Shown here in pieces: positions 1 through 64,000 of a stretch of DNA of 64,000 nt. The notes under the pieces are model-generated. The model was given only the letters and a program-made list of their open reading frames with translations, had not been told where the DNA came from and searched no databases. The translations under genes and the position numbers were made by a program. Every line of letters begins with the position of its first letter. Position 1 is the stretch's first letter. This DNA is from Idiomarina sp. X4 (GTDB lineage: Bacteria > Pseudomonadota > Gammaproteobacteria > Enterobacterales > Alteromonadaceae): assembly GCF_002808045.1 (NCBI RefSeq), contig NZ_CP025000.1:2046001-2110000 (forward strand). The letters run 5' to 3'.

Positions 1-234
1 TTTATCTATAAAACGTACCAAGTCAATGGTGTTTCAAAGTGGGACGCTTACGGACAATACCTGAATTATCATGAGGGTTGGGGCGGCTATCAACGCAAAA
101 GTTATTTGAAAAAGCCTTGGTTGGTTCGCGTATCAAAAATTGTTAAGCGCCGCTCATTAACGTATGCGACGCAGCTCAAGACTTGCGAAGAAGACTTGCA
201 AAAAGGTTGGTTGTGGCGCCTTTTCTTTGGTTAG
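1..234 (+). CDS. C-terminal part of a lytic-transglycosylase-like protein (5' end outside window)
   Basis: An open frame runs from the first base to a TAG at 232-234 and gives 77 residues. The segment YHEGWGGYQ followed by a basic stretch and a KTCEEDL tail resembles the C-terminal end of SLT-type lytic transglycosylase proteins of gammaproteobacteria, which cut peptidoglycan glycan strands. The catalytic region lies outside the window, so the family call rests only on this tail. The last four bases overlap the end of the convergent corB-like gene. Partial by position, not visibly broken. Confidence 0.55.
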   Translation, partial: FIYKTYQVNGVSKWDAYGQYLNYHEGWGGYQRKSYLKKPWLVRVSKIVKRRSLTYATQLKTCEEDLQKGWLWRLFFG

Positions 235-1529
235 TCATTTTGGGTTTCTGTCGGTGCCTTGTAGAGTTCAGGCAAAACCCGAGCTTGTTTAATCATGGTG
301 TCACCGACTTCAACCAGCTCTACCGGATAGCCGCCAAGGCGCAGGCATAAGCGTGAGTCTGGTATATCACCAAACTGTTCGATGATAAGACCACTGAGTG
401 TTTTCGGACCATCCGTCGGGAAGTCCCACTCCATTTCTTTATTCAGTTCGCGAAGGTTTGCTGACCCGTCTACTACGTAAACACCATCGCTTTCTTGAGT
501 CACCGACTCGCTTGGGGCCGGTGCCATCGTAGTAGTGAAGTCACCGACAATTTCTTCCAGGATATCTTCCAGTGTTACTAAGCCTTGAATATCGCCGTAT
601 TCATCAACGACTAGCCCTATGCGCTCTTTACTGCGCTGAAATTTTAATAGCTGGACATTGAGTGGCGTGCCTTCTGGAATAAAGTAAATATCCCGTGCGG
701 CGCGCACTAATATAGACTTGTCTGCATTAAACTGGTTTTTCGTCATTAGCCGCATGACATCGCGAGCGTGCAGGAAACCTACGGCGTCGTCTATTTCGTT
801 ACGGTAAAGCAATACCCTGGTGTGTTGCCCATTGGACAATTGCTTGACGATAGACTTCCACTCATCATTAATGTCGATGCCGATAATTTCATTACGTGGC
901 ACCATCACGTCTTCTACGGTTACCTTTTCTAAGTCAAGTATGCTGACCAACATCTCCTGGTGAGAGGTGGGTATTAAATTTCCCGCTTCATTAACCACTG
1001 TCCGAAGCTCTTCGGTACTCAGTGCATCAGCCATACCAGACTGTTTTGGGTTGACTCCCAGGAGCCTCATGAATGAGTTGGTTATTGCATTAACGCCAAT
1101 GACCACCGGGTACATGACCTTAAGCAAGGGCAGCAAAATTAATGAACTTGGAAAAGAGATCTCTTCTGGGTGCAGCGCGGCAATCGTTTTAGGGGTTACT
1201 TCTGAGAATATGAGGATGATAAGAGTCAGGCCGAAAGTAGCGACGACAATACCAGCGTCACCAAACCAGCGCAAACAGATAATAGTAGCTATCGCTGAGG
1301 CACCAATGTTGACCAAATTGTTGCCAATAAGAATAAGACCAATGAGCCTGTCGGGACGGTCTAATAAATGCTGGACGCGCTTGGCTCCGCGGTGATTACT
1401 TTGCACCAGATGTCTTAGGCGATACCGGTTTATCGACATCATCCCGGTTTCAGAGCCTGAAAAGTAAGCGGATAAAAATATCAGTACGGCTAAAATAACG
1501 AGCAACAGGCTCGTCGATATCTCGTCCAA
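231..1529 (-). CDS. corB: HlyC/CorC-type CNNM-CBS membrane protein, CorB/YfjD-like
   Basis: A 432-residue inner-membrane protein. An N-terminal CNNM/DUF21 domain with about four hydrophobic segments covers roughly residues 1-190 and contains the motif YFSGSETGMMS. A CBS pair follows (about 205-335, with VEDVMVPRNEI and LVTLEDILEEIVGD), then a CorC_HlyC C-terminal domain (about 350-425). The family is linked to magnesium and cobalt efflux or homeostasis; the substrate is not proven here. It lies downstream of ypjD on the same strand with a 68-base gap, next to ffh, as in E. coli yfjD-ypjD-ffh. Length is normal for the family. Start ATG at 1527-1529. Confidence 0.9.
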   Translation of the reverse strand: MDEISTSLLLVILAVLIFLSAYFSGSETGMMSINRYRLRHLVQSNHRGAKRVQHLLDRPDRLIGLILIGNNLVNIGASAIATIICLRWFGDAGIVVATFGLTLIILIFSEVTPKTIAALHPEEISFPSSLILLPLLKVMYPVVIGVNAITNSFMRLLGVNPKQSGMADALSTEELRTVVNEAGNLIPTSHQEMLVSILDLEKVTVEDVMVPRNEIIGIDINDEWKSIVKQLSNGQHTRVLLYRNEIDDAVGFLHARDVMRLMTKNQFNADKSILVRAARDIYFIPEGTPLNVQLLKFQRSKERIGLVVDEYGDIQGLVTLEDILEEIVGDFTTTMAPAPSESVTQESDGVYVVDGSANLRELNKEMEWDFPTDGPKTLSGLIIEQFGDIPDSRLCLRLGGYPVELVEVGDTMIKQARVLPELYKAPTETQND

Positions 1530-1597
1530 CGGTTATTTCCTTACGTTAACTTAGAATGTGACAATTTAGAGTGCTGAGCGATGAAGTCAAGGGTTGT

Positions 1598-2392
1598 TTA
1601 GCCTATTAAGAAGTCTTTCACAAAACGACTTCCAAAATACCCAAGCGTGAGTAACGTGCTAGCCGTCAACGTCAATAGAACAATGAGCCGCCCACGTAGG
1701 CCGGAAACTCTATGTAAAACAAGCGCAATTAAGTAAATGACGGCTGCCAGGCTGGTTAATATGGTCTTATGTGCTTGATTCTGGGCAAACATATCTTCTA
1801 AAAATAAAAAACCACTGCCCAAGGCAACAAACAGCGCTACGGTGCCAAGTGCCAATAAATTAAAAAAGTTTCTTTCTATGGTCATTAGTGGCGGAAGCTT
1901 GTTGAGTAGCGAGTGATTTTTACGTCGTTTTAAAATACGGCTTAAGTAGCTGGTTTGTATTGCGTATAGCGTGGCCAGCGCAAGAATGCCGTAAGCAATT
2001 AGCGACAGTGCAATATGAATAAATAACGCATGTTTTGAGCTAATGTCTGCCCCGAGATGAACCGGGGTAAATACCAACAATACACAGGTTAACGCTGAAA
2101 ACAGATAAATAATGGGCTTAAGAAACAAATTACTGAAGCGCTGGAAGCGAATGAATGAGGTCACGGTGACAAATAGGGCGACCATACTCAGACTGGACGA
2201 CAGATTAATATGGTCAAAGTCATCAACAGCAAGCTGCTGAACAATAAGCCAACCATGCGCAATGATAGCGATACCTGCGGGAATAATTTGTGACGCTGGC
2301 TTATGCTCTTTACCGTTAAATACGGTTTGCAAAATGATGAAAGCACTAGCCGAATAGCCGACGACACTGATTAGCAGCAATATAAAGAGCAT
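1598..2392 (-). CDS. ypjD: YpjD-type inner membrane protein, cytochrome c assembly (CcsA-like) family
   Basis: A protein of about 264 residues with roughly eight hydrophobic segments, matching the YpjD branch of the CcsA/ResC cytochrome c assembly superfamily. Its role in that branch is not established. I do not see the tryptophan-rich haem-handling motif of true CcsA, so a direct haem-export role is doubtful. Two starts are possible in frame: GTG at 2395 and ATG at 2392. A weak AGGGA lies 10-13 bases upstream of either. It is divergent from ffh, a neighbourhood kept from E. coli. Confidence 0.85.
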   Translation of the reverse strand: MLFILLLISVVGYSASAFIILQTVFNGKEHKPASQIIPAGIAIIAHGWLIVQQLAVDDFDHINLSSSLSMVALFVTVTSFIRFQRFSNLFLKPIIYLFSALTCVLLVFTPVHLGADISSKHALFIHIALSLIAYGILALATLYAIQTSYLSRILKRRKNHSLLNKLPPLMTIERNFFNLLALGTVALFVALGSGFLFLEDMFAQNQAHKTILTSLAAVIYLIALVLHRVSGLRGRLIVLLTLTASTLLTLGYFGSRFVKDFLIG

Positions 2393-2554
2393 CACGCGCT
2401 CAGTTTCCCTGATGTTTGTTGTTCTTGATGTTGAGTATACGTTGTCAAACGGTTAAACCCAATACTTTGGGGGGCGAAACTTTCTTGCAATTCGGATATA
2501 CTGCCCCCATTCACTTTGTACGCCAGAATTCCGAAATTAAAAGAGACGACCGAT

Positions 2555-3919
2555 ATGTTTGAAAATTTATCAGAACGCCTATCGCAGACGATGCGTTCTA
2601 TCGGTGGCCGAGGTCGGCTGACAGAAGATAATATAAAGGAAACGTTACGTGAAGTGCGTATGGCGCTGCTTGAGGCTGACGTTGCGTTACCGGTTGTAAA
2701 AGATTTTATCGCAAAGGTAAAAGAACGAGCGGTTGGTACTGAGGTCAATAAAAGCCTGACACCGGGGCAGGTGTTCGTCAAAATCGTCCAGTCAGAATTA
2801 GAATCGGCGATGGGCGAGGGTAATGCCCCGTTGCAACTGAATACGCAACCACCGGCTGTGATACTAATGGCTGGCCTGCAAGGTGCGGGTAAAACGACCA
2901 GTGTTGGTAAGCTCGCCAAATTCCTCGCCGAGCGTGAGAAAAAGAAAGTGATGGTGGTTAGTGCCGACGTGTATCGACCAGCAGCCATTAAGCAGCTGGA
3001 AACCATTGCCGAGCAGGTGGGGGTTGATTTTTTCCCGTCGTCTACCGAACAAAAGCCGGTTGATATCGCCAATGCGGCCATAGCGGCAGCACGTAAACAG
3101 TTTGTCGATGTGGTTCTGGTTGATACGGCAGGTCGTCTAGCGGTCGATGAAGACATGATGACGGAAATTCAGCAACTTCACTCAAGCATTAAGCCTATTG
3201 AAACGCTGTTTGTTGTTGATGCGATGACCGGTCAGGATGCGGCGAACACGGCAAAAGCATTTAGTGATGCATTGCCTTTAACTGGTGTTATTTTGACGAA
3301 AACCGATGGTGACGCCCGTGGTGGTGCTGCATTATCGATTCGCCATATTACCGGCAAGCCCATTAAGTTTCTTGGTGTCGGCGAAAAAACGGATGCCCTG
3401 GAGGCCTTCCACCCCGATCGGGTTGCGTCACGTATTCTTGGTATGGGCGATGTGCTGTCGCTCATAGAAGAAGTCGAACAGAAGGTCGACAAGGAAAAAG
3501 CTGAGAAAGTCGCCAAGAAAGTCATGAAAAAAGGCCAGTTTTCACTGGAGGATTTTCGCGACCAGCTTGTGCAAATGCGTGAGATGGGCGGCATGATGGG
3601 GCTCATGGATAAAATGCCCGGCATGGGTAAAATGACCGATCAAATTAAAGGTCAAATGGATGATAAAATGACGCTGCGTATGGAAGCGATTATTAATTCA
3701 ATGACCCCACAGGAAAGACGTCACCCCGATGTCATTAAAGGCTCTCGTAAACGCCGTATTGCGACGGGTTCAGGAACACAAGTTCAGGACGTGAACAAGT
3801 TACTGAAGCAGTTTATGCAGATGCAAAAAATGATGAAAAAGATGAAAGGCGGTGGTCTTCAGAAAATGATGCGCGGTATGGGTGGGAAACTGCCTCCGGG
3901 AATGTTTCCAGGCCGTTAG
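2555..3919 (+). CDS. ffh: Signal recognition particle protein Ffh
   Basis: A 454-residue GTPase that binds 4.5S RNA and signal sequences and delivers nascent membrane proteins to FtsY. The N domain covers about 1-90. The G domain carries GLQGAGKTT (107-115), VLVDTAGR and the TKTDGDARGGA loop. The methionine-rich M domain (about 300-454) ends in a run of MMKKMKGGG-type residues that bind the signal peptide and RNA. The frame is open 13 codons further upstream, but the conserved start MFENLSERLS at 2555 is preferred. A hairpin follows the gene before rpsP. Confidence 0.98.
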   Translation: MFENLSERLSQTMRSIGGRGRLTEDNIKETLREVRMALLEADVALPVVKDFIAKVKERAVGTEVNKSLTPGQVFVKIVQSELESAMGEGNAPLQLNTQPPAVILMAGLQGAGKTTSVGKLAKFLAEREKKKVMVVSADVYRPAAIKQLETIAEQVGVDFFPSSTEQKPVDIANAAIAAARKQFVDVVLVDTAGRLAVDEDMMTEIQQLHSSIKPIETLFVVDAMTGQDAANTAKAFSDALPLTGVILTKTDGDARGGAALSIRHITGKPIKFLGVGEKTDALEAFHPDRVASRILGMGDVLSLIEEVEQKVDKEKAEKVAKKVMKKGQFSLEDFRDQLVQMREMGGMMGLMDKMPGMGKMTDQIKGQMDDKMTLRMEAIINSMTPQERRHPDVIKGSRKRRIATGSGTQVQDVNKLLKQFMQMQKMMKKMKGGGLQKMMRGMGGKLPPGMFPGR

Positions 3920-3969
3920 GAAAAAGCGCGTCAAGCTTGCATTTCAACGAAAAATCAGTAGAATTGCCG

Positions 3970-4006
3970 AGCCTTCCGACTCAGTCGGAGGGCTTTGCTA
4001 TTTTTT
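3970..4006 (+). terminator. Hairpin with T-rich tail between ffh and rpsP
   Basis: AGCCTTCCGAC (3970-3980) pairs with GTCGGAGGGCT (3984-3994) around a 3-base loop, with one G-T pair. A T-rich stretch follows at about 4001-4006. It can end ffh transcription or act as an attenuator ahead of the ribosomal protein operon. Confidence 0.75.
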
Positions 4007-4038
4007 ACATTTAAACAACAGTTATATTGAGGAACGCA

Positions 4039-4287
4039 ATGGTAACCATTCGTTTACAACGTGGCGGTGCTAAAAAGCGCCCCTTCTACCAAATGGTAGT
4101 TGCTGACAGTCGCCGTTCACGCGACGGTCGTTTCATCGAGAACGTAGGATTTTTTAACCCGCTAGCTCGTGGTCAGGAAGAAAAACTTCGTGTTGATGTT
4201 GACCGCATCGAGCACTGGGTAGGCAAAGGCGCACAATTATCTGAGCGCGTTGCTAAGTTAGTTAAAGATGCAAGCGCTGCGGCGTAA
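4039..4287 (+). CDS. rpsP: 30S ribosomal protein S16
   Basis: 82 residues, the usual length for bS16, beginning [17 protein letters not shown] and including the conserved [15 protein letters not shown]. The frame is open four codons further upstream, but GAGGAA at 4029-4034 is well placed for the ATG at 4039. It is the first gene of rpsP-rimM-trmD-rplS, which joins ribosome assembly with tRNA modification. Confidence 0.98.
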
Positions 4288-4310
4288 GCATTAATTGTTC
4301 AGGGTAGTTA

Positions 4311-4838
4311 ATGATGGCTCAGTCAGAACATATCGTTATAGGTCGCTTAGGTGCGGTGTATGGCGTAAAAGGTTGGCTGAAAGTACAGTCATTTACGCAA
4401 GACCCTGAGTCAATATTTGAATACAGCCCTTGGCTGCTCAAACAAAAAGGTGAGCAAACTATCGAAGTCGCTGAGTGGCGTCGCCACAATAAGGGACTGA
4501 TTGCTCGACTGGAAGGTGTATCCGACCGTGATCAAGCTGCGCGCCTGACCGGAGCGGATATCTGCATTACTGCAGATGAGTTGCCTGAATTAGCTGATGA
4601 TGAGTTCTACTGGCATGACCTAATCGGTTTGCAAGTGGTGAACCTTCAAGGCTATGACATGGGGGTGGTTGAACAGATAATGCCAACCGCATCGAATGAT
4701 GTGTTGGTGGTAAAAGCAAATAGCAATGATGCGTTTGGAAAGTCTGAGCGTCTTATTCCCTTTATTCAAAGTGAATATATCACTGAGATTAATCGGGAAG
4801 AGAAACGCATTCAGGTTGACTGGCCGTCTGACTTCTAA
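4311..4838 (+). CDS. rimM: Ribosome maturation factor RimM
   Basis: 175 residues. The N-terminal RimM domain opens with [24 protein letters not shown] sequence, and the PRC barrel (about 98-172) contains [12 protein letters not shown]. RimM binds S19 and aids 30S head maturation. Two ATG codons in tandem (4311 and 4314) could start it. It lies 23 bases after rpsP, and its TAA overlaps the trmD ATG by one base, which suggests translational coupling. Confidence 0.96.
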
Positions 4839-5593
4839 TGGAAGTCCCATTGAAAATTGGTGTTATTAGCTTATTTCCTGACATGTTTTCTGCCGTTACC
4901 GATTACGGTGTTACTGGTAGAGCAATAAAGGAAGGTTTATTACAGGTGAGTGTTTGGAATCCTCGTGATTTCACTCACGATCGCCATCGCACGGTCGACG
5001 ACAGACCATACGGTGGGGGGCCTGGCATGCTGATGATGGTACAGCCTTTGGTTGATGCTATTGAGGCCGCTAAAAACGACCTTGGTCAGGATACGCCGGT
5101 TATTTATCTGTCACCTCAGGGGCAAACATTGGATCATAGAGGAGTGCAGTCGCTCTCCGGTAATGATCGAATGATATTAATTGCTGGCCGTTATGAAGGC
5201 ATTGACGAACGCGTTATTGAAAAGTATGTCGATGCACAATGGTCAATTGGGGACTATGTGTTAAGCGGCGGTGAGCTACCAGCAATGGTGCTGATTGATG
5301 CTATTTCAAGATTAGTGCCCGGCGTGTTGGGGCATCAGGACTCTGCAGAGGAAGATTCTTTTGCAAATGGTTTACTGGATTGCCCGCATTACACGAGACC
5401 GGAAGTTTATAACGAGCAGCAGGTTCCCTCAGTACTTTTGAGTGGAAACCATGACAAAATACGTCGCTGGCGGTTGCAGCAGTCCTTAGGGCGAACATGG
5501 CTGCAACGTCCGGAGTTAATTAAAGACCTAGCTCTGACTGACGAGCAGGAAGCCTTGTTGAGTGAATTTATTGAACAACGGTCATCCAGCTAA
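4838..5593 (+). CDS. trmD: tRNA (guanine(37)-N1)-methyltransferase TrmD
   Basis: 251 residues. TrmD methylates N1 of G37 in tRNAs with a GG anticodon context, using S-adenosylmethionine, and so prevents +1 frameshifting. The SPOUT trefoil-knot residues are seen in [13 protein letters not shown] and [20 protein letters not shown] is also conserved. The start overlaps the rimM stop (TAATG). Length is normal. Confidence 0.98.
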
Positions 5594-5628
5594 CAGCGGA
5601 CAGTTTATCTAGGATAGGAGATATAAAA

Positions 5629-5988
5629 ATGGCAAAAGTTAGCCAAAATATCATTAAAGCTCTTGAAGAAGAGCAAATGAAAAAAGATTTACCTGAGTTT
5701 GCACCAGGTGACACTGTTGTTGTAAATGTAAAAGTTAAGGAAGGCAACCGTGAACGTCTGCAGGCGTTCGAAGGTGTTGTTATCCGTGTTCGTAACCGTG
5801 GTCTTCACTCTGCATTTACGGTACGTAAAGTATCGAACGGTGAAGGTGTTGAGCGTACTTTCCAAACGCACAGCCCATTGGTAGATAGCATTAAAGTGAA
5901 GCGTCGCGGTGCAGTTCGTCGCGCGAAACTTTACTACTTGCGTGAGCGTTCAGGTAAGTCTGCACGTATTCGCGAGAAGCTTTCTTAA
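5629..5988 (+). CDS. rplS: 50S ribosomal protein L19
   Basis: 119 residues matching bL19, with [19 protein letters not shown] and the closing [17 protein letters not shown]. It sits at the 50S-30S interface. It is last in rpsP-rimM-trmD-rplS, with a good GGAG before the ATG and a strong terminator just after. Confidence 0.98.
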
Positions 5989-6018
5989 GAACGCGATTAA
6001 AAAACGAAATAGCAAAGA

Positions 6019-6047
6019 AAAACCCAGCCTTGAGCTGGGTTTTTTGT
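6019..6047 (+). terminator. Rho-independent terminator after rplS
   Basis: AACCCAGC (6021-6028) pairs exactly with GCTGGGTT (6034-6041) around a 5-base loop, with a run of T to 6046. It closes the ribosomal operon before the DnaJ-related gene. Confidence 0.93.
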
Positions 6048-6060
6048 TAGCCTAATTGCT

Positions 6061-6654
6061 ATGGAAGAAGACATTGAAATACTCATCCAAATTTTGGCTG
6101 AATGTTTGGACTCCCAGCATCACTGGACAGAGCATCAACTCATTGAGGCTTTGCAAGCCCAGCCGTACCAGTTTTTTGATAAAACGGCGCTGCGCGATCC
6201 CCTAAACCTGTTTCAAACGCATTTCATTTTGTTCCACAGCTTATATAAGCTGCGTGAACGTTGGCGCTTGCAAAAGAAATATGAGTTATTCATTCATACG
6301 CTGAATATTGAATGTCAGCCATGGCAGCAGGGTGAAGAAACGCTAGCCGAAAACGATCCTCTGGCGGAGTATTATTTAGACTTAAGTCAACTGAGCAATA
6401 CTTCTGAAACCGATGTCGAGTCGATGCTTAATGACTTTTGGGAAAGAATGGGGCAAGATTTTTCTACTAAGCAACGGATGCCGACCGACGAAGCTTGTGA
6501 AGTGATGGAATTAACACCGCCGTTGACCGAAAAACAAGTAAAAAAGCAGTATCGTCGCCTGGTACATAAATACCACCCCGATAAAGGCGGTAGTGTTGCT
6601 AAGATGCAAAATGTTCAAAAAGCGTACCGCGCTATTTTAGTCAGCCTTAATTAA
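6061..6654 (+). CDS. DnaJ-related protein with C-terminal J domain
   Basis: 197 residues. The N-terminal part (about 1-130) resembles the DNAJ-related family found in Vibrio and Alteromonadales. The last 60 residues form a short J domain with the HPD motif in VHKYHPDKGG. J domains stimulate Hsp70 ATPase, so it probably works with DnaK or HscA. The partner and client are unknown. No Gly/Phe or zinc region is present, so it is not a general DnaJ. It starts just after the rplS terminator and lies 10 bases before tyrA on the same strand. Confidence 0.85.
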   Translation: MEEDIEILIQILAECLDSQHHWTEHQLIEALQAQPYQFFDKTALRDPLNLFQTHFILFHSLYKLRERWRLQKKYELFIHTLNIECQPWQQGEETLAENDPLAEYYLDLSQLSNTSETDVESMLNDFWERMGQDFSTKQRMPTDEACEVMELTPPLTEKQVKKQYRRLVHKYHPDKGGSVAKMQNVQKAYRAILVSLN

Positions 6655-6664
6655 AGCGATACCC

Positions 6665-7801
6665 ATGAATAAAACACCGCAAGAAAAATTAGACGAGCTA
6701 AGGCAGTCGATAGACAGCACCGACGAAGAACTCATCCGCTTACTGGCGAAGCGCGAGGCATTAACCGCCGAAGTCGGTGATGTTAAAAAGGCCTTGCGGC
6801 AGCCGCTTTATGTTCCTGAGCGGGAAAACAAAATGATACAGGCGCGCAAACAAAAGGCGATTGAACTTGGCGTGTCAGAAGACTTTGTTGAAGACATTTT
6901 ACGCCGAATTATTCGCAACTCCTACCAAACCCAAACCGGACAGGCTAGCCAAACTTCAGCCACTCCGGAGAGGCCGGTTATTGTGGTTGGCGGCAAAGGA
7001 GCCTTAGGTGCTAAGTTTGTTGAGTTCTTTGAGCAAACTGGTTACCGAACCGTTATTGTCGATAAAGGCGACGCCTGGCCGGATGGCGAGACTTTAAGTC
7101 ATACACAGTTGGTTGTTATCAGCGTTCCCATTAATCAAACAGAAGCTGTTATCGCGTCATTACCTAAGCTACCCGATGACTGTGTTCTGGCTGATATTAC
7201 AAGTACCAAAGAAGGTCCGCTAAAAGCTATGCTGAGCGTTCATGCAGGCCCAGTGGTGGGTCTGCACCCAATGTTTGGCCCGACAATAAAGACCTTCGCA
7301 AAACAGCTAATAGTGGTTACACCGGGACGTAGAGCAGAAGAGTACCAATGGCTCATGGAACAGCTGTCTAATTGGGGAGCTCATTTATACCAAACCGACG
7401 CTGAGGCGCATGATGAAGCCATGGGCTGGGTACAAGCTTTCAGACATTTAAGCACCTTCGTGTATGGTCTGCACATGGCAAAAGAAAATGTCGATATAGA
7501 TAATCTGCTTAATGTTAGCTCGCCCATTTACCGAATGGAACTAATGATGGTCGGTCGACTCTTCGCACAGAACCCGGAGCTGTACGCCGATATTATGTTG
7601 TCTCACGGAGAGCGGACCGAGTCTATCAGCCGTTATCTGAGCTTGTTTTCAGAGTTGCTGGAAGTGCTTAAAGAAGGCAACAAAGACGAATTAATACACT
7701 TATACAGCGAAGCACAAACGTATTTTGGTGACTTTTCACAGCAGTTCTTAAAAGAGAGTGAAGCACTGGTTCAGTTGGCTGATGATCAGCGCTTTAAATA
7801 G
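6665..7801 (+). CDS. tyrA: Bifunctional chorismate mutase / prephenate dehydrogenase TyrA
   Basis: 378 residues. An AroQ chorismate mutase domain (about 1-90) is fused to a prephenate dehydrogenase (about 100-375) with the NAD-binding GGKGALGAKFVEFFEQTG and the conserved VVGLHPMFGP and GWVQAFRHL. It makes 4-hydroxyphenylpyruvate for tyrosine. The T-fusion and length match the E. coli enzyme. No leader peptide or attenuator was seen upstream, because the DnaJ-related gene ends 10 bases before it. Confidence 0.97.
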   Translation: MNKTPQEKLDELRQSIDSTDEELIRLLAKREALTAEVGDVKKALRQPLYVPERENKMIQARKQKAIELGVSEDFVEDILRRIIRNSYQTQTGQASQTSATPERPVIVVGGKGALGAKFVEFFEQTGYRTVIVDKGDAWPDGETLSHTQLVVISVPINQTEAVIASLPKLPDDCVLADITSTKEGPLKAMLSVHAGPVVGLHPMFGPTIKTFAKQLIVVTPGRRAEEYQWLMEQLSNWGAHLYQTDAEAHDEAMGWVQAFRHLSTFVYGLHMAKENVDIDNLLNVSSPIYRMELMMVGRLFAQNPELYADIMLSHGERTESISRYLSLFSELLEVLKEGNKDELIHLYSEAQTYFGDFSQQFLKESEALVQLADDQRFK

Positions 7802-7803
7802 TA

Positions 7804-8166
7804 TTAAGGCTTCACATACTCGTTGAACAGCTCCTCCAATGCTTCGGGAGAAACCGGTTTGTGCAACGTCGCGTCCATGCCAGCCTCACGGCACGCTGTC
7901 ATTTCACTGGCGCTTTGGTGGCTGGTTATGGCGATAATGGGCGTATTTTCAAATTCAGGCTGACCACGCAGGGTTTTGCAAACCTCAGCACCCGACATAT
8001 CAGGCATTTCGTAATCAAGGAAAATGAGGTTGGGCATTGTTTTGGCTTGAGTCAGTGCTTCTTCACCAGTGGTTGCGGTAAGAATCTCGACATTGTATTG
8101 GCCGAGCATCGCTTTTAGGACTTCCAGACTAATAAAGTCATCGTCAGCAATTAAAACTTTCGTCAT
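7804..8166 (-). CDS. Single-domain response regulator (CheY-like receiver)
   Basis: 120 residues forming one receiver domain: acidic pocket DDD at 8-10, phosphoacceptor Asp51 in FLDYEMPDMSG, Thr81 and Lys103 in LHKPVS. All key residues are present, so it should be phosphorylatable. There is no output domain, so it must act by protein contact or phosphorelay. No kinase lies beside it. It converges on tyrA with a two-base gap and diverges from the cytochrome b561 gene. Confidence 0.93.
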   Translation of the reverse strand: MTKVLIADDDFISLEVLKAMLGQYNVEILTATTGEEALTQAKTMPNLIFLDYEMPDMSGAEVCKTLRGQPEFENTPIIAITSHQSASEMTACREAGMDATLHKPVSPEALEELFNEYVKP

Positions 8167-8244
8167 GCCTACTACCTTTTTTATTGAATTAACTATACCC
8201 TAGCACCTGGTATCGAGTTTTCCTAGTGTTTTGGAGTTAACACG

Positions 8245-8889
8245 ATGATTCAGAAAGAGAATTCTGTAAAGGTTTGGGACAGCTTTGTACGCCTTTTTCA
8301 TCTGATGATCATTTTATTGGTGATTGGGTTATGGTGGACCGCTGATAACGGTCGTATGGACTTGCATAAAGACTTTGGTGTCGCCATTTTGTCGCTGTTA
8401 GTAATGCGAGTTGCGTGGGGTATCTTTGGTAGTAATAACGCCCGTTTTAACGCCTTTGTGCGTTCTCCTTTACGCATTCCCTCTCATTTGAAAACGCTTT
8501 TTAATGGTCAATACCAGCCGGAAACCACTCATAGTACAGCCGGTGGCTGGGCCGTGCTGCTAATGTTAGCTTTGCTTATTGCTCAGGCTGTGACCGGACT
8601 TTTCTCTAGTGATGGCATTTTATTTTCAGGACCGTTAGCGAGCTGGGTGTCGTCTGACACACAAGAATTGCTGACTGACTGGCATAAAACCCAGTTTGAC
8701 GCGATATTAGTTGTTATCGCATTGCATATTTTAGCGGTTGCTATGTATCGTCTGAAGGGCATTAAATTAGTTGGTGCGATGGTTCACGGCTATAAAAATA
8801 CCACACAACCGGCGCCGCAATTAAAGCCAGGATGGCAAGGTTTACTGCTGGCGATAGCTGTGTGGTTGCTCTTTATGTTATTGCTTTAA
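8245..8889 (+). CDS. Cytochrome b561-type membrane protein
   Basis: 214 residues with about four to five hydrophobic segments and candidate haem-ligating histidines (in RLFHLMI, MDLHKDF and two C-terminal positions including ALHILA). It fits the b-type cytochrome b561 / hydrogenase-cytochrome-subunit family. It converges with the cytochrome c' gene with a one-base gap, so the two may form a redox pair, but transcription is convergent and the partnership is inferred. It could accept electrons from quinol and pass them to the periplasmic cytochrome. Confidence 0.85.
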   Translation: MIQKENSVKVWDSFVRLFHLMIILLVIGLWWTADNGRMDLHKDFGVAILSLLVMRVAWGIFGSNNARFNAFVRSPLRIPSHLKTLFNGQYQPETTHSTAGGWAVLLMLALLIAQAVTGLFSSDGILFSGPLASWVSSDTQELLTDWHKTQFDAILVVIALHILAVAMYRLKGIKLVGAMVHGYKNTTQPAPQLKPGWQGLLLAIAVWLLFMLLL

Positions 8890-8890
8890 T

Positions 8891-9355
8891 TCAGTCTTTA
8901 TATTCGTCGTGACAGCCTTTACAGGTTTGTGCTGCGTTCATAAATACAGGCTTGATGTTATCCATTGAGCCTGTTTTAGCTGCAGCGGCGAGCTCTGATG
9001 CATATTGCTGTAAGTCATTCGAGCGTTGCTGGAAATCTTCCCAATTATCCCAGATAGCAGTTAGCGCATCGGTATTGTCGCCTGGCATAGCGCCTTCGAC
9101 CGCAAAGCCGCTCCATGGAATACCGGCTAAACTTTCGAAATCATTTGCGCGGTTCGCAAACACCTGTGCGTCGTAGTTCACTTCGCCTTTCACCATTTCA
9201 GCCATAGCCGCGAAGTTTTGCTGCATAATAGACAAGGCTTTTTGGCGGTACTCAACAGCCTTTTCGCCGTCGTTAAATGCGTGCTCGTTAGCGATACTGC
9301 TGGCAGATAAACTAAGAGCAACGCTCGCAAAAAGTACGGACAGTGATTTTTTCAT
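8891..9355 (-). CDS. Cytochrome c' (class II c-type cytochrome)
   Basis: 154 residues with an N-terminal signal peptide (cleavage probably after SSIANE-like residues near 22-24). The C-terminal haem motif CKGCH has Cys145, Cys148 and His149, as expected for class II cytochromes with a C-terminal haem. The mature part looks like a four-helix bundle. Cytochrome c' proteins bind NO and may buffer nitrosative stress or transfer electrons. It is next to cytochrome b561. Confidence 0.93.
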   Translation of the reverse strand: MKKSLSVLFASVALSLSASSIANEHAFNDGEKAVEYRQKALSIMQQNFAAMAEMVKGEVNYDAQVFANRANDFESLAGIPWSGFAVEGAMPGDNTDALTAIWDNWEDFQQRSNDLQQYASELAAAAKTGSMDNIKPVFMNAAQTCKGCHDEYKD

Positions 9356-9494
9356 TGGATATTCTCCTTATTATCGTGCACTTACCGTTAATAATACACG
9401 ATTTATCGGTTCGTGCTTGTTTCTAACATAATTAAGGCTTTAACTGGTAGACGAAATAATAAAAGAAAATCTCATTAGAGTGGGGAACAAACTC

Positions 9495-12400
9495 ATGAAG
9501 ACAATGCACAAGCTTAGTGCGGCAGCGTTAGCGGTGACATCCGTGTTAGCGTTGCCAACGAGTGCTGATCAAACGTCTCGGACGAATGGTATGCGGGACA
9601 ACACGCCGAGCCTAACGGCTATTCAAAATGCAACCGTTGTGACAGAGCCCGGTGAGGTTGTCAGTAATGCAACGCTCATTATTGAAAACGGCAAAGTAAA
9701 AAGTGTAGAAAGCGGTAACCGAGCACCGGCTGGCGCACGGGTTATTGATGGTACGGGCTATACAATCTACCCGGGCTTTATTGACCCATACAGCAGTTAC
9801 GGTATTGACGTAACTTACGCAAAGACGGATAGCGATACGCCTATTTATAACAATGAACGTGAAGGTGGTAATGCCGCAAACGACGCTATTCGTGCAGAGA
9901 AAGATTGGTACGCAGCGTTCAAAACCAACTCTGATGATGCCAAGAAGTGGGTGTCTGAAGGATTTACCAGCGTGCAAACTGCCAAGCTCGATGGCATTTT
10001 TCAAGGTCAGGCAGCGACCGTTTCGCTCGCCGATAAAATTGCTAACGATGTTATCTACCGAAGTGAGTCAAAGCATTTTGGCTCGTTTGACAAAGGCAGC
10101 TCTCAGCAACAGTACCCGTCCTCATTAATGGGCAGTATTGCGTTGGTGAGACAGACCCTGTCTGACGCAAACTGGTATGAAAATGCCTACGGCAAGCAAT
10201 CGCATAATCAACCGGTTGAGTTTAATGCGGCGCTGGATTCACTGAAAAATATTGAGTCTGAAGGGATTGTCTTCAAAGTCTCAGATGAGAAAACCTTGCT
10301 GCGAGCTGACGATGTATTTGATCAGTTTAACGTGCCAAGTGTTTATGTTGGCTCGGGGTATGAATACGCTCGTCTCAATTCGGTTAAGAATACTGAAAGT
10401 GATTTGATTTTACCGTTGAACTTCCCGGCAGCGCCAAATGTCAGTGGCGTCGATGCACATCTTGATGTCGACTTGGCGAAATTACGCCACTGGGAACGCG
10501 CGCCTTCAAATCCGGCGATGCTGGCAAACGCAGGTGTCAACTTTGCGTTAACCTTAAGCGAACTGGAAAAGTCAGAAGACTTTTGGCCGAACCTACGTAA
10601 AGCGGTTGAGCATGGCCTGAGTAAAGAAAAAGCGCTGGCGGCTTTAACTACTACTGCAGCTAAAATTGCTGGTGTTGATGACAAAGTGGGCAAATTAGCC
10701 AGTGGTTACATGGCCGACTTTGTGATGGTGAAAGGTGATATTTTTGAAGACGGCGAAATACAATCGGTCTGGTTACAAGGTGAAGAAAACGAGTTGGTTT
10801 CTCGTGAGCTGGTCGACTTTGCCGGTAACTATACCATTGACTGGAATGGTCAGAATGTCTCGCTGACATTGAAGCCCGGTGCGGCTTTAAGCGGCGAGCT
10901 CACGGTCGGTGAGAACACTCAGTCTATTCGTAATATTGAGCGTACTGAAGATACGGTGTCATTTGTTGCTGATATGAACATTAAGCCGACAGGTACGTGG
11001 CGCTTCCAGTTGACACCAGCGTCTCAGCAAAATTTCACTATGGAAGCGGTTTCTCCGCAAGGGGAGTCCAGTTCACTAGTTGCGCAGGTCGCCTCACAAG
11101 AAACCCTGGCGGAGGACACCCAAAGTAGCAGCAGTAATAAAGTTGAATACGTCAGCCAGTTGACCTTCCCGAATGTTGCTTATGGTTTAGATGGTTTGCC
11201 TGAGCGACAAGATGTACTAATTCGTAATGCAACGGTTTGGACAGCCAGTGATGATGGCATTCTGGAAGAAACCGATGTGCTTGTTCGTAACGGTGAATTT
11301 GCCGAAGTTGGTAAAAACCTGAGCGCACCGTCAGGTGTAAAAGTCATTGATGCCGCGGGTATGCACTTAACGCCGGGCATTATCGACGAGCATTCACACA
11401 TTGCGATTGACGGTGGTGTGAATGAAGGCTCTGAAGCGATTACGTCAGAAGTACGCATTGGCGACGTGGTCAACCCTGACGACATTCATATTTATCGCTC
11501 ACTAGCTGGCGGCACCACCATGGCTCAGTTACTGCACGGATCGGCTAACCCGGTTGGCGGTCAGGCGCAGGTCATTAAACTGCGTTGGGGAACGGATGCT
11601 AACATTATGAAGTTTGATGCAGCGCCTGAGTCTATCAAGTTCGCGCTGGGTGAAAACGTTAAGCAAAGCAACTGGGGTGACAACATGACGGTTCGTTACC
11701 CACAAACGCGTTTAGGCGTTGAAACTATTGTTCGTGATGGCTTCCAGGCGGCGTTAGAGTACCAGCAACGTAAACAAGCCTATGATCGCATGAGTCGCTC
11801 AGAAAAGAAGAAGACAGCGCCACCACGTCCTGACTATCGTCTGGAGACGCTGATCGAAATTCTAAACAGTAAGCGCTTTGTTCATGCCCACTCTTACGTC
11901 GCTTCTGAAATTCTCATGTTGATGGAAGTAGCGGAAGACTACGGGTTTACTTTGGATACGTTCACTCACATTCTGGAAGGTTACAAAGTGGCCGACGAAA
12001 TGGCTGAGCATGGTGCCAGCGGATCGACATTCGCTGACTGGTGGGCATATAAATTTGAGGTATATGACGCGATTCCTCAAAACGCCTGCTTAATGCATGA
12101 CAGAGGTGTGCTCACCAGCATTAACTCGGATAGTAATGACTTGCAGCGCCGTTTGAATACCGAAGCGGCTAAGTCAGTTCGCTATTGTGACATGGATCCG
12201 CACGAAGCCTTTAAAATGGTGACGATTAATCCAGCAAAACAATTGAAAGTTGATGACTACGTCGGTTCTATTGAAGAAGGCAAACACGCTGACTTTGTAC
12301 TGTGGAGTCATTATCCGTTAAGTGCCTATGCCCGTGCTGAACAAACCTGGATAAATGGACGTAAATTCTTTGACCGCGAACAAGACAAAAAACGTCAAGA

Positions 12401-12581
12401 AGCGGTAAAACAAGAGAAAAACGCACTGATTCAGAAAGTTCTTGCAGCCGGTGATGAAGCGCTTAAAGGCGCCACTAATGGCTATAAAGAGGCACAGCCA
12501 ACTTGGCACTGTGATACAGAACACGACTTCTGGCTGGATCACTTCACCACGCAAGCGCATCAGCATGGAGGACAACACTAA
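9495..12581 (+). CDS. Secreted protein with two tandem amidohydrolase domains (N-terminal copy degenerate)
   Basis: 1028 residues from the ATG at 9495; a GGGGA lies 8 bases before it, so the upstream GTG at 9480 is less likely. A signal peptide opens the protein (MKTMHKLSAAALAVTSVLAL then SAD). Two amidohydrolase-like halves are visible. The N-terminal half has PGFIDPYSS (93-101), where the usual HxH is replaced by Tyr99 and Ser101. The C-terminal half has PGIIDEHSH with His633 and His635, and later VHAHSY and SDSNDL. Only the second half can bind metal in the usual way. The substrate is unknown. It overlaps the next amidohydrolase gene by one base. Confidence 0.88.
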   Translation: MKTMHKLSAAALAVTSVLALPTSADQTSRTNGMRDNTPSLTAIQNATVVTEPGEVVSNATLIIENGKVKSVESGNRAPAGARVIDGTGYTIYPGFIDPYSSYGIDVTYAKTDSDTPIYNNEREGGNAANDAIRAEKDWYAAFKTNSDDAKKWVSEGFTSVQTAKLDGIFQGQAATVSLADKIANDVIYRSESKHFGSFDKGSSQQQYPSSLMGSIALVRQTLSDANWYENAYGKQSHNQPVEFNAALDSLKNIESEGIVFKVSDEKTLLRADDVFDQFNVPSVYVGSGYEYARLNSVKNTESDLILPLNFPAAPNVSGVDAHLDVDLAKLRHWERAPSNPAMLANAGVNFALTLSELEKSEDFWPNLRKAVEHGLSKEKALAALTTTAAKIAGVDDKVGKLASGYMADFVMVKGDIFEDGEIQSVWLQGEENELVSRELVDFAGNYTIDWNGQNVSLTLKPGAALSGELTVGENTQSIRNIERTEDTVSFVADMNIKPTGTWRFQLTPASQQNFTMEAVSPQGESSSLVAQVASQETLAEDTQSSSSNKVEYVSQLTFPNVAYGLDGLPERQDVLIRNATVWTASDDGILEETDVLVRNGEFAEVGKNLSAPSGVKVIDAAGMHLTPGIIDEHSHIAIDGGVNEGSEAITSEVRIGDVVNPDDIHIYRSLAGGTTMAQLLHGSANPVGGQAQVIKLRWGTDANIMKFDAAPESIKFALGENVKQSNWGDNMTVRYPQTRLGVETIVRDGFQAALEYQQRKQAYDRMSRSEKKKTAPPRPDYRLETLIEILNSKRFVHAHSYVASEILMLMEVAEDYGFTLDTFTHILEGYKVADEMAEHGASGSTFADWWAYKFEVYDAIPQNACLMHDRGVLTSINSDSNDLQRRLNTEAAKSVRYCDMDPHEAFKMVTINPAKQLKVDDYVGSIEEGKHADFVLWSHYPLSAYARAEQTWINGRKFFDREQDKKRQEAVKQEKNALIQKVLAAGDEALKGATNGYKEAQPTWHCDTEHDFWLDHFTTQAHQHGGQH

Positions 12582-13882
12582 TGAAGACTTTATTATCCAC
12601 ATTGAGTGCTGCGCTGATTGCTGCAGTGACCGTATCGACAGCCGTTGCTCATGACGAAGTCCCCGGCGAGCCGCAACAACAACCCATAGTTCTGCAAGGC
12701 GGTACCTTGCATACTGTGAGCAATGGCGTGTTAACCGATTCAGACTTGGTTTTTGAAGACGGTAAAATTACCGCTATTGGTCAGGACCTTGACGTTCCCA
12801 ATAATGCTCGAGTCATCGATGTATCCGGTAAGCATGTTTATCCGGGCGTGATTGCGATGGATACCACGTTAGGCTTGAATGAAATTGAAGCAGTACGAGC
12901 AACGCGTGACGCTCGTGAAGTTGGCGAAGTGCATCCGGAAGTTGCTGGGCATATTGCCTTTAATGCGGATTCGGAAATTATCCCAACCGTACGCTATAAC
13001 GGCATTACACATGCGCAAGTGGTACCGGAAGGTTCACTGGTTATGGGGCAGTCGTCATTGCTGCACCTGGACGGTTGGAACTACCAGGACGCATTGGTCT
13101 CCGGCGAAATAGGTGTGCATGTGAATTGGCCAAGAACGTATGTGATTAACACGTGGTGGGAGCGCCGCTCTCCGGAAGAGCAGCGCAAAGCCAATGAGGA
13201 GGCTCGTAAAGAGTTGATGAACGTGTTTGCTGATGCCAAAGCTTATTTTGATGCGAAGAAAGCAGACAGAGACATCGACATGGATCAGCGCTGGGAAGCT
13301 ATGATGGGCTTATTCGATGGCAGCAAAACACTGTATGTGCATGCCAACGACAAACGTCAATTGGAGCAAGCTATCGATGTGAGTCGTGAATACGGCTTTG
13401 AGCTTGTTCTGATGGGGGCGAGAGATGCCTGGCGTATTGCTGACAAACTGGCCGAGCTTGAAGTTCCAGTCGTTTTCGGTTCACCTTTCGGGTTACCGGG
13501 GCGTGACGACGAAGGCTATGATCAAGACTTCTCTACCCCTGCTAAATTAGCAGACGCTGGTGTTAACTTTGCTATTTCGTATCCGGGTTACTGGGATGTT
13601 CGTAACTTGCCTTTTGCGGCTGGACACTCGGTTGCTTTTGGGTTAGATCAGCAAAAAGCACTGGAAGCTATCACACTTCAGCCGGCTAAGTTTATGGGCG
13701 TAGCTGATAAGCTCGGTTCGTTAGAGGTAGGCAAAAGTGCGTCGCTGATTGTGTCAGAGGGTGACTTACTGGATCCCATAGGCCAAAGCTTAACACACAT
13801 GTTTATTGACGGGCGCAATGTCAGTTTAGAAAGCCGTCATACTGAACTCTACAATAAGTATCAGGAAAAGCCGGCGAATTAA
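12581..13882 (+). CDS. Secreted amidohydrolase-like protein lacking the HxH motif
   Basis: 433 residues with a signal peptide (MKTLLSTLSAALIAAVTVST then AVAHDE). The domain opens with ILQGGTLHTVSNG-like sequence, and YPGVIAMDTT (88-96) has Asp94 and Thr96 where active amidohydrolases carry HxH. It is therefore probably not a classical binuclear-metal enzyme and may be a structural or regulatory partner of the preceding gene. It starts on the TAATG overlap with that gene, which indicates translational coupling. A strong terminator follows. Confidence 0.85.
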   Translation: MKTLLSTLSAALIAAVTVSTAVAHDEVPGEPQQQPIVLQGGTLHTVSNGVLTDSDLVFEDGKITAIGQDLDVPNNARVIDVSGKHVYPGVIAMDTTLGLNEIEAVRATRDAREVGEVHPEVAGHIAFNADSEIIPTVRYNGITHAQVVPEGSLVMGQSSLLHLDGWNYQDALVSGEIGVHVNWPRTYVINTWWERRSPEEQRKANEEARKELMNVFADAKAYFDAKKADRDIDMDQRWEAMMGLFDGSKTLYVHANDKRQLEQAIDVSREYGFELVLMGARDAWRIADKLAELEVPVVFGSPFGLPGRDDEGYDQDFSTPAKLADAGVNFAISYPGYWDVRNLPFAAGHSVAFGLDQQKALEAITLQPAKFMGVADKLGSLEVGKSASLIVSEGDLLDPIGQSLTHMFIDGRNVSLESRHTELYNKYQEKPAN

Positions 13883-13903
13883 TTTCAGCTAGTTTTAGGT
13901 ACG

Positions 13904-13945
13904 AAAAAGCCCCTGACGCAATACAACGCGTCAGGGGCTTTCTTT
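13904..13945. terminator. Bidirectional terminator between amidohydrolase and tandem receiver genes
   Basis: AAAGCCCCTGACGC (13906-13919) pairs exactly with GCGTCAGGGGCTTT (13928-13941) around an 8-base loop. T-rich sequence follows on the + strand and A-rich sequence precedes it, so it can serve both the amidohydrolase operon and the convergent receiver gene. Confidence 0.93.
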
Positions 13946-13951
13946 TATCGG

Positions 13952-14749
13952 TTACTGTTGGTCAAGCAGACGTGAAATTAAGCCTTTTATAGTTGCAGGC
14001 TCAAATGGTTTGTCGGTCAGAGCATCGACACCGCTTTGCTTTATATTTGCCAGCTGTGGTTCATTCGCCCGCGCTGTTACCATCAGTACCGGTGTGTGCG
14101 CATGCGATGAGCTGTTGCGAATGTACTGAGTCAGTTCTCTGCCATTCATTTCAGGCATGTTGAAGTCAGTAACAATTAAGTCGAACTGATGCTCTTCCAG
14201 AATATCAATAGCTTGCTGACCATTTTCAGCCTCAACAAATATCTCAACACCAAGGTTTTCAAAAACACGGCGCAACACATGGCGTGAAGTGAGGCTGTCA
14301 TCGACAATAAGAACTCGTAAGTCTTCTATGTCATAGAGCTCAAGAGTCAGTGGCTCAGGCTCCATTAAGTCCATAGTAGCCGTAATAGCGCGCTGCAATT
14401 GCTCTGGGGTAAAAGGTTTCGGTAAAATAGCAATAATGCCGGACTGTTTAAATTGCTCGAGCTGGTCGGCGCGGTGCTCAGACGATACCAACATAAAGTG
14501 CAGGGTATCGTGAAGGTCATTGCGGTTGATGAACTGAATGAGTTCATGTGCCGTACCATCTTCAAAGTACATGGCGCTAGTCACAATATCAGGTTGCCAA
14601 CGCAGGATTTCTTCTTTAGCTTCCGCTATAGTAGAAGCACCTCTGGTATGCTGAATACCAGCTTGATTAAGGTGTTGGGTAATGACTTTACGCTGCACAT
14701 CGGAAGGCTCGATGAGCAAAATTCGGAGTTCGTCGAAGGCTATCGCCAT
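13952..14749 (-). CDS. Tandem receiver-domain protein (REC1 degenerate, REC2 intact)
   Basis: 265 residues with two receiver domains and no output domain. REC1 (about 8-125) reads WQPDIVTSAMYFEDG, with Ala59 where the phosphoacceptor Asp should be, although the Lys of ILPKPF (about 111) is kept. REC2 (about 145-262) has DD at 150-151, Asp195 in TDFNMPEMNG and the Lys of TDKPF. REC2 should be phosphorylatable and REC1 should not be. It faces the STAS gene divergently with about 100 bases between, and ends at the bidirectional terminator. Confidence 0.9.
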   Translation of the reverse strand: MAIAFDELRILLIEPSDVQRKVITQHLNQAGIQHTRGASTIAEAKEEILRWQPDIVTSAMYFEDGTAHELIQFINRNDLHDTLHFMLVSSEHRADQLEQFKQSGIIAILPKPFTPEQLQRAITATMDLMEPEPLTLELYDIEDLRVLIVDDSLTSRHVLRRVFENLGVEIFVEAENGQQAIDILEEHQFDLIVTDFNMPEMNGRELTQYIRNSSSHAHTPVLMVTARANEPQLANIKQSGVDALTDKPFEPATIKGLISRLLDQQ

Positions 14750-14850
14750 AATCGGTCAAAATGAGTTTATGATGTAGCAAAGATTAGGGTATTCAAGCAA
14801 TAAACTCAATCATAAAATTGTGTTAGGCTCATGAAAAAAGAGGGGTACCT

Positions 14851-15156
14851 ATGAGCGTCAGTCGCGAGTTTTCAAATGATGGCAAGCAACTTATTATTGC
14901 CATCCAGGGTAAATTTGATTTTAGTTTGGTGCAGGAGTTTCGGCAGGCTTATAGCCACATTGGCGATTCTCAGCCGACCGTAATTATTGACTTGAGAGAA
15001 ACCGAATACTTGGACAGTTCGGCGTTAGGTATGCTACTCAATATGCGAAAGTCTCTGGGTAATAGTGTCAAAGGCATTCAGTTGATAAATGCAAAGCCCG
15101 ATGTTCGTCGTATTCTGGATATATCCCGTTTTGAAAAGATGTTTACTATCGCCTAA
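14851..15156 (+). CDS. STAS-domain anti-sigma factor antagonist (SpoIIAA/CrsA-like)
   Basis: 101 residues forming a single STAS domain with the phosphorylatable serine pair in YLDSSALGML (Ser56/Ser57). In partner-switch systems this protein is phosphorylated by a kinase of the SpoIIAB type, is dephosphorylated by a PP2C phosphatase, and then binds an anti-sigma factor or target. In Shewanella and Pseudomonas the cognate pairs (CrsR-CrsA, HsbR-HsbA) act on sigma factors such as RpoS or FlgM-linked targets; whether the target is the same here is unknown. A good GAGGGG precedes the ATG. It overlaps the next gene by one base. Confidence 0.92.
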   Translation: MSVSREFSNDGKQLIIAIQGKFDFSLVQEFRQAYSHIGDSQPTVIIDLRETEYLDSSALGMLLNMRKSLGNSVKGIQLINAKPDVRRILDISRFEKMFTIA

Positions 15157-16826
15157 TGCACGTACTCGTCGTTGATGATCAAGCCGCCAATAGGGTAATG
15201 CTAAAAGGTCTTATTGAGCGTTTTGGACACAATGTAAGCTGTGCACCAAGCGGTATGCGGGCGCTGGAACTCTTTAGTAGCACGGGGGCTGACATTGTCT
15301 TGCTTGATGTGATGATGCCGGTTATGGACGGTCTGGCAACGGCTAAACGACTAAAGCAACTCAGTGGTGATATTCACCTTCCAATATTGTTTATTACAGC
15401 ACTGGATGACCAAAAGACACTGCTAGAATGTCTTGATGCTGGCGGCGACGATTTTATCAGCACACCTCCGGAACCTATCGTTCTGCAAGCAAAGCTCGAC
15501 GCACATGCGCGTGTTCGTGAGCTCAGCTTTAAATTAAAAGAGAAAAACGAAGTACTGGCTTACCATTCTAACCGTATGGAGCGCGAGCAAAACGTGGTCA
15601 GCCACATGTTGAGTAATGCGCTTTTAGAAAATGAATTAACCTTTGATTTCCTGCACACTTATTTGTCTCCCGCGACTGAATTTAATGGCGATTTGGTTTT
15701 GTCGAAAGGTGGGCCTCTGGGAAACTACTACATTTTTGTCGGGGACTTTACTGGTCACGGACTGGCTCCTGCGACAGGAGCGTTACCCGTTGCACAAACG
15801 TTTTTTGATTTAGCGGAGAGAGGCTTGTCGGTGGCTACCATGGTAAAAGAGTTTAATCGTCGGTTGGTAAAGTTGTTGCCTGATGACATGTTCTGCGCTG
15901 CATTTGTTGCCGAATTGTCAGCCGGCGGTGACCGACTCAGTTATTGGAACGGCGGTATTCCGGACGCACTTTTTATTGATAACAATGGACGAGTCACTTA
16001 CCGCTTGCCGTCAGAGCACCTGGCGTTAGGTATTTTGCCGCCAGAAGAATTTAATAGCTCGTTGAGTCACTGTTTTATCGAGCCCGGGCAACGGTTGGTT
16101 GCGTATACTGACGGCGTTATTGAGATGACGAACACCCAGGGGCAGCGCCTTAACGAGAGTGGTTTTGAAAAAAAGCTAAAACAGTTTGGCAGTAAAAAAC
16201 AGTTTGACCAGTTGGTGAACTCGCTCGAAAGCTTTCAGAAGGGCACTGAGCAAAGTGACGATATTTCATTGATTGTTGTCAGTTGTGAACCGACCCAACT
16301 GCCCGTTAAAAAAGACGACCATTCTATCACTCACCTTCCTTTTGAGTTGAAAGTACGACTCAGCGAAAAAAATATTGTAGGGGAAGATCCTGTGACCCGG
16401 CTTGTCGATTCATTATCGCACCTGGAAGGGATAAAAGCCCATAAAACAACGCTGTACTTATTATTAGCGGAAGCGTTTAATAATATTTTGGAGCACAATC
16501 TTTTACGGTTGAATTCCGATGTAAAGGAAGAAAATGAAGGGTTTGAACGCTATTATGCAGAACGAGAGCGACGTCTTGGTAGCCTTAAAGACATTGAAGT
16601 ATCGATTGATGTTAACTACCAACCCGTTGATAGCCTGATTTGTTTTGGCATTCGGTCTAACGGAGAAAACGGGTATCCGGCTGATGAGTTTTCTCCGGTA
16701 TTGGATGAAGAAAAAATGCACGGTCGAGGTATGCAGCTGATTAAAAACTTTTCCCGCTATTATGAATGGAAAGACAAAGGTCAATGCTTATACATTGAGT
16801 ACGACCTTAACCTCCCGATCGCTTAA
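15156..16826 (+). CDS. Receiver-PP2C phosphatase-HATPase kinase protein (CrsR/HsbR-like)
   Basis: 556 residues in three parts: a receiver (1-120) with Asp51 in LLDVMMPVMDG; a SpoIIE-type PP2C phosphatase (about 170-390) with GDFTGHG and AYTDGVIEM; and a HATPase (about 410-555) with LLLAEAFNNILEHN and HGRGMQLI. The phosphatase and kinase are expected to act oppositely on the STAS partner encoded immediately upstream (TAATG overlap). In REC the conserved Lys is replaced by Thr103 (DDFISTPPEP). The 3' end overlaps the convergent SUI1-like gene by 20 bases. Confidence 0.92.
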   Translation: MHVLVVDDQAANRVMLKGLIERFGHNVSCAPSGMRALELFSSTGADIVLLDVMMPVMDGLATAKRLKQLSGDIHLPILFITALDDQKTLLECLDAGGDDFISTPPEPIVLQAKLDAHARVRELSFKLKEKNEVLAYHSNRMEREQNVVSHMLSNALLENELTFDFLHTYLSPATEFNGDLVLSKGGPLGNYYIFVGDFTGHGLAPATGALPVAQTFFDLAERGLSVATMVKEFNRRLVKLLPDDMFCAAFVAELSAGGDRLSYWNGGIPDALFIDNNGRVTYRLPSEHLALGILPPEEFNSSLSHCFIEPGQRLVAYTDGVIEMTNTQGQRLNESGFEKKLKQFGSKKQFDQLVNSLESFQKGTEQSDDISLIVVSCEPTQLPVKKDDHSITHLPFELKVRLSEKNIVGEDPVTRLVDSLSHLEGIKAHKTTLYLLLAEAFNNILEHNLLRLNSDVKEENEGFERYYAERERRLGSLKDIEVSIDVNYQPVDSLICFGIRSNGENGYPADEFSPVLDEEKMHGRGMQLIKNFSRYYEWKDKGQCLYIEYDLNLPIA

Positions 16827-17142
16827 CTTTGTAACCTTCCGCTTTTAGATAAGCTTCAATACTGTCGCGCTGGTCACCCTGCAGTTCAATGTCATAGTCT
16901 TTTACTGAACCACCAACACCACATTGCTGTTTTAGCTTCTTCGCAAACTTTTTCAATTCATCTTTTGGTAGCGCAAGGCCGGTCACAATAGTAACCCCTT
17001 TACCTTTGCGGCCTTTGGTTTCCCTTTTTAGTCTTACTACACCGTCGCCTTCTGGTATCTGCTCAGGCTCCTCGTCAGGTTCAATACGGCCTGAGTCTGT
17101 CGAATATACCATTTGGCTGAGTTGATCTTTCCAGTCAGACAT
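16807..17142 (-). CDS. yciH: YciH-type SUI1/eIF1-like translation factor
   Basis: 111 residues with a C-terminal SUI1 domain (about 40-108): GKGVTIVTGLALPKDELKKF and CGVGGSVKDYDIELQGD. YciH is a bacterial eIF1-like protein with a minor role in start-site fidelity or stress translation. It lies 3 bases after the coiled-coil membrane protein gene on the same strand. Its end overlaps that of the receiver-phosphatase-kinase gene. Length is normal. Confidence 0.92.
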   Translation of the reverse strand: MSDWKDQLSQMVYSTDSGRIEPDEEPEQIPEGDGVVRLKRETKGRKGKGVTIVTGLALPKDELKKFAKKLKQQCGVGGSVKDYDIELQGDQRDSIEAYLKAEGYKVKRSGG

Positions 17143-17145
17143 AGA

Positions 17146-17904
17146 CTACCACTTCTTTTTCGGTTGAAAGAGTTCTTCCAAATCGTCTTCTTTTTTGTGT
17201 TTGGCTTTGTCTCTTGCGTGTGCGTCTTTCAGTTCCTGCGCAATTTGCTCTAACGCGTTTTTGATCGACTCCTGACGAGATGTCGTGTAGTCGTCAGAAA
17301 AGCTTTGCTCTTCAATGGTGCGCAGCGCTTTCTCATAATACTGACGTGCTGAACCTAGCATATGGCTTTCATAAGCGTGACGACCACGACGAATGAGTGT
17401 TTCAATACTGATTTTTAATTGTAACTTGCTTAAACGCTGATCCTCGACACTAAAGACGTTACTGTCAACCCGACCACGAGCGTGCTCACTTCTTAGCGTT
17501 GCTTTTAAACGTTTCAGCGCATTAATCATCGCAATAATTTGTTTATTGTTTTGCGGAATCTCAAACTCTTCACTGATCAGCGATGTGTCTTTAGGATCAA
17601 TGCCTTCCATTCTTTCTTTGTAATCTTCAAGGCGTGATTTAAAGTCTTTGGTTGGCGATACAGCGTACATGTTTTGCAATACTTCGTATGCGCGCATATT
17701 CAGCACAGCCAGCATCGACTTACCAATAGGAAAGAAACTGGACATATGAATAAGATCTTCAATTTGTTCCAGAGCGTTTCTGTAACGGGCAAGTTTTTTG
17801 CGTCGCTCAAGTTCCTGACGCTGCTTATGTTGTTGCACTGAACCGACGACAATCGCCAGTATTATCAGAAGAATAATCAGTGCTATAACAATGGTGTAAA
17901 TCAT
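17146..17904 (-). CDS. Membrane-anchored coiled-coil protein of unknown function
   Basis: 252 residues. One strong transmembrane segment (about 3-24) is followed by charged helical sequence, a coiled-coil-like region (about 25-60) and a TPR-like helix pair around 170-200 (YESHMLGSARQYYEKALRTI). The C-terminus is highly charged with KKEDDLEELFQPKKKW. I do not recognise the family. It is probably anchored in the inner membrane with a large cytoplasmic part. It sits between the histidine kinase and the SUI1-like gene on the minus strand, with 3 bases to the latter and 28 to the former. Confidence 0.8.
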   Translation of the reverse strand: MIYTIVIALIILLIILAIVVGSVQQHKQRQELERRKKLARYRNALEQIEDLIHMSSFFPIGKSMLAVLNMRAYEVLQNMYAVSPTKDFKSRLEDYKERMEGIDPKDTSLISEEFEIPQNNKQIIAMINALKRLKATLRSEHARGRVDSNVFSVEDQRLSKLQLKISIETLIRRGRHAYESHMLGSARQYYEKALRTIEEQSFSDDYTTSRQESIKNALEQIAQELKDAHARDKAKHKKEDDLEELFQPKKKW

Positions 17905-17932
17905 ATAACGCTCATTAGGTTGTTATTATTTT

Positions 17933-18616
17933 TTAAGGTAATGTCAGAGAAAAAACACCACCACCTAAGTGTCCATTATTTTTCAGTTCGATAAAACCTT
18001 TTTTATCGTTTCTTTGGTGGGCTTGTGCGAGTAGGTGAGCAAAATAGAGCCCTAAACCTGTACGGCCTTTATTCATATCCAGCTTCTGCATGGGTACTTG
18101 CGCTTGTTTTAGCATGTGATTTGGAAAACCCTCGCCATTATCATGCACTGAAATCTGACATCCCTTATCTTCGTCGACTGTCACCGTAATAAAGAGTTTA
18201 TCGGCGGTATAGCGCATAGCATTAATAATAACGTCGTTCAGTAAGTGGCTAATGAGGTCTTTATCAAAATAGCCAACGGCCGAATCGTCAATGTCAGTAG
18301 TAACATCGATACCGCGCTGCTCCAAATACATTTCATTATTAAGTAATAGCTCTTCAAATACGTCATCCCAGTGATGCTCTTCAATATTGAGAGGGAGGGA
18401 GCCGTGCTGTTCGCGGTATAATGTCAGCAGTTGTATAAGCCCTGAGTTAATGCGTTGCGCTTCGTAATGGACTTTTGCCATGTTTTCTGTTGCACTGCCT
18501 TCTGGTACTTGCTCTGAAACCTGTTCAATCAATTGAATCAGCAAGCATAGCGAATTCTTCATGTCGTGGGCGGAAGAGGCGAGTACTGCAGAAAAGTCGA
18601 ATGTAGGCTGTGTCAT
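17933..18616 (-). CDS. Soluble sensor histidine kinase without a sensor domain
   Basis: 227 residues. A short HisKA-like segment has the phosphorylatable His17 in SSAHDMKNSLCLL. The HATPase follows with the N box LLNDVIINAMRYT, G1 VHDNGEGF and G2 GRTGLGLYFA. No transmembrane segment or recognisable sensor domain is present, so input must come from a partner protein. It could phosphorylate one of the nearby receiver proteins (13952-14749 or 15156-16826); pairing is inferred from position only. It is divergent from cysB. Confidence 0.9.
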   Translation of the reverse strand: MTQPTFDFSAVLASSAHDMKNSLCLLIQLIEQVSEQVPEGSATENMAKVHYEAQRINSGLIQLLTLYREQHGSLPLNIEEHHWDDVFEELLLNNEMYLEQRGIDVTTDIDDSAVGYFDKDLISHLLNDVIINAMRYTADKLFITVTVDEDKGCQISVHDNGEGFPNHMLKQAQVPMQKLDMNKGRTGLGLYFAHLLAQAHQRNDKKGFIELKNNGHLGGGVFSLTLP

Positions 18617-18671
18617 CGTTGAAGTTCCGGTTTCAGCTGCTAATACCTGCCAGCTTTTCTATTTGTCATAG

Positions 18672-19717
<1,046 letters not shown>

Positions 19718-19725
19718 TTAAACTT

Positions 19726-21099
19726 CTAGCATTCGATGATATTAACTGCTAAGCCGCCCCGGGCGGTTTCTTTGTACTTGGTTTTCATATCGTTACCGGT
19801 ATCCCACATGGTCTTAATGACCTTGTCCAGAGATACTTTATGGTCTCCGTTACCACGCATGGCTAAACGAGCGGCATTAATGGCTTTAACAGAGCCCATG
19901 GCATTTCGCTCAATGCACGGCACCTGAACTAAACCACCAACCGGGTCACACGTCAGACCAAGATTATGCTCCATACCAATCTCAGCAGCGTTCTCTACGG
20001 TTTCTGGACCACCGCCCATAAATTCGGCCAGTGCGCCTGCAGCCATAGAGCAGGCAACGCCCACTTCACCCTGACAGCCCACTTCTGCACCGGAGATGGA
20101 AGCGTTTTTCTTGTACAAAATACCGATAGCAGCCGAGGTTAATAAGAAACGAACGGCAGAGTCGTCGTCCAGTGTTTCAATGAATTTGTCCGCATAGCTC
20201 ATGACGGCTGGAACAATGCCTGCTGCACCATTAGTTGGCGCAGTGACAATGCGACCGCCCGCGGCGTTTTCTTCGTTGACGGCCAAGGCGAACAGGTCCA
20301 CCCAATCCATGACTTGCATAGCGTCGCTCGACTTTTCTTTTTTAAGACGCTGATAAAGCGACGATGCACGACGACGCACTTTCAAACCGCCTGGCAAAAT
20401 ACCCTCGGTGGTAATACCGTTGGTAATACTTTGTTGCATGGTACGCCAAATTTTCATTAAGCCGTCGCGAATTTCGTCTTCACTGCGGAACACTTTTTCG
20501 TTTGCCATCATTAATGAGCTAATGCGCAGTCCGTGCTCTTTGCAATGCCCTAATAGTTCAGCGGCACTGTCGAACGGATAGGGAATGGGCTTAGACGATT
20601 GCTCAATGGCTTCTTCTAGAGTCTCATCAAAGTCTTCGTCACGAACAATGAAGCCACCACCAATTGAGTAATACAGGTCGCTGTAGATAACGTCATCGCC
20701 TTTAAGCAGCTTAAGTTCCATAGCGTTAGCGTGCTTTGGCATGGTTTTACGACGATGGAACGTGATAGCACCTTCAGATGGAAAGGTTACTTCATGCTCT
20801 CCTAATAACGCCAGCTTTTCGGTTTTACGGGTTTGTTCAAGAAAGTTTTCAACGTTATCGGTATCAACCGTTTCCGGTAATTCGCCCGCTAACCCCAAAA
20901 TAACCGCTTTACCGGTTCCGTGACCCTTACCGGTTTGTCCTAAAGAGCCGAACAGTTCTACTTTAACGCCGTCGGCCTGAGTTAAATGGCCAGCCTCTTT
21001 AGCGGCTTGCAGAAAATCAAATGCAGCCTTCATCGGACCCACTGTGTGCGAGCTTGAAGGGCCGATACCAATTTTGTAAATATCAAAAACGCTGATCAT
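19726..21099 (-). CDS. sdaA: L-serine ammonia-lyase, iron-sulfur type (SdaA)
   Basis: 457 residues. It turns L-serine into pyruvate and ammonia with a 4Fe-4S cluster. [12 protein letters not shown] near the N-terminus and [16 protein letters not shown] near the C-terminus supply the substrate loop and cluster cysteines. Single-chain architecture and length match E. coli SdaA. The order pabB-Nudix-sdaA is also that of E. coli. An AGGATAAGT precedes the ATG at 21099. Confidence 0.97.
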
Positions 21100-21192
21100 A
21101 CTTATCCTTACCTGTCGCGTTTGTTTGTATTAATTATAGTATTGTCGCATGAATTGTGTGGGGGCTGGCAAGCTTTATAGCGAAATAACTGG

Positions 21193-21807
21193 TCAGTTGA
21201 GTGGTTTAAAGTGGCTTTTCTGGTCAGGTTGAAGCTGTTCGGCTAACTCACGCAGAATGCCTGCCGTTGCTCCCCAGATGTTTCGGTGCTGCCAGGGAAT
21301 AAAGTAAACCCGGTCATAAATGAATTTACGGATACGGTAAACGTAATGGTTACTGGGGTTGATAATATCCGCTAGGGGAACCTCAAATATCTCGGCAACT
21401 TCACTTTCCTGTGCCACCAGTGCTTGCTGGGGAGACACAAATGCCACGTATGGACGAATCATAAAATAAGACAATACGGGGTAGTCGTGTAAACGTCCAA
21501 TAACGTCGACTTGCGAGCGGGGCAGACCGATTTCTTCTTCTGTTTCTCTTAGTGCGGTTTCTAATAAGTCGCCGTCTGTTTTGTCGTAACGCCCTCCCGG
21601 GAAACTGATTTGCCCGGCGTGTTTTCTTAATGACGCAGAGCGTCGAGTCAGTATCAATGACAAGCCATGGGGACGTTCGACAATAGGAATAAGCACGGCT
21701 GCGGGTCGCAAACGCTTGCGCAAAGGCTCGTCGAGCTGTCGATTGACGGACGGTGAGGGCGTGAGGCTAAAGCGTCTGACAAACTCGGCGCGGCTTTTGA
21801 TAGTCAT
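21193..21807 (-). CDS. nudL: Nudix hydrolase, NudL/CoA pyrophosphatase type
   Basis: 204 residues from the ATG at 21807, which overlaps the pabB stop by four bases (ATGA). The frame continues upstream inside pabB, but this start gives normal length and coupling. The Nudix box is seen in GGRYDKTDGDLLETALRETE followed by EEIGL. The NudL family cleaves CoA or related nucleoside diphosphates; exact substrate inferred from synteny with E. coli pabB-nudL-sdaA. Confidence 0.9.
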   Translation of the reverse strand: MTIKSRAEFVRRFSLTPSPSVNRQLDEPLRKRLRPAAVLIPIVERPHGLSLILTRRSASLRKHAGQISFPGGRYDKTDGDLLETALRETEEEIGLPRSQVDVIGRLHDYPVLSYFMIRPYVAFVSPQQALVAQESEVAEIFEVPLADIINPSNHYVYRIRKFIYDRVYFIPWQHRNIWGATAGILRELAEQLQPDQKSHFKPLN

Positions 21808-23186
21808 GAGCTTAATACCGGCAAAATACGAGACACTTTGTCTTTGGTTTCCTGATACTCGTCTGCTGCTTGAGAGTCTGAGACCAGACCGCCGCCCGCC
21901 CAACAGTATAGTTGGCCTTCTTCGGCGAGTAGCGTACGAATCGTAATACTGGTGTCACTTTGTCCATGCTTAGAGAAATAGCCGATGCTACCACAATAAA
22001 TGCCGCGGCGGTTCGGCTCGAGCTCTTCAATAATTTGCATAGCTCGAATTTTAGGTGCACCGGTGATAGATCCGCCTGGGAATGCGCCTTTAAACAGACT
22101 TAATGCAGAACAATTCGGCTTAAGTTTCCCAGTGATGGTTGATACCAAATGGTGCACCGCAGGAAAGCTTTCAATAGCAAACAGTGTTGGCGTTTTGACA
22201 GAGCCGGGGTTGCAGTTTTTACTTAAGTCATTACGCAGTAAATCCACAATCATGAGATTTTCCGCACGATCTTTTTCTGAATTCAACAGTGATTGGCGGC
22301 TGGCGGCGTCTTTGTTACTGTCCTCATAACGAGGGCGGGTGCCTTTTATCGGCTTAGTTTGTACTTCTCGCGCGGCACTGGTGCTGAGAAAGCGCTCAGG
22401 GGAAACGCTGAGAATAGCGCTTTGAGGCGTGCGCATGAAAGCCGAAAACGGCGCGTTATTCGACGCCCGTAACTGTTTATATGCTGCCCACTCACAACCT
22501 TGATAACTTGCTTGATAGCGTTGGGCTAAGTTAATTTGATAGGCGTCACCGCTGAGCAAATAGGCTTGCACCGCATTAAACTTAGTATGGTATTCAGCCT
22601 CTGACATATTGCTTTGCCAGGCACTGGTCAGTTTTAACCGGTTATTTGAGGCCGGTGTTAGTGACTGTTCCCAATAAGCTTTTTGTTTATTTAAATCCTG
22701 TTCAGGCGCAACCAGCCAAACCTCATTACGCCTCTTGTCAAAAATGACCGCTTCCGAGTAATAACCCAGTGCAGCATCGTTGGATTTGTATTCATTGGTG
22801 TTAAACTCAGGTATTACCTCCAGGCAACGACCAAAATCGTATCCTACCGCACCGGCGAAGCCCCCCTGGAAAGGTAGGTGGTCAGGCCCCTCATAACGAC
22901 CCGCCAGCGCCATTAGTTGTTCAGCATAATCGAACATATCGGCAGCGTGAGTTGGTGCCTTAGGAAGGTCTGACTGGTTATTACCCGAAACGGTTAGCTT
23001 ATTGTTTTTACTGCTGATGACACATTCGGGGGCTCGAAAGATAACGTCATAACGGGCGTTTTCGTGAGTCTTTGAGGCTGAGTCCAGAAACAGTGCATAA
23101 GGCTCATCCTGGCAGCGTTCAAACAGCTCTAGTGCGGTCAGGGATGTTTCCAATTTTACGGCGCACAAGTCAGGAAAAATGCTCAC
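21804..23186 (-). CDS. pabB: Aminodeoxychorismate synthase component I
   Basis: 460 residues of the chorismate-utilising family, making 4-amino-4-deoxychorismate for folate with PabA. Signature segments are KPIKGTRPR, IVDLLRNDLSKNC and GSITGAPKIRAMQIIEELE. The domain runs over most of the protein and is close in length to E. coli PabB. It could be confused with TrpE, but the neighbourhood (Nudix, sdaA) favours PabB. Divergent from the fumarase gene. Confidence 0.94.
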   Translation of the reverse strand: MSIFPDLCAVKLETSLTALELFERCQDEPYALFLDSASKTHENARYDVIFRAPECVISSKNNKLTVSGNNQSDLPKAPTHAADMFDYAEQLMALAGRYEGPDHLPFQGGFAGAVGYDFGRCLEVIPEFNTNEYKSNDAALGYYSEAVIFDKRRNEVWLVAPEQDLNKQKAYWEQSLTPASNNRLKLTSAWQSNMSEAEYHTKFNAVQAYLLSGDAYQINLAQRYQASYQGCEWAAYKQLRASNNAPFSAFMRTPQSAILSVSPERFLSTSAAREVQTKPIKGTRPRYEDSNKDAASRQSLLNSEKDRAENLMIVDLLRNDLSKNCNPGSVKTPTLFAIESFPAVHHLVSTITGKLKPNCSALSLFKGAFPGGSITGAPKIRAMQIIEELEPNRRGIYCGSIGYFSKHGQSDTSITIRTLLAEEGQLYCWAGGGLVSDSQAADEYQETKDKVSRILPVLSS

Positions 23187-23365
23187 ACTCAGCCCCTTGA
23201 GTTACTTAATGAGATCTCGAATTTACCGATAAAAACCATTCTATCACAGTGCCACTGACTCGGTTAGTTACACTGGTCAGTTGTCGGTGAAAACGCTATT
23301 ATAGCGCCACGTTTATCAGAACCAATATCGGCATTGTTCGATATAAAAAGCAAAGAGGTAAGGCC

Positions 23366-24889
23366 ATGACCACCATTCGTCAGGCGGATTTTATTGACAG
23401 TATTGCCGATGCGCTGCAGTACATTTCTTATTATCACCCATTGGACTTTATTAAAGCACTGGACGAGGCGTACCAGCGTGAAGAGAGCGAAGCGGCAAAG
23501 AATGCCATTGCGCAGGTGCTGACGAATTCGCGGATGTCGGCACAAGGACATCGTCCGATTTGTCAGGACACTGGTATTGTCACCTGCTTTGTGAAAGTGG
23601 GCATGGGTGTGCAATGGGACAAAACCGACCTGACCGTTCAGCAAATGGTGGATGAAGGCACGCGTCGTGCGTACAGCAACCCGGACAACCCGCTACGCGC
23701 CTCAATTGTTGCCGACCCTGCAGGCACCCGCAAGAACACCGGCGACAATACTCCGGCCGTGGTGCATATTGATATGGTGCCGGGCAATGAAATTGAAGTC
23801 ATGATTGCCGCGAAAGGCGGCGGTTCTGAGAATAAATCGAAAATGGTCATGTTGAACCCCAGCGATTCGATTGCCGACTGGGTTGTTGAAACCTTGCCGA
23901 AGATGGGCGCTGGCTGGTGTCCGCCAGGTATGCTGGGCATCGGTGTGGGCGGTACTGCCGAGAAGTCAGCGGTACTGGCGAAAGAGTCATTGATGGAACC
24001 TGTTGATATTCATGAGCTGATAGAGCGTGGTCCGCAAAACGCCGAAGAAGAGCTGCGCTTAGAGATTTTTAACCGCGTTAACGCATTAGGTATCGGTGCT
24101 CAGGGACTGGGCGGTTTAACAACAGTGTTGGATGTGAAAATTAAATCACTGCCAACTCATGCGGCTTCTAAGCCAGTCACCTTAATTCCAAACTGTGCGG
24201 CAACGCGTCACGTCCACTTTACGTTGGACGGCAGTGGTGCTGCCGAATTAACCCCGCCGAAATTAGAAGATTGGCCGGATGTCACTTTTGAGTTAGGTGA
24301 CGACGCACGTAGGGTGAACCTGGATGAAGTGACCAAAGAAGATATTCAGGACTGGAAAATGGGTGAAACCGTGCTCTTGTCTGGTAAGTTACTGACCGGG
24401 CGTGATGCGGCTCATAAACGCATTAAAGGTATGTTGGATAACGGTGAAGAGTTACCGGTAGATTTCAACAATCGCTTTATTTACTACGTTGGTCCGGTTG
24501 ACCCTGTGGGTGACGAGGTTGTGGGTCCGGCAGGTCCGACAACGTCAACGCGTATGGATAAGTTTACCGATCAGATGCTCGAAGAAGCCGGCATTATTGG
24601 CATGGTTGGTAAAGCTGAACGCGGACCAGAAGCCGTAGAGAGTATTCGCAAACACAAAGCCGTCTACTTGATGGCGGTGGGCGGTGCTGCGTACCTAGTT
24701 GCTAAGGCTATTAAGAAAGCCAGAGTCGTCGCGTTTGAAGATTTGGGTATGGAAGCCATTTATGAGTTTGAAGTGGAAGACATGCCGGTCACAGTCGCTG
24801 TCGATAGCGACGGTCAAAATGCACATACTCAAGGTCCTGCTATTTGGAAAGCGAAAATTGCTGACTTGAATGAAAAACTAGGAGCTTAA
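23366..24889 (+). CDS. Class I fumarate hydratase (4Fe-4S)
   Basis: 507 residues matching the class I iron-sulfur fumarases, with RPICQDTG (Cys66) in the N-terminal part and NCAATRHVHF in the middle, then the C-terminal beta domain with SSS-type GPTTSTRMD. It interconverts fumarate and malate in the TCA cycle. FumA and FumB are not separable from sequence alone. It overlaps rmuC by one base. The 179-base gap before it holds no gene I can support. Confidence 0.93.
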   Translation: MTTIRQADFIDSIADALQYISYYHPLDFIKALDEAYQREESEAAKNAIAQVLTNSRMSAQGHRPICQDTGIVTCFVKVGMGVQWDKTDLTVQQMVDEGTRRAYSNPDNPLRASIVADPAGTRKNTGDNTPAVVHIDMVPGNEIEVMIAAKGGGSENKSKMVMLNPSDSIADWVVETLPKMGAGWCPPGMLGIGVGGTAEKSAVLAKESLMEPVDIHELIERGPQNAEEELRLEIFNRVNALGIGAQGLGGLTTVLDVKIKSLPTHAASKPVTLIPNCAATRHVHFTLDGSGAAELTPPKLEDWPDVTFELGDDARRVNLDEVTKEDIQDWKMGETVLLSGKLLTGRDAAHKRIKGMLDNGEELPVDFNNRFIYYVGPVDPVGDEVVGPAGPTTSTRMDKFTDQMLEEAGIIGMVGKAERGPEAVESIRKHKAVYLMAVGGAAYLVAKAIKKARVVAFEDLGMEAIYEFEVEDMPVTVAVDSDGQNAHTQGPAIWKAKIADLNEKLGA

Positions 24890-26196
24890 TGATGTCGCTG
24901 GCACTGTGGCAATGGATGGCAATAATTGGTGTGCCGGTTGTGACGGTCATTACGGCGTTGTTGTTGCTTTGGCAACAGCAGCGCCGTTTGCGCTTACAAG
25001 CAGAGCAACAAAATACGGTACTGGAGCAAGACGCGGACATTCTTCGCGAACGCATTGATGAGCTTCAACACGAGGTTTATGAAAAAGACAGCCGCCTTCG
25101 CGAGACGTTCGCCCGGGCTGATCATGAGCAAAAAACCGCAGAAGAAAAACTGAACTTGTTGAAAGCGAGCGAGGAGCGACTGACGCAGCAGTTTGAAAAC
25201 CTAGCTAATCGCATTTTTGAAGAAAAATCGAAAGGCATGCAACAGCACCATCAGCAGTCATTGCAGGCAACGCTAGAGCCGTTTAAACAGCAAATTGAAG
25301 CCTTTAAAAAGCAAATTACTCAGCAGTATACGGACGAAACCAAAGAGCGTTCAGCACTTAAAAATGAGGTGATGTCGCTTAAGGATTTGAATCGCCAAAT
25401 GGCGTCTGAGGCTGAAGCGCTAACCCGAGCTTTAAAAGGCGATACGAAGCAACAGGGTAACTGGGGCGAAGTCGTACTCGAGCGTATTCTGGAGCAATCG
25501 GGTTTGCGTGAAGGGCACGAATATCAAACCCAGGCACATCATCGAGATGAAGACGGAAAGTCTTTTAAACCGGATGTTATTGTGCACTTGCCGAATAAAA
25601 AAGACGTGGTGATTGACTCGAAAGTCAGTTTGTCGGCTTATGAACGCTACTTTAATTCGGACGATGACCTTGAGCGTGAGCGCGCGTTGAATGAACACGT
25701 TCAGTCACTGAAGCAGCATATTAAACAGTTGGGTAAGAAGAGTTACCACCAACTGGAAGGGCTGCGCACGCTGGATTACGTGTTGATGTTTATTCCGATT
25801 GAGCCAGCGTTTTTGTTGGCTGTTGATCGTGATCCAGAACTTATTCGGTTGGCACTGGACAATCAGATCATGTTGGTGAGCCCAACGAACTTACTGGTTG
25901 CGCTGCGCACGGTTCATAATATCTGGCAATACGAATACCAGAATCAAAACGCTGAGAAAATTGCTACCGACGCCGCACGTTTGTACGACAAGTTTGTGGG
26001 CTTTGTGGAAGACTTGGAAAAAATCGGTAACGGCTTACAAACGCTTGATAACCGCTACCAGGAAGCTATGAAAAAGCTAAGTACCGGGCGAGGTAACCTC
26101 ATTGGGCGGGTCGATAAATTCCGTCAGATGGGTGTGCAAACCAATAAACGATTAAATTCTGACTATTTAGAGAGTGACACCGAACATGACGACTGA
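24889..26196 (+). CDS. rmuC: DNA recombination protein RmuC
   Basis: 435 residues. A hydrophobic segment (about 8-27) is followed by a long coiled coil (about 30-150), then the RmuC nuclease-like domain (about 170-400) with KGDTKQQGNWGEVVLERILE and IDSKVSLSAYERYF. RmuC limits inversion at short inverted repeats. The start overlaps the fumarase stop (TAATG). Confidence 0.95.
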   Translation: MMSLALWQWMAIIGVPVVTVITALLLLWQQQRRLRLQAEQQNTVLEQDADILRERIDELQHEVYEKDSRLRETFARADHEQKTAEEKLNLLKASEERLTQQFENLANRIFEEKSKGMQQHHQQSLQATLEPFKQQIEAFKKQITQQYTDETKERSALKNEVMSLKDLNRQMASEAEALTRALKGDTKQQGNWGEVVLERILEQSGLREGHEYQTQAHHRDEDGKSFKPDVIVHLPNKKDVVIDSKVSLSAYERYFNSDDDLERERALNEHVQSLKQHIKQLGKKSYHQLEGLRTLDYVLMFIPIEPAFLLAVDRDPELIRLALDNQIMLVSPTNLLVALRTVHNIWQYEYQNQNAEKIATDAARLYDKFVGFVEDLEKIGNGLQTLDNRYQEAMKKLSTGRGNLIGRVDKFRQMGVQTNKRLNSDYLESDTEHDD

Positions 26197-26215
26197 GCAA
26201 TGCGCTCAGTCGTCA
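26187..26215. terminator. Hairpin across the end of rmuC, possibly bidirectional
   Basis: TGACGACTGAGC (26187-26198) pairs exactly with GCTCAGTCGTCA (26204-26215) around a 5-base loop. The rmuC stop lies in the left arm. It lacks a T-tract, so it is either a weak terminator or an RNA-stabilising hairpin between the convergent rmuC and cysZ. Confidence 0.5.
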
Positions 26216-26223
26216 TTAACGCT

Positions 26224-26970
26224 TTAGCGCGGCTCTAATGCGCTACGTCGGTAATGGTCAACCCACAACGCCGTTGCGCCAGAAACCGCCAACGGCATAA
26301 TAATCAGGTTTACCAGAGGAATCATGGTCAGTAGGGTAATGCCCAGGCCAAACGAAAACGTGCGTCCGCGCTGCTGGTTTAGTTCCGAACGCATACGCTT
26401 GAAGGACAGCTTATGATTGTCAAACGGGTAGTCCAGGTATTGAATGGACATCATCCAGCAGACAAAAACGTACCAGAGCACTTGCCCAAACACTGGAATA
26501 ATAAGCGATAGCAAGAAGAAGCCGATAGCCCGTGGCAGGTAATACATCAACTTCTGGAATTCACGGCCAACGGTTCTTGGTATGTCTTTAATTAACCCCA
26601 TAAAGCCTTCATCACCTAATGCCTCACCACTCTCATAGCGCTCGACTTTCTCCGCTAGCAGCCCATTAAACGGTGCCGCCAGAAAGTTCATAATGCTGGT
26701 AAAAATAAAGGAGAAAAAGGCGACCATCACAATGACCACCAGTGGCCATAAGATAAATTCTAACCATTGGAAAAAGTCGGGTAGCCAAGCCATAAACTTA
26801 TTAAGCCAGTAGTCGGCTTCGCTGTACAGCCAGCTGAAGGCAATGGTGAAGAGAATCAGGTTGGCCAGAATAGGGACAATAACGTAGCGCCGTAGCCCTT
26901 TGGTGCGAATGAGCTGTAAGCCCCTTCCTATATAGGATACTCCCGACTCACTGTAGATCGGTTTGTGCAT
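26224..26970 (-). CDS. cysZ: Sulfate permease CysZ
   Basis: 248 residues with about four to five membrane segments and the CysZ pattern of an N-terminal GVSYIGRGLQLIRTKGLRRY and a QYLDYPFDNHKLSFKRMR loop. It takes up sulfate for cysteine synthesis. The ATG at 26970 follows AGGAG by six bases; an upstream in-frame GTG (26988) is less likely. CysB, the usual regulator of sulfur genes, is encoded 7 kb away. Confidence 0.94.
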   Translation of the reverse strand: MHKPIYSESGVSYIGRGLQLIRTKGLRRYVIVPILANLILFTIAFSWLYSEADYWLNKFMAWLPDFFQWLEFILWPLVVIVMVAFFSFIFTSIMNFLAAPFNGLLAEKVERYESGEALGDEGFMGLIKDIPRTVGREFQKLMYYLPRAIGFFLLSLIIPVFGQVLWYVFVCWMMSIQYLDYPFDNHKLSFKRMRSELNQQRGRTFSFGLGITLLTMIPLVNLIIMPLAVSGATALWVDHYRRSALEPR

Positions 26971-27112
26971 GCGAACTCCTGCTGTCACTTTTGTTGCTCA
27001 TAATAGGGCAAAACCACCCTTATGTGTCGTTGAAATTGTTACAAATGACTACGGGATCTGCTAGAGTCTTTGGATTATAAATAACGTCAGTAATAACTAT
27101 AAAAACAGCCGA

Positions 27113-30100
27113 ATGCGACTGAAACACATCAAACTCGTGGGCTTCAAATCGTTTGTCGACCCAACCAAAGTACCTTTTCCTGATCAAATGACCTGTGTTG
27201 TAGGTCCGAATGGCTGTGGCAAATCCAATGTCATTGACGCGGTACGTTGGGTGCTGGGAGAAAGTTCGGCAAAAAACCTGCGTGGCGACGCCATGACTGA
27301 CGTTATTTTTAATGGCTCTAACGCCCGTAAACCGGTTTCCCAGGCCAGTGTTGAGCTGGTATTTGATAACAGCGCCGGACGCATTCAGGGAGAATACGCT
27401 GCTTTCAATGAAATTTCTGTAAAACGATTAGTCACCCGAGACGGGCAGTCCAATTATTTTCTGAATGGCAGTCGTTGCCGCCGTCGCGATATTACTGATT
27501 TATTCCTCGGAACAGGACTTGGACCGCGCAGCTACGCCATTATTGAACAAGGCATGATCTCCCGCTTAATTGAGTCAAAACCTCAAGAGTTGCGGGTGTT
27601 TATTGAAGAAGCTGCGGGTATTTCTAAATACAAAGAGCGTCGCCGCGAAACAGAAAACCGGATGAATCACACGCGCGAAAATTTGGAGCGTCTGAGTGAT
27701 GTGCGTGAAGAACTGGGCCAGCAGCTGGATAAGTTAGAGCGTCAGGCGGCTGCGGCAATTCGCTATAAAGAACTGAAGAAACAAGAGCGCCAATTGAAAG
27801 GCGAGCTGCAGGCACTGCGTTGGTTAAAGTTAGATAACCAGCGGCAACAACTTGATGCCCAATACTCTGAGCAGCAGGCCGAACTTGAAAAGTGGCAAGC
27901 GCAGCAAAGCGGCGACGAACGTGGAGCTATAGAGCTGAAAGAAAGGGCTGAAGAGTTACGCTCTCAAGTTGAACAATCACAAGAGACAATGTTCACCTTG
28001 GGTAATGAAGTGACCCGCATTGAGCAAACTCTAAAGCATCAGCATGAAATTAAAGCGCAGCGCGAAGAGCGTTTGCAGCGAATTCAAAGCGAACTGACGC
28101 AACTTGAGTCGCAACTTGACGAAGATAAACTGCAAAAGGAGCAGTTGGTTGAGCAGGAAATGATGCTTGAACCGCAGCTTGAAGAGTTAGCTGAGCAGGT
28201 TGAAGAGGTTTCGGAGCAAGCGCAACTGGCTGATGAAAACTACCGAAGCTGGCAACAGCAACAACGCTCACAGCAGCAAAAAGTTCGTGATATTGAACAA
28301 CAGCATCAACAGGCGCAGCTGAAAGAACAGCAGCTTCAGCAAAGCCGTGATTACACTGAACAACAGTTAGATCAAATTAACCACCAGCAACAAGAGCTTA
28401 AAAGGCAGCTTGGTGAGGTATCGTCAGACAGCTTGCAGCGCGAATTTGATGAGGCTAATGAGCGACTAAACATCGCTATTGAGCGGCTTCAAACGACAAA
28501 GCAACGGTTAACGGACAGTCGTGAGCAGGTAGAGCAGGCCCAGGAAGCGAAGCGCAGTGTTGAATTAGAACAAAATAAAGTACAGGCGAACCTGCAAGCC
28601 ATTGAGCAGTTACTCGTTAAGCATCAGTCAGGCGATGACAGTGCGGATGAGTGGCTTGAAAAGTATTATCCAAATACCCCGAGAGTCCGTGACGCTCTGA
28701 AAGCTGAGCCTGGTTGGGAGTTAGCTGTTGAGCAGTTTTTGTATGAGTGGCTGGATGCCGCGGTTCTTGAAAGCGCACCTGAGCGAACTGAATCGGTAGC
28801 TGGCCTGAAGCTGATATGGCCAAGCGCCGGAGAGCCTAAGTCCACAACTTTGGCGAGCAAAGTTTCTGGCGCATTAAGGCATTGGTTGCCGCTGCAACTG
28901 TGTGCCGTCGCAGACAGTGATGAACAGGCGCAGAAACTGGTATTAGACGGTAACGTTGAGTTTGCTGTGTCAAAGCAGGGCAACTGGCACTGGCCGAATG
29001 GCTTTATGTCGTCACGAATTGACAGTGATACCAGCCAGTTACAGTTGCAGAATCAGTATGACGCTTTGGAAGTTGAGCAAAAAGCACTTGAGTCTTCTCT
29101 GGAAAGCGCCTCAAAAACACTAGAGCAGGCGCGCGAAACGCAAAAAGAAATTGAGCAGGAACTTGAGCACCAGCAGGAGCTGCAACAGGCTGCGCAGAGC
29201 GACGTAAATAAAGCGGAGCAACAGTTAAGCTGGGCTAAGCAGCAGCAACAACAGTATACGCAACAACTGGATAGGCTTAGCGACCAACAATCAGAGCTTG
29301 AGCAAAAAACAGGAGAGCTTAACGAACGTATTGAGGAAGTGGCATTACAGCGAGAAGAGCTGAATGAAAGGTTATTGGAGAGCGACGCGGCGGATGATGA
29401 CTCAGGCGATGAGTTAGAACGGCAGGCCAGCGACAAGAAAGAGCAGCTGCAGGCACTAAAGTCTAAACAACAGCAGCTGTCTATGCAGCAACAAAACATT
29501 ACTGCTCAGGTACAGCAGCTCGACACGGTCTTACAACGAAGCCAACAGCGTTATCAGCAATTACTTGATGAGCAGAATACGCAACAAAGTTCTGACAGCG
29601 AAGACAATAAGCAAGAATTGGAAGAGCGACTGACAGAGCTTCTCGACCAGCGTCAGCAGCAGGAAACTATTCTGCAGGAGCAACGCGCACAACTGTCCGA
29701 ATTAGAGCACGAACTGTCAGAGCTCAATCAGGGACAGTCGGCCGTGCAAATGCGCATTGCACAAGCCAAAGAAGCACTGCAAAGTACCGAGATTGAAAAG
29801 GCTAAGTTGCAAGAACGCAGCCAGGGTGTTCTTGAGGGATTGACAGAAACGGGAATGACTTTAAAAACCTTGCTGCAGGAGCTGCCACAGGAAGCTGAGG
29901 AACAGCCGTGGCAGGTCAACCTCGAGAATGTGCAAAATAAAATTAAGCGTCTTGGTGCTATTAATCTGGCTGCCATTGAAGAGGCTGAAGCGCAAAGAGA
30001 GCGTAAACAGTATCTGGATCAGCAAGTGGATGACCTATCATCGTCGTTAGAAACGCTTGAGTCAGCGATTCGGAAAATTGACAAAGAAACCCGACACCGT

Positions 30101-30565
30101 TTTAAAACCACCTTCGATGCAGTGAATAACGACTTACAGGTTTTATTTCCGAAAGTGTTCGGTGGCGGTAGCGCGAGTCTTGAGCTCACCGATGACGATT
30201 TATTGGAAACCGGCGTCACCATCATGGCAAGACCACCGGGTAAAAAGAATAGTACGATTCACCTGCTAAGTGGTGGAGAAAAAGCATTGACCGCATTATC
30301 ATTGGTGTTTGCCATTTTTCGGTTGAACCCAGCACCGTTTTGCTTGTTAGATGAGGTTGATGCGCCGCTCGATGACGCAAATGTGGGGCGTTTTTGCCGG
30401 TTAGTCAGTGAAATGTCGGAATCGGTACAGTTTATATATATCAGCCACAACAAAGTGGCTATGGAAATGGCGTCACACCTTGCCGGGGTGACAATGCAGG
30501 AAGCAGGTGTGTCGCGCCTGGTTGCCGTTGATGTAGAGCAGGCCGTCGCTATGACGGAAGCCTGA
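27113..30565 (+). CDS. smc: Chromosome segregation ATPase SMC
   Basis: 1150 residues. The Walker A GPNGCGKSN is at 31-39; the C-terminal ABC signature LLSGGEKALTALSLVFAI and Walker B PFCLLDEVDAPLDDAN lie near the end. Two long glutamine- and glutamate-rich coiled coils flank a hinge (about 510-640). It compacts and segregates chromosomes, normally with ScpAB. The order smc-zipA-ligA is also found in Pseudomonas and other gammaproteobacteria. Confidence 0.97.
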   Translation: MRLKHIKLVGFKSFVDPTKVPFPDQMTCVVGPNGCGKSNVIDAVRWVLGESSAKNLRGDAMTDVIFNGSNARKPVSQASVELVFDNSAGRIQGEYAAFNEISVKRLVTRDGQSNYFLNGSRCRRRDITDLFLGTGLGPRSYAIIEQGMISRLIESKPQELRVFIEEAAGISKYKERRRETENRMNHTRENLERLSDVREELGQQLDKLERQAAAAIRYKELKKQERQLKGELQALRWLKLDNQRQQLDAQYSEQQAELEKWQAQQSGDERGAIELKERAEELRSQVEQSQETMFTLGNEVTRIEQTLKHQHEIKAQREERLQRIQSELTQLESQLDEDKLQKEQLVEQEMMLEPQLEELAEQVEEVSEQAQLADENYRSWQQQQRSQQQKVRDIEQQHQQAQLKEQQLQQSRDYTEQQLDQINHQQQELKRQLGEVSSDSLQREFDEANERLNIAIERLQTTKQRLTDSREQVEQAQEAKRSVELEQNKVQANLQAIEQLLVKHQSGDDSADEWLEKYYPNTPRVRDALKAEPGWELAVEQFLYEWLDAAVLESAPERTESVAGLKLIWPSAGEPKSTTLASKVSGALRHWLPLQLCAVADSDEQAQKLVLDGNVEFAVSKQGNWHWPNGFMSSRIDSDTSQLQLQNQYDALEVEQKALESSLESASKTLEQARETQKEIEQELEHQQELQQAAQSDVNKAEQQLSWAKQQQQQYTQQLDRLSDQQSELEQKTGELNERIEEVALQREELNERLLESDAADDDSGDELERQASDKKEQLQALKSKQQQLSMQQQNITAQVQQLDTVLQRSQQRYQQLLDEQNTQQSSDSEDNKQELEERLTELLDQRQQQETILQEQRAQLSELEHELSELNQGQSAVQMRIAQAKEALQSTEIEKAKLQERSQGVLEGLTETGMTLKTLLQELPQEAEEQPWQVNLENVQNKIKRLGAINLAAIEEAEAQRERKQYLDQQVDDLSSSLETLESAIRKIDKETRHRFKTTFDAVNNDLQVLFPKVFGGGSASLELTDDDLLETGVTIMARPPGKKNSTIHLLSGGEKALTALSLVFAIFRLNPAPFCLLDEVDAPLDDANVGRFCRLVSEMSESVQFIYISHNKVAMEMASHLAGVTMQEAGVSRLVAVDVEQAVAMTEA

Positions 30566-30591
30566 CGATAATAAAAAGGTTGATAGAGCAC

Positions 30592-34078
<3,487 letters not shown>

Positions 34079-34086
34079 AACGGGCC

Positions 34087-35721
34087 TCAACTACTCACCT
34101 CGGTTACATCTACTTTCAGTCGCAGCATCTGTCCAGGTTGCAGGTAACGGTTGCGTTGAATGTTATTCCATTGCTCAATTTGGCGAATGGTCACGTTAAA
34201 TTTATTAGCTATCCTTGCAAGAGAATCTCCTGACCGTACACGGTAATTCACCGTTCGAATAATGCTGTTAACACTACTGCGAACAACAGAAGAAGGCTCA
34301 GCTTCGGTCCAAACAACAAGTTCTTGCCCAGGTCGCAAATAATCTCCGGGCGCCATTGAATTCCAGCGGGCCAAGTCCCTTAAATTGACATCGTAAGCTC
34401 GGCTGATATCCCAAAGAGTGTCGCCCGACTGGACAATATAATCAATACGTTTACCGTCGCGTTTTTGATCTTGGCGGTTTTCACGGCGCTGATCTTGCGA
34501 CAGTGTGTAACTTTCTTCACCTAAAGTGGCAACGGGCACCAGCAGGTGCTCACCGGCACGAATGATATGACTGCTAATGTCATTAAGCTGCTGGATGACA
34601 TCAACGGACGTATTGTATTTTTTAGAGATGGTCAGCAAGCTCTCTCCTGACTTCACCTTGTGGCGAGTCCAGGTCAGCCAGTCTTTAGGCTCGGTTTCTT
34701 TTAACGCCTGACTAAATAGCTCTGCATTGCTTTCTGGTAATAAAAAGCGGTGAGGGCCATCGGGTGCCGTCGCCCAGCGGTTATAACCAGAATTAAACTG
34801 ATGCAGTTCCTCAAGTGACAGTTCAGCCATTTCAGCCGCTAAGGCTAAATCGATTTGTGCTGGCGCTTCGACAATTTCAAGCATGGGCTGATTTTCAATT
34901 GGATACCAGGTAATACCGTACTTCTCGCTATTGGCAAGAATATCCGCTAACGCTAATAGTTTAGGAACATAAGCGCGCGTTTCACGCGGTAAGTCCAGGC
35001 TCCAGAAATCTGTCGGTTTACCGGCTTGTTTGTTTCTGCGAATGGCATTTCCAACACGGCCTTCGCCGGAGTTATAGGCTGCCAACGCGTGCATCCAGTT
35101 ACCGTCAAAATAGCGGTGCAGGGCTTCCAGGTAGTCCAGCGCAGCATGCGTAGCTGCGTAGACATCACGGCGACCGTCGTACCACCAATTGATATCCAAT
35201 CCATATTGACGGGCTGTGCCGGGAATAAACTGCCAAACTCCCGATGCACTGCCGTGAGAGTACGCGAACGGGTCAAACGCACTTTCGACAATAGGCAGTA
35301 ACGCCAGGTCGACTGGCATTTCGCGGCGTTCTAACTCTTCGACAATTAAATGCAAATAAGGCTCGGCACGCTTGGCTACGCGATCTAAATACTCAGGGTG
35401 GCTGGCGTACCAGTTTCTCTGGCTTTGTACTCGCTGCACATTCGGTACGTCAAAGACCAGTTGTTGACGAACACGCTGCCATAAGTCCTCTTGTTCTTGC
35501 GGTGTTAATTGCACCGGTTCAGGCTTTTTAGTCGTTGTAGCTTGGGTATCGGCAACGACCTCTTCAGGTACCGGTGTTAACTCTAAAGAGGGTGTTTCAT
35601 GGTTGGTTTCTTGCTGCTTCTCAGCAAAGAAAAGACCAGTGCTTTGGCATCCTGAGAGAGCGATAGCGCTGGTCAGTACACTCAACTTCAGCCAAGTTTT
35701 GCTGCTTTTATTGATTACCAT
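34087..35721 (-). CDS. mltD: Membrane-bound lytic murein transglycosylase D with three LysM repeats
   Basis: 544 residues with a lipobox (LSGC, Cys25), an SLT catalytic domain (about 125-270) with the catalytic Glu146 in PIVESAFDPFAYSHG, and three LysM modules (about 375-420, 430-480, 490-540). It cleaves peptidoglycan glycan strands to 1,6-anhydro products. It converges on nothing and is followed by the small secreted protein, whose start lies 8 bases after the mltD stop. Upstream is gloB, as in E. coli. Confidence 0.96.
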   Translation of the reverse strand: MVINKSSKTWLKLSVLTSAIALSGCQSTGLFFAEKQQETNHETPSLELTPVPEEVVADTQATTTKKPEPVQLTPQEQEDLWQRVRQQLVFDVPNVQRVQSQRNWYASHPEYLDRVAKRAEPYLHLIVEELERREMPVDLALLPIVESAFDPFAYSHGSASGVWQFIPGTARQYGLDINWWYDGRRDVYAATHAALDYLEALHRYFDGNWMHALAAYNSGEGRVGNAIRRNKQAGKPTDFWSLDLPRETRAYVPKLLALADILANSEKYGITWYPIENQPMLEIVEAPAQIDLALAAEMAELSLEELHQFNSGYNRWATAPDGPHRFLLPESNAELFSQALKETEPKDWLTWTRHKVKSGESLLTISKKYNTSVDVIQQLNDISSHIIRAGEHLLVPVATLGEESYTLSQDQRRENRQDQKRDGKRIDYIVQSGDTLWDISRAYDVNLRDLARWNSMAPGDYLRPGQELVVWTEAEPSSVVRSSVNSIIRTVNYRVRSGDSLARIANKFNVTIRQIEQWNNIQRNRYLQPGQMLRLKVDVTEVSS

Positions 35722-35768
35722 GAACTTTAAAACCCTGAATATGTTAAAACTTGGTGAAGTTTAAAGAA

Positions 35769-36530
35769 TCAGCCGTTATCTTTCCACTGTCTAATAGTGT
35801 AAAAAACGTCCTCAGGGGCATTTTTTACACTTCCGGAGTGTTCAGATGCCGCTTCTATCACTGTTTTTTGATCAAATCGAAGGAACGGATTTATCGCAAG
35901 CTCCAGTTGCAGTGTGCTCGGCAGTGTAATTTCATTTTGTTCGCGTAGCATTTTGACCTTTTCGGCATAACTTTTCAGTATCGCGTTGTCAGGCTCTACT
36001 TTTTGCGCAAAGTCTAAGTTAGCCTGTGTGTATTCATGTGCGCAAAACACTCGAGTATCCCCGGGAAGTTGACGAAGCTTAAGTAACGACCGACTAAATT
36101 GCTCCGGCGTTCCCTCAAACATACGTCCACAGCCACCGGAAAATAGCGTGTCCCCACAGAACAGAAATCCGGGCGTGTAAAAACTAATGTGATCAAGTGT
36201 GTGTCCTGGAGTTTCCATGACTTCCCATTCAACGCCAGCCATTGAAAAGTGCTCACCTTCTTTGACCGGCTGGGTAATGGTTTTTATCTCGGGGTTGTGT
36301 GGACCAATAACCGGACATGCGTATTCTTTGAGCAAGTCAGCAATACCGCCAGTATGATCATAGTGATGGTGCGTGACAAAAATAGCGGTAATGGTTTTAC
36401 TATTCTCTTTCAGCCACTCAAAAACGGGAGGGGACTCGCCGGGATCAACAATAATGACGCCATCGTTTGTGTTTGTCTCAATTGCCCAAATGTAATTGTC
36501 GTCAAACGCACAAATAGGGTGAACTCGCAT
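35769..36530 (-). CDS. gloB: Hydroxyacylglutathione hydrolase (glyoxalase II)
   Basis: 253 residues. The metallo-beta-lactamase motif THHHYDHTGG gives His54, His56, Asp58 and His59 for the two metal ions. It hydrolyses S-lactoylglutathione in methylglyoxal detoxification. The neighbourhood mltD-gloB-yafS-rnhA-dnaQ is the E. coli order. It is divergent from the methyltransferase gene. Confidence 0.96.
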   Translation of the reverse strand: MRVHPICAFDDNYIWAIETNTNDGVIIVDPGESPPVFEWLKENSKTITAIFVTHHHYDHTGGIADLLKEYACPVIGPHNPEIKTITQPVKEGEHFSMAGVEWEVMETPGHTLDHISFYTPGFLFCGDTLFSGGCGRMFEGTPEQFSRSLLKLRQLPGDTRVFCAHEYTQANLDFAQKVEPDNAILKSYAEKVKMLREQNEITLPSTLQLELAINPFLRFDQKTVIEAASEHSGSVKNAPEDVFYTIRQWKDNG

Positions 36531-36604
36531 AGAAACCTCGATAACGCTAAGCTATGATGAGTTAGCGATAGTGACAGAATGCTCCCATAATACAGGATGA
36601 CGCA

Positions 36605-37357
36605 GTGTTTATTAAACCGGCATATTCTAAGGCTCCGTTAAAGACACCTACACAGTGGAGCAGTCTGGCTTGCGGAGACTTCATTAAGTCTCAAACTCGT
36701 GAGGTTATGCGCCGTTATGAGCGTAAGATGAAGCCCGGTTGCCAGGTCATTGTCGGCAATTTAGGGGCAGAACTTCAGCAACAAGAGCATATGGACAGGG
36801 TTTCAGTTGCGCCATCGGGACAGGCGGATATGTTAGGAATACTGACCGAGTTGCCAATAAAAACCGACAGTGTTGACACTTTAATTAGTCCTTTTACCCT
36901 TGAATTCCATCAACATCCCCACCAACTTTTAAGAGAGTACACACGGGTTCTGGATGACGATGGTGTCTTGGTATTAATGGGATTTAACCCACTAAGTCCA
37001 GCGGTGGTAAGTGGTTTTTTCTTACGCCATGTAAAACCATTTCCCTGGTGCGGACGTTATTTTTCAATAGCAAGAATGAAAGACTGGCTGGCGCTATTGG
37101 GGTTCGACGTAAAATACAGCGAGTATTTCGTCCCGCATTTGTTGCATAAAGCTGAATTTCAAGGACAGGACTGGTCCAGTGCACTCTGTGAAAAAGTTAA
37201 ACCGTTTAGTGCAGCGTATTTATTAGTGGCAACCAAGCAGACATTGATTGGTCGAATTAACTCAGTATCAACACGACGAAAGATCAGCCTGTCAAGGCGA
37301 CGGCCAGCGACAGCAATGACATCGGACAGTTTTAAATTAGATAAGTCAGAGAGGTAA
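36605..37357 (+). CDS. yafS: Class I methyltransferase-like protein, YafS-like
   Basis: 250 residues, starting at a GTG (36605) with an AGGA nearby. The methyltransferase fold shows LPIKTDSVDTLISPFTLEFH and the post-motif VLVLMGFNPLSP, but motif I is altered to VIVGNLGAE instead of GxGxG. Substrate unknown. It lies two bases before the rhodanese gene and opposite gloB, as in E. coli. Confidence 0.85.
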   Translation: MFIKPAYSKAPLKTPTQWSSLACGDFIKSQTREVMRRYERKMKPGCQVIVGNLGAELQQQEHMDRVSVAPSGQADMLGILTELPIKTDSVDTLISPFTLEFHQHPHQLLREYTRVLDDDGVLVLMGFNPLSPAVVSGFFLRHVKPFPWCGRYFSIARMKDWLALLGFDVKYSEYFVPHLLHKAEFQGQDWSSALCEKVKPFSAAYLLVATKQTLIGRINSVSTRRKISLSRRRPATAMTSDSFKLDKSER

Positions 37358-37359
37358 TT

Positions 37360-37749
37360 ATGATTACAGCAAAAGAATTATGTGGAAAAGCGAAAGCAAA
37401 CGTAAAAGAAGCGAATACGGAAGAGTTGCAAAAAGCCATAGAGCAGGGCGCTAGAGTGATTGATGTGCGCGAACCGGCGGAATACAGTCAGGGTCACATT
37501 CGCGAAGCGGTGAACATGCCGCGCGGCGTGTTGGAAATGCAGCTGAATCAACACCCCGACGTTGCTGGGTACGATGATGCATTAGAGCGTATCTCGCAAA
37601 AGCCACTGTATCTTATCTGCAAAACAGGTGGGCGCTCAGCGTTAGCCGCTGAGAGCCTTGAGCGCATGGGCTTTAATAACGTTTATAGCGTCGACGGCGG
37701 CATGACCGCATGGCAGGAAGAGAAACGCCCAGTCGTGGCGGGTGAGTAA
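37360..37749 (+). CDS. Rhodanese-like sulfurtransferase
   Basis: 129 residues with a single rhodanese domain. The active cysteine is Cys87 in LICKTGGRS. It could carry a persulfide in sulfur transfer or redox signalling; the acceptor is unknown. It follows the YafS-like gene by two bases and converges on rnhA. Confidence 0.93.
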   Translation: MITAKELCGKAKANVKEANTEELQKAIEQGARVIDVREPAEYSQGHIREAVNMPRGVLEMQLNQHPDVAGYDDALERISQKPLYLICKTGGRSALAAESLERMGFNNVYSVDGGMTAWQEEKRPVVAGE

Positions 37750-37754
37750 CTCAC

Positions 37755-38228
37755 CTATTCAGGTTTAAACCCTGTATCTTCGAGTAAGGGCTCGCGACTG
37801 GCAGCGTCGCGGGCCAGCTCATCACAACGTTCGTTTTGAGGGTGCCCTGAATGGCCCTTTACCCATTGCCATTTTATTTTATGGTTTCGAACTTGCTCGT
37901 CTAACTGAACCCAGAGATCCTGGTTTTTAACCGGCTTCTTTGCGGCTGTTTTCCAGCCGTTTTTACGCCACTTGGTCATCCACTGCTCAATGCCTTGTTT
38001 AACGTATTGGCTGTCTGTGGAAAGGACGATCTCGCAGGAGCGTTTTAACGCTTTTAGCGCAACAATGGTTGCCAGCATTTCCATACGATTATTCGTGGTT
38101 AACCGATAGCCCTGACTCATTTCTTTGTGGTGAGAACCATACTCCATAACAATGCCATAACCCCCTGGCCCCGGATTGCCAAGGCATGAGCCGTCAGTAT
38201 AGATGTGAACAGTTTTTGAGTTGGGCAT
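37755..38228 (-). CDS. rnhA: Ribonuclease HI
   Basis: 157 residues with the catalytic carboxylates Asp12 ([13 protein letters not shown]), Glu50 (NNRMEMLA), Asp72 (STDSQYVK) and Asp136 (ERCDELARD). It removes RNA from RNA-DNA hybrids and Okazaki primers. It is divergent from dnaQ, with about 50 bases between the starts, the classic overlapping promoter arrangement. Confidence 0.97.
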
Positions 38229-38279
38229 GTTAATTGGTACTATATTGAAAAGTTTCAGCCAGTATATCAGGAATTTTAA

Positions 38280-38987
38280 ATGCGTCAGGTCGTTTTAGAT
38301 ACGGAAACCACGGGCATAGACCCTCAGAAAGGGCACAGAATAATTGAAATAGGCTGTGTTGAGCTTATTGATCGGAAGCTCACCGGGAATCACTTTCATG
38401 TGTACATCAACCCTGAGCGAGTGGTGGAAGAAGAAGCCATAAAAATTCATGGTATTACTAACGATTTCTTGATCGATAAACCGGTGTTTGCTCAGGTTTG
38501 TGACGACTTTATTGAGTTTATTAAAGGCGCTCAGCTGGTGATTCACAATGCACCGTTTGACGTCGGCCATATGGACGCTGAGTTTTCGAGAATGAAGCCT
38601 TTCCCGGGTCTGACCAGCGATTTCAGTACCGTACTGGATACTTTGCAGCTCGCCCGGGAAATGCGGCCGGGTCAAAAGAACAACCTGGACGCTTTGTGCC
38701 GTGCTTATGATGTCGACAATTCGTCGCGTGAGCTGCACGGAGCCCTACTCGATGCGGAAATACTGGCTGACGTTTACTTAATGATGACCGGTGGGCAAAG
38801 AGCCCTCAACTTGTCAGAAAACAAAAAGTCCGCATCGGGTGTTGCCGGTGAAATACAGCATCAGGCCATTGATAACCGTCCACAATTAAAGGTTTTGCGT
38901 GCATCAGCCGATGAAGAAGTATTACATCAACAACGGCTTGATAAAGTTAAAGAAGAGGGTGGGCGCTGTTTGTGGCTAGATTCATAA
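38280..38987 (+). CDS. dnaQ: DNA polymerase III epsilon subunit (proofreading exonuclease)
   Basis: 235 residues. The DEDDh exonuclease motifs are Asp7/Glu9 in [10 protein letters not shown], Asp94 in [12 protein letters not shown] and His153/Asp158 in [14 protein letters not shown]. The C-terminal tail (about 180-235) would contact the alpha subunit, encoded by dnaE in this window. Its stop overlaps the next gene by 16 bases. Divergent from rnhA. Confidence 0.97.
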
Positions 38988-40276
38988 CTCAGCTTGTCTG
39001 GGCTGCGCTGGCATTTGTTCTGCTTTCCAGTTCAGTGACCGCAGTACAGCAAACATCGGACGCGTCATCTAAGGACGACGCTCTTAAAAAGGCGATGTCG
39101 CTCATCGATGGTGACATGAGCAACAAACTTCCTATCGACGGGCAGCGCTTTCGAATTGATGAAAACGTTGATGAAATCACCTTGCTATTTTTTCGGGAGC
39201 CGGGCAGTAAGCCCTTAATATTAATTAAGCCTGACGGTAGCAAGTGGTATGACAGCCGCTACCCTACCGACCAAGTGACCTGGTATACCGATCCAAATTT
39301 CGACATTATTCGCATTAAAAAACCGCAGCCCGGTCCATGGCAGGCGGCAGGGCGTATTGATGAAGAGAATAAGGCTTTAGTCGTTTCTGATATTCGCTTC
39401 GAAGCCGATCCGTTGCCAGAGCCGCTGTATCAGAACGAAGAGCTGAAAGTAGAAGGTCGACTCTATAATGGAGAAGACATTGTCGAAACAGCACGTTTTC
39501 GACAGACGGTGACTCTCGATGTGCTTTTTATCAGTACCAATAACGCCGATTTTGATAACTTTGGCGCGACACCAGTGCGAGTGGCGCAGTTCCTGGATAA
39601 TGGGCGCGGTCATGACGAGCGTGTTGGTGACGGCGTGTTTACCGGTTTTTTTAACTTAGATGTTGAACCCGGCGAATGGATGGCGACTTATGAAATGACC
39701 ACGCCGCTTTATGAGCGAGTGTTTGAATTTGGTCCTTTAGTGGTTAAGCCGTTACCCGTTGATTTTGAAGTGATAGAGTCTGACGCTGTAGAAGATGACC
39801 ACCAACTGATTGTAACGGTTAATGAGAACGAAATAGACCCGGATAGTTTGGTGGTTAATGGTGAAACGCAATTTCCTAATGGCGAAGTGCGCAAATTTAC
39901 CTTTAGCCAGGTTGATGAATTTCCGTATCAGGTGCCTATTGCGAATTTGGCATTCGGTAAGCACTTAATTGATATTGATATTTTTGCGACCACGTTGGCC
40001 GGACGTGAGTTTGAAGCCAGGCTTGATGATTTTAGTTTTATTTCCACAGAGCCACCGCCACCTGAACCCACAGCCGCGGAAATAGCAGAACGGCAGCGTA
40101 TTGAAGCAGAGCGTCAGAGGGAAGTTGAACGACAAGAGCGTGAAGCAAAGGAAAAGCAGGCAATGATGAACTTAATTATCATTGTCATAGTGAACCTATT
40201 GATAATTTTTATCGCGCTTTTTGCACTGTGGTGGTTTAAGTTCAGAAAGAAGAAAACTGATAAAAATGACGCTTAG
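38972..40276 (+). CDS. TIGR03503-type exported protein with C-terminal membrane anchor
   Basis: 434 residues from a GTG at 38972, overlapping the dnaQ end by 16 bases. A signal peptide (about 1-24) is followed by beta-rich extracytoplasmic sequence and a single C-terminal membrane segment (about 402-424) ending in KFRKKKTDKNDA. The conserved composition matches the TIGR03503 family of Alteromonadales. Function unknown. Extracytoplasmic placement is inferred from the ends. Confidence 0.85.
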   Translation: MARFITQLVWAALAFVLLSSSVTAVQQTSDASSKDDALKKAMSLIDGDMSNKLPIDGQRFRIDENVDEITLLFFREPGSKPLILIKPDGSKWYDSRYPTDQVTWYTDPNFDIIRIKKPQPGPWQAAGRIDEENKALVVSDIRFEADPLPEPLYQNEELKVEGRLYNGEDIVETARFRQTVTLDVLFISTNNADFDNFGATPVRVAQFLDNGRGHDERVGDGVFTGFFNLDVEPGEWMATYEMTTPLYERVFEFGPLVVKPLPVDFEVIESDAVEDDHQLIVTVNENEIDPDSLVVNGETQFPNGEVRKFTFSQVDEFPYQVPIANLAFGKHLIDIDIFATTLAGREFEARLDDFSFISTEPPPPEPTAAEIAERQRIEAERQREVERQEREAKEKQAMMNLIIIVIVNLLIIFIALFALWWFKFRKKKTDKNDA

Positions 40277-40339
40277 TGGTTAAAAAACCGCAAAACTGAA
40301 TATAAATCAGACAAACAGAAAAAATCTTTAAAAAAAGTG

Positions 40340-40368
40340 TTGACTCATTTGTCCCTCACTCGTAATAT
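40340..40368 (+). promoter_or_regulatory. Sigma-70 promoter of the tRNA-Asp pair
   Basis: A TTGACT -35 (40340-40345) and a TAATAT -10 (40363-40368) are separated by exactly 17 bases. The sequence just after the -10 is GC-rich, as in stringently controlled tRNA promoters. Confidence 0.88.
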
Positions 40369-40375
40369 GCACGCC

Positions 40376-40399
40376 GCGTTGAGGGACATACTTCAACGC
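40376..40399 (+). other. Hairpin in the tRNA-Asp leader
   Basis: GCGTTGA (40376-40382) pairs exactly with TCAACGC (40393-40399). It lies between the promoter and the first tRNA and could be a processing structure. A second inverted repeat, GTCCCTCA (40351-40358) with TGAGGGAC (40380-40387), spans the -10 region. Confidence 0.65.
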
Positions 40400-40410
40400 A
40401 GTACTGATGC

Positions 40411-40487
40411 GGAGTGGTAGTTCAGTTGGTTAGAATACCGGCCTGTCACGCCGGGGGTCGCGGGTTCGAGTCCCGTCCACTCCGCCA
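40411..40487 (+). tRNA. tRNA-Asp (GUC), first copy
   Basis: A 77-base tRNA with acceptor arms GGAGTGG (40411-40417) and CCACTCC, an encoded CCA (40485-40487), the T-loop TTCGAGTC, and anticodon GTC at 40445-40447. dnaQ followed by aspV is the E. coli order. Confidence 0.97.
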
Positions 40488-40512
40488 TTTAGTACATCCC
40501 CCGAATTTTTGC

Positions 40513-40589
40513 GGAGTGGTAGTTCAGTTGGTTAGAATACCGGCCTGTCACGCCGGGGGTCGCGGGTTCGAGTCCCGTCCACTCCGCCA
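40513..40589 (+). tRNA. tRNA-Asp (GUC), second identical copy
   Basis: A second 77-base copy, identical to the first, with CCA at 40587-40589. The spacer between the two is 25 bases. The pair is transcribed from the single promoter at 40340. Confidence 0.97.
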
Positions 40590-40813
40590 TTTTTCTTAAG
40601 CGCAAATCTGTGCAGCATCACCAATTATTTTTTTAGATACCACCAAAGCCGGTCTTGCTTGGTTTGGCTGAATCGTTTTCGCATTCGACTTGTACCTCCT
40701 GCTTTTTACCTCTAAGAATGGGCTTTTTGACGCTTACCCCTTGAGCAAGCGCTCATACAGGGCTAGAGTAATGGCACAAAAATCACAATGACAAGAAACA
40801 GTGGGAGTTATCC

Positions 40814-42991
40814 ATGCGTAAAACATTATTAGCCGTCGCAATTGGTGCAGCGGTATCACTCGGCGCTTGCAGCGATGCGAGCAAGCCATCAAATACTGAA
40901 AACGGTTCTGCACAAGCTGAAAGTAGCCAGGAAGCAACGGCAATGAACCCATTCTTCGAAGCCAGCTCACTGCTTTATCAAGCGCCTGACTTCAATGCCA
41001 TTGAGTTTAAACACTTCAAGCCTGCTTTTGAGCGTGGCATGAAAGAGCATATGGAAGAAATTAAAGCCATTGCGACCAACTCTGAAGAACCAACGTTTGA
41101 AAACACTATTGTTGCGATGGAAAAGTCTGGCGCAATTCTTGGTCGTGTAAGCTCTGTATTCTATAACTTGTCTTCGTCACACTCGAATGACCAAATTCGC
41201 GAACTGCAAGCTGAACTTGCACCCAAAATGGCGGCTCATGGTGACAACATTAGCTTAAACCCAGACTTGTTTGCTCGAATCAAAACCTTATACGAACAGC
41301 GCGATGAGCTGGAATTAAATGGTGAAGAAAAGCGCCTTCTGGAAGAAACCTATAAAGACTTCGTTCGTTCAGGTGCACTCCTAAACGAAGATGAGAAAGC
41401 GCAAATTCGTGAAATCAATGAGCAGCTTTCAAGCCTGACTAACGAATTCCGCGATGGTTTAATGTCGCTGACCCAAGAAACCGTTGTGTTTGTTGACGAC
41501 AAAGAAAAGTTGGCAGGCTTAAGTGATAGCCGTATTGAGAGTCTGGCGAATGCAGCGAAAAGCCGCGATAAAGAAGGCCAGTACGCGATTGTTCTGACGA
41601 ATACCACTCGCCAGTCTATCTTAGCTGAACTGGAAAATCGTGAGCTTCGTCAGGAAATCTGGGAAGCGTCTGCAAACCGTGGTACTGGCAACACGGAAAC
41701 CGATCAAAACCCATTGGTTAAACAGTTAGTTAAGCTGCGTGCTGATAAAGCGCAACTTTTGGGCTACAACTCTTGGGGTGACTATGTTCTGGAAACGAAC
41801 ATGGCAGGTAACCCTGATGCGGCGAAGAAAATGCTGCGCGACTTAGTGCCTGCGGTAGTTTCAAATGTGGAACGTGAAGCGGCGGAAATTCAGGCGGCGA
41901 TTGACGCGGACGGTAAAGATTTCGAATTGAAGCCTTGGGACTGGTTCTATTACGCTGAGAAAGTGCGTGCAGAGAAGTATTCACTCGATTCTGATGAAGT
42001 AAAAAAATACTTCGAATTTAACCGTGTATTAGAAGACGGTGTTTTCTATGCAATGGGTGAGCTGTTCGGTATTAAGTTTGAAGAGCGTAAAGACATTCCT
42101 GTATATCAGGAAGACGTAAAAGTTTACGAAGTCTTCGACGTTGACGGCAGCAGTTTAGGCCTTTTCTACGCTGACTATTATGCACGTGATAGTAAGCGTG
42201 GCGGCGCATGGATGAGCTCTTTCCGTACTCAGTCTGAGCTGATGAACCAGAAGCCGGTTATTCTGAACAACATGAATATCACAAAAGCGCCAGAGGGTGA
42301 GCCGACATTCCTGAGTTTTGATGAGGTATCGACAATGTTCCACGAAATGGGACACGCGCTTCATGGCATGTTCTCAGATGTGACTTACCCTTCATTAGCG
42401 GGTACATCGGTGTCTCGTGACTATGTCGAGTTCCCTTCAACGTTCCAGGAAGACTGGATGTTGAATGAAAAAGTGATTAATAACTTTGCGAAGCACTACG
42501 AAACGGGTGAACAAATCCCACAAGAGTTGTTGGACAAAGTATTAGCTGCGCGTAATTTCAACCAAGGTTTTGATACTCTAGAGTATGTAGCAGCTGCGTT
42601 ACTGGATCTTGAATACCATACGGTTGAACCAGGTACTGAAATTAAGGACGTACAAGCGTTTGAAAAAGAAGCGTTAGAGCGTAACGGTGTTTTAGTTGAA
42701 GCGGTGCCTCCTCGTTATCGTTCGACTTATTTTGCGCACGTATTCGCGGGTGGTTATTCTGCAGGTTACTATGCGTACATGTGGAGTGAAGTCTTAGCGG
42801 CTGACGCGTTTAAACATATGAACAACAATGGTGGTTTAACGCTGGAAAATGGCCAAGCATTCCGTAAAGAGATTCTGTCGCAAGGTAACAGTAAAGATCC
42901 AATGCAGCAGTACATCGATTGGCGTGGTCAAGAGCCAACAGTTGAAGCGTTATTGGAGCGTCGAGGTCTGACGGATCCAAGTATCGACTAA
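40814..42991 (+). CDS. M3-family oligopeptidase lipoprotein
   Basis: 725 residues with a lipobox (SLGAC, Cys19) and the M3 zinc motif HEMGH (His510, Glu511, His514) in the C-terminal half. It is related to Dcp and OpdA and cleaves small peptides. A lipoprotein signal places it outside the cytoplasm, fitting a peptide-utilising lifestyle. An encoded GGAG precedes the ATG. The 220 bases after the second tRNA hold no gene I can support. Confidence 0.95.
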   Translation: MRKTLLAVAIGAAVSLGACSDASKPSNTENGSAQAESSQEATAMNPFFEASSLLYQAPDFNAIEFKHFKPAFERGMKEHMEEIKAIATNSEEPTFENTIVAMEKSGAILGRVSSVFYNLSSSHSNDQIRELQAELAPKMAAHGDNISLNPDLFARIKTLYEQRDELELNGEEKRLLEETYKDFVRSGALLNEDEKAQIREINEQLSSLTNEFRDGLMSLTQETVVFVDDKEKLAGLSDSRIESLANAAKSRDKEGQYAIVLTNTTRQSILAELENRELRQEIWEASANRGTGNTETDQNPLVKQLVKLRADKAQLLGYNSWGDYVLETNMAGNPDAAKKMLRDLVPAVVSNVEREAAEIQAAIDADGKDFELKPWDWFYYAEKVRAEKYSLDSDEVKKYFEFNRVLEDGVFYAMGELFGIKFEERKDIPVYQEDVKVYEVFDVDGSSLGLFYADYYARDSKRGGAWMSSFRTQSELMNQKPVILNNMNITKAPEGEPTFLSFDEVSTMFHEMGHALHGMFSDVTYPSLAGTSVSRDYVEFPSTFQEDWMLNEKVINNFAKHYETGEQIPQELLDKVLAARNFNQGFDTLEYVAAALLDLEYHTVEPGTEIKDVQAFEKEALERNGVLVEAVPPRYRSTYFAHVFAGGYSAGYYAYMWSEVLAADAFKHMNNNGGLTLENGQAFRKEILSQGNSKDPMQQYIDWRGQEPTVEALLERRGLTDPSID

Positions 42992-43023
42992 GCTGCTATA
43001 AAAAATGACTGAATAGTCGCTAT

Positions 43024-43060
43024 AAAAAGCCACTGGCGTTATCATCGTCAGTGGCTTTTT
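43024..43060. terminator. Terminator between the M3 peptidase and NDH-2 genes
   Basis: AAAAAGCCACTG (43024-43035) pairs with CAGTGGCTTTTT (43049-43060) with a 13-base loop, and the right arm runs straight into a T-tract. Confidence 0.88.
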
Positions 43061-43084
43061 TGTATCTACAGGATGAGGTCGGTA

Positions 43085-44380
43085 ATGAAGGAACGGATAG
43101 TAATTGTTGGCGGTGGCGCAGGTGGACTTGAGTTAGCGACACAGCTAGGTCGTAAATTGGGGCGTAAAGGTAAAGCTCAAATTACCTTGATAGATCGCAA
43201 CACAACACATCTTTGGAAACCGTTATTACATGAGGTTGCTTCTGGCGCTTTAGACTCAAGATTGGCAGAGGTTGATTATCGAGGACAAAGCGCCCGGGAA
43301 GGCTTTCAGTTTCTGATTGGTACGTTGGAACACGTTGATAAAGATGCCAAAACTGTCACCCTTGCGGCCATTAATAATAGCGAGGGTGAGGAAGTCCTAA
43401 GTACAAGAAACGTGCCCTATGATCGTTTGATTCTAGCCGTTGGCAGTGTCACTGCAGATTTCGGTACCCCTGGGGTCAAAGAGAATTGCTATTTTTTGGA
43501 CTCTTTAAAACAAGCTGACGCATTTCATGCTGAGCTGCTCGACGAGTTTTTGAGAGTGAACCAAGCACTCGAGGATGGTAAAGAGGCTGAATTGTCATTG
43601 GCTATTGTTGGCGGCGGTGCGACTGGCGTCGAGTTAGCTGCGGAGCTTGTTCACTCGGTGTCCTTATTGTCTATTTACGGACTCAAACATCTCGATAGAA
43701 GCCACTTCAAGGTTCAGTTGATTGAGGCTGGAGAGAGGTTGCTACCGGCTTTACCGGAACGTTTATCCACTTCCGTTCTGAAGAAACTCCGTAAGCTGGG
43801 TGTGGAGGTCATCTTGAATAACCCGGTTAAAGAGGTAACAAAACAACAGCTTTGCCTTTCAGAGGGGGAGCCAATAACGGCCGATATGATGGTATGGGCA
43901 GCAGGTGTCAGAGCGCCGGATATTACCCAGTCCTGGAATTTACAACTTAGAAAAAACAATCAAATAGAAGTTAATGAGTACCTTCAGTCAGTTTCAGATA
44001 AGTCCATTTATGCAATGGGCGATTGTTCGGCCTGTCGGATTGACGACGAACGCTGGGTGCCGCCGCGTGCTCAATCCGCGCATCAGATGGCTGAATGTTT
44101 ATACAAAAATATTTCACGGGAATATGCTGGCCGCGACCCCAAACCTTTTCGTTACAAAGACAGAGGCTCGCTAGTTTCGCTGAGTCGTTTTTCGGCGGTG
44201 GGCAATTTAATGCAAAGCAAAAGTGTGTCTATGTCGATTGAAGGGACATTAGCACGATGGGCCTACGCTAGCTTGTACCGCATGCATCAGCGAGCGTTGC
44301 ATGGCTGGTGGAAAATGTTTTTAATTCTGTTGGTCGATAAGTTAAACCATGCGGTGAAACCCCGTCTGAAGTTGCATTGA
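43085..44380 (+). CDS. ndh: NADH:quinone oxidoreductase, type II (NDH-2)
   Basis: 431 residues of the pyridine nucleotide-disulfide oxidoreductase fold. FAD and NAD(P) Rossmann motifs are IVGGGAGGLELATQLG (about 7-22) and IVGGGATGVELAAEL (about 175-190), and YAMGDCSAC closes the FAD site. It passes electrons from NADH to quinone without proton pumping. The ATG at 43085 (GAGG upstream) is preferred over an ATG at 43073. Confidence 0.92.
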   Translation: MKERIVIVGGGAGGLELATQLGRKLGRKGKAQITLIDRNTTHLWKPLLHEVASGALDSRLAEVDYRGQSAREGFQFLIGTLEHVDKDAKTVTLAAINNSEGEEVLSTRNVPYDRLILAVGSVTADFGTPGVKENCYFLDSLKQADAFHAELLDEFLRVNQALEDGKEAELSLAIVGGGATGVELAAELVHSVSLLSIYGLKHLDRSHFKVQLIEAGERLLPALPERLSTSVLKKLRKLGVEVILNNPVKEVTKQQLCLSEGEPITADMMVWAAGVRAPDITQSWNLQLRKNNQIEVNEYLQSVSDKSIYAMGDCSACRIDDERWVPPRAQSAHQMAECLYKNISREYAGRDPKPFRYKDRGSLVSLSRFSAVGNLMQSKSVSMSIEGTLARWAYASLYRMHQRALHGWWKMFLILLVDKLNHAVKPRLKLH

Positions 44381-44456
44381 CGATATACTTCAGTAGTCGC
44401 ATCAGGCACAATATGGCGTCTGACATTAGAATAAAAAAGTAGACTGACACGGCGAA

Positions 44457-47400
44457 ATGACAGCACCAAACTTTATCCATTTACGCATTCACAGCGACTT
44501 CTCCATGGTCGATGGCTTAGCCAAAGTCGGCCCGATATGTGATGCCGTAGCTGACGCCGGTATGCCGGCATTAGCGATAACCGATCAAATGAATTTTTGT
44601 GGTCTGGTTCGTTATTACGGTACGGCGCATAAATTAGGATTAAAACCTATTATCGGGTGTGACTTTTGGGTACAGCACAGCTATCCGGAAGGTGAGATAT
44701 TTCGTTTGACGGCATTGGCAATGGATAACGACGGTTATCAGCAAATTACACAGTTAATGTCGAAAGCTTATTTGCGAGGACACATAGCGGATAAACCCGT
44801 TATTGATAAAGACTGGCTAAAAGAGCACAACCAGGGGATTATTTTGCTCTCCGGCGCTCGTGAAGGTGATATCGGCCATGCATTATTGAGAAACGACGAT
44901 AAAGAACTTGATGCGGCATTGGACTTTTATCAAGAGTATTTTCCTGATCGCTTTTATCTTGAATTGGTGCGAACTGGACGTCCTAAAGAAGAAGACTACC
45001 TGCACAAAGCGGTAAAGTTAGCTGGTGAAACACAGCTACCCGTCGTTGCGACCAACGAAGTCGTTTTTCTGAAGGAAGAAAACTTTGACGCCCATGAGAT
45101 TCGTGTATCTATTCATGACGGTTATCAGCTTGAAGATCGCCGCCGCCCCAAGAAGTATTCGCCGCAACAGTATCTAAAAACGGCCGAAGAAATGGCGGAG
45201 CTGTTCTCCGATATTCCTGAAGCGTTGGAAAATACCGTTGAAATCGCTAAGCGATGTAATGTGACGGTCCGTTTAGGCGAATACTTTCTGCCGAAATTTC
45301 CGACCGGAGATATGACGACGGAAGACTACTTGGTCAAAGTGTCTGAAGAAGGTTTAGAAGAGCGTCTCGCGTTTCTCTTTCCTGACGAGGAAGAACGCGC
45401 GGCTAAACGTCCAGAATATGATGAGCGTCTAGTAGAAGAGCTTAACGTCATTAATGGGATGGGCTTCCCGGGCTACTTCCTTATCGTTATGGAGTTCATC
45501 CAGTGGAGTAAAGACAATGGCATACCCGTTGGTCCGGGGCGAGGGTCGGGTGCGGGGTCGTTAGTTGCTTACGCACTGAAAATTACCGATTTGGATCCGC
45601 TCGAGTTTGACCTGCTTTTCGAACGGTTTCTGAACCCTGAACGGGTCTCTATGCCGGACTTTGATGTGGACTTCTGTATGGATCGTCGTGATGAGGTTAT
45701 TGACCACGTTGCCGATTTGTACGGTCGCGAAGCGGTATCGCAGATCATTACGTTTGGCACCATGGCTGCGAAAGCCGCAATACGTGATGTAGGGCGTGTC
45801 CTGGGACACCCGTATGGCTTTGTTGATCGCATATCGAAGTTAGTGCCCGGTGACCCGGGGATGACGCTGGAGAAGGCATTTGAAATAGAGCCTCAGCTGG
45901 GAGAATTGTACGATCAGGACGGTGAGGTCAAAGCCATTATTGATATGGCCAGGATTCTAGAGGGTGTCACACGTAATGCCGGTAAACACGCCGGTGGCGT
46001 GGTTATTTCGCCTACCACTATTACCGACTTCTCACCGCTGTATTGTGACGATGAAGGCAAGAACCCGGTCACCCAGTTTGATAAAAACGATGTTGAATCG
46101 GCCGGCTTGGTCAAGTTTGACTTTTTAGGCTTGCGAACACTGACCATTATTCAGTGGGCCGTCGATATGGTAAATGCCCGCAAGGAGAAAGCAGGCGAAG
46201 AGCTTATCGATATCACCGCTATCGATTTGACCGATCCGGCATGTTTCAAATTACTTAAAAAGGCCGAAACAACCGCCGTTTTCCAGCTGGAGTCGCGCGG
46301 CATGAAGGAGCTAATTAAGAAGCTTTTGCCTGACTCTTTTGAAGACATTATCGCATTGGTTGCTCTATTCAGACCGGGACCGTTGCAGTCGGGTATGGTC
46401 GATAACTTCATTGACCGAAAGCATGGTCGTGAAGAAATCTCTTATCCGGATGTTAAGTATCAGCATGACAGCTTGCAGCCGATTCTCGAACCGACATACG
46501 GCGTTATTTTGTACCAAGAGCAAGTTATGCAAATTGCACAGGTACTGGCGGGCTATACTCTGGGTGGCGCTGATTTGTTGCGTCGAGCTATGGGTAAGAA
46601 AAAGCCCGAGGAAATGGCAAAGCAGCGCGAGATTTTCCGGGAAGGAGCAGCGAAGAATAATATTGACCCTGAATTGGCGATGAAAATCTTCGATTTGGTA
46701 GAGAAGTTCGCCGGTTATGGGTTTAATAAATCGCACTCGGCCGCTTATGCCTTAGTGTCGTATCAAACGCTGTGGATGAAGACTCATTATCCGGCAGAGT
46801 TTATGGCTGCGGTGATGTCAGCGGATATGGATAACACCGATAAAATTGTTACGCTGGCGGATGAGTGTGAGCGAATGGGTCTTGAATTATTGCCGCCAGA
46901 CGTCAATAAGGGCGCCTATAAGTTTACTGTTGATGAACAACAGCGTGTTGTTTATGGCATTGGGGCTATTAAAGGTGTTGGCGAAGCGCCGATTGAGTCT
47001 ATTATTCAAGCTAGAAATGAAGGTGGTCCGTTCAAAGATTTGTTCGACTTCTGCTGTCGGGTGAATTTGAAAAAAATGAATAAGCGGGTTCTGGAGCGGC
47101 TAATACGAGCAGGTGCTATGGATAATTTAGGACCACACCGCGCGGCGCTTATGGCGACGCTGGAAAAAGCCATTCGCCAGGCAGAGCAGCATTTGCAGGC
47201 AGAGCAAATTGGTCAGTCCGATATGTTTGGTGTGCTGACTACCGAGCCGGAAGCCGTTGAGCAGGAATTTGTGCAAGTGCGTCACTGGCCGGAGGCCGTG
47301 TGGCTGGAAGGTGAACGGGAGACTCTTGGGCTTTACCTCACCGGACACCCCATTAACCGCTTTAGAAGTGAGTTGAAACACTATGTGTCAAATACTCTGT

Positions 47401-47933
47401 CTAATGTCGGTCCTACACCAAAAGACCAAAGTGTTGCTATTGCGGGACTCGTGATAGATATTCGCGTGCTGACAAACAAACGGGGCCAACGTTTTGCTAT
47501 AGTAACGTTAGATGACAAGACGGCGCGCATGGATGTACGATTATTCAGCAATGAATACGAAAGTTATCAAGAATTGCTCGAAAAAGACCGAATTTTGTGG
47601 GTAAAAGGTGAGGTCAGATTTGATAACTTTAGTAATAGCAATACAATGACCGCTAGAGAAGTGATGGCTATCGAGCAAGCGCGTGAGAGTTATTTACGCA
47701 GTTTGTCGATTACGCTGACGGAAGATGCACTTGAAAATGGTGTGGCAGGTAAGCTGGAGACAGTGCTGGCGCCTTATGCGAAAGGAACCTGCCCAATAAA
47801 GCTTCGTTATAACTCGTCGTATGCGAAGGCAGAATTGTCAGTGGAAGCGAATTGGTATGTGACGCCATCGGATGAATTAATAGACGAATTACAGAACTTG
47901 CTGGGGAATCAGCAGGTTTCACTCGAATTTTAA
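44457..47933 (+). CDS. dnaE: DNA polymerase III alpha subunit
   Basis: 1158 residues. The N-terminal PHP domain begins [14 protein letters not shown]. The catalytic aspartates Asp401 and Asp403 fall in [13 protein letters not shown], at the same numbers as in the E. coli enzyme. Thumb, finger, HhH and C-terminal OB parts follow. In many gammaproteobacteria lpxB-rnhB precede dnaE, but here NDH-2 does. It lies 15 bases before accA. Confidence 0.98.
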
Positions 47934-47948
47934 AGGAAATGACAGCGA

Positions 47949-48905
47949 ATGAGCCTTAATTTTCTGGATTTTGAACAGCCAATAGCTGAGCTCGAAGCGC
48001 AGATCGAAGAATTAAAGTCAGTCGGCAAGCGCGGCGAACTTGACATTAATATTGAAGAAGAAGTTCAGCGTTTAACAAAGAAGAGCCAGGAGCTCACAGA
48101 AAAAATATTTTCTGATTTAGGCGCCTGGCAGGTTGCGCAGTTGGCTCGCCATCCATTACGACCGTATACACTCGATTACATTCGGATGATTTTTACCGAG
48201 TTTGATGAGCTGGCGGGTGATAGAACGTTTGCGAATGACGAAGCTATTGTTGGCGGTATGGCACGCCTTGATGGCACACCGGTGATGGTGATTGGCCAGC
48301 AGAAAGGACGCGAGACCAAAGAGAAAATTCGCCGTAACTTTGGTATGCCAAAACCAGAGGGCTACCGCAAAGCGCTGCGATTAATGGAAACCGCGGAACG
48401 TTTTAATTTACCTATTATTACATTCATCGACACCCCAGGAGCCTACCCGGGCATTGGTGCCGAAGAGCGCGGACAAAGTGAAGCCATTGCCCGTAACTTA
48501 AAAGTTATGTCGCGACTGAATGTGCCCATTATCTGTACGGTAATTGGTGAGGGAGGCTCAGGTGGTGCATTAGCGATTGGTGTTGGCGATAAAGTGAATA
48601 TGTTGCAGTACAGCACTTACTCGGTTATTTCACCCGAAGGGTGTGCGTCTATTCTATGGAAGAGTGCCAGTAAAGCGCCATTAGCGGCAGAAGCCATGGG
48701 GGTTACTGCGCAGCGGAGTAAAGAGCTTGGCCTTATTGATGCTATTATCCCAGAGCCGTTGGGCGGTGCGCATCGCCACGCAGAGGAAATGGCGAGCCGT
48801 TTGAAGCAGCAACTGCTGTCAGACGTGAAATCATTGGAAGGACTGAGTAAGTCTGAACGTTTGGATCAGCGTTACAAAAAACTGATGTCGTTTGGGTACT
48901 GCTAA
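47949..48905 (+). CDS. accA: Acetyl-CoA carboxylase carboxyltransferase subunit alpha
   Basis: 318 residues with the ClpP/crotonase-like carboxyltransferase fold (for example [20 protein letters not shown] and [15 protein letters not shown]). With AccD it transfers CO2 from biotin to acetyl-CoA, making malonyl-CoA for fatty acids. It follows dnaE by 15 bases and precedes tilS by 5, the usual dnaE-accA-tilS order. Confidence 0.98.
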
Positions 48906-48910
48906 GCATA

Positions 48911-50245
48911 ATGTCCACTGATGCGCTTTATGAGCGTTTCTTAAATGTTATTAACCGACTATCTCTGCACCCGGGGCAGCAAATTGTTGCTGCCTTAGGT
49001 GGTGGAGCCGACTCACAAACCATCCTCGATTTATTGATGCGCTTTCGGCGCGACAACCCGCAGTACAATTACTTAGCTATTCATTTGGATCATAGCTTTC
49101 ATCCAGACTCAGGTCGATGGTCAGACGTTATTCACGAAGCTGCAAAGGCTTATGGGGTTGATACCATTTTTGAGCCTCTTGAAGTTCCCATGAAAAGTCG
49201 AGTGAGCAAAGAAGCTATTGGTCGAGAGCTTCGCTATAAGCGTTTGGCAGAGCTGACCGAACCTAATGCGGTGTTGCTGCTAGGGCAACATAAGAATGAT
49301 CAAATAGAAACCTTTTTGCTGCAATTAAAACGAGGTAGCGGTCCTAAGGGTTTAGCGTCCATGGCTGAGGTTCAGCCCTGGGAAGGGGAACGCACGATTT
49401 GTCGACCGTTACTGAGTACCAGTAAAAATGAAATCTTAGGCTACGCCGAGTCTAATCAGTTAACCTGGATTGAAGACGACACCAACTACGACACGACAAT
49501 TGAGCGTAACTTCTTAAGGCATGACGTTATTCCTACATTAGAAAAACGCTGGCCCCACTTTGGTATGAGTGTTATACGCTCTGCCAAACTGTGTGCCGAA
49601 CAACAGGACGTCATGGATGAGCTACTTCTGGAAAAGTTACAGTTGGCTCAGCAAGAGAAGAGCTCCCATTGTTTTCCTCTGAATATACTCGAAGGCGCAT
49701 CGGCGGCAATGCAACGTGCATTACTGCGCACCTGGCTTCAAACGCTCGGCAAAAGTTTGCCAAGTTATGAGCAACTCGAGCAAATAAGGCGGCAAAGTTT
49801 GAACGTTCGTTCAGACAGTCAGCTGGAAATTAGCTGCCAAGGTTATTGGGTTCGGTATTTTCAGAACGCTCTATGGGTTGATGACGGTGCTCCGGAAGCT
49901 ATTTCCGAAGTAGCCATTTCCAAGCCCTTGACAAATTTTGGCGGATGGGGAAGTTTGCGGGTTCCTGAAAGCTTATTGTCGGAGTCGGAACGACTTACCA
50001 TCAGTTGCATCCATCCGAAAAGCAAACTTGGCAAGCCTGGGCGGAGCGGACGCAAGAAGTTAATAGACTGGCTGAAAGAAAGAGGTTTAGCGCCCTGGTT
50101 GAGGCAGCGGATGCCAGTTTTACAATCTGGCGACAACTGTATCTGGACACCTGTCACAGGCTGGTTGACCACAGATCCCGAAAACCACAAACCGCCGACG
50201 TTAAAACCAAGCTGGGAAACGTCGCTACAATGGCTAAATGATTAG
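48911..50245 (+). CDS. tilS: tRNA(Ile)-lysidine synthase TilS
   Basis: 444 residues. TilS makes lysidine at C34 of tRNA-Ile2. The N-terminal PP-loop reads LGGGADSQTI (29-38), where the usual SGGxDS starts with Ser but here has Gly30. The C-terminal TilS substrate-binding domain is present to the end. The change may alter ATP binding, or be natural variation. Its stop overlaps the convergent diguanylate cyclase gene by four bases. Confidence 0.94.
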   Translation: MSTDALYERFLNVINRLSLHPGQQIVAALGGGADSQTILDLLMRFRRDNPQYNYLAIHLDHSFHPDSGRWSDVIHEAAKAYGVDTIFEPLEVPMKSRVSKEAIGRELRYKRLAELTEPNAVLLLGQHKNDQIETFLLQLKRGSGPKGLASMAEVQPWEGERTICRPLLSTSKNEILGYAESNQLTWIEDDTNYDTTIERNFLRHDVIPTLEKRWPHFGMSVIRSAKLCAEQQDVMDELLLEKLQLAQQEKSSHCFPLNILEGASAAMQRALLRTWLQTLGKSLPSYEQLEQIRRQSLNVRSDSQLEISCQGYWVRYFQNALWVDDGAPEAISEVAISKPLTNFGGWGSLRVPESLLSESERLTISCIHPKSKLGKPGRSGRKKLIDWLKERGLAPWLRQRMPVLQSGDNCIWTPVTGWLTTDPENHKPPTLKPSWETSLQWLND

Positions 50246-51141
50246 TTCACCCTAGAGCGCAATGACTTTGCCTCGTACAAACGCTTATCCACTTCGTCAA
50301 GAACATCGTCTGCAGAGTGAAAGCTTTCCATCTGTATCGCACCTGAGCTAAAAGCAACATTTAAAGACATCAACTTTGAATCGCGACTAATGGCTTTCTT
50401 TATACGTTCAATAATTTCACTCACCTGGCTTTTGGGCGTATCTTCCAAAACCAAAACGAACTCATCGCCGCCGTAGCGAAAAATGCGATCGGTGTCTCTG
50501 AGTTCATGTTTGATAAGCTGAGCGAACTGCTGTAATACTTCATCACCCTGTTGATGACCAAAGTTATCATTCACCTGTTTAAAGTTATCCATGTCGATAA
50601 GCACAATACTCACATCTTTTTGAGGGTCGCGCTTAAGTTTGGCGGTGATGTGTGCCAGAGTTTCATCGAGCAGCGATCGGTTGCCAACACCGGTTAGGTG
50701 GTCTTTAACCGCTGCCTGACGTACTTTGGAATAAGCCATGGAGTTGCGCAAAGGGAAAGTCAATTGTTTATGCATTTGCTCAAGACGAAGCTTTACAGCG
50801 TACGACGCCGGTTGCTTGAATTGGTAAAGCATTTGCCCAAGATATTGGTCGTCAGCGTAAAGCATAACCGCATATTCAAAGTGACTTTCGTCGTATTGAC
50901 CGCATAAGTTAATGACTTGATCATCGGAGACAAATTGCATCGCTTTGACAGGCATTCGCTCTAAAACGGCATGGCTGTAAATTGATAGCAAAGAGGTAAT
51001 ATCAAGCGTTGTCTGCAGCTTCTCACTCAACGACGATGAGTTTGCTTTAATATCGTCACTTGAGGTGAGTTGGCTGACCAACGCCTGAGTTTTGTTGATA
51101 GCAGAGTTTAAGCGATCTCTAATTACAGCTTTACCTAACAT
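50242..51141 (-). CDS. Diguanylate cyclase with GGDEF domain
   Basis: 299 residues. A helical N-terminal part (about 1-140) has no transmembrane segment. The C-terminal GGDEF domain has GGDEF at 224-228 and an inhibitory RxxD site RDTD at 215-218, five residues before it. It should make cyclic di-GMP and be product-inhibited. The input signal is unknown. Confidence 0.93.
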   Translation of the reverse strand: MLGKAVIRDRLNSAINKTQALVSQLTSSDDIKANSSSLSEKLQTTLDITSLLSIYSHAVLERMPVKAMQFVSDDQVINLCGQYDESHFEYAVMLYADDQYLGQMLYQFKQPASYAVKLRLEQMHKQLTFPLRNSMAYSKVRQAAVKDHLTGVGNRSLLDETLAHITAKLKRDPQKDVSIVLIDMDNFKQVNDNFGHQQGDEVLQQFAQLIKHELRDTDRIFRYGGDEFVLVLEDTPKSQVSEIIERIKKAISRDSKLMSLNVAFSSGAIQMESFHSADDVLDEVDKRLYEAKSLRSRVN

Positions 51142-51300
51142 GTGCTATTTGACTCCAGTGAATTTTGTCTGAATATCGTTAAGCAAAATTCAAGCCAATA
51201 TAAAAAATAACAATTAAAACAAATGGTTATAAAGTCAGTTTTTCTGAAACAAAACAGTGTTAATATTTTGACAGCAATATTTAAGACAAAGAGGGACTGA

Positions 51301-53268
51301 ATGAACGGGACGTTTTCCAGCTTATTGATGTTACTGGCGGTAGCGGTAGTGCTTGTATGGCTCTTCCGAAGAGTAAAACTACCCGCAATACTGGCGTATC
51401 TGGTGGCTGGAATTATAGCCGGGCCGGAAATCATGGGTTGGATTAAGGATCCTGACGATTACCACTTGGTTGCAGAGTTGGGTATTGTTTTCCTTCTGTT
51501 CTCTCTTGGTTTGGAATTTTCCTTGCCCAAAATGATGGCAATGCGTCGTTGGGTATTTGGTTTAGGTGCAGCTCAGGTCATTGGCTCATTACTGGTGTTT
51601 ATGCTTATCGGCTTCCTTTGGCTTGGTGAGTGGGCGGCGTCACTCGCGATTGCCGGGGCGCTGGCGTTGTCATCGACTGCCGTGGTTATTAAACAGCTCA
51701 AAGAAAGTGCACAAACCGCGACTCGACGAGGGCAAATGACGGTAGCCATTTTGCTGTTCCAGGACATTGCGGTTGTTCCGTTACTAATTATTATTCCGTT
51801 GTTGGCGTCAGATTCAGGCAGTATCGGTTATACGTTACTCCTGGCCTTAGCCAAAGGTACCGCCGTTATCGCTGTACTTATGGCTGTGGGTAAATGGGTA
51901 CTACCGTACTTATTTAAAGAAATAGCCAAGCAAAGAACCGACGAGCTGTTTGTACTGGCAACCTTGTTGGTCGCATTGGTTGCCGGTGGTATGACGCATT
52001 TATTTGGCTTGTCGATGGCGCTTGGCGCGTTTTTGGCCGGTATGATGCTGGGCGAGAGTCAATACAAACATCAGTTAGAGGCTGATATTAGGCCGTTCCG
52101 CGACATTCTAATGGGCTTGTTTTTCACCACCATAGGCATGCAGTTACAGTTGGATGGCTTTGTAAACAACCTGCACTGGATCTTACTGGCCGTTTTGATC
52201 ATGTCCATTGTTAAAATTGCCATTATCAGTTCTGTTGCCAGACTGATGGGGGAGCGAGATACCGACTCCTGGGGTAGTGCGATATCGCTGTTTCAAATGG
52301 GCGAGTTTGGTTTTGTTATTGTGGCTTTGGCCAATAATCACAATCTTTTGTCGCCGGAAATTGTGACCAGCATGATAGGTATTGGTGTGTTTAGTATGGC
52401 GATAACGCCAATCATTATTCACCGCCTCAAGCCTTTAGTCGATGCAATTATTCGCACACCTGACCCTATTGAGCAAATAGAAAGTCAGCGCATACCAAAA
52501 GGGGACGGACTGGAAAATCAAGTACTTATTTGTGGTTTTGGACGCACAGGACAAACCATCAGTCGCTTCTTGGATGCCGAAGGTATTACACACATAGCCG
52601 TTGATAACGACCCTTTACGTGTCCAGGAAGCGGTTGCGGGTGGCGCACGTGTTTACTTTGGTGACAGTGCTCGCAAAGACATATTACGGGCGGTTGGCGC
52701 TGAGAAAGTTGACCTGGTTATTATCAGTTTTGCAGATGATGTGCGAGCAATAGAGGTATTAAAAGAGCTGCGGTTACTCAATCCGAACGCCTATGTCATT
52801 GTGCGCAGTCGGGACGATCAAAATCTAAGCGCTTTGCAAAATTCTGGTGCTTCTCAGGTTGTGCCGGACACACTCGAAGCCAGCCTAATGCTTATTTCTC
52901 ATGTATTAAGCCACAGTGGCATCCCTATTCGCCGTATTTTAGCGCGCCTGGATAAAGAGCGTCGTAATCATTACGGGGAAATGCACGGGTTTTTCCAGGG
53001 GTCAGAAACCGATATGGGGCCTGAAATGGTGGATAAACTGGAGTTCTTGCGCGCGGTAACTTTACCTGAAGGCGCTTGGGCGAACGGCAAAACAGTCGCG
53101 TCTCTAAATTGGGAAGAGCATAATGTTCAGCTTAAAGCGATACGCCGCGACGATGAAGAGTATCCTAACCCGGACGATGCCACCGAATTTGAACCTCAAG
53201 ACGTGGTTCTGTTAGTCGGAAAACCGCGCTATGTAGAGGCGGCGGAGCGTTGGTTATTGGAAGGGTAA
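51301..53268 (+). CDS. Monovalent cation:proton antiporter, Kef-type (CPA2) with RCK domain
   Basis: 655 residues. A Na+/H+ exchanger domain (about 10-380, around 12 membrane segments) precedes a TrkA-N domain (about 410-530) with the NAD-binding ICGFGRTGQTISRF and a TrkA-C domain (about 570-650). It probably exports potassium or sodium in exchange for protons. KefB and KefC normally need glutathione-dependent partners, and no kefF or kefG is seen beside it. Confidence 0.93.
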   Translation: MNGTFSSLLMLLAVAVVLVWLFRRVKLPAILAYLVAGIIAGPEIMGWIKDPDDYHLVAELGIVFLLFSLGLEFSLPKMMAMRRWVFGLGAAQVIGSLLVFMLIGFLWLGEWAASLAIAGALALSSTAVVIKQLKESAQTATRRGQMTVAILLFQDIAVVPLLIIIPLLASDSGSIGYTLLLALAKGTAVIAVLMAVGKWVLPYLFKEIAKQRTDELFVLATLLVALVAGGMTHLFGLSMALGAFLAGMMLGESQYKHQLEADIRPFRDILMGLFFTTIGMQLQLDGFVNNLHWILLAVLIMSIVKIAIISSVARLMGERDTDSWGSAISLFQMGEFGFVIVALANNHNLLSPEIVTSMIGIGVFSMAITPIIIHRLKPLVDAIIRTPDPIEQIESQRIPKGDGLENQVLICGFGRTGQTISRFLDAEGITHIAVDNDPLRVQEAVAGGARVYFGDSARKDILRAVGAEKVDLVIISFADDVRAIEVLKELRLLNPNAYVIVRSRDDQNLSALQNSGASQVVPDTLEASLMLISHVLSHSGIPIRRILARLDKERRNHYGEMHGFFQGSETDMGPEMVDKLEFLRAVTLPEGAWANGKTVASLNWEEHNVQLKAIRRDDEEYPNPDDATEFEPQDVVLLVGKPRYVEAAERWLLEG

Positions 53269-53332
53269 CTTAGTTTTGTAATAGTCCGTTACAACTTATT
53301 AGGGAAAAATCACAGTTCGCAACAGTTAAGGT

Positions 53333-53353
53333 CTAACAATTTACATTTGTTAG
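53333..53353. promoter_or_regulatory. Palindrome upstream of the RND efflux genes
   Basis: CTAACAA (53333-53339) and TTGTTAG (53347-53353) form exact 7-base arms with a 7-base spacer, about 55 bases before the adaptor start. It is a candidate operator; no regulator gene is beside it. Confidence 0.4.
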
Positions 53354-53408
53354 GCTGATAATAACACTATAAGAAATCTTAAAATTAACTAAAGCTGAGC
53401 GAACTGTG

Positions 53409-54638
53409 ATGAAACTAAAAAAACGCGCTTTTATACCACCTCTCATTATTCTTTTGGCAATCTTGCTTGCCGTGTTAGCGAGCATGGCTGCTAAACCACC
53501 AGAGAAGAAACAACAGCAGAAGCCTGCGGCTATGGTCGAGGTGAAGGAAGTTACTCCGCGAGACATGACCTTCCTGGTTGATTCTCAGGGGACTGCTGTG
53601 CCGAAGCATTCCACGACTTTAGTTGCTGAAGTTAGCGGCCAAATTATTAGTGTTTCTGATAAATACAATGCTGGCGGCTTTTTCAAAAAAGGGGATGCGC
53701 TGCTCCAAATTGATCCGTCTGACTATGAAGTTGCGGTTCAACAAGCTCGAGCTCAGTTACTTCAAGCTCAGGCCGCTCTCGAGGAAGAAAAAGCTCGAGC
53801 TCGAGTGGCTGAGGAAGAGTGGGCGCAATTTAAAGAGGGTGAAGCCCCGGCTCTGGGATTACGCAAACCTCAATTAGCCAGTGCCTTAGCAGCGCTAGAG
53901 TCAGCGGAAGCTAACCTGGCTATGGCAGAACGGAACTTAGAACGTACTACAATACGTGCACCTTATGACAGCGTCTTAAGAAGCAAGCAAGCAGACTTAG
54001 GGCAGTTTGTCGGTGCCGGTTCGCAAATCGCAACCTTGTATGGAACGGAAGTGGCCGAAGTACGTCTGCCATTAAGCGACCTAGACATTACTTATTTGAA
54101 CTTGCCAGGTGAGTCTAACACTGAGCCGAAAGTCCTTTTGGAGTCTCAAGTATCTGGGGTCGATACTCAGTGGTTGGGTAGTTTGGTTAGAACCGAGGGC
54201 GTTTTGGATGAAGCGAGCAGAGTTATTTATGGTGTTGTAGAAGTAAAAGACCCTTATAACCTTAATGGTGAAACACACAAAGAACCTTTGCGCTTTGGTC
54301 GATTTGTTCAGGCTCAGGTAGAAGGGCAAAAGGTCAGTGGGGTTATGGAAGTTCCAACTTATGCGATTAACCCTGATGGCTCAGTATGGACCGTTGGTGA
54401 AGAACGTAAGCTTAAGAAAAAAGCGGTTGAAGTAGTGCGTACTCAAGCAAACACAAGCATTGTCAGTGATGGCCTGGAAAGCGGGGATTTGGTTGTTCTT
54501 ACGCAATTGAAGAATGCACTGAACGGAATGAAAGTTCGTCTACCCGGTGATCCACTTCCTGAGCAGATGGAAACGGTAACTGAAAATGATGGGCAGGGTG
54601 AGCAAGTCGCCGACACTGCTAATAGTGAGAGTGAGTAA
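53409..54638 (+). CDS. RND efflux periplasmic adaptor (HlyD family)
   Basis: 409 residues with an N-terminal membrane segment (about 10-30) and the biotinyl-lipoyl-like halves around a coiled-coil hairpin (about 100-185). It links the permease at 54644 with an outer-membrane channel that is not in the window. An in-frame GTG lies one codon upstream, but the ATG at 53409 is preferred. Five bases separate it from the permease. Confidence 0.93.
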   Translation: MKLKKRAFIPPLIILLAILLAVLASMAAKPPEKKQQQKPAAMVEVKEVTPRDMTFLVDSQGTAVPKHSTTLVAEVSGQIISVSDKYNAGGFFKKGDALLQIDPSDYEVAVQQARAQLLQAQAALEEEKARARVAEEEWAQFKEGEAPALGLRKPQLASALAALESAEANLAMAERNLERTTIRAPYDSVLRSKQADLGQFVGAGSQIATLYGTEVAEVRLPLSDLDITYLNLPGESNTEPKVLLESQVSGVDTQWLGSLVRTEGVLDEASRVIYGVVEVKDPYNLNGETHKEPLRFGRFVQAQVEGQKVSGVMEVPTYAINPDGSVWTVGEERKLKKKAVEVVRTQANTSIVSDGLESGDLVVLTQLKNALNGMKVRLPGDPLPEQMETVTENDGQGEQVADTANSESE

Positions 54639-54643
54639 GCATT

Positions 54644-57600
54644 ATGTCCATAGATACTCGTAAAGGAATAATTTCTTGGTTTGCACGTAATACCGTTGCT
54701 GCAAACTTATTAATGATTCTTATTCTGGTCGCAGGCGCAATGTCGGTTTTTTCTGTGCGCAAGCAGATGTTTCCGGAAATAGAGCTGAATATCATCAGTA
54801 TTCAAGTGCCATTCCCCGGTGCCGCACCTCAGGAAGTTGAGCAGGGCGTTATTATGCTCATCGAAGATGCCATTGAGGACGTTGACGGTATTGAGGAAAT
54901 GACGTCGCGTTCGCAAGAGGGTATTGGTAGCGTGACTTTAGAAGTTGAACCTGACTACGATGTCCAGGTTGTAATGGATGAAGTCAAAATGCTTGTTGAC
55001 GCCATTCCAAACTTTCCGCAGCAGATAGAAAAGCCGAATATTTATCGTGTCAGACCGAATCGGGAAGTCATTTGGATGACGGTTTACGGCGATGTTAATG
55101 AGCGGACTCGAAAAGAATTGGCGAAAAGCATTCGTGATGAGTTAAAAACGGTCGGCGGCATTACTAAAGTGGACGTGATTGGTGCACGTGACTACGAAAT
55201 TTCTATTCAAATCTCTCAGCAGGATCTCGAGCGTTATAATTTGACGTTCCAGCAAATTGTTAATGCGGTTCGAGGTACCTCTATTGATGTGGCTGGTGGT
55301 TCTATCAAGACACCTAACGGTGATATTTTACTCCGGGCTAATAACCAAGCTTATCAAGGTGGTGAGTTTGAGAAGATTGTATTGATTAGCCGCCCTGACG
55401 GAACTCGATTAACCTTGGGTGACATAGCGAAAGTTGAAGATGGCTTTGTTGAAACTGAAGCATTTACTCGCTTTGACGGCAAGCCTGCGACGTTTATTCG
55501 TGTTAATTCTGTAGGTGATCAAAACGACTTAAAAATTGCAGAATATGTTCGTAACTACGTTGATAGAAAACAACAGGAACTGCCTGATGAAGTTAAGTTA
55601 GCACAGTGGGGAGACTCTTCGTATTACCTGCAAGGGCGTCTGGACCTCATGCTAAATAACATGTGGATGGGCGGCTTATTAGTCTTCTTGATGTTGTCTT
55701 TATTCCTTCAATTGCGTTTGGCTTTCTGGGTCATGCTGGGAATACCTGTATGCTTCCTTGGGACTATCGCAATGATGCCGTTACCCATGTTTGATATTTC
55801 TATCAACATGATTTCGTTATTCGGTTTTATATTGGTGTTAGGTATAGTGGTTGATGACGCCATTGTTATAGGCGAAAGTGCGTATACCGAAATCGAAGAA
55901 AAGGGTAAGTCGGTCGATAACGTAGTTGCCGGTGCGAAGCGTGTTGCTATGCCGGCAACCTTTGGTGTTTTAACAACCATGGTGGCATTTATTCCAATGC
56001 TGATGGTTGACGGTGGTATGGGGGCTATCTGGGAGTCTATCGCCTGGGTGGTTATTTTGTGTCTGGCATTCTCTTTGGTTGAGTCAAAACTGATTCTGCC
56101 AGCGCACATTGCCAACATGAAATATTCAAAAACGGAAACTGAAAAGCCGAACGCGTTTCAGCGCTTCCGTAACGGTTTTGCCAATACCGTACAACGCTTT
56201 GTCACCAATAAATACCGACCGTTTTTGAAGAAATGTCTGCATTATCGATACACAACCCTGGCAACGTTTGTCGCTATGCTCATTTTAATGGTCGGGCTTA
56301 TTAGTGGCGGTATTGTGCGTTGGGTGTTTTTCCCTGATATTCCAAGTGATTTCATTCGCGCCAATGTTGAAATGCAACCCGGAACCTCAGAAGAGCGGAC
56401 TATTGAAGTTCTGACCGAAGTATCTGCGGCACTTAATAAAGTGGATGAAAAAGCCGAAGAGGCTGAAGGTGAAGGTGTTGTTCGACATACGAATATTTGG
56501 ATGAACGGAACGGTCGCCGGGACAGTGTTTGCGGAACTGAAAAAGGGAGAAGAACGTAACATCGATGGCTACGAAATCGTTAATCAGTGGCGTGAGAAAG
56601 TTCCTGAATTAGCAGGTGTCCGAACCATTAACTTCCAAGGTGGTATTGGTGGCGGCAGTGGCTTTGATCTTGAGTTCCAGCTGGTTGGTGATGACTTAAA
56701 TGAACTTAAGGCTGCAGCCGATGATTTAAAGGTGGTTTTAAGTGAATACGATGGCGTCTTTGACATTGAGGACACCTTTGGTGATGGCAAAGATGAGATT
56801 CTTGTTACCACTAAGCCGTTGGCTAATGCGATGGGAATCAACCTTGCTGAACTGGCTACTCAGGTTCGTTATGCGTTTTACGGAGCAGAAGCTCAGCGTA
56901 TTCAGCGAGGCGACGAAGAAGTCAAAGTAATGGTGCGTTATCCAGAGTCACAACGACAGTCAGTTGGAAACCTTCAGGATATGAAGCTTCGTACTGCAGA
57001 TGGTGCAGAAATTCCATTTACAGAACTGGCTAATATCGAGTTTGCTGAAGGCTACTCAACCATTACCCGAATTGATCGCGAGCGCTCTGTGAATGTCAGA
57101 GCTAGAGTAGATAAAGAATCAGTCGAGCCGTTTCGTATCGTTAAAGAAGTTCGTGAGCAGAAAATTCAGACCATTCTGGATAAGTACCCGAGTGTTGGCT
57201 TCCAACTTCAGGGCGCGACGCAGGATGAAGCGGAAGCAACCGGCTCTTTGGCTATTGGTGGATTACTCGCTATGCTTGCTGTCTATGCATTGATGGCGAT
57301 TCCGCTGAAATCATATAGTCAGCCACTTATTATAATGTCAGTTATTCCGTTCGGTATTATCGGTGCCGTATTAGGGCACTGGGTATTGGGTATGCCTGTA
57401 AGTATCTTAAGTTTATTTGGTATTATTGCCCTGGCTGGTGTTGTTGTTAACGACTCATTAGTAATGGTTGACTACGTAAACAGAGCCCGGGCTGCTGGTA
57501 CGGATCTGCGTCATGCGGTACTGGACGCCGGTTGCCGACGCTTCCGTGCTATAACCTTGACATCATTAACGACCTTCTTTGGTTTATTACCAATAGTACT

Positions 57601-57820
57601 GGAAAAGAGTCTGCAGGCTAAAATTGTTATTCCAATGGCAATATCACTGGCGTTCGGTATTATTTTTGCGACGATTATCACGCTTTTATTAATACCATGT
57701 CTGTACCTGATATTGGCGGATGCAAAACGCAATACTCAGTCCTTTTTGTCCTGGTACGGACTGGCGAAGCCGCCTGAGCCTAAAGACATGACCACAGAGG
57801 AAGCATTGAAAGACTATTAA
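54644..57820 (+). CDS. RND efflux permease
   Basis: 1058 residues with twelve membrane segments and two large periplasmic loops. The TM4 motif GIVVDDAIVIGE carries the paired aspartates of proton transport, and GVVVNDSLVMVDYVNRARAAG is the TM10 counterpart. It is a proton-driven efflux pump of the AcrB/MexB-like family; the substrate cannot be read from sequence. Adaptor and permease form a two-gene operon. Confidence 0.95.
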   Translation: MSIDTRKGIISWFARNTVAANLLMILILVAGAMSVFSVRKQMFPEIELNIISIQVPFPGAAPQEVEQGVIMLIEDAIEDVDGIEEMTSRSQEGIGSVTLEVEPDYDVQVVMDEVKMLVDAIPNFPQQIEKPNIYRVRPNREVIWMTVYGDVNERTRKELAKSIRDELKTVGGITKVDVIGARDYEISIQISQQDLERYNLTFQQIVNAVRGTSIDVAGGSIKTPNGDILLRANNQAYQGGEFEKIVLISRPDGTRLTLGDIAKVEDGFVETEAFTRFDGKPATFIRVNSVGDQNDLKIAEYVRNYVDRKQQELPDEVKLAQWGDSSYYLQGRLDLMLNNMWMGGLLVFLMLSLFLQLRLAFWVMLGIPVCFLGTIAMMPLPMFDISINMISLFGFILVLGIVVDDAIVIGESAYTEIEEKGKSVDNVVAGAKRVAMPATFGVLTTMVAFIPMLMVDGGMGAIWESIAWVVILCLAFSLVESKLILPAHIANMKYSKTETEKPNAFQRFRNGFANTVQRFVTNKYRPFLKKCLHYRYTTLATFVAMLILMVGLISGGIVRWVFFPDIPSDFIRANVEMQPGTSEERTIEVLTEVSAALNKVDEKAEEAEGEGVVRHTNIWMNGTVAGTVFAELKKGEERNIDGYEIVNQWREKVPELAGVRTINFQGGIGGGSGFDLEFQLVGDDLNELKAAADDLKVVLSEYDGVFDIEDTFGDGKDEILVTTKPLANAMGINLAELATQVRYAFYGAEAQRIQRGDEEVKVMVRYPESQRQSVGNLQDMKLRTADGAEIPFTELANIEFAEGYSTITRIDRERSVNVRARVDKESVEPFRIVKEVREQKIQTILDKYPSVGFQLQGATQDEAEATGSLAIGGLLAMLAVYALMAIPLKSYSQPLIIMSVIPFGIIGAVLGHWVLGMPVSILSLFGIIALAGVVVNDSLVMVDYVNRARAAGTDLRHAVLDAGCRRFRAITLTSLTTFFGLLPIVLEKSLQAKIVIPMAISLAFGIIFATIITLLLIPCLYLILADAKRNTQSFLSWYGLAKPPEPKDMTTEEALKDY

Positions 57821-57837
57821 TGTTAAGTCTTAAGAAC

Positions 57838-57868
57838 ACAAAGCCGGGGCAATATGCGCCGGCTTTGT
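57838..57868 (+). terminator. Terminator-like hairpin after the RND permease
   Basis: AAAGCCGG (57840-57847) pairs exactly with CCGGCTTT (57859-57866). The T-tract is short, so strength is moderate. Confidence 0.7.
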
Positions 57869-57942
57869 CGTATGTGCTGTCATAAACTGGTAAACTTGAT
57901 GCTATAACTTTAAGACATTATTTGAGGCTTCGGGTCATTCAC

Positions 57943-58656
57943 ATGTTGCTGTCATTCCTCGATATTTTTGCATTGGCTTTGTTCTTCTTTTGCTGGATAG
58001 GCTACTCTCTTTTTGCCCGTAAGCGCGCTAAAACCACCCATTGCCTCTCGAGTATTTTATGCTCTCTGCGAATTGACTGGTTTACGACGGTTGTAAATAA
58101 GGAAAACCAAGTTGCCGACGCTTCCCTTATTGGTAATGTTGAACGCACGGTGACTTTTTTCGCTTCCTCTACCGTGCTTGTACTGGCTGGTGTGATTACC
58201 GTGCTGGCTCATGCTGAGGAAGTCGTGACGGTTCTAAACGAAATTCCGTTGAGCCCGAACACGAATGCGCTATTGGTTCAATTTAAACTGGCTGTGCTGG
58301 CGCTCATATTTGTGTATGCATTTTTTAAATTTACCTGGTCTATTAGGCAGTTTGGTTTTGTATCAGTGCTACTGGGCGCATCGGTTGAGTATCACAAAGA
58401 GAATAAAACGCAGGAAGAGCGAGATCGTTTTGCCCGCCACGCGGCAAAAGTATTGGATCAGTCGGGACATGAGTACAATAAGGGGTTGCGTACGTATTAT
58501 TTTGCGTTGGCCTATTTGTCGTGGTTTTTGCATCCGGCAATGTTAGTCATTTCAAGTCTCATTGTTGTTGCCGTTCTTTATCGTCGTGAGTATCGCTCAC
58601 GGGTGCTGCGTGAGCTGTTGGCAACAAAAGGCTTTGTACCCGGGAAAAAATCATAG
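57943..58656 (+). CDS. DUF599 membrane protein
   Basis: About 237 residues with several hydrophobic segments and the DUF599 pattern of RIDWFTTVVNKENQVADASLI and FFASSTVLVLAGVI. The function of this family is unknown. The start is uncertain: the ATG at 57943 is preferred and a TTG at 57922 is possible. Nine bases separate it from astE. Confidence 0.85.
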   Translation: MLLSFLDIFALALFFFCWIGYSLFARKRAKTTHCLSSILCSLRIDWFTTVVNKENQVADASLIGNVERTVTFFASSTVLVLAGVITVLAHAEEVVTVLNEIPLSPNTNALLVQFKLAVLALIFVYAFFKFTWSIRQFGFVSVLLGASVEYHKENKTQEERDRFARHAAKVLDQSGHEYNKGLRTYYFALAYLSWFLHPAMLVISSLIVVAVLYRREYRSRVLRELLATKGFVPGKKS

Positions 58657-58665
58657 GAGTTTGGT

Positions 58666-59697
58666 TTGAATAAGGCATTTCAGGACTTTTTAGGTTGGAC
58701 CTGCGTCAATGAATGGGGCAGTGAAGAGACTCAGAAAAAAATATTGAATAACGGTGTCACCCTTTCCATATGGGATAGTGGTGTATTGGAAGTCGCGCCA
58801 CCAAAGCCCGGTAAAAAAGACATTGTGCTATCGTGCGCCGTGCATGGCAACGAAACCGCGCCTATTGAGATATGCCGCGATATTATTAATGACATTATCA
58901 CTGAAAAGCAGACAGTCGTTCATAGAACCTTATTTTTGATTGCGAATCCGGCATCTATTAATAAAGGTGAACGCTTCGTTGAAGAAAACATGAATCGATT
59001 GTTCAGTGGGGCTCATAGCGATGGTAAGGCGCACAACAAAGAGCGTGAGCGCGCGGCTAAAATTGAACAGTATGTAAGACGTTTTTATGAAACGGCCCCA
59101 GAGGGTGAGCGAGAGCGTTTACACTATGACTTGCACACTGCCATACGTGACTCAAAACGTGAAAAATTCGCTGTTTATCCATTTACTCACGGGAAACCGT
59201 ACAACAAGCATCAGCTTCAATTCCTATTAGCGTGCGGTGTCGATACTGTGTTGTTAAATCAAGCACCGACAACCACGTTCTCCTACTTCAGCGTGAATGA
59301 ATTTAATGCACACGCGTTTACTGTTGAATTGGGGAAAGTACGTCCGTTTGGACAAAATGACCGTTCGAAGTTCGCTGCCTCAGAGCAAACGCTACGTCGG
59401 TTAATTAGTGAAGACTCGGTCGATTTTGGTGAGTTTGACCCTAATAAACATTTTATCTTTAAAGAAGCTCAGACAATTAATCGCATGAATGAAGATTTTG
59501 AGCTTAACTTTGCTGATGACGTGGCCAACTTTACGTCTTTTGACAAGGGCGACTTATTGGCGCGAGACGGTGATAAGAACCTTTATGCACTTCATGACGG
59601 CGAACATATTATTTTCCCGAATGCTAACGTGGCTTTGGGACAAAGAGCGTTATTAACCGTAGTAAGAGTGCCAACAGAATCGCTCGAATTGGAATAG
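58666..59697 (+). CDS. astE: Succinylglutamate desuccinylase (AstE)
   Basis: 343 residues starting at a TTG; AGGAG at 58655-58659 supports this start and no ATG is close. Zinc ligands His60 and Glu63 (AVHGNETAP) and His157 (YDLHTAIRD) are seen. It cleaves N-succinylglutamate to succinate and glutamate at the end of the arginine succinyltransferase pathway. astCADB are not next to it here. Confidence 0.92.
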   Translation: MNKAFQDFLGWTCVNEWGSEETQKKILNNGVTLSIWDSGVLEVAPPKPGKKDIVLSCAVHGNETAPIEICRDIINDIITEKQTVVHRTLFLIANPASINKGERFVEENMNRLFSGAHSDGKAHNKERERAAKIEQYVRRFYETAPEGERERLHYDLHTAIRDSKREKFAVYPFTHGKPYNKHQLQFLLACGVDTVLLNQAPTTTFSYFSVNEFNAHAFTVELGKVRPFGQNDRSKFAASEQTLRRLISEDSVDFGEFDPNKHFIFKEAQTINRMNEDFELNFADDVANFTSFDKGDLLARDGDKNLYALHDGEHIIFPNANVALGQRALLTVVRVPTESLELE

Positions 59698-59796
59698 CCT
59701 ATACTGGTCTTAGTAGTCAGGCTTTATTGTTAATCCTGTTCGTTTCTATTTACACTTACTGCGTTAACTTTTCGTTAGTTTGTGGTTTGCATGTCA

Positions 59797-59814
59797 CTTT
59801 ACGTAAAGGTAAAG
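59797..59814. promoter_or_regulatory. LiuR-like palindrome before the bkd operon
   Basis: CTTTAC and GTAAAG form exact 6-base arms in an 18-base site (59797-59814), about 45 bases before the E1 alpha start. The pattern resembles LiuR sites, which control branched-chain amino-acid catabolism in gammaproteobacteria. Assignment is by eye. Confidence 0.5.
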
Positions 59815-59856
59815 TAGCGGCAAATTTCACCCAGCTTGCAACCGAAAGAGAAGGTT

Positions 59857-61044
59857 ATGGCAAAGGATAAAAAACACAACACAGAAATTGTGACAAAACC
59901 GCAATGGTTTGACGGTGAGTCGGTCACAATTCCAATGCTGCAAATCCTCAAAGAGGACGGTAGCTTCCATAAAGGCGCTGACATGCCTGAATACGATAAA
60001 GACCTTATCGTGAAAATCCATGACACCATGCAGTTTATCCGCACATTGGACGAGCGCATGATTGCGGCACAGCGTCAGGGGCGTATTAGTTTTTACCTCG
60101 CTTCGCGTGGTGAAGAGGCTGAAAGTGTCGCTTCTGCGGCCGCATTAGATGACGGCGATATGATCATGGGGCAGTATCGCGAGCAGGGTGCGTTGGCGTA
60201 CCGTGGCTTTACCGTTGAGCAGTTCATGAACCAGTTGTTCTCGAACGAAAAAGACTTAGGTAAAGGTCGCCAAATGCCGGTTCACTATGGCTGTGCTGAC
60301 TTAAACTTTATGACCATTTCTTCGCCGCTGGGTACACAAATACCACAAGCGACCGGTTATGCGTTCGGGCAGAAGATGGATAAAACCGGCAAGTGTACCA
60401 TTTGCTATTTCGGCGAAGGTGCTGCTTCTGAGGGTGACTTCCACGCTGCTTTGAACATGGCATCGGTTTACAAAGTGCCGGTTATTTTCTTCTGTCGTAA
60501 CAATGGTTACGCCATTTCAACGCCGTCGCAAGGCGAGCAGTATGGCGGTGACGGCATTGCGCCACGCGGTATTGGTTATGGCATGAAAACCATCCGTATC
60601 GATGGTAACGACGTGTTTGCCGTACTAAGAGCGACACAAGAAGCACGTCGCTTAGCGGTGGAAGAAAACGAACCTGTACTGATTGAAGCCATGTCTTATC
60701 GTATGTCGGGTCACTCGACGTCGGACGACCCAACGGGCTATCGTACGCGCGAAGAAGAAGATGACTGGAAAGTAAAAGATCCGCTTGATCGTCTGCAAAA
60801 ATGGATGATGAACGAAGGCTGGTTGGATAAAGACCATGTTGAAGAGCATCATGCAGAAGTCAAAGCGAAGGTTCTGGCTGCATTAAAAGAAGCCGAAAAA
60901 GTACCTGCGCCACATATCGATGAACTGATTAATGACGTATATGACGAACCGACGCCATTGCTGAAAGAGCAATTGGAAGAGTTGAAAGAGCATATCCGTA
61001 AGTATCCGGATGCGTATCCGAAAACGTCAGGGAGAATCGACTAA
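59857..61044 (+). CDS. bkdA1: Branched-chain 2-oxoacid dehydrogenase E1 alpha
   Basis: 395 residues with the thiamine-diphosphate motif ([14 protein letters not shown] ending in CRNN). It decarboxylates branched 2-oxoacids with E1 beta. GAGAAGG precedes the ATG at 59857; an upstream TTG at 59836 is less likely. It overlaps E1 beta by one base. Pyruvate dehydrogenase E1 alpha is the main alternative, but the dedicated E1 alpha/beta/E2 order fits bkd better. Confidence 0.9.
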
Positions 61045-62021
61045 TGGCTAAAATGAATTTATTACAAGCCATCAACAGCGCACTCGACCTGGCGATGGCC
61101 AAACACGACAATGTCTACAGTTTTGGTGAAGACACCGGTGGCTTTGGTGGCGTATTCCGCGCAACCTCAGGTTTGACCGAAAAATACGGCAAGCACCGTA
61201 ACTTTAATACACCACTGGTTGAGCAGGGCATCATTGGTTTTGCTAACGGTCTGGCTTCACAAGGTAGCTATGCGGTTGCGGAAATTCAGTTTGGTGACTA
61301 TATATTCCCCGCGTTTGACCAAATCGTAAACGAGTCGGCTAAGTTCCGTTATCGCTCAGGTAACGAGTTTGATGTAGGCGGTTTAACCATTCGTACACCA
61401 TACGGCGGTGGTATTGCTGGTGGTCACTATCACTCGCAGTCACCGGAAGCGTATTTTGCTCATACCCCGGGTATGAAAATTGTAACTCCGCGTAATCCTT
61501 ACGAAGCTAAGGGTCTATTGCTGAGCGCCATTTTTGATAAAAACCCGGTGTTATTTATGGAGCCGAAGCGCCTGTATCGTGCATCGACGGGTGAGGTTCC
61601 TGAAGAAGAATACACCATTCCATTAGGCAAAGCTGACGTCGTTAAAGAAGGTACGGATATTACTGTACTGGGCTGGGGCGCACAGATGGAAGTGACCGAA
61701 AAAGCAGTCGAAAAAGCCGAAGAAGACGGTGTGTCTTGTGAAGTGATCGACTTACGGACTATTTTGCCGTGGGACGTTGAAACAGTCACTCAGTCGGTAC
61801 TGAAAACCGGACGTTTGGTTATTTCTCAGGAAGCCCCGATTACCGGTGGTTTTGCCAGCGAAATTGCTGCAACGGTGCAGGATAAGTGTTTCTTATACCT
61901 TGAGTCACCCATCGCGCGTGTATCAGGTATTGATGTGCCGTATCCGTTGTGTCACGAGAAAGAGTATATGGCTGATCACTTGAAGATCTACGAAGCCATC
62001 AAACGCTCAATGAACTACTAA
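61044..62021 (+). CDS. bkdA2: Branched-chain 2-oxoacid dehydrogenase E1 beta
   Basis: 325 residues matching the E1 beta family (for example [19 protein letters not shown] and [17 protein letters not shown]). It completes the thiamine-dependent E1 with the alpha subunit, to which it is coupled by TAATG overlap. Twelve bases separate it from the E2 gene. Confidence 0.92.
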
Positions 62022-62033
62022 GGACCCATCGAC

Positions 62034-63620
62034 ATGAGTAAAGATTTTATTCTGCCCGATATCGGCGAAGGGATCGTAGAGTGCGAAATCGTTGAGTGGC
62101 TGGTAGCCGAAGGCGACGAAGTTAAAGAAGATCAGCCCGTTGTTGAGGTCATGACTGACAAAGCCATGGTTGAGATACCGGCGAAAGACGACGGTGTGGT
62201 TGAAAAGCTGTATTACCAAAAAGGCGATATTGCTAAAGTCCACGAGCCGTTATTCCGCATTAATGCTGCGGGCGATTCAAGCGAAGCTGCTGAAGAAAAA
62301 ACGGCTGAGAAAGAAGCGCCAAAATCTGACAGTAAGCCAGATAGTAACCAAGCAGCTGGCGGTGGAACCACTGACTTTATTTTACCGGATATCGGTGAAG
62401 GTATTGTTGAGTGTGAAATCGTTGAGTGGTTGGTTGCTGAAGGCGATGAAGTGAAAGAAGACCAACCAGTGGTTGAGGTTATGACCGATAAAGCCACGGT
62501 TGAAATTCCAGCGAAAGATGACGGTAAAGTCGTTAAGCTGTACCACAAAAAAGGCGATATCGCCGAAGTACATAAGCCTTTATTTGCCTTGCAGCCAGCC
62601 GGCGGCGTTCAGGCTTCAGGCTCCGGCGAGACTGCTTCAGGCAGCGCTTCGCAAAACAATGCAGAGTCTAAGCCGCAGGCAGCTACAAAAGCAGAAGCTG
62701 AGCCACCTGCGAAAGCACGCCAGGGTAAAGCGATTGCCAGTCCGGCAGTACGTCGCTTAGCTCGCGAGAATGACATTAATATCGCTGACGTTTCTGGCTC
62801 TGGTAAGAAAGGTCGTGTCTTGAAAAAAGACATTGAAGCCTTCAAGTCGGGTGGTCAAAGTGCTGCAACCAGCACGGACAGCAAGCCGACTCAGCAGCCA
62901 GCAGCGACTAGCGGCGGCACGCGTACCGAAGCTATTCGTGGTGTGAAAGCGGCAATGGCTAAGCAAATGATGAACTCGGTCAGCACCATTCCTCACTTCA
63001 CTTATGCCGATGAGTTCGACGTTACGAACCTGATTGCGCTGCGTGAAAAGTTGAAAGAGCAATACAAAGAAAAAGGCGTACGCTTAACTGTCATGCCGTT
63101 CTTCATTAAAGCTCTGTCGCTGGCACTAAAAGAGTTTCCGGTAATGAATGCGCAGGTGAACGAAGATTGCACAGAAATTACTTACTTCGATGACCACAAC
63201 ATCGGTATGGCAGTCGATACCAAAATTGGCTTGTTAGTGCCTAACGTAAAGCAGGTACAGAACAAGAGCATTATCGATGTGGCTAATGAAGTAACTCGTT
63301 TAACGCAAGCTGCTCGGGAAGGCAAAGTACCTCAGGCTGACATGAAAGGCGGTACTATTAGTATCTCTAACATTGGTGTTATTGGCGGTACGGTGGCAAC
63401 ACCTATCATTAACAAGCCAGAAGCAGCCATTGTCGCCTTAGGTAAAGTGCAGGAGTTACCGCGCTTTGACGAAAACGGCAATGTGGTAGCCCGTAAGATA
63501 ATGACGGTAAGCTGGTCAGGCGACCATCGTATTATCGACGGCGGTACCATTGCTCGTTTCAACAAACTCTGGCAGGAATACCTCGAAGACCCAACCAGCA
63601 TGCTGGTTAACATGGTCTGA
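62034..63620 (+). CDS. bkdB: Branched-chain 2-oxoacid dehydrogenase E2 with two lipoyl domains
   Basis: 528 residues. Two lipoyl domains (about 3-76 and 113-186) carry lysines Lys43 and Lys153 (VMTDKA). A peripheral subunit-binding domain (about 234-270) and the acyltransferase domain (about 300-528) with His498 and Asp502 (GDHRIIDGG) follow. It transfers the acyl group to CoA. The E3 gene (lpd) is not in the window. The two lipoyl domains are nearly identical in protein but differ at many synonymous sites. Confidence 0.95.
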   Translation: MSKDFILPDIGEGIVECEIVEWLVAEGDEVKEDQPVVEVMTDKAMVEIPAKDDGVVEKLYYQKGDIAKVHEPLFRINAAGDSSEAAEEKTAEKEAPKSDSKPDSNQAAGGGTTDFILPDIGEGIVECEIVEWLVAEGDEVKEDQPVVEVMTDKATVEIPAKDDGKVVKLYHKKGDIAEVHKPLFALQPAGGVQASGSGETASGSASQNNAESKPQAATKAEAEPPAKARQGKAIASPAVRRLARENDINIADVSGSGKKGRVLKKDIEAFKSGGQSAATSTDSKPTQQPAATSGGTRTEAIRGVKAAMAKQMMNSVSTIPHFTYADEFDVTNLIALREKLKEQYKEKGVRLTVMPFFIKALSLALKEFPVMNAQVNEDCTEITYFDDHNIGMAVDTKIGLLVPNVKQVQNKSIIDVANEVTRLTQAAREGKVPQADMKGGTISISNIGVIGGTVATPIINKPEAAIVALGKVQELPRFDENGNVVARKIMTVSWSGDHRIIDGGTIARFNKLWQEYLEDPTSMLVNMV

Positions 63621-63631
63621 GATAACGGAAG

Positions 63632-63759
63632 AGCCAGAAACTAAGAGTTAGGAAAGTTAAGAAACACGCCGTGAACCCTTCCTTGGGGGCTTGAGTGACG
63701 CCATCCTTGGCGTCACACAGTTTCTTAACTTACGCCTAACTCTTTTTTTGTTTCTGGCT
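63632..63759. repeat. Compound inverted repeat A (large hairpin with inner hairpins)
   Basis: Three nested pairs of exact arms (63632-63641 with 63750-63759, 63643-63652 with 63735-63744, 63654-63665 with 63720-63731) make a stem of about 32 base pairs. Inside, GTGACGCCA (63695-63703) pairs with TGGCGTCAC (63708-63716), and a weaker CCCTTCCTTGGG lies at 63676-63687. No coding frame is present. It probably belongs to an intergenic repeat family. Confidence 0.85.
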
Positions 63760-63799
63760 ATCTACATCTGCGTTCAGTAAGTTAAATAAAGCTAGCAGA

Positions 63800-63955
63800 T
63801 CCTACGGATTGTGGGCGTAGCGCCTAGAGTTAAAACCCTCTGATACAGGAGTGTCGAAGGCCATGGATGGCCTTCGTCAAGCCCTCATGGATGAGCTTGT
63901 TGCGTCTCCTGTATCAGAGGGTTTTGACTCCAAGCGGAGCACGCTATCCGTAGGA
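63800..63955. repeat. Compound inverted repeat B (large hairpin with two inner hairpins)
   Basis: Outer arms TCCTACGGAT (63800-63809) and ATCCGTAGGA (63946-63955) enclose a 25-base stem with one G-T pair (63827-63851 with 63906-63930). Inside, CGAAGGCC (63855-63862) pairs with GGCCTTCG (63869-63876), and CTCAT with ATGAG at 63884-63895. Both inner loops contain CATGGATG. Together with A it fills the 380 bases after the E2 gene, which hold no gene. Confidence 0.85.
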
Positions 63956-64000
63956 GCTCCACCAAGCTTAACACTTCCTTTCCCCTTATTTTCTATAGCT

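Follow-up and report, generated by a model that had tools for sequence, protein, structure and literature searches.

A palindromic repeat of Idiomarina sp. X4 that may be a YPAL-like mobile element with a putative twin CsrA-type site in its RNA

Elements A and B downstream of an E2-like gene

The window analysed here is a stretch of 64,000 nucleotides from Idiomarina sp. X4 (contig NZ_CP025000.1, positions 2,046,001 to 2,110,000, forward strand). Close to its end lie two compound palindromes, A and B, which sit between an ORF that, judging from its sequence, probably encodes an E2-like dihydrolipoamide acyltransferase and a member of the endonuclease/exonuclease/phosphatase gene family, whose start (position 4042 of locus L066) is just beyond the window. 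The features are listed below with the basis of each call in brackets. The GGA strand is the one on which the hairpin tips read GGA, and R1 is a covariance model built from 48 aligned copies of the repeat.

62034-63620, plus strand: upstream gene, presumed E2-like ORF of 528 aa
63632-63759, GGA strand minus: element A, of B's design, A subtype, loops AAGGAT and AAGGAA (fold, R1 match)
63743-63749, plus strand: run of seven Ts in the stem of A (sequence)
63800-63955, GGA strand plus, the strand of the E2-like gene: element B, palindromic repeat, B subtype (sequence, fold, R1 match)
63800-63809, plus strand: outermost 5' arm of B, pairing with 63946-63955 (fold, repeat scan)
63827-63851, plus strand: 5' long arm of B (P1), pairing with 63906-63930 (fold, double changes)
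63855-63876, plus strand: hairpin H1 of B, loop ATGGAT at 63863-63868 (sequence, fold)
63878-63899, plus strand: hairpin H2 of B, loop ATGGAT at 63887-63892, with a two-base bulge (by eye, fold)
63906-63930, plus strand: 3' long arm of B (repeat scan, fold)
63946-63955, plus strand: outermost 3' arm of B (fold)

The original prediction had placed at 63800-63955 a compound element with nested arms around two inner hairpins, and such an element was indeed present there. Its outer arm pair (10 bp) lies outside the core common to copies, while the long arm pair (25 bp, with one T.G at 63831/63926) includes an exact 20-bp arm (63832-63851 with 63906-63925). For uniform random sequence of 64 kb, the expected number of perfect 20-bp repeats with a loop of at most 100 is about 6e-6, in agreement with the claim that this arm is improbable by chance. 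The two inner hairpins had been proposed to share a core, and CATGGATG was found in each tip (63862-63869 and 63886-63893); it occurred 5 times in the window, as compared with 1.5 expected by chance, a number reached in 3 of 100 shuffles. The folding energy of B was -54.1 kcal/mol as DNA (z -12.3) and -93 as RNA (z -11.4), and none of 200 shuffles equalled either value.

B had been described as the second element of A's design. We found that B and the minus-strand reading of A aligned across the whole core, with identical hairpin order and spacer. When the window was scanned by script for B's design, nothing beyond these two appeared. R1 matched B with 104.2 bits (L066:3833-3926) and A with 81.9 bits (L066:3647-3740, minus strand), these high scores being obtained by construction because R1 was built from copies of both. 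The independent Rfam model of Ysr224 (RF02770), a Yersinia sRNA, matched A with 36.5 and B with 20.7 bits, both below its cut-off of 70 and on the strand opposite the GGA strand. A, which is antisense to the upstream gene, may act as its local terminator. Elsewhere in the window, two tandem tRNA genes (40411-40586) had equal scores and identical sequence in Rfam alignments.

We compared this locus among 18 congeners, as had been suggested for the flanks. A copy was found at the end of the E2-like gene in 10 of them and none in the fetched stretch of the other 8; the two of these that were inspected, G008 and G014, had ordinary terminators at the gene end. B had the orientation of the upstream gene in G000 (the X4 genome itself), G011, G015 and G016 and the opposite one in G004, G006, G007 and G017; its inner part was lost in G002, and in some relatives it lay within the arms of A. 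In the long arm of B, aligned over 8 genomes, 97.6% of the cells were paired (reached by 0 of 500 shuffles), and pairing fell to 40-46% when the partner was shifted by one column. Double changes were seen in 5 of the 25 pairs, as many being reached in 8 of 500 shuffles. The original prediction had counted on other copies or on compensatory changes in related genomes, and both were found.

A dispersed family with a common core

A DNA search of 40 genomes, including that of strain X4, gave matches in 24, in some of which only the query's coding end was hit, and indicated that a 62-nt core recurs at many places in the genus Idiomarina. Alignment of 48 of the 62 distinct copies revealed two subtypes and 31 predicted pairs, 25 of which showed at least one double change. 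The genome-wide search that had been advised for hairpins with long arms, performed with R1, disclosed a dispersed family with at least 16 copies in the X4 genome, several of them from R1's own alignment. R1 matches were found in 35 of 185 genomes of the class Gammaproteobacteria (35 of 177 genera), and copy counts are lower bounds because at most 22 candidates were scored per genome. Across the phylum, 19 of 249 genomes were positive, 18 of them in the Gammaproteobacteria; the remaining one had an E-value of 7e-4, near chance over 249 genomes, and we therefore rejected spread outside the class. A pattern scan of public genomes gave at least 120 stretches, and Marinobacter, Methylotuvimicrobium, Aquisalimonas, Saccharospirillum and Chromatiales were among the matches listed. 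Spread by phages was also rejected, as one exact pattern gave 0 matches among viral contigs.

In the genome G287 (5.1 Mb), the H2 motif occurred 247 times in exact form (124 and 123 on the two strands) and the reversed pattern not at all. The first ten copies there were all on the plus strand, but 100 of the 247 were listed and the listing favours this strand, so that a replication-strand bias was rejected. In another genome (G580, L360:1788-3152), we noticed a 227-bp unit repeated six times in tandem, every repeat containing a single copy of the element and, by eye, an apparent REP palindrome; this array of twelve GGA-type hairpins in 1.4 kb resembles a CsrA sponge RNA.

By eye, distant copies shared the order long arm, YGUC, H1 with an NGGA tip, GUCR, AGC, H2 (YACANGGANGU), UUYAC, GCGU and long arm, and no shared sequence was seen beyond the arms. 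The sequence of the arms varied among copies, with pairing kept. The H2 tip was GGA in 164 of 172 non-redundant copies, with an A two bases 5' of it in 163 of these 164 (middle base G in 87, T in 61, A in 8 and C in 8), and the H1 tip was GGA in 161 of 169, both sets being found with R1, which favours such tips. Among 82 copies found with patterns that avoid H1 (65 near-duplicates and 5 edge copies were left out), 67 had a GGA tip in H1, versus 246 of 1479 shuffled hairpins. The two GGAs were 22-25 nt apart in 160 of the 161 copies in which both were located (15 of 176 were not found), a spacing for which the model alignment itself favours a fixed length. The family has the paired A-N-GGA hairpin loops that are a feature of the CsrA/RsmA type. 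Its conserved part is a core in which a long paired stem surrounds two A-N-GGA-tipped hairpins, about 23 nt apart.

The constrained strand and the link with CsrA

An RNA stem tolerates G.U but not A.C, and the two are swapped on the opposite strand. In the arms of 97 pattern-found copies, read on the GGA strand, we counted 85 G.U and 24 A.C (p = 3.5e-9, an optimistic value because copies share ancestry). The patterns used for this set lie outside the arms, the arm score penalises all mismatches alike, and 31 short-arm and 25 near-duplicate copies were left out. G287 contributed 10 copies with 19 G.U and 1 A.C, leaving 66 versus 23 without them. This test replaced one with a narrower anchor, which left out 35 of 81 copies and gave 17 versus 7 (p = 0.064). 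The arms of 154 model-found copies had 60 G.U and 15 A.C. When the 97 copies were divided by placement, G.U:A.C was 14:2 for sense, 16:0 for convergent, 18:5 for divergent, 22:13 for antisense and 15:4 for unplaced copies; the excess was thus weak in antisense copies (p = 0.18 in this set; 21 versus 8, p = 0.02, in the model-found set). A cruder count from model alignments gave G.U:A.C ratios of 56:15, 55:21 and 13:2 in arms and of 5:2, 14:35 and 3:6 in H1. The surplus of A.C (35, of which 32 are A opposite C) over G.U (14) in H1 of far copies is probably due to the loop-closing A-Y position. That G.U so clearly outnumbers A.C on the GGA strand indicates that the RNA of this strand is the form under constraint, a conclusion that is well supported and least clear for copies antisense to their neighbours.

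As to placement, 120 far matches comprised 23 in tandem sense, 28 in tandem antisense, 22 convergent, 9 divergent and 4 at edges; a further 34 lay within called ORFs, some of which may be spurious (20 copies in ORFs of more than 200 aa, 29 with the GGA strand coding). When element-spanning ORFs were ignored (113 matches), the numbers were 27 sense, 39 antisense, 23 convergent, 13 divergent and 11 unplaced, and the pattern set gave 20, 23, 19, 16 and 19, respectively. In none of these three sets were copies clearly biased towards the sense strand of genes. The 92 matches in the genus Idiomarina, in which orthologues are counted repeatedly, were 16 sense, 27 antisense, 37 convergent and 1 divergent. 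A run of five Ts followed the element in 2 of 174 cases on the sense side and in 7 of 174 on the antisense side, as compared with a background of 7 and 6, indicating no enrichment. The stem followed by a T-tract of an intrinsic terminator is thus not a trait of the family, although a T-tract is present at A. Because neither a clear sense bias nor an enrichment in T-tracts was found, a 3'UTR device or a terminator is too simple a description of the element: we rejected the former as sole function on the lack of bias, and the latter as general function on the T-tract counts. One element pair (L079:803-1201, G001) was found near four tRNA genes arranged in tandem, of which the fourth is cut by the locus end.

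The CsrA consensus is RUACARGGAUGU, and CsrA sites have A-N-GGA loops. H2 of the A subtype and of distant copies matches this consensus closely, and the twin tips most likely form a putative CsrA clamp. The X4 genome has one CsrA. The protein was found in 159 of 185 class genomes. Of the 35 element-bearing genomes, 32 had it, and those without a CsrA hit (G047, G108 and G139) are 75, 88 and 67% complete. Among genomes that are at least 90% complete, CsrA was present in 27 of 27 with the element versus 119 of 135 others (one-sided p = 0.046), an association that, like the G.U test, ignores kinship. There was no clear excess of CsrA paralogues in element-bearing genomes. This co-occurrence is compatible with a role of CsrA and does not prove it.

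Sponge RNAs of the CsrB/RsmZ type are single sRNA genes and, unlike the element, not dispersed mobile repeats. They share with it the repeated GGA hairpins, of which G580 has twelve in its six tandem copies, and paired GGA hairpins are described as the CsrA site (PMC4333381). TwoAYGGAY RNA (RF01731) has two AYGGAY-tipped hairpins inside an outer stem on the same strand, but differs from B in its junction and stem lengths. It is predicted to bind CsrA (PMC4333381) and has been rated as a probable RNA that is probably not cis-regulatory (PMC2864571). B scored 27.6 bits with RF01731, below the cut-off of 43, and a search of the X4 genome with this model, which recovered 0 of 14 controls, gave no match. 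When 40 element-holding loci were compared with Rfam, tRNAs were the sole matches over cut-off, indicating that the family is unrecognised by Rfam at its cut-offs in these loci.

Mobility and possible explanations

Copies come and go between species, invert and nest, and the conclusion that the element is mobile is therefore well supported. Empty and filled sites were also seen at two further loci; the flanks of the compared sites were too divergent to define a target duplication, and no clean one was seen. Of 30 loci read in G287, many held near-identical palindromes of about 160 bp that start with TATACC and end with GGTATA, while others were of another subtype or cut. In this genome the repeat is thus short, with inverted ends and many near-identical copies, as expected for a MITE; the ends differ in other lineages. 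The outermost arms look site-unique by eye, which fits with dyad-symmetric targets, as in YPAL, or with later arm correction during replication. In the X4 genome, five divergent pairs, in which the partners are less than 250 bp apart, account for 10 of the 16 copies, and four of these pairs join the A to the B subtype.

YPAL, or RU-2 (De Gregorio 2006), is described as a repeat of about 168 bp in Yersinia and Erwinia carotovora (PMC2229807, PMC2759123). It is reported to be intergenic and mobile, to target sites at or beside dyad symmetry with target duplications of 3-26 bp, and possibly to affect how stable upstream transcripts are (PMC2229807). Compared by eye and by folding, with no E-value, the printed Y. 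pestis copy of RU-2 has the core of the element in the same order: a hairpin with an AAGGAT tip, CTCGAGCC, a ACATGGATGT hairpin and TTTACGGCGTC, with arms around. YPAL and the element also have in common the empty and filled sites in related genomes. In contrast to a unit with sequence shared throughout, the element has arms that vary in Idiomarina and other genera, its copies are often paired head-to-head, and the family spans the class. Resemblance to REPs and to CGTC- and GTAG-tagged palindromes lies in the dispersed intergenic hairpins, the head-to-head dimers and the occurrence of some within longer palindromes (PMC3733652). REPs are, however, single hairpins of 20-40 bp, while the element has three stems, about 130-160 bp and conserved tips. 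Among the matches listed, we found no literature linking the family to YPAL or describing it in Idiomarina.

We consider it an evenly balanced proposition that B is a YPAL-like, MITE-like mobile palindrome whose constrained GGA-strand RNA carries a putative twin CsrA-type site. The element RNA would be made by read-through from the neighbouring gene or from the other strand and would then fold, one CsrA/RsmA dimer could clamp both GGA tips, and the joined transcript might be protected or exposed by this clamp. The element itself would spread as DNA, into or beside dyad-symmetric sites, and its RNAs could together titrate CsrA as a distributed sponge. A broader version, which we put forward tentatively and with some doubt, is that palindromes of this kind spread across the class by carrying the putative clamp, selection acting on the element's own RNA in any orientation. 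Each insertion would add a decoy, so that genomes with hundreds of copies would hold a distributed, heritable sponge that shifts the Csr set-point and rewires host transcripts. The analysis brings YPAL of Yersinia and the orphan RNA of the TwoAYGGAY type, which have been described separately, into one class-wide mobile family, and if a mobile repeat does seed CsrA sites, the number of copies would be a new means of tuning a global regulator.

It is also conceivable, if rather unlikely, that the repeat is purely selfish DNA. RNA would then play no role, and the hairpins with their GGA tips would be recognised by a transposase that works on single strands or cruciforms. The high copy number, the inverted ends, the nearly equal use of both orientations and, by eye, the palindromic arm extensions unique to each site agree with this, and tyrosine transposases are presumed to mobilise GTAG REPs (PMC3733652). 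Yet this would not account for the strand-specific surplus of G.U relative to A.C seen in the arms, nor for a core kept across lineages with seemingly unrelated ends, and no dedicated transposase was recognised beside copies among the few neighbours viewed, which included one IS110-type gene. An improbable alternative is a structural 3'-end device, either a bidirectional terminator or an mRNA 3' stabiliser, for which the long stem alone would matter. Tip conservation exceeds the needs of such a stem, and the T-run counts at background level argue against it. The preponderance of convergent over divergent copies in Idiomarina (37 versus 1, with repeated orthologues) and in the far model-found set (22 versus 9) is in its favour, but pattern-found copies are almost balanced (19 versus 16). 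The T-tract at A, the ordinary terminators found there in two element-free congeners and the possible effect of YPAL on the stability of upstream transcripts (PMC2229807) also speak for it. It appears very improbable that every copy has a promoter of its own and works as an independent small RNA gene: a simple consensus scan found no sigma-70-like promoter in 63400-64000 and, by eye, copies have no common sequence beyond the arms, even though divergent copies retain their G.U excess (18 versus 5) and the sRNA Ysr224 matches the antisense strand of the core, below its cut-off.

A few genes were found between or beside copies. An IS110-family transposase gene was present at L071:5669-6781 (G004), identified by the Pfam domains Transposase_20 and DEDD_Tnp_IS110, and at L077:8024-8347 (G006), identified by matching first residues only; its placement is as if the insertion sequence targeted the element. 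A ParE-like/Phd-like gene pair lay between element partners at L111:1410-2024 (X4 genome, at about 698 kb) and L112:107-709 (G006), the match being weak and below Pfam cut-offs for L111, the one tested. A cytochrome P450 gene (L062:4867-6033) was located between two element copies in the X4 genome.
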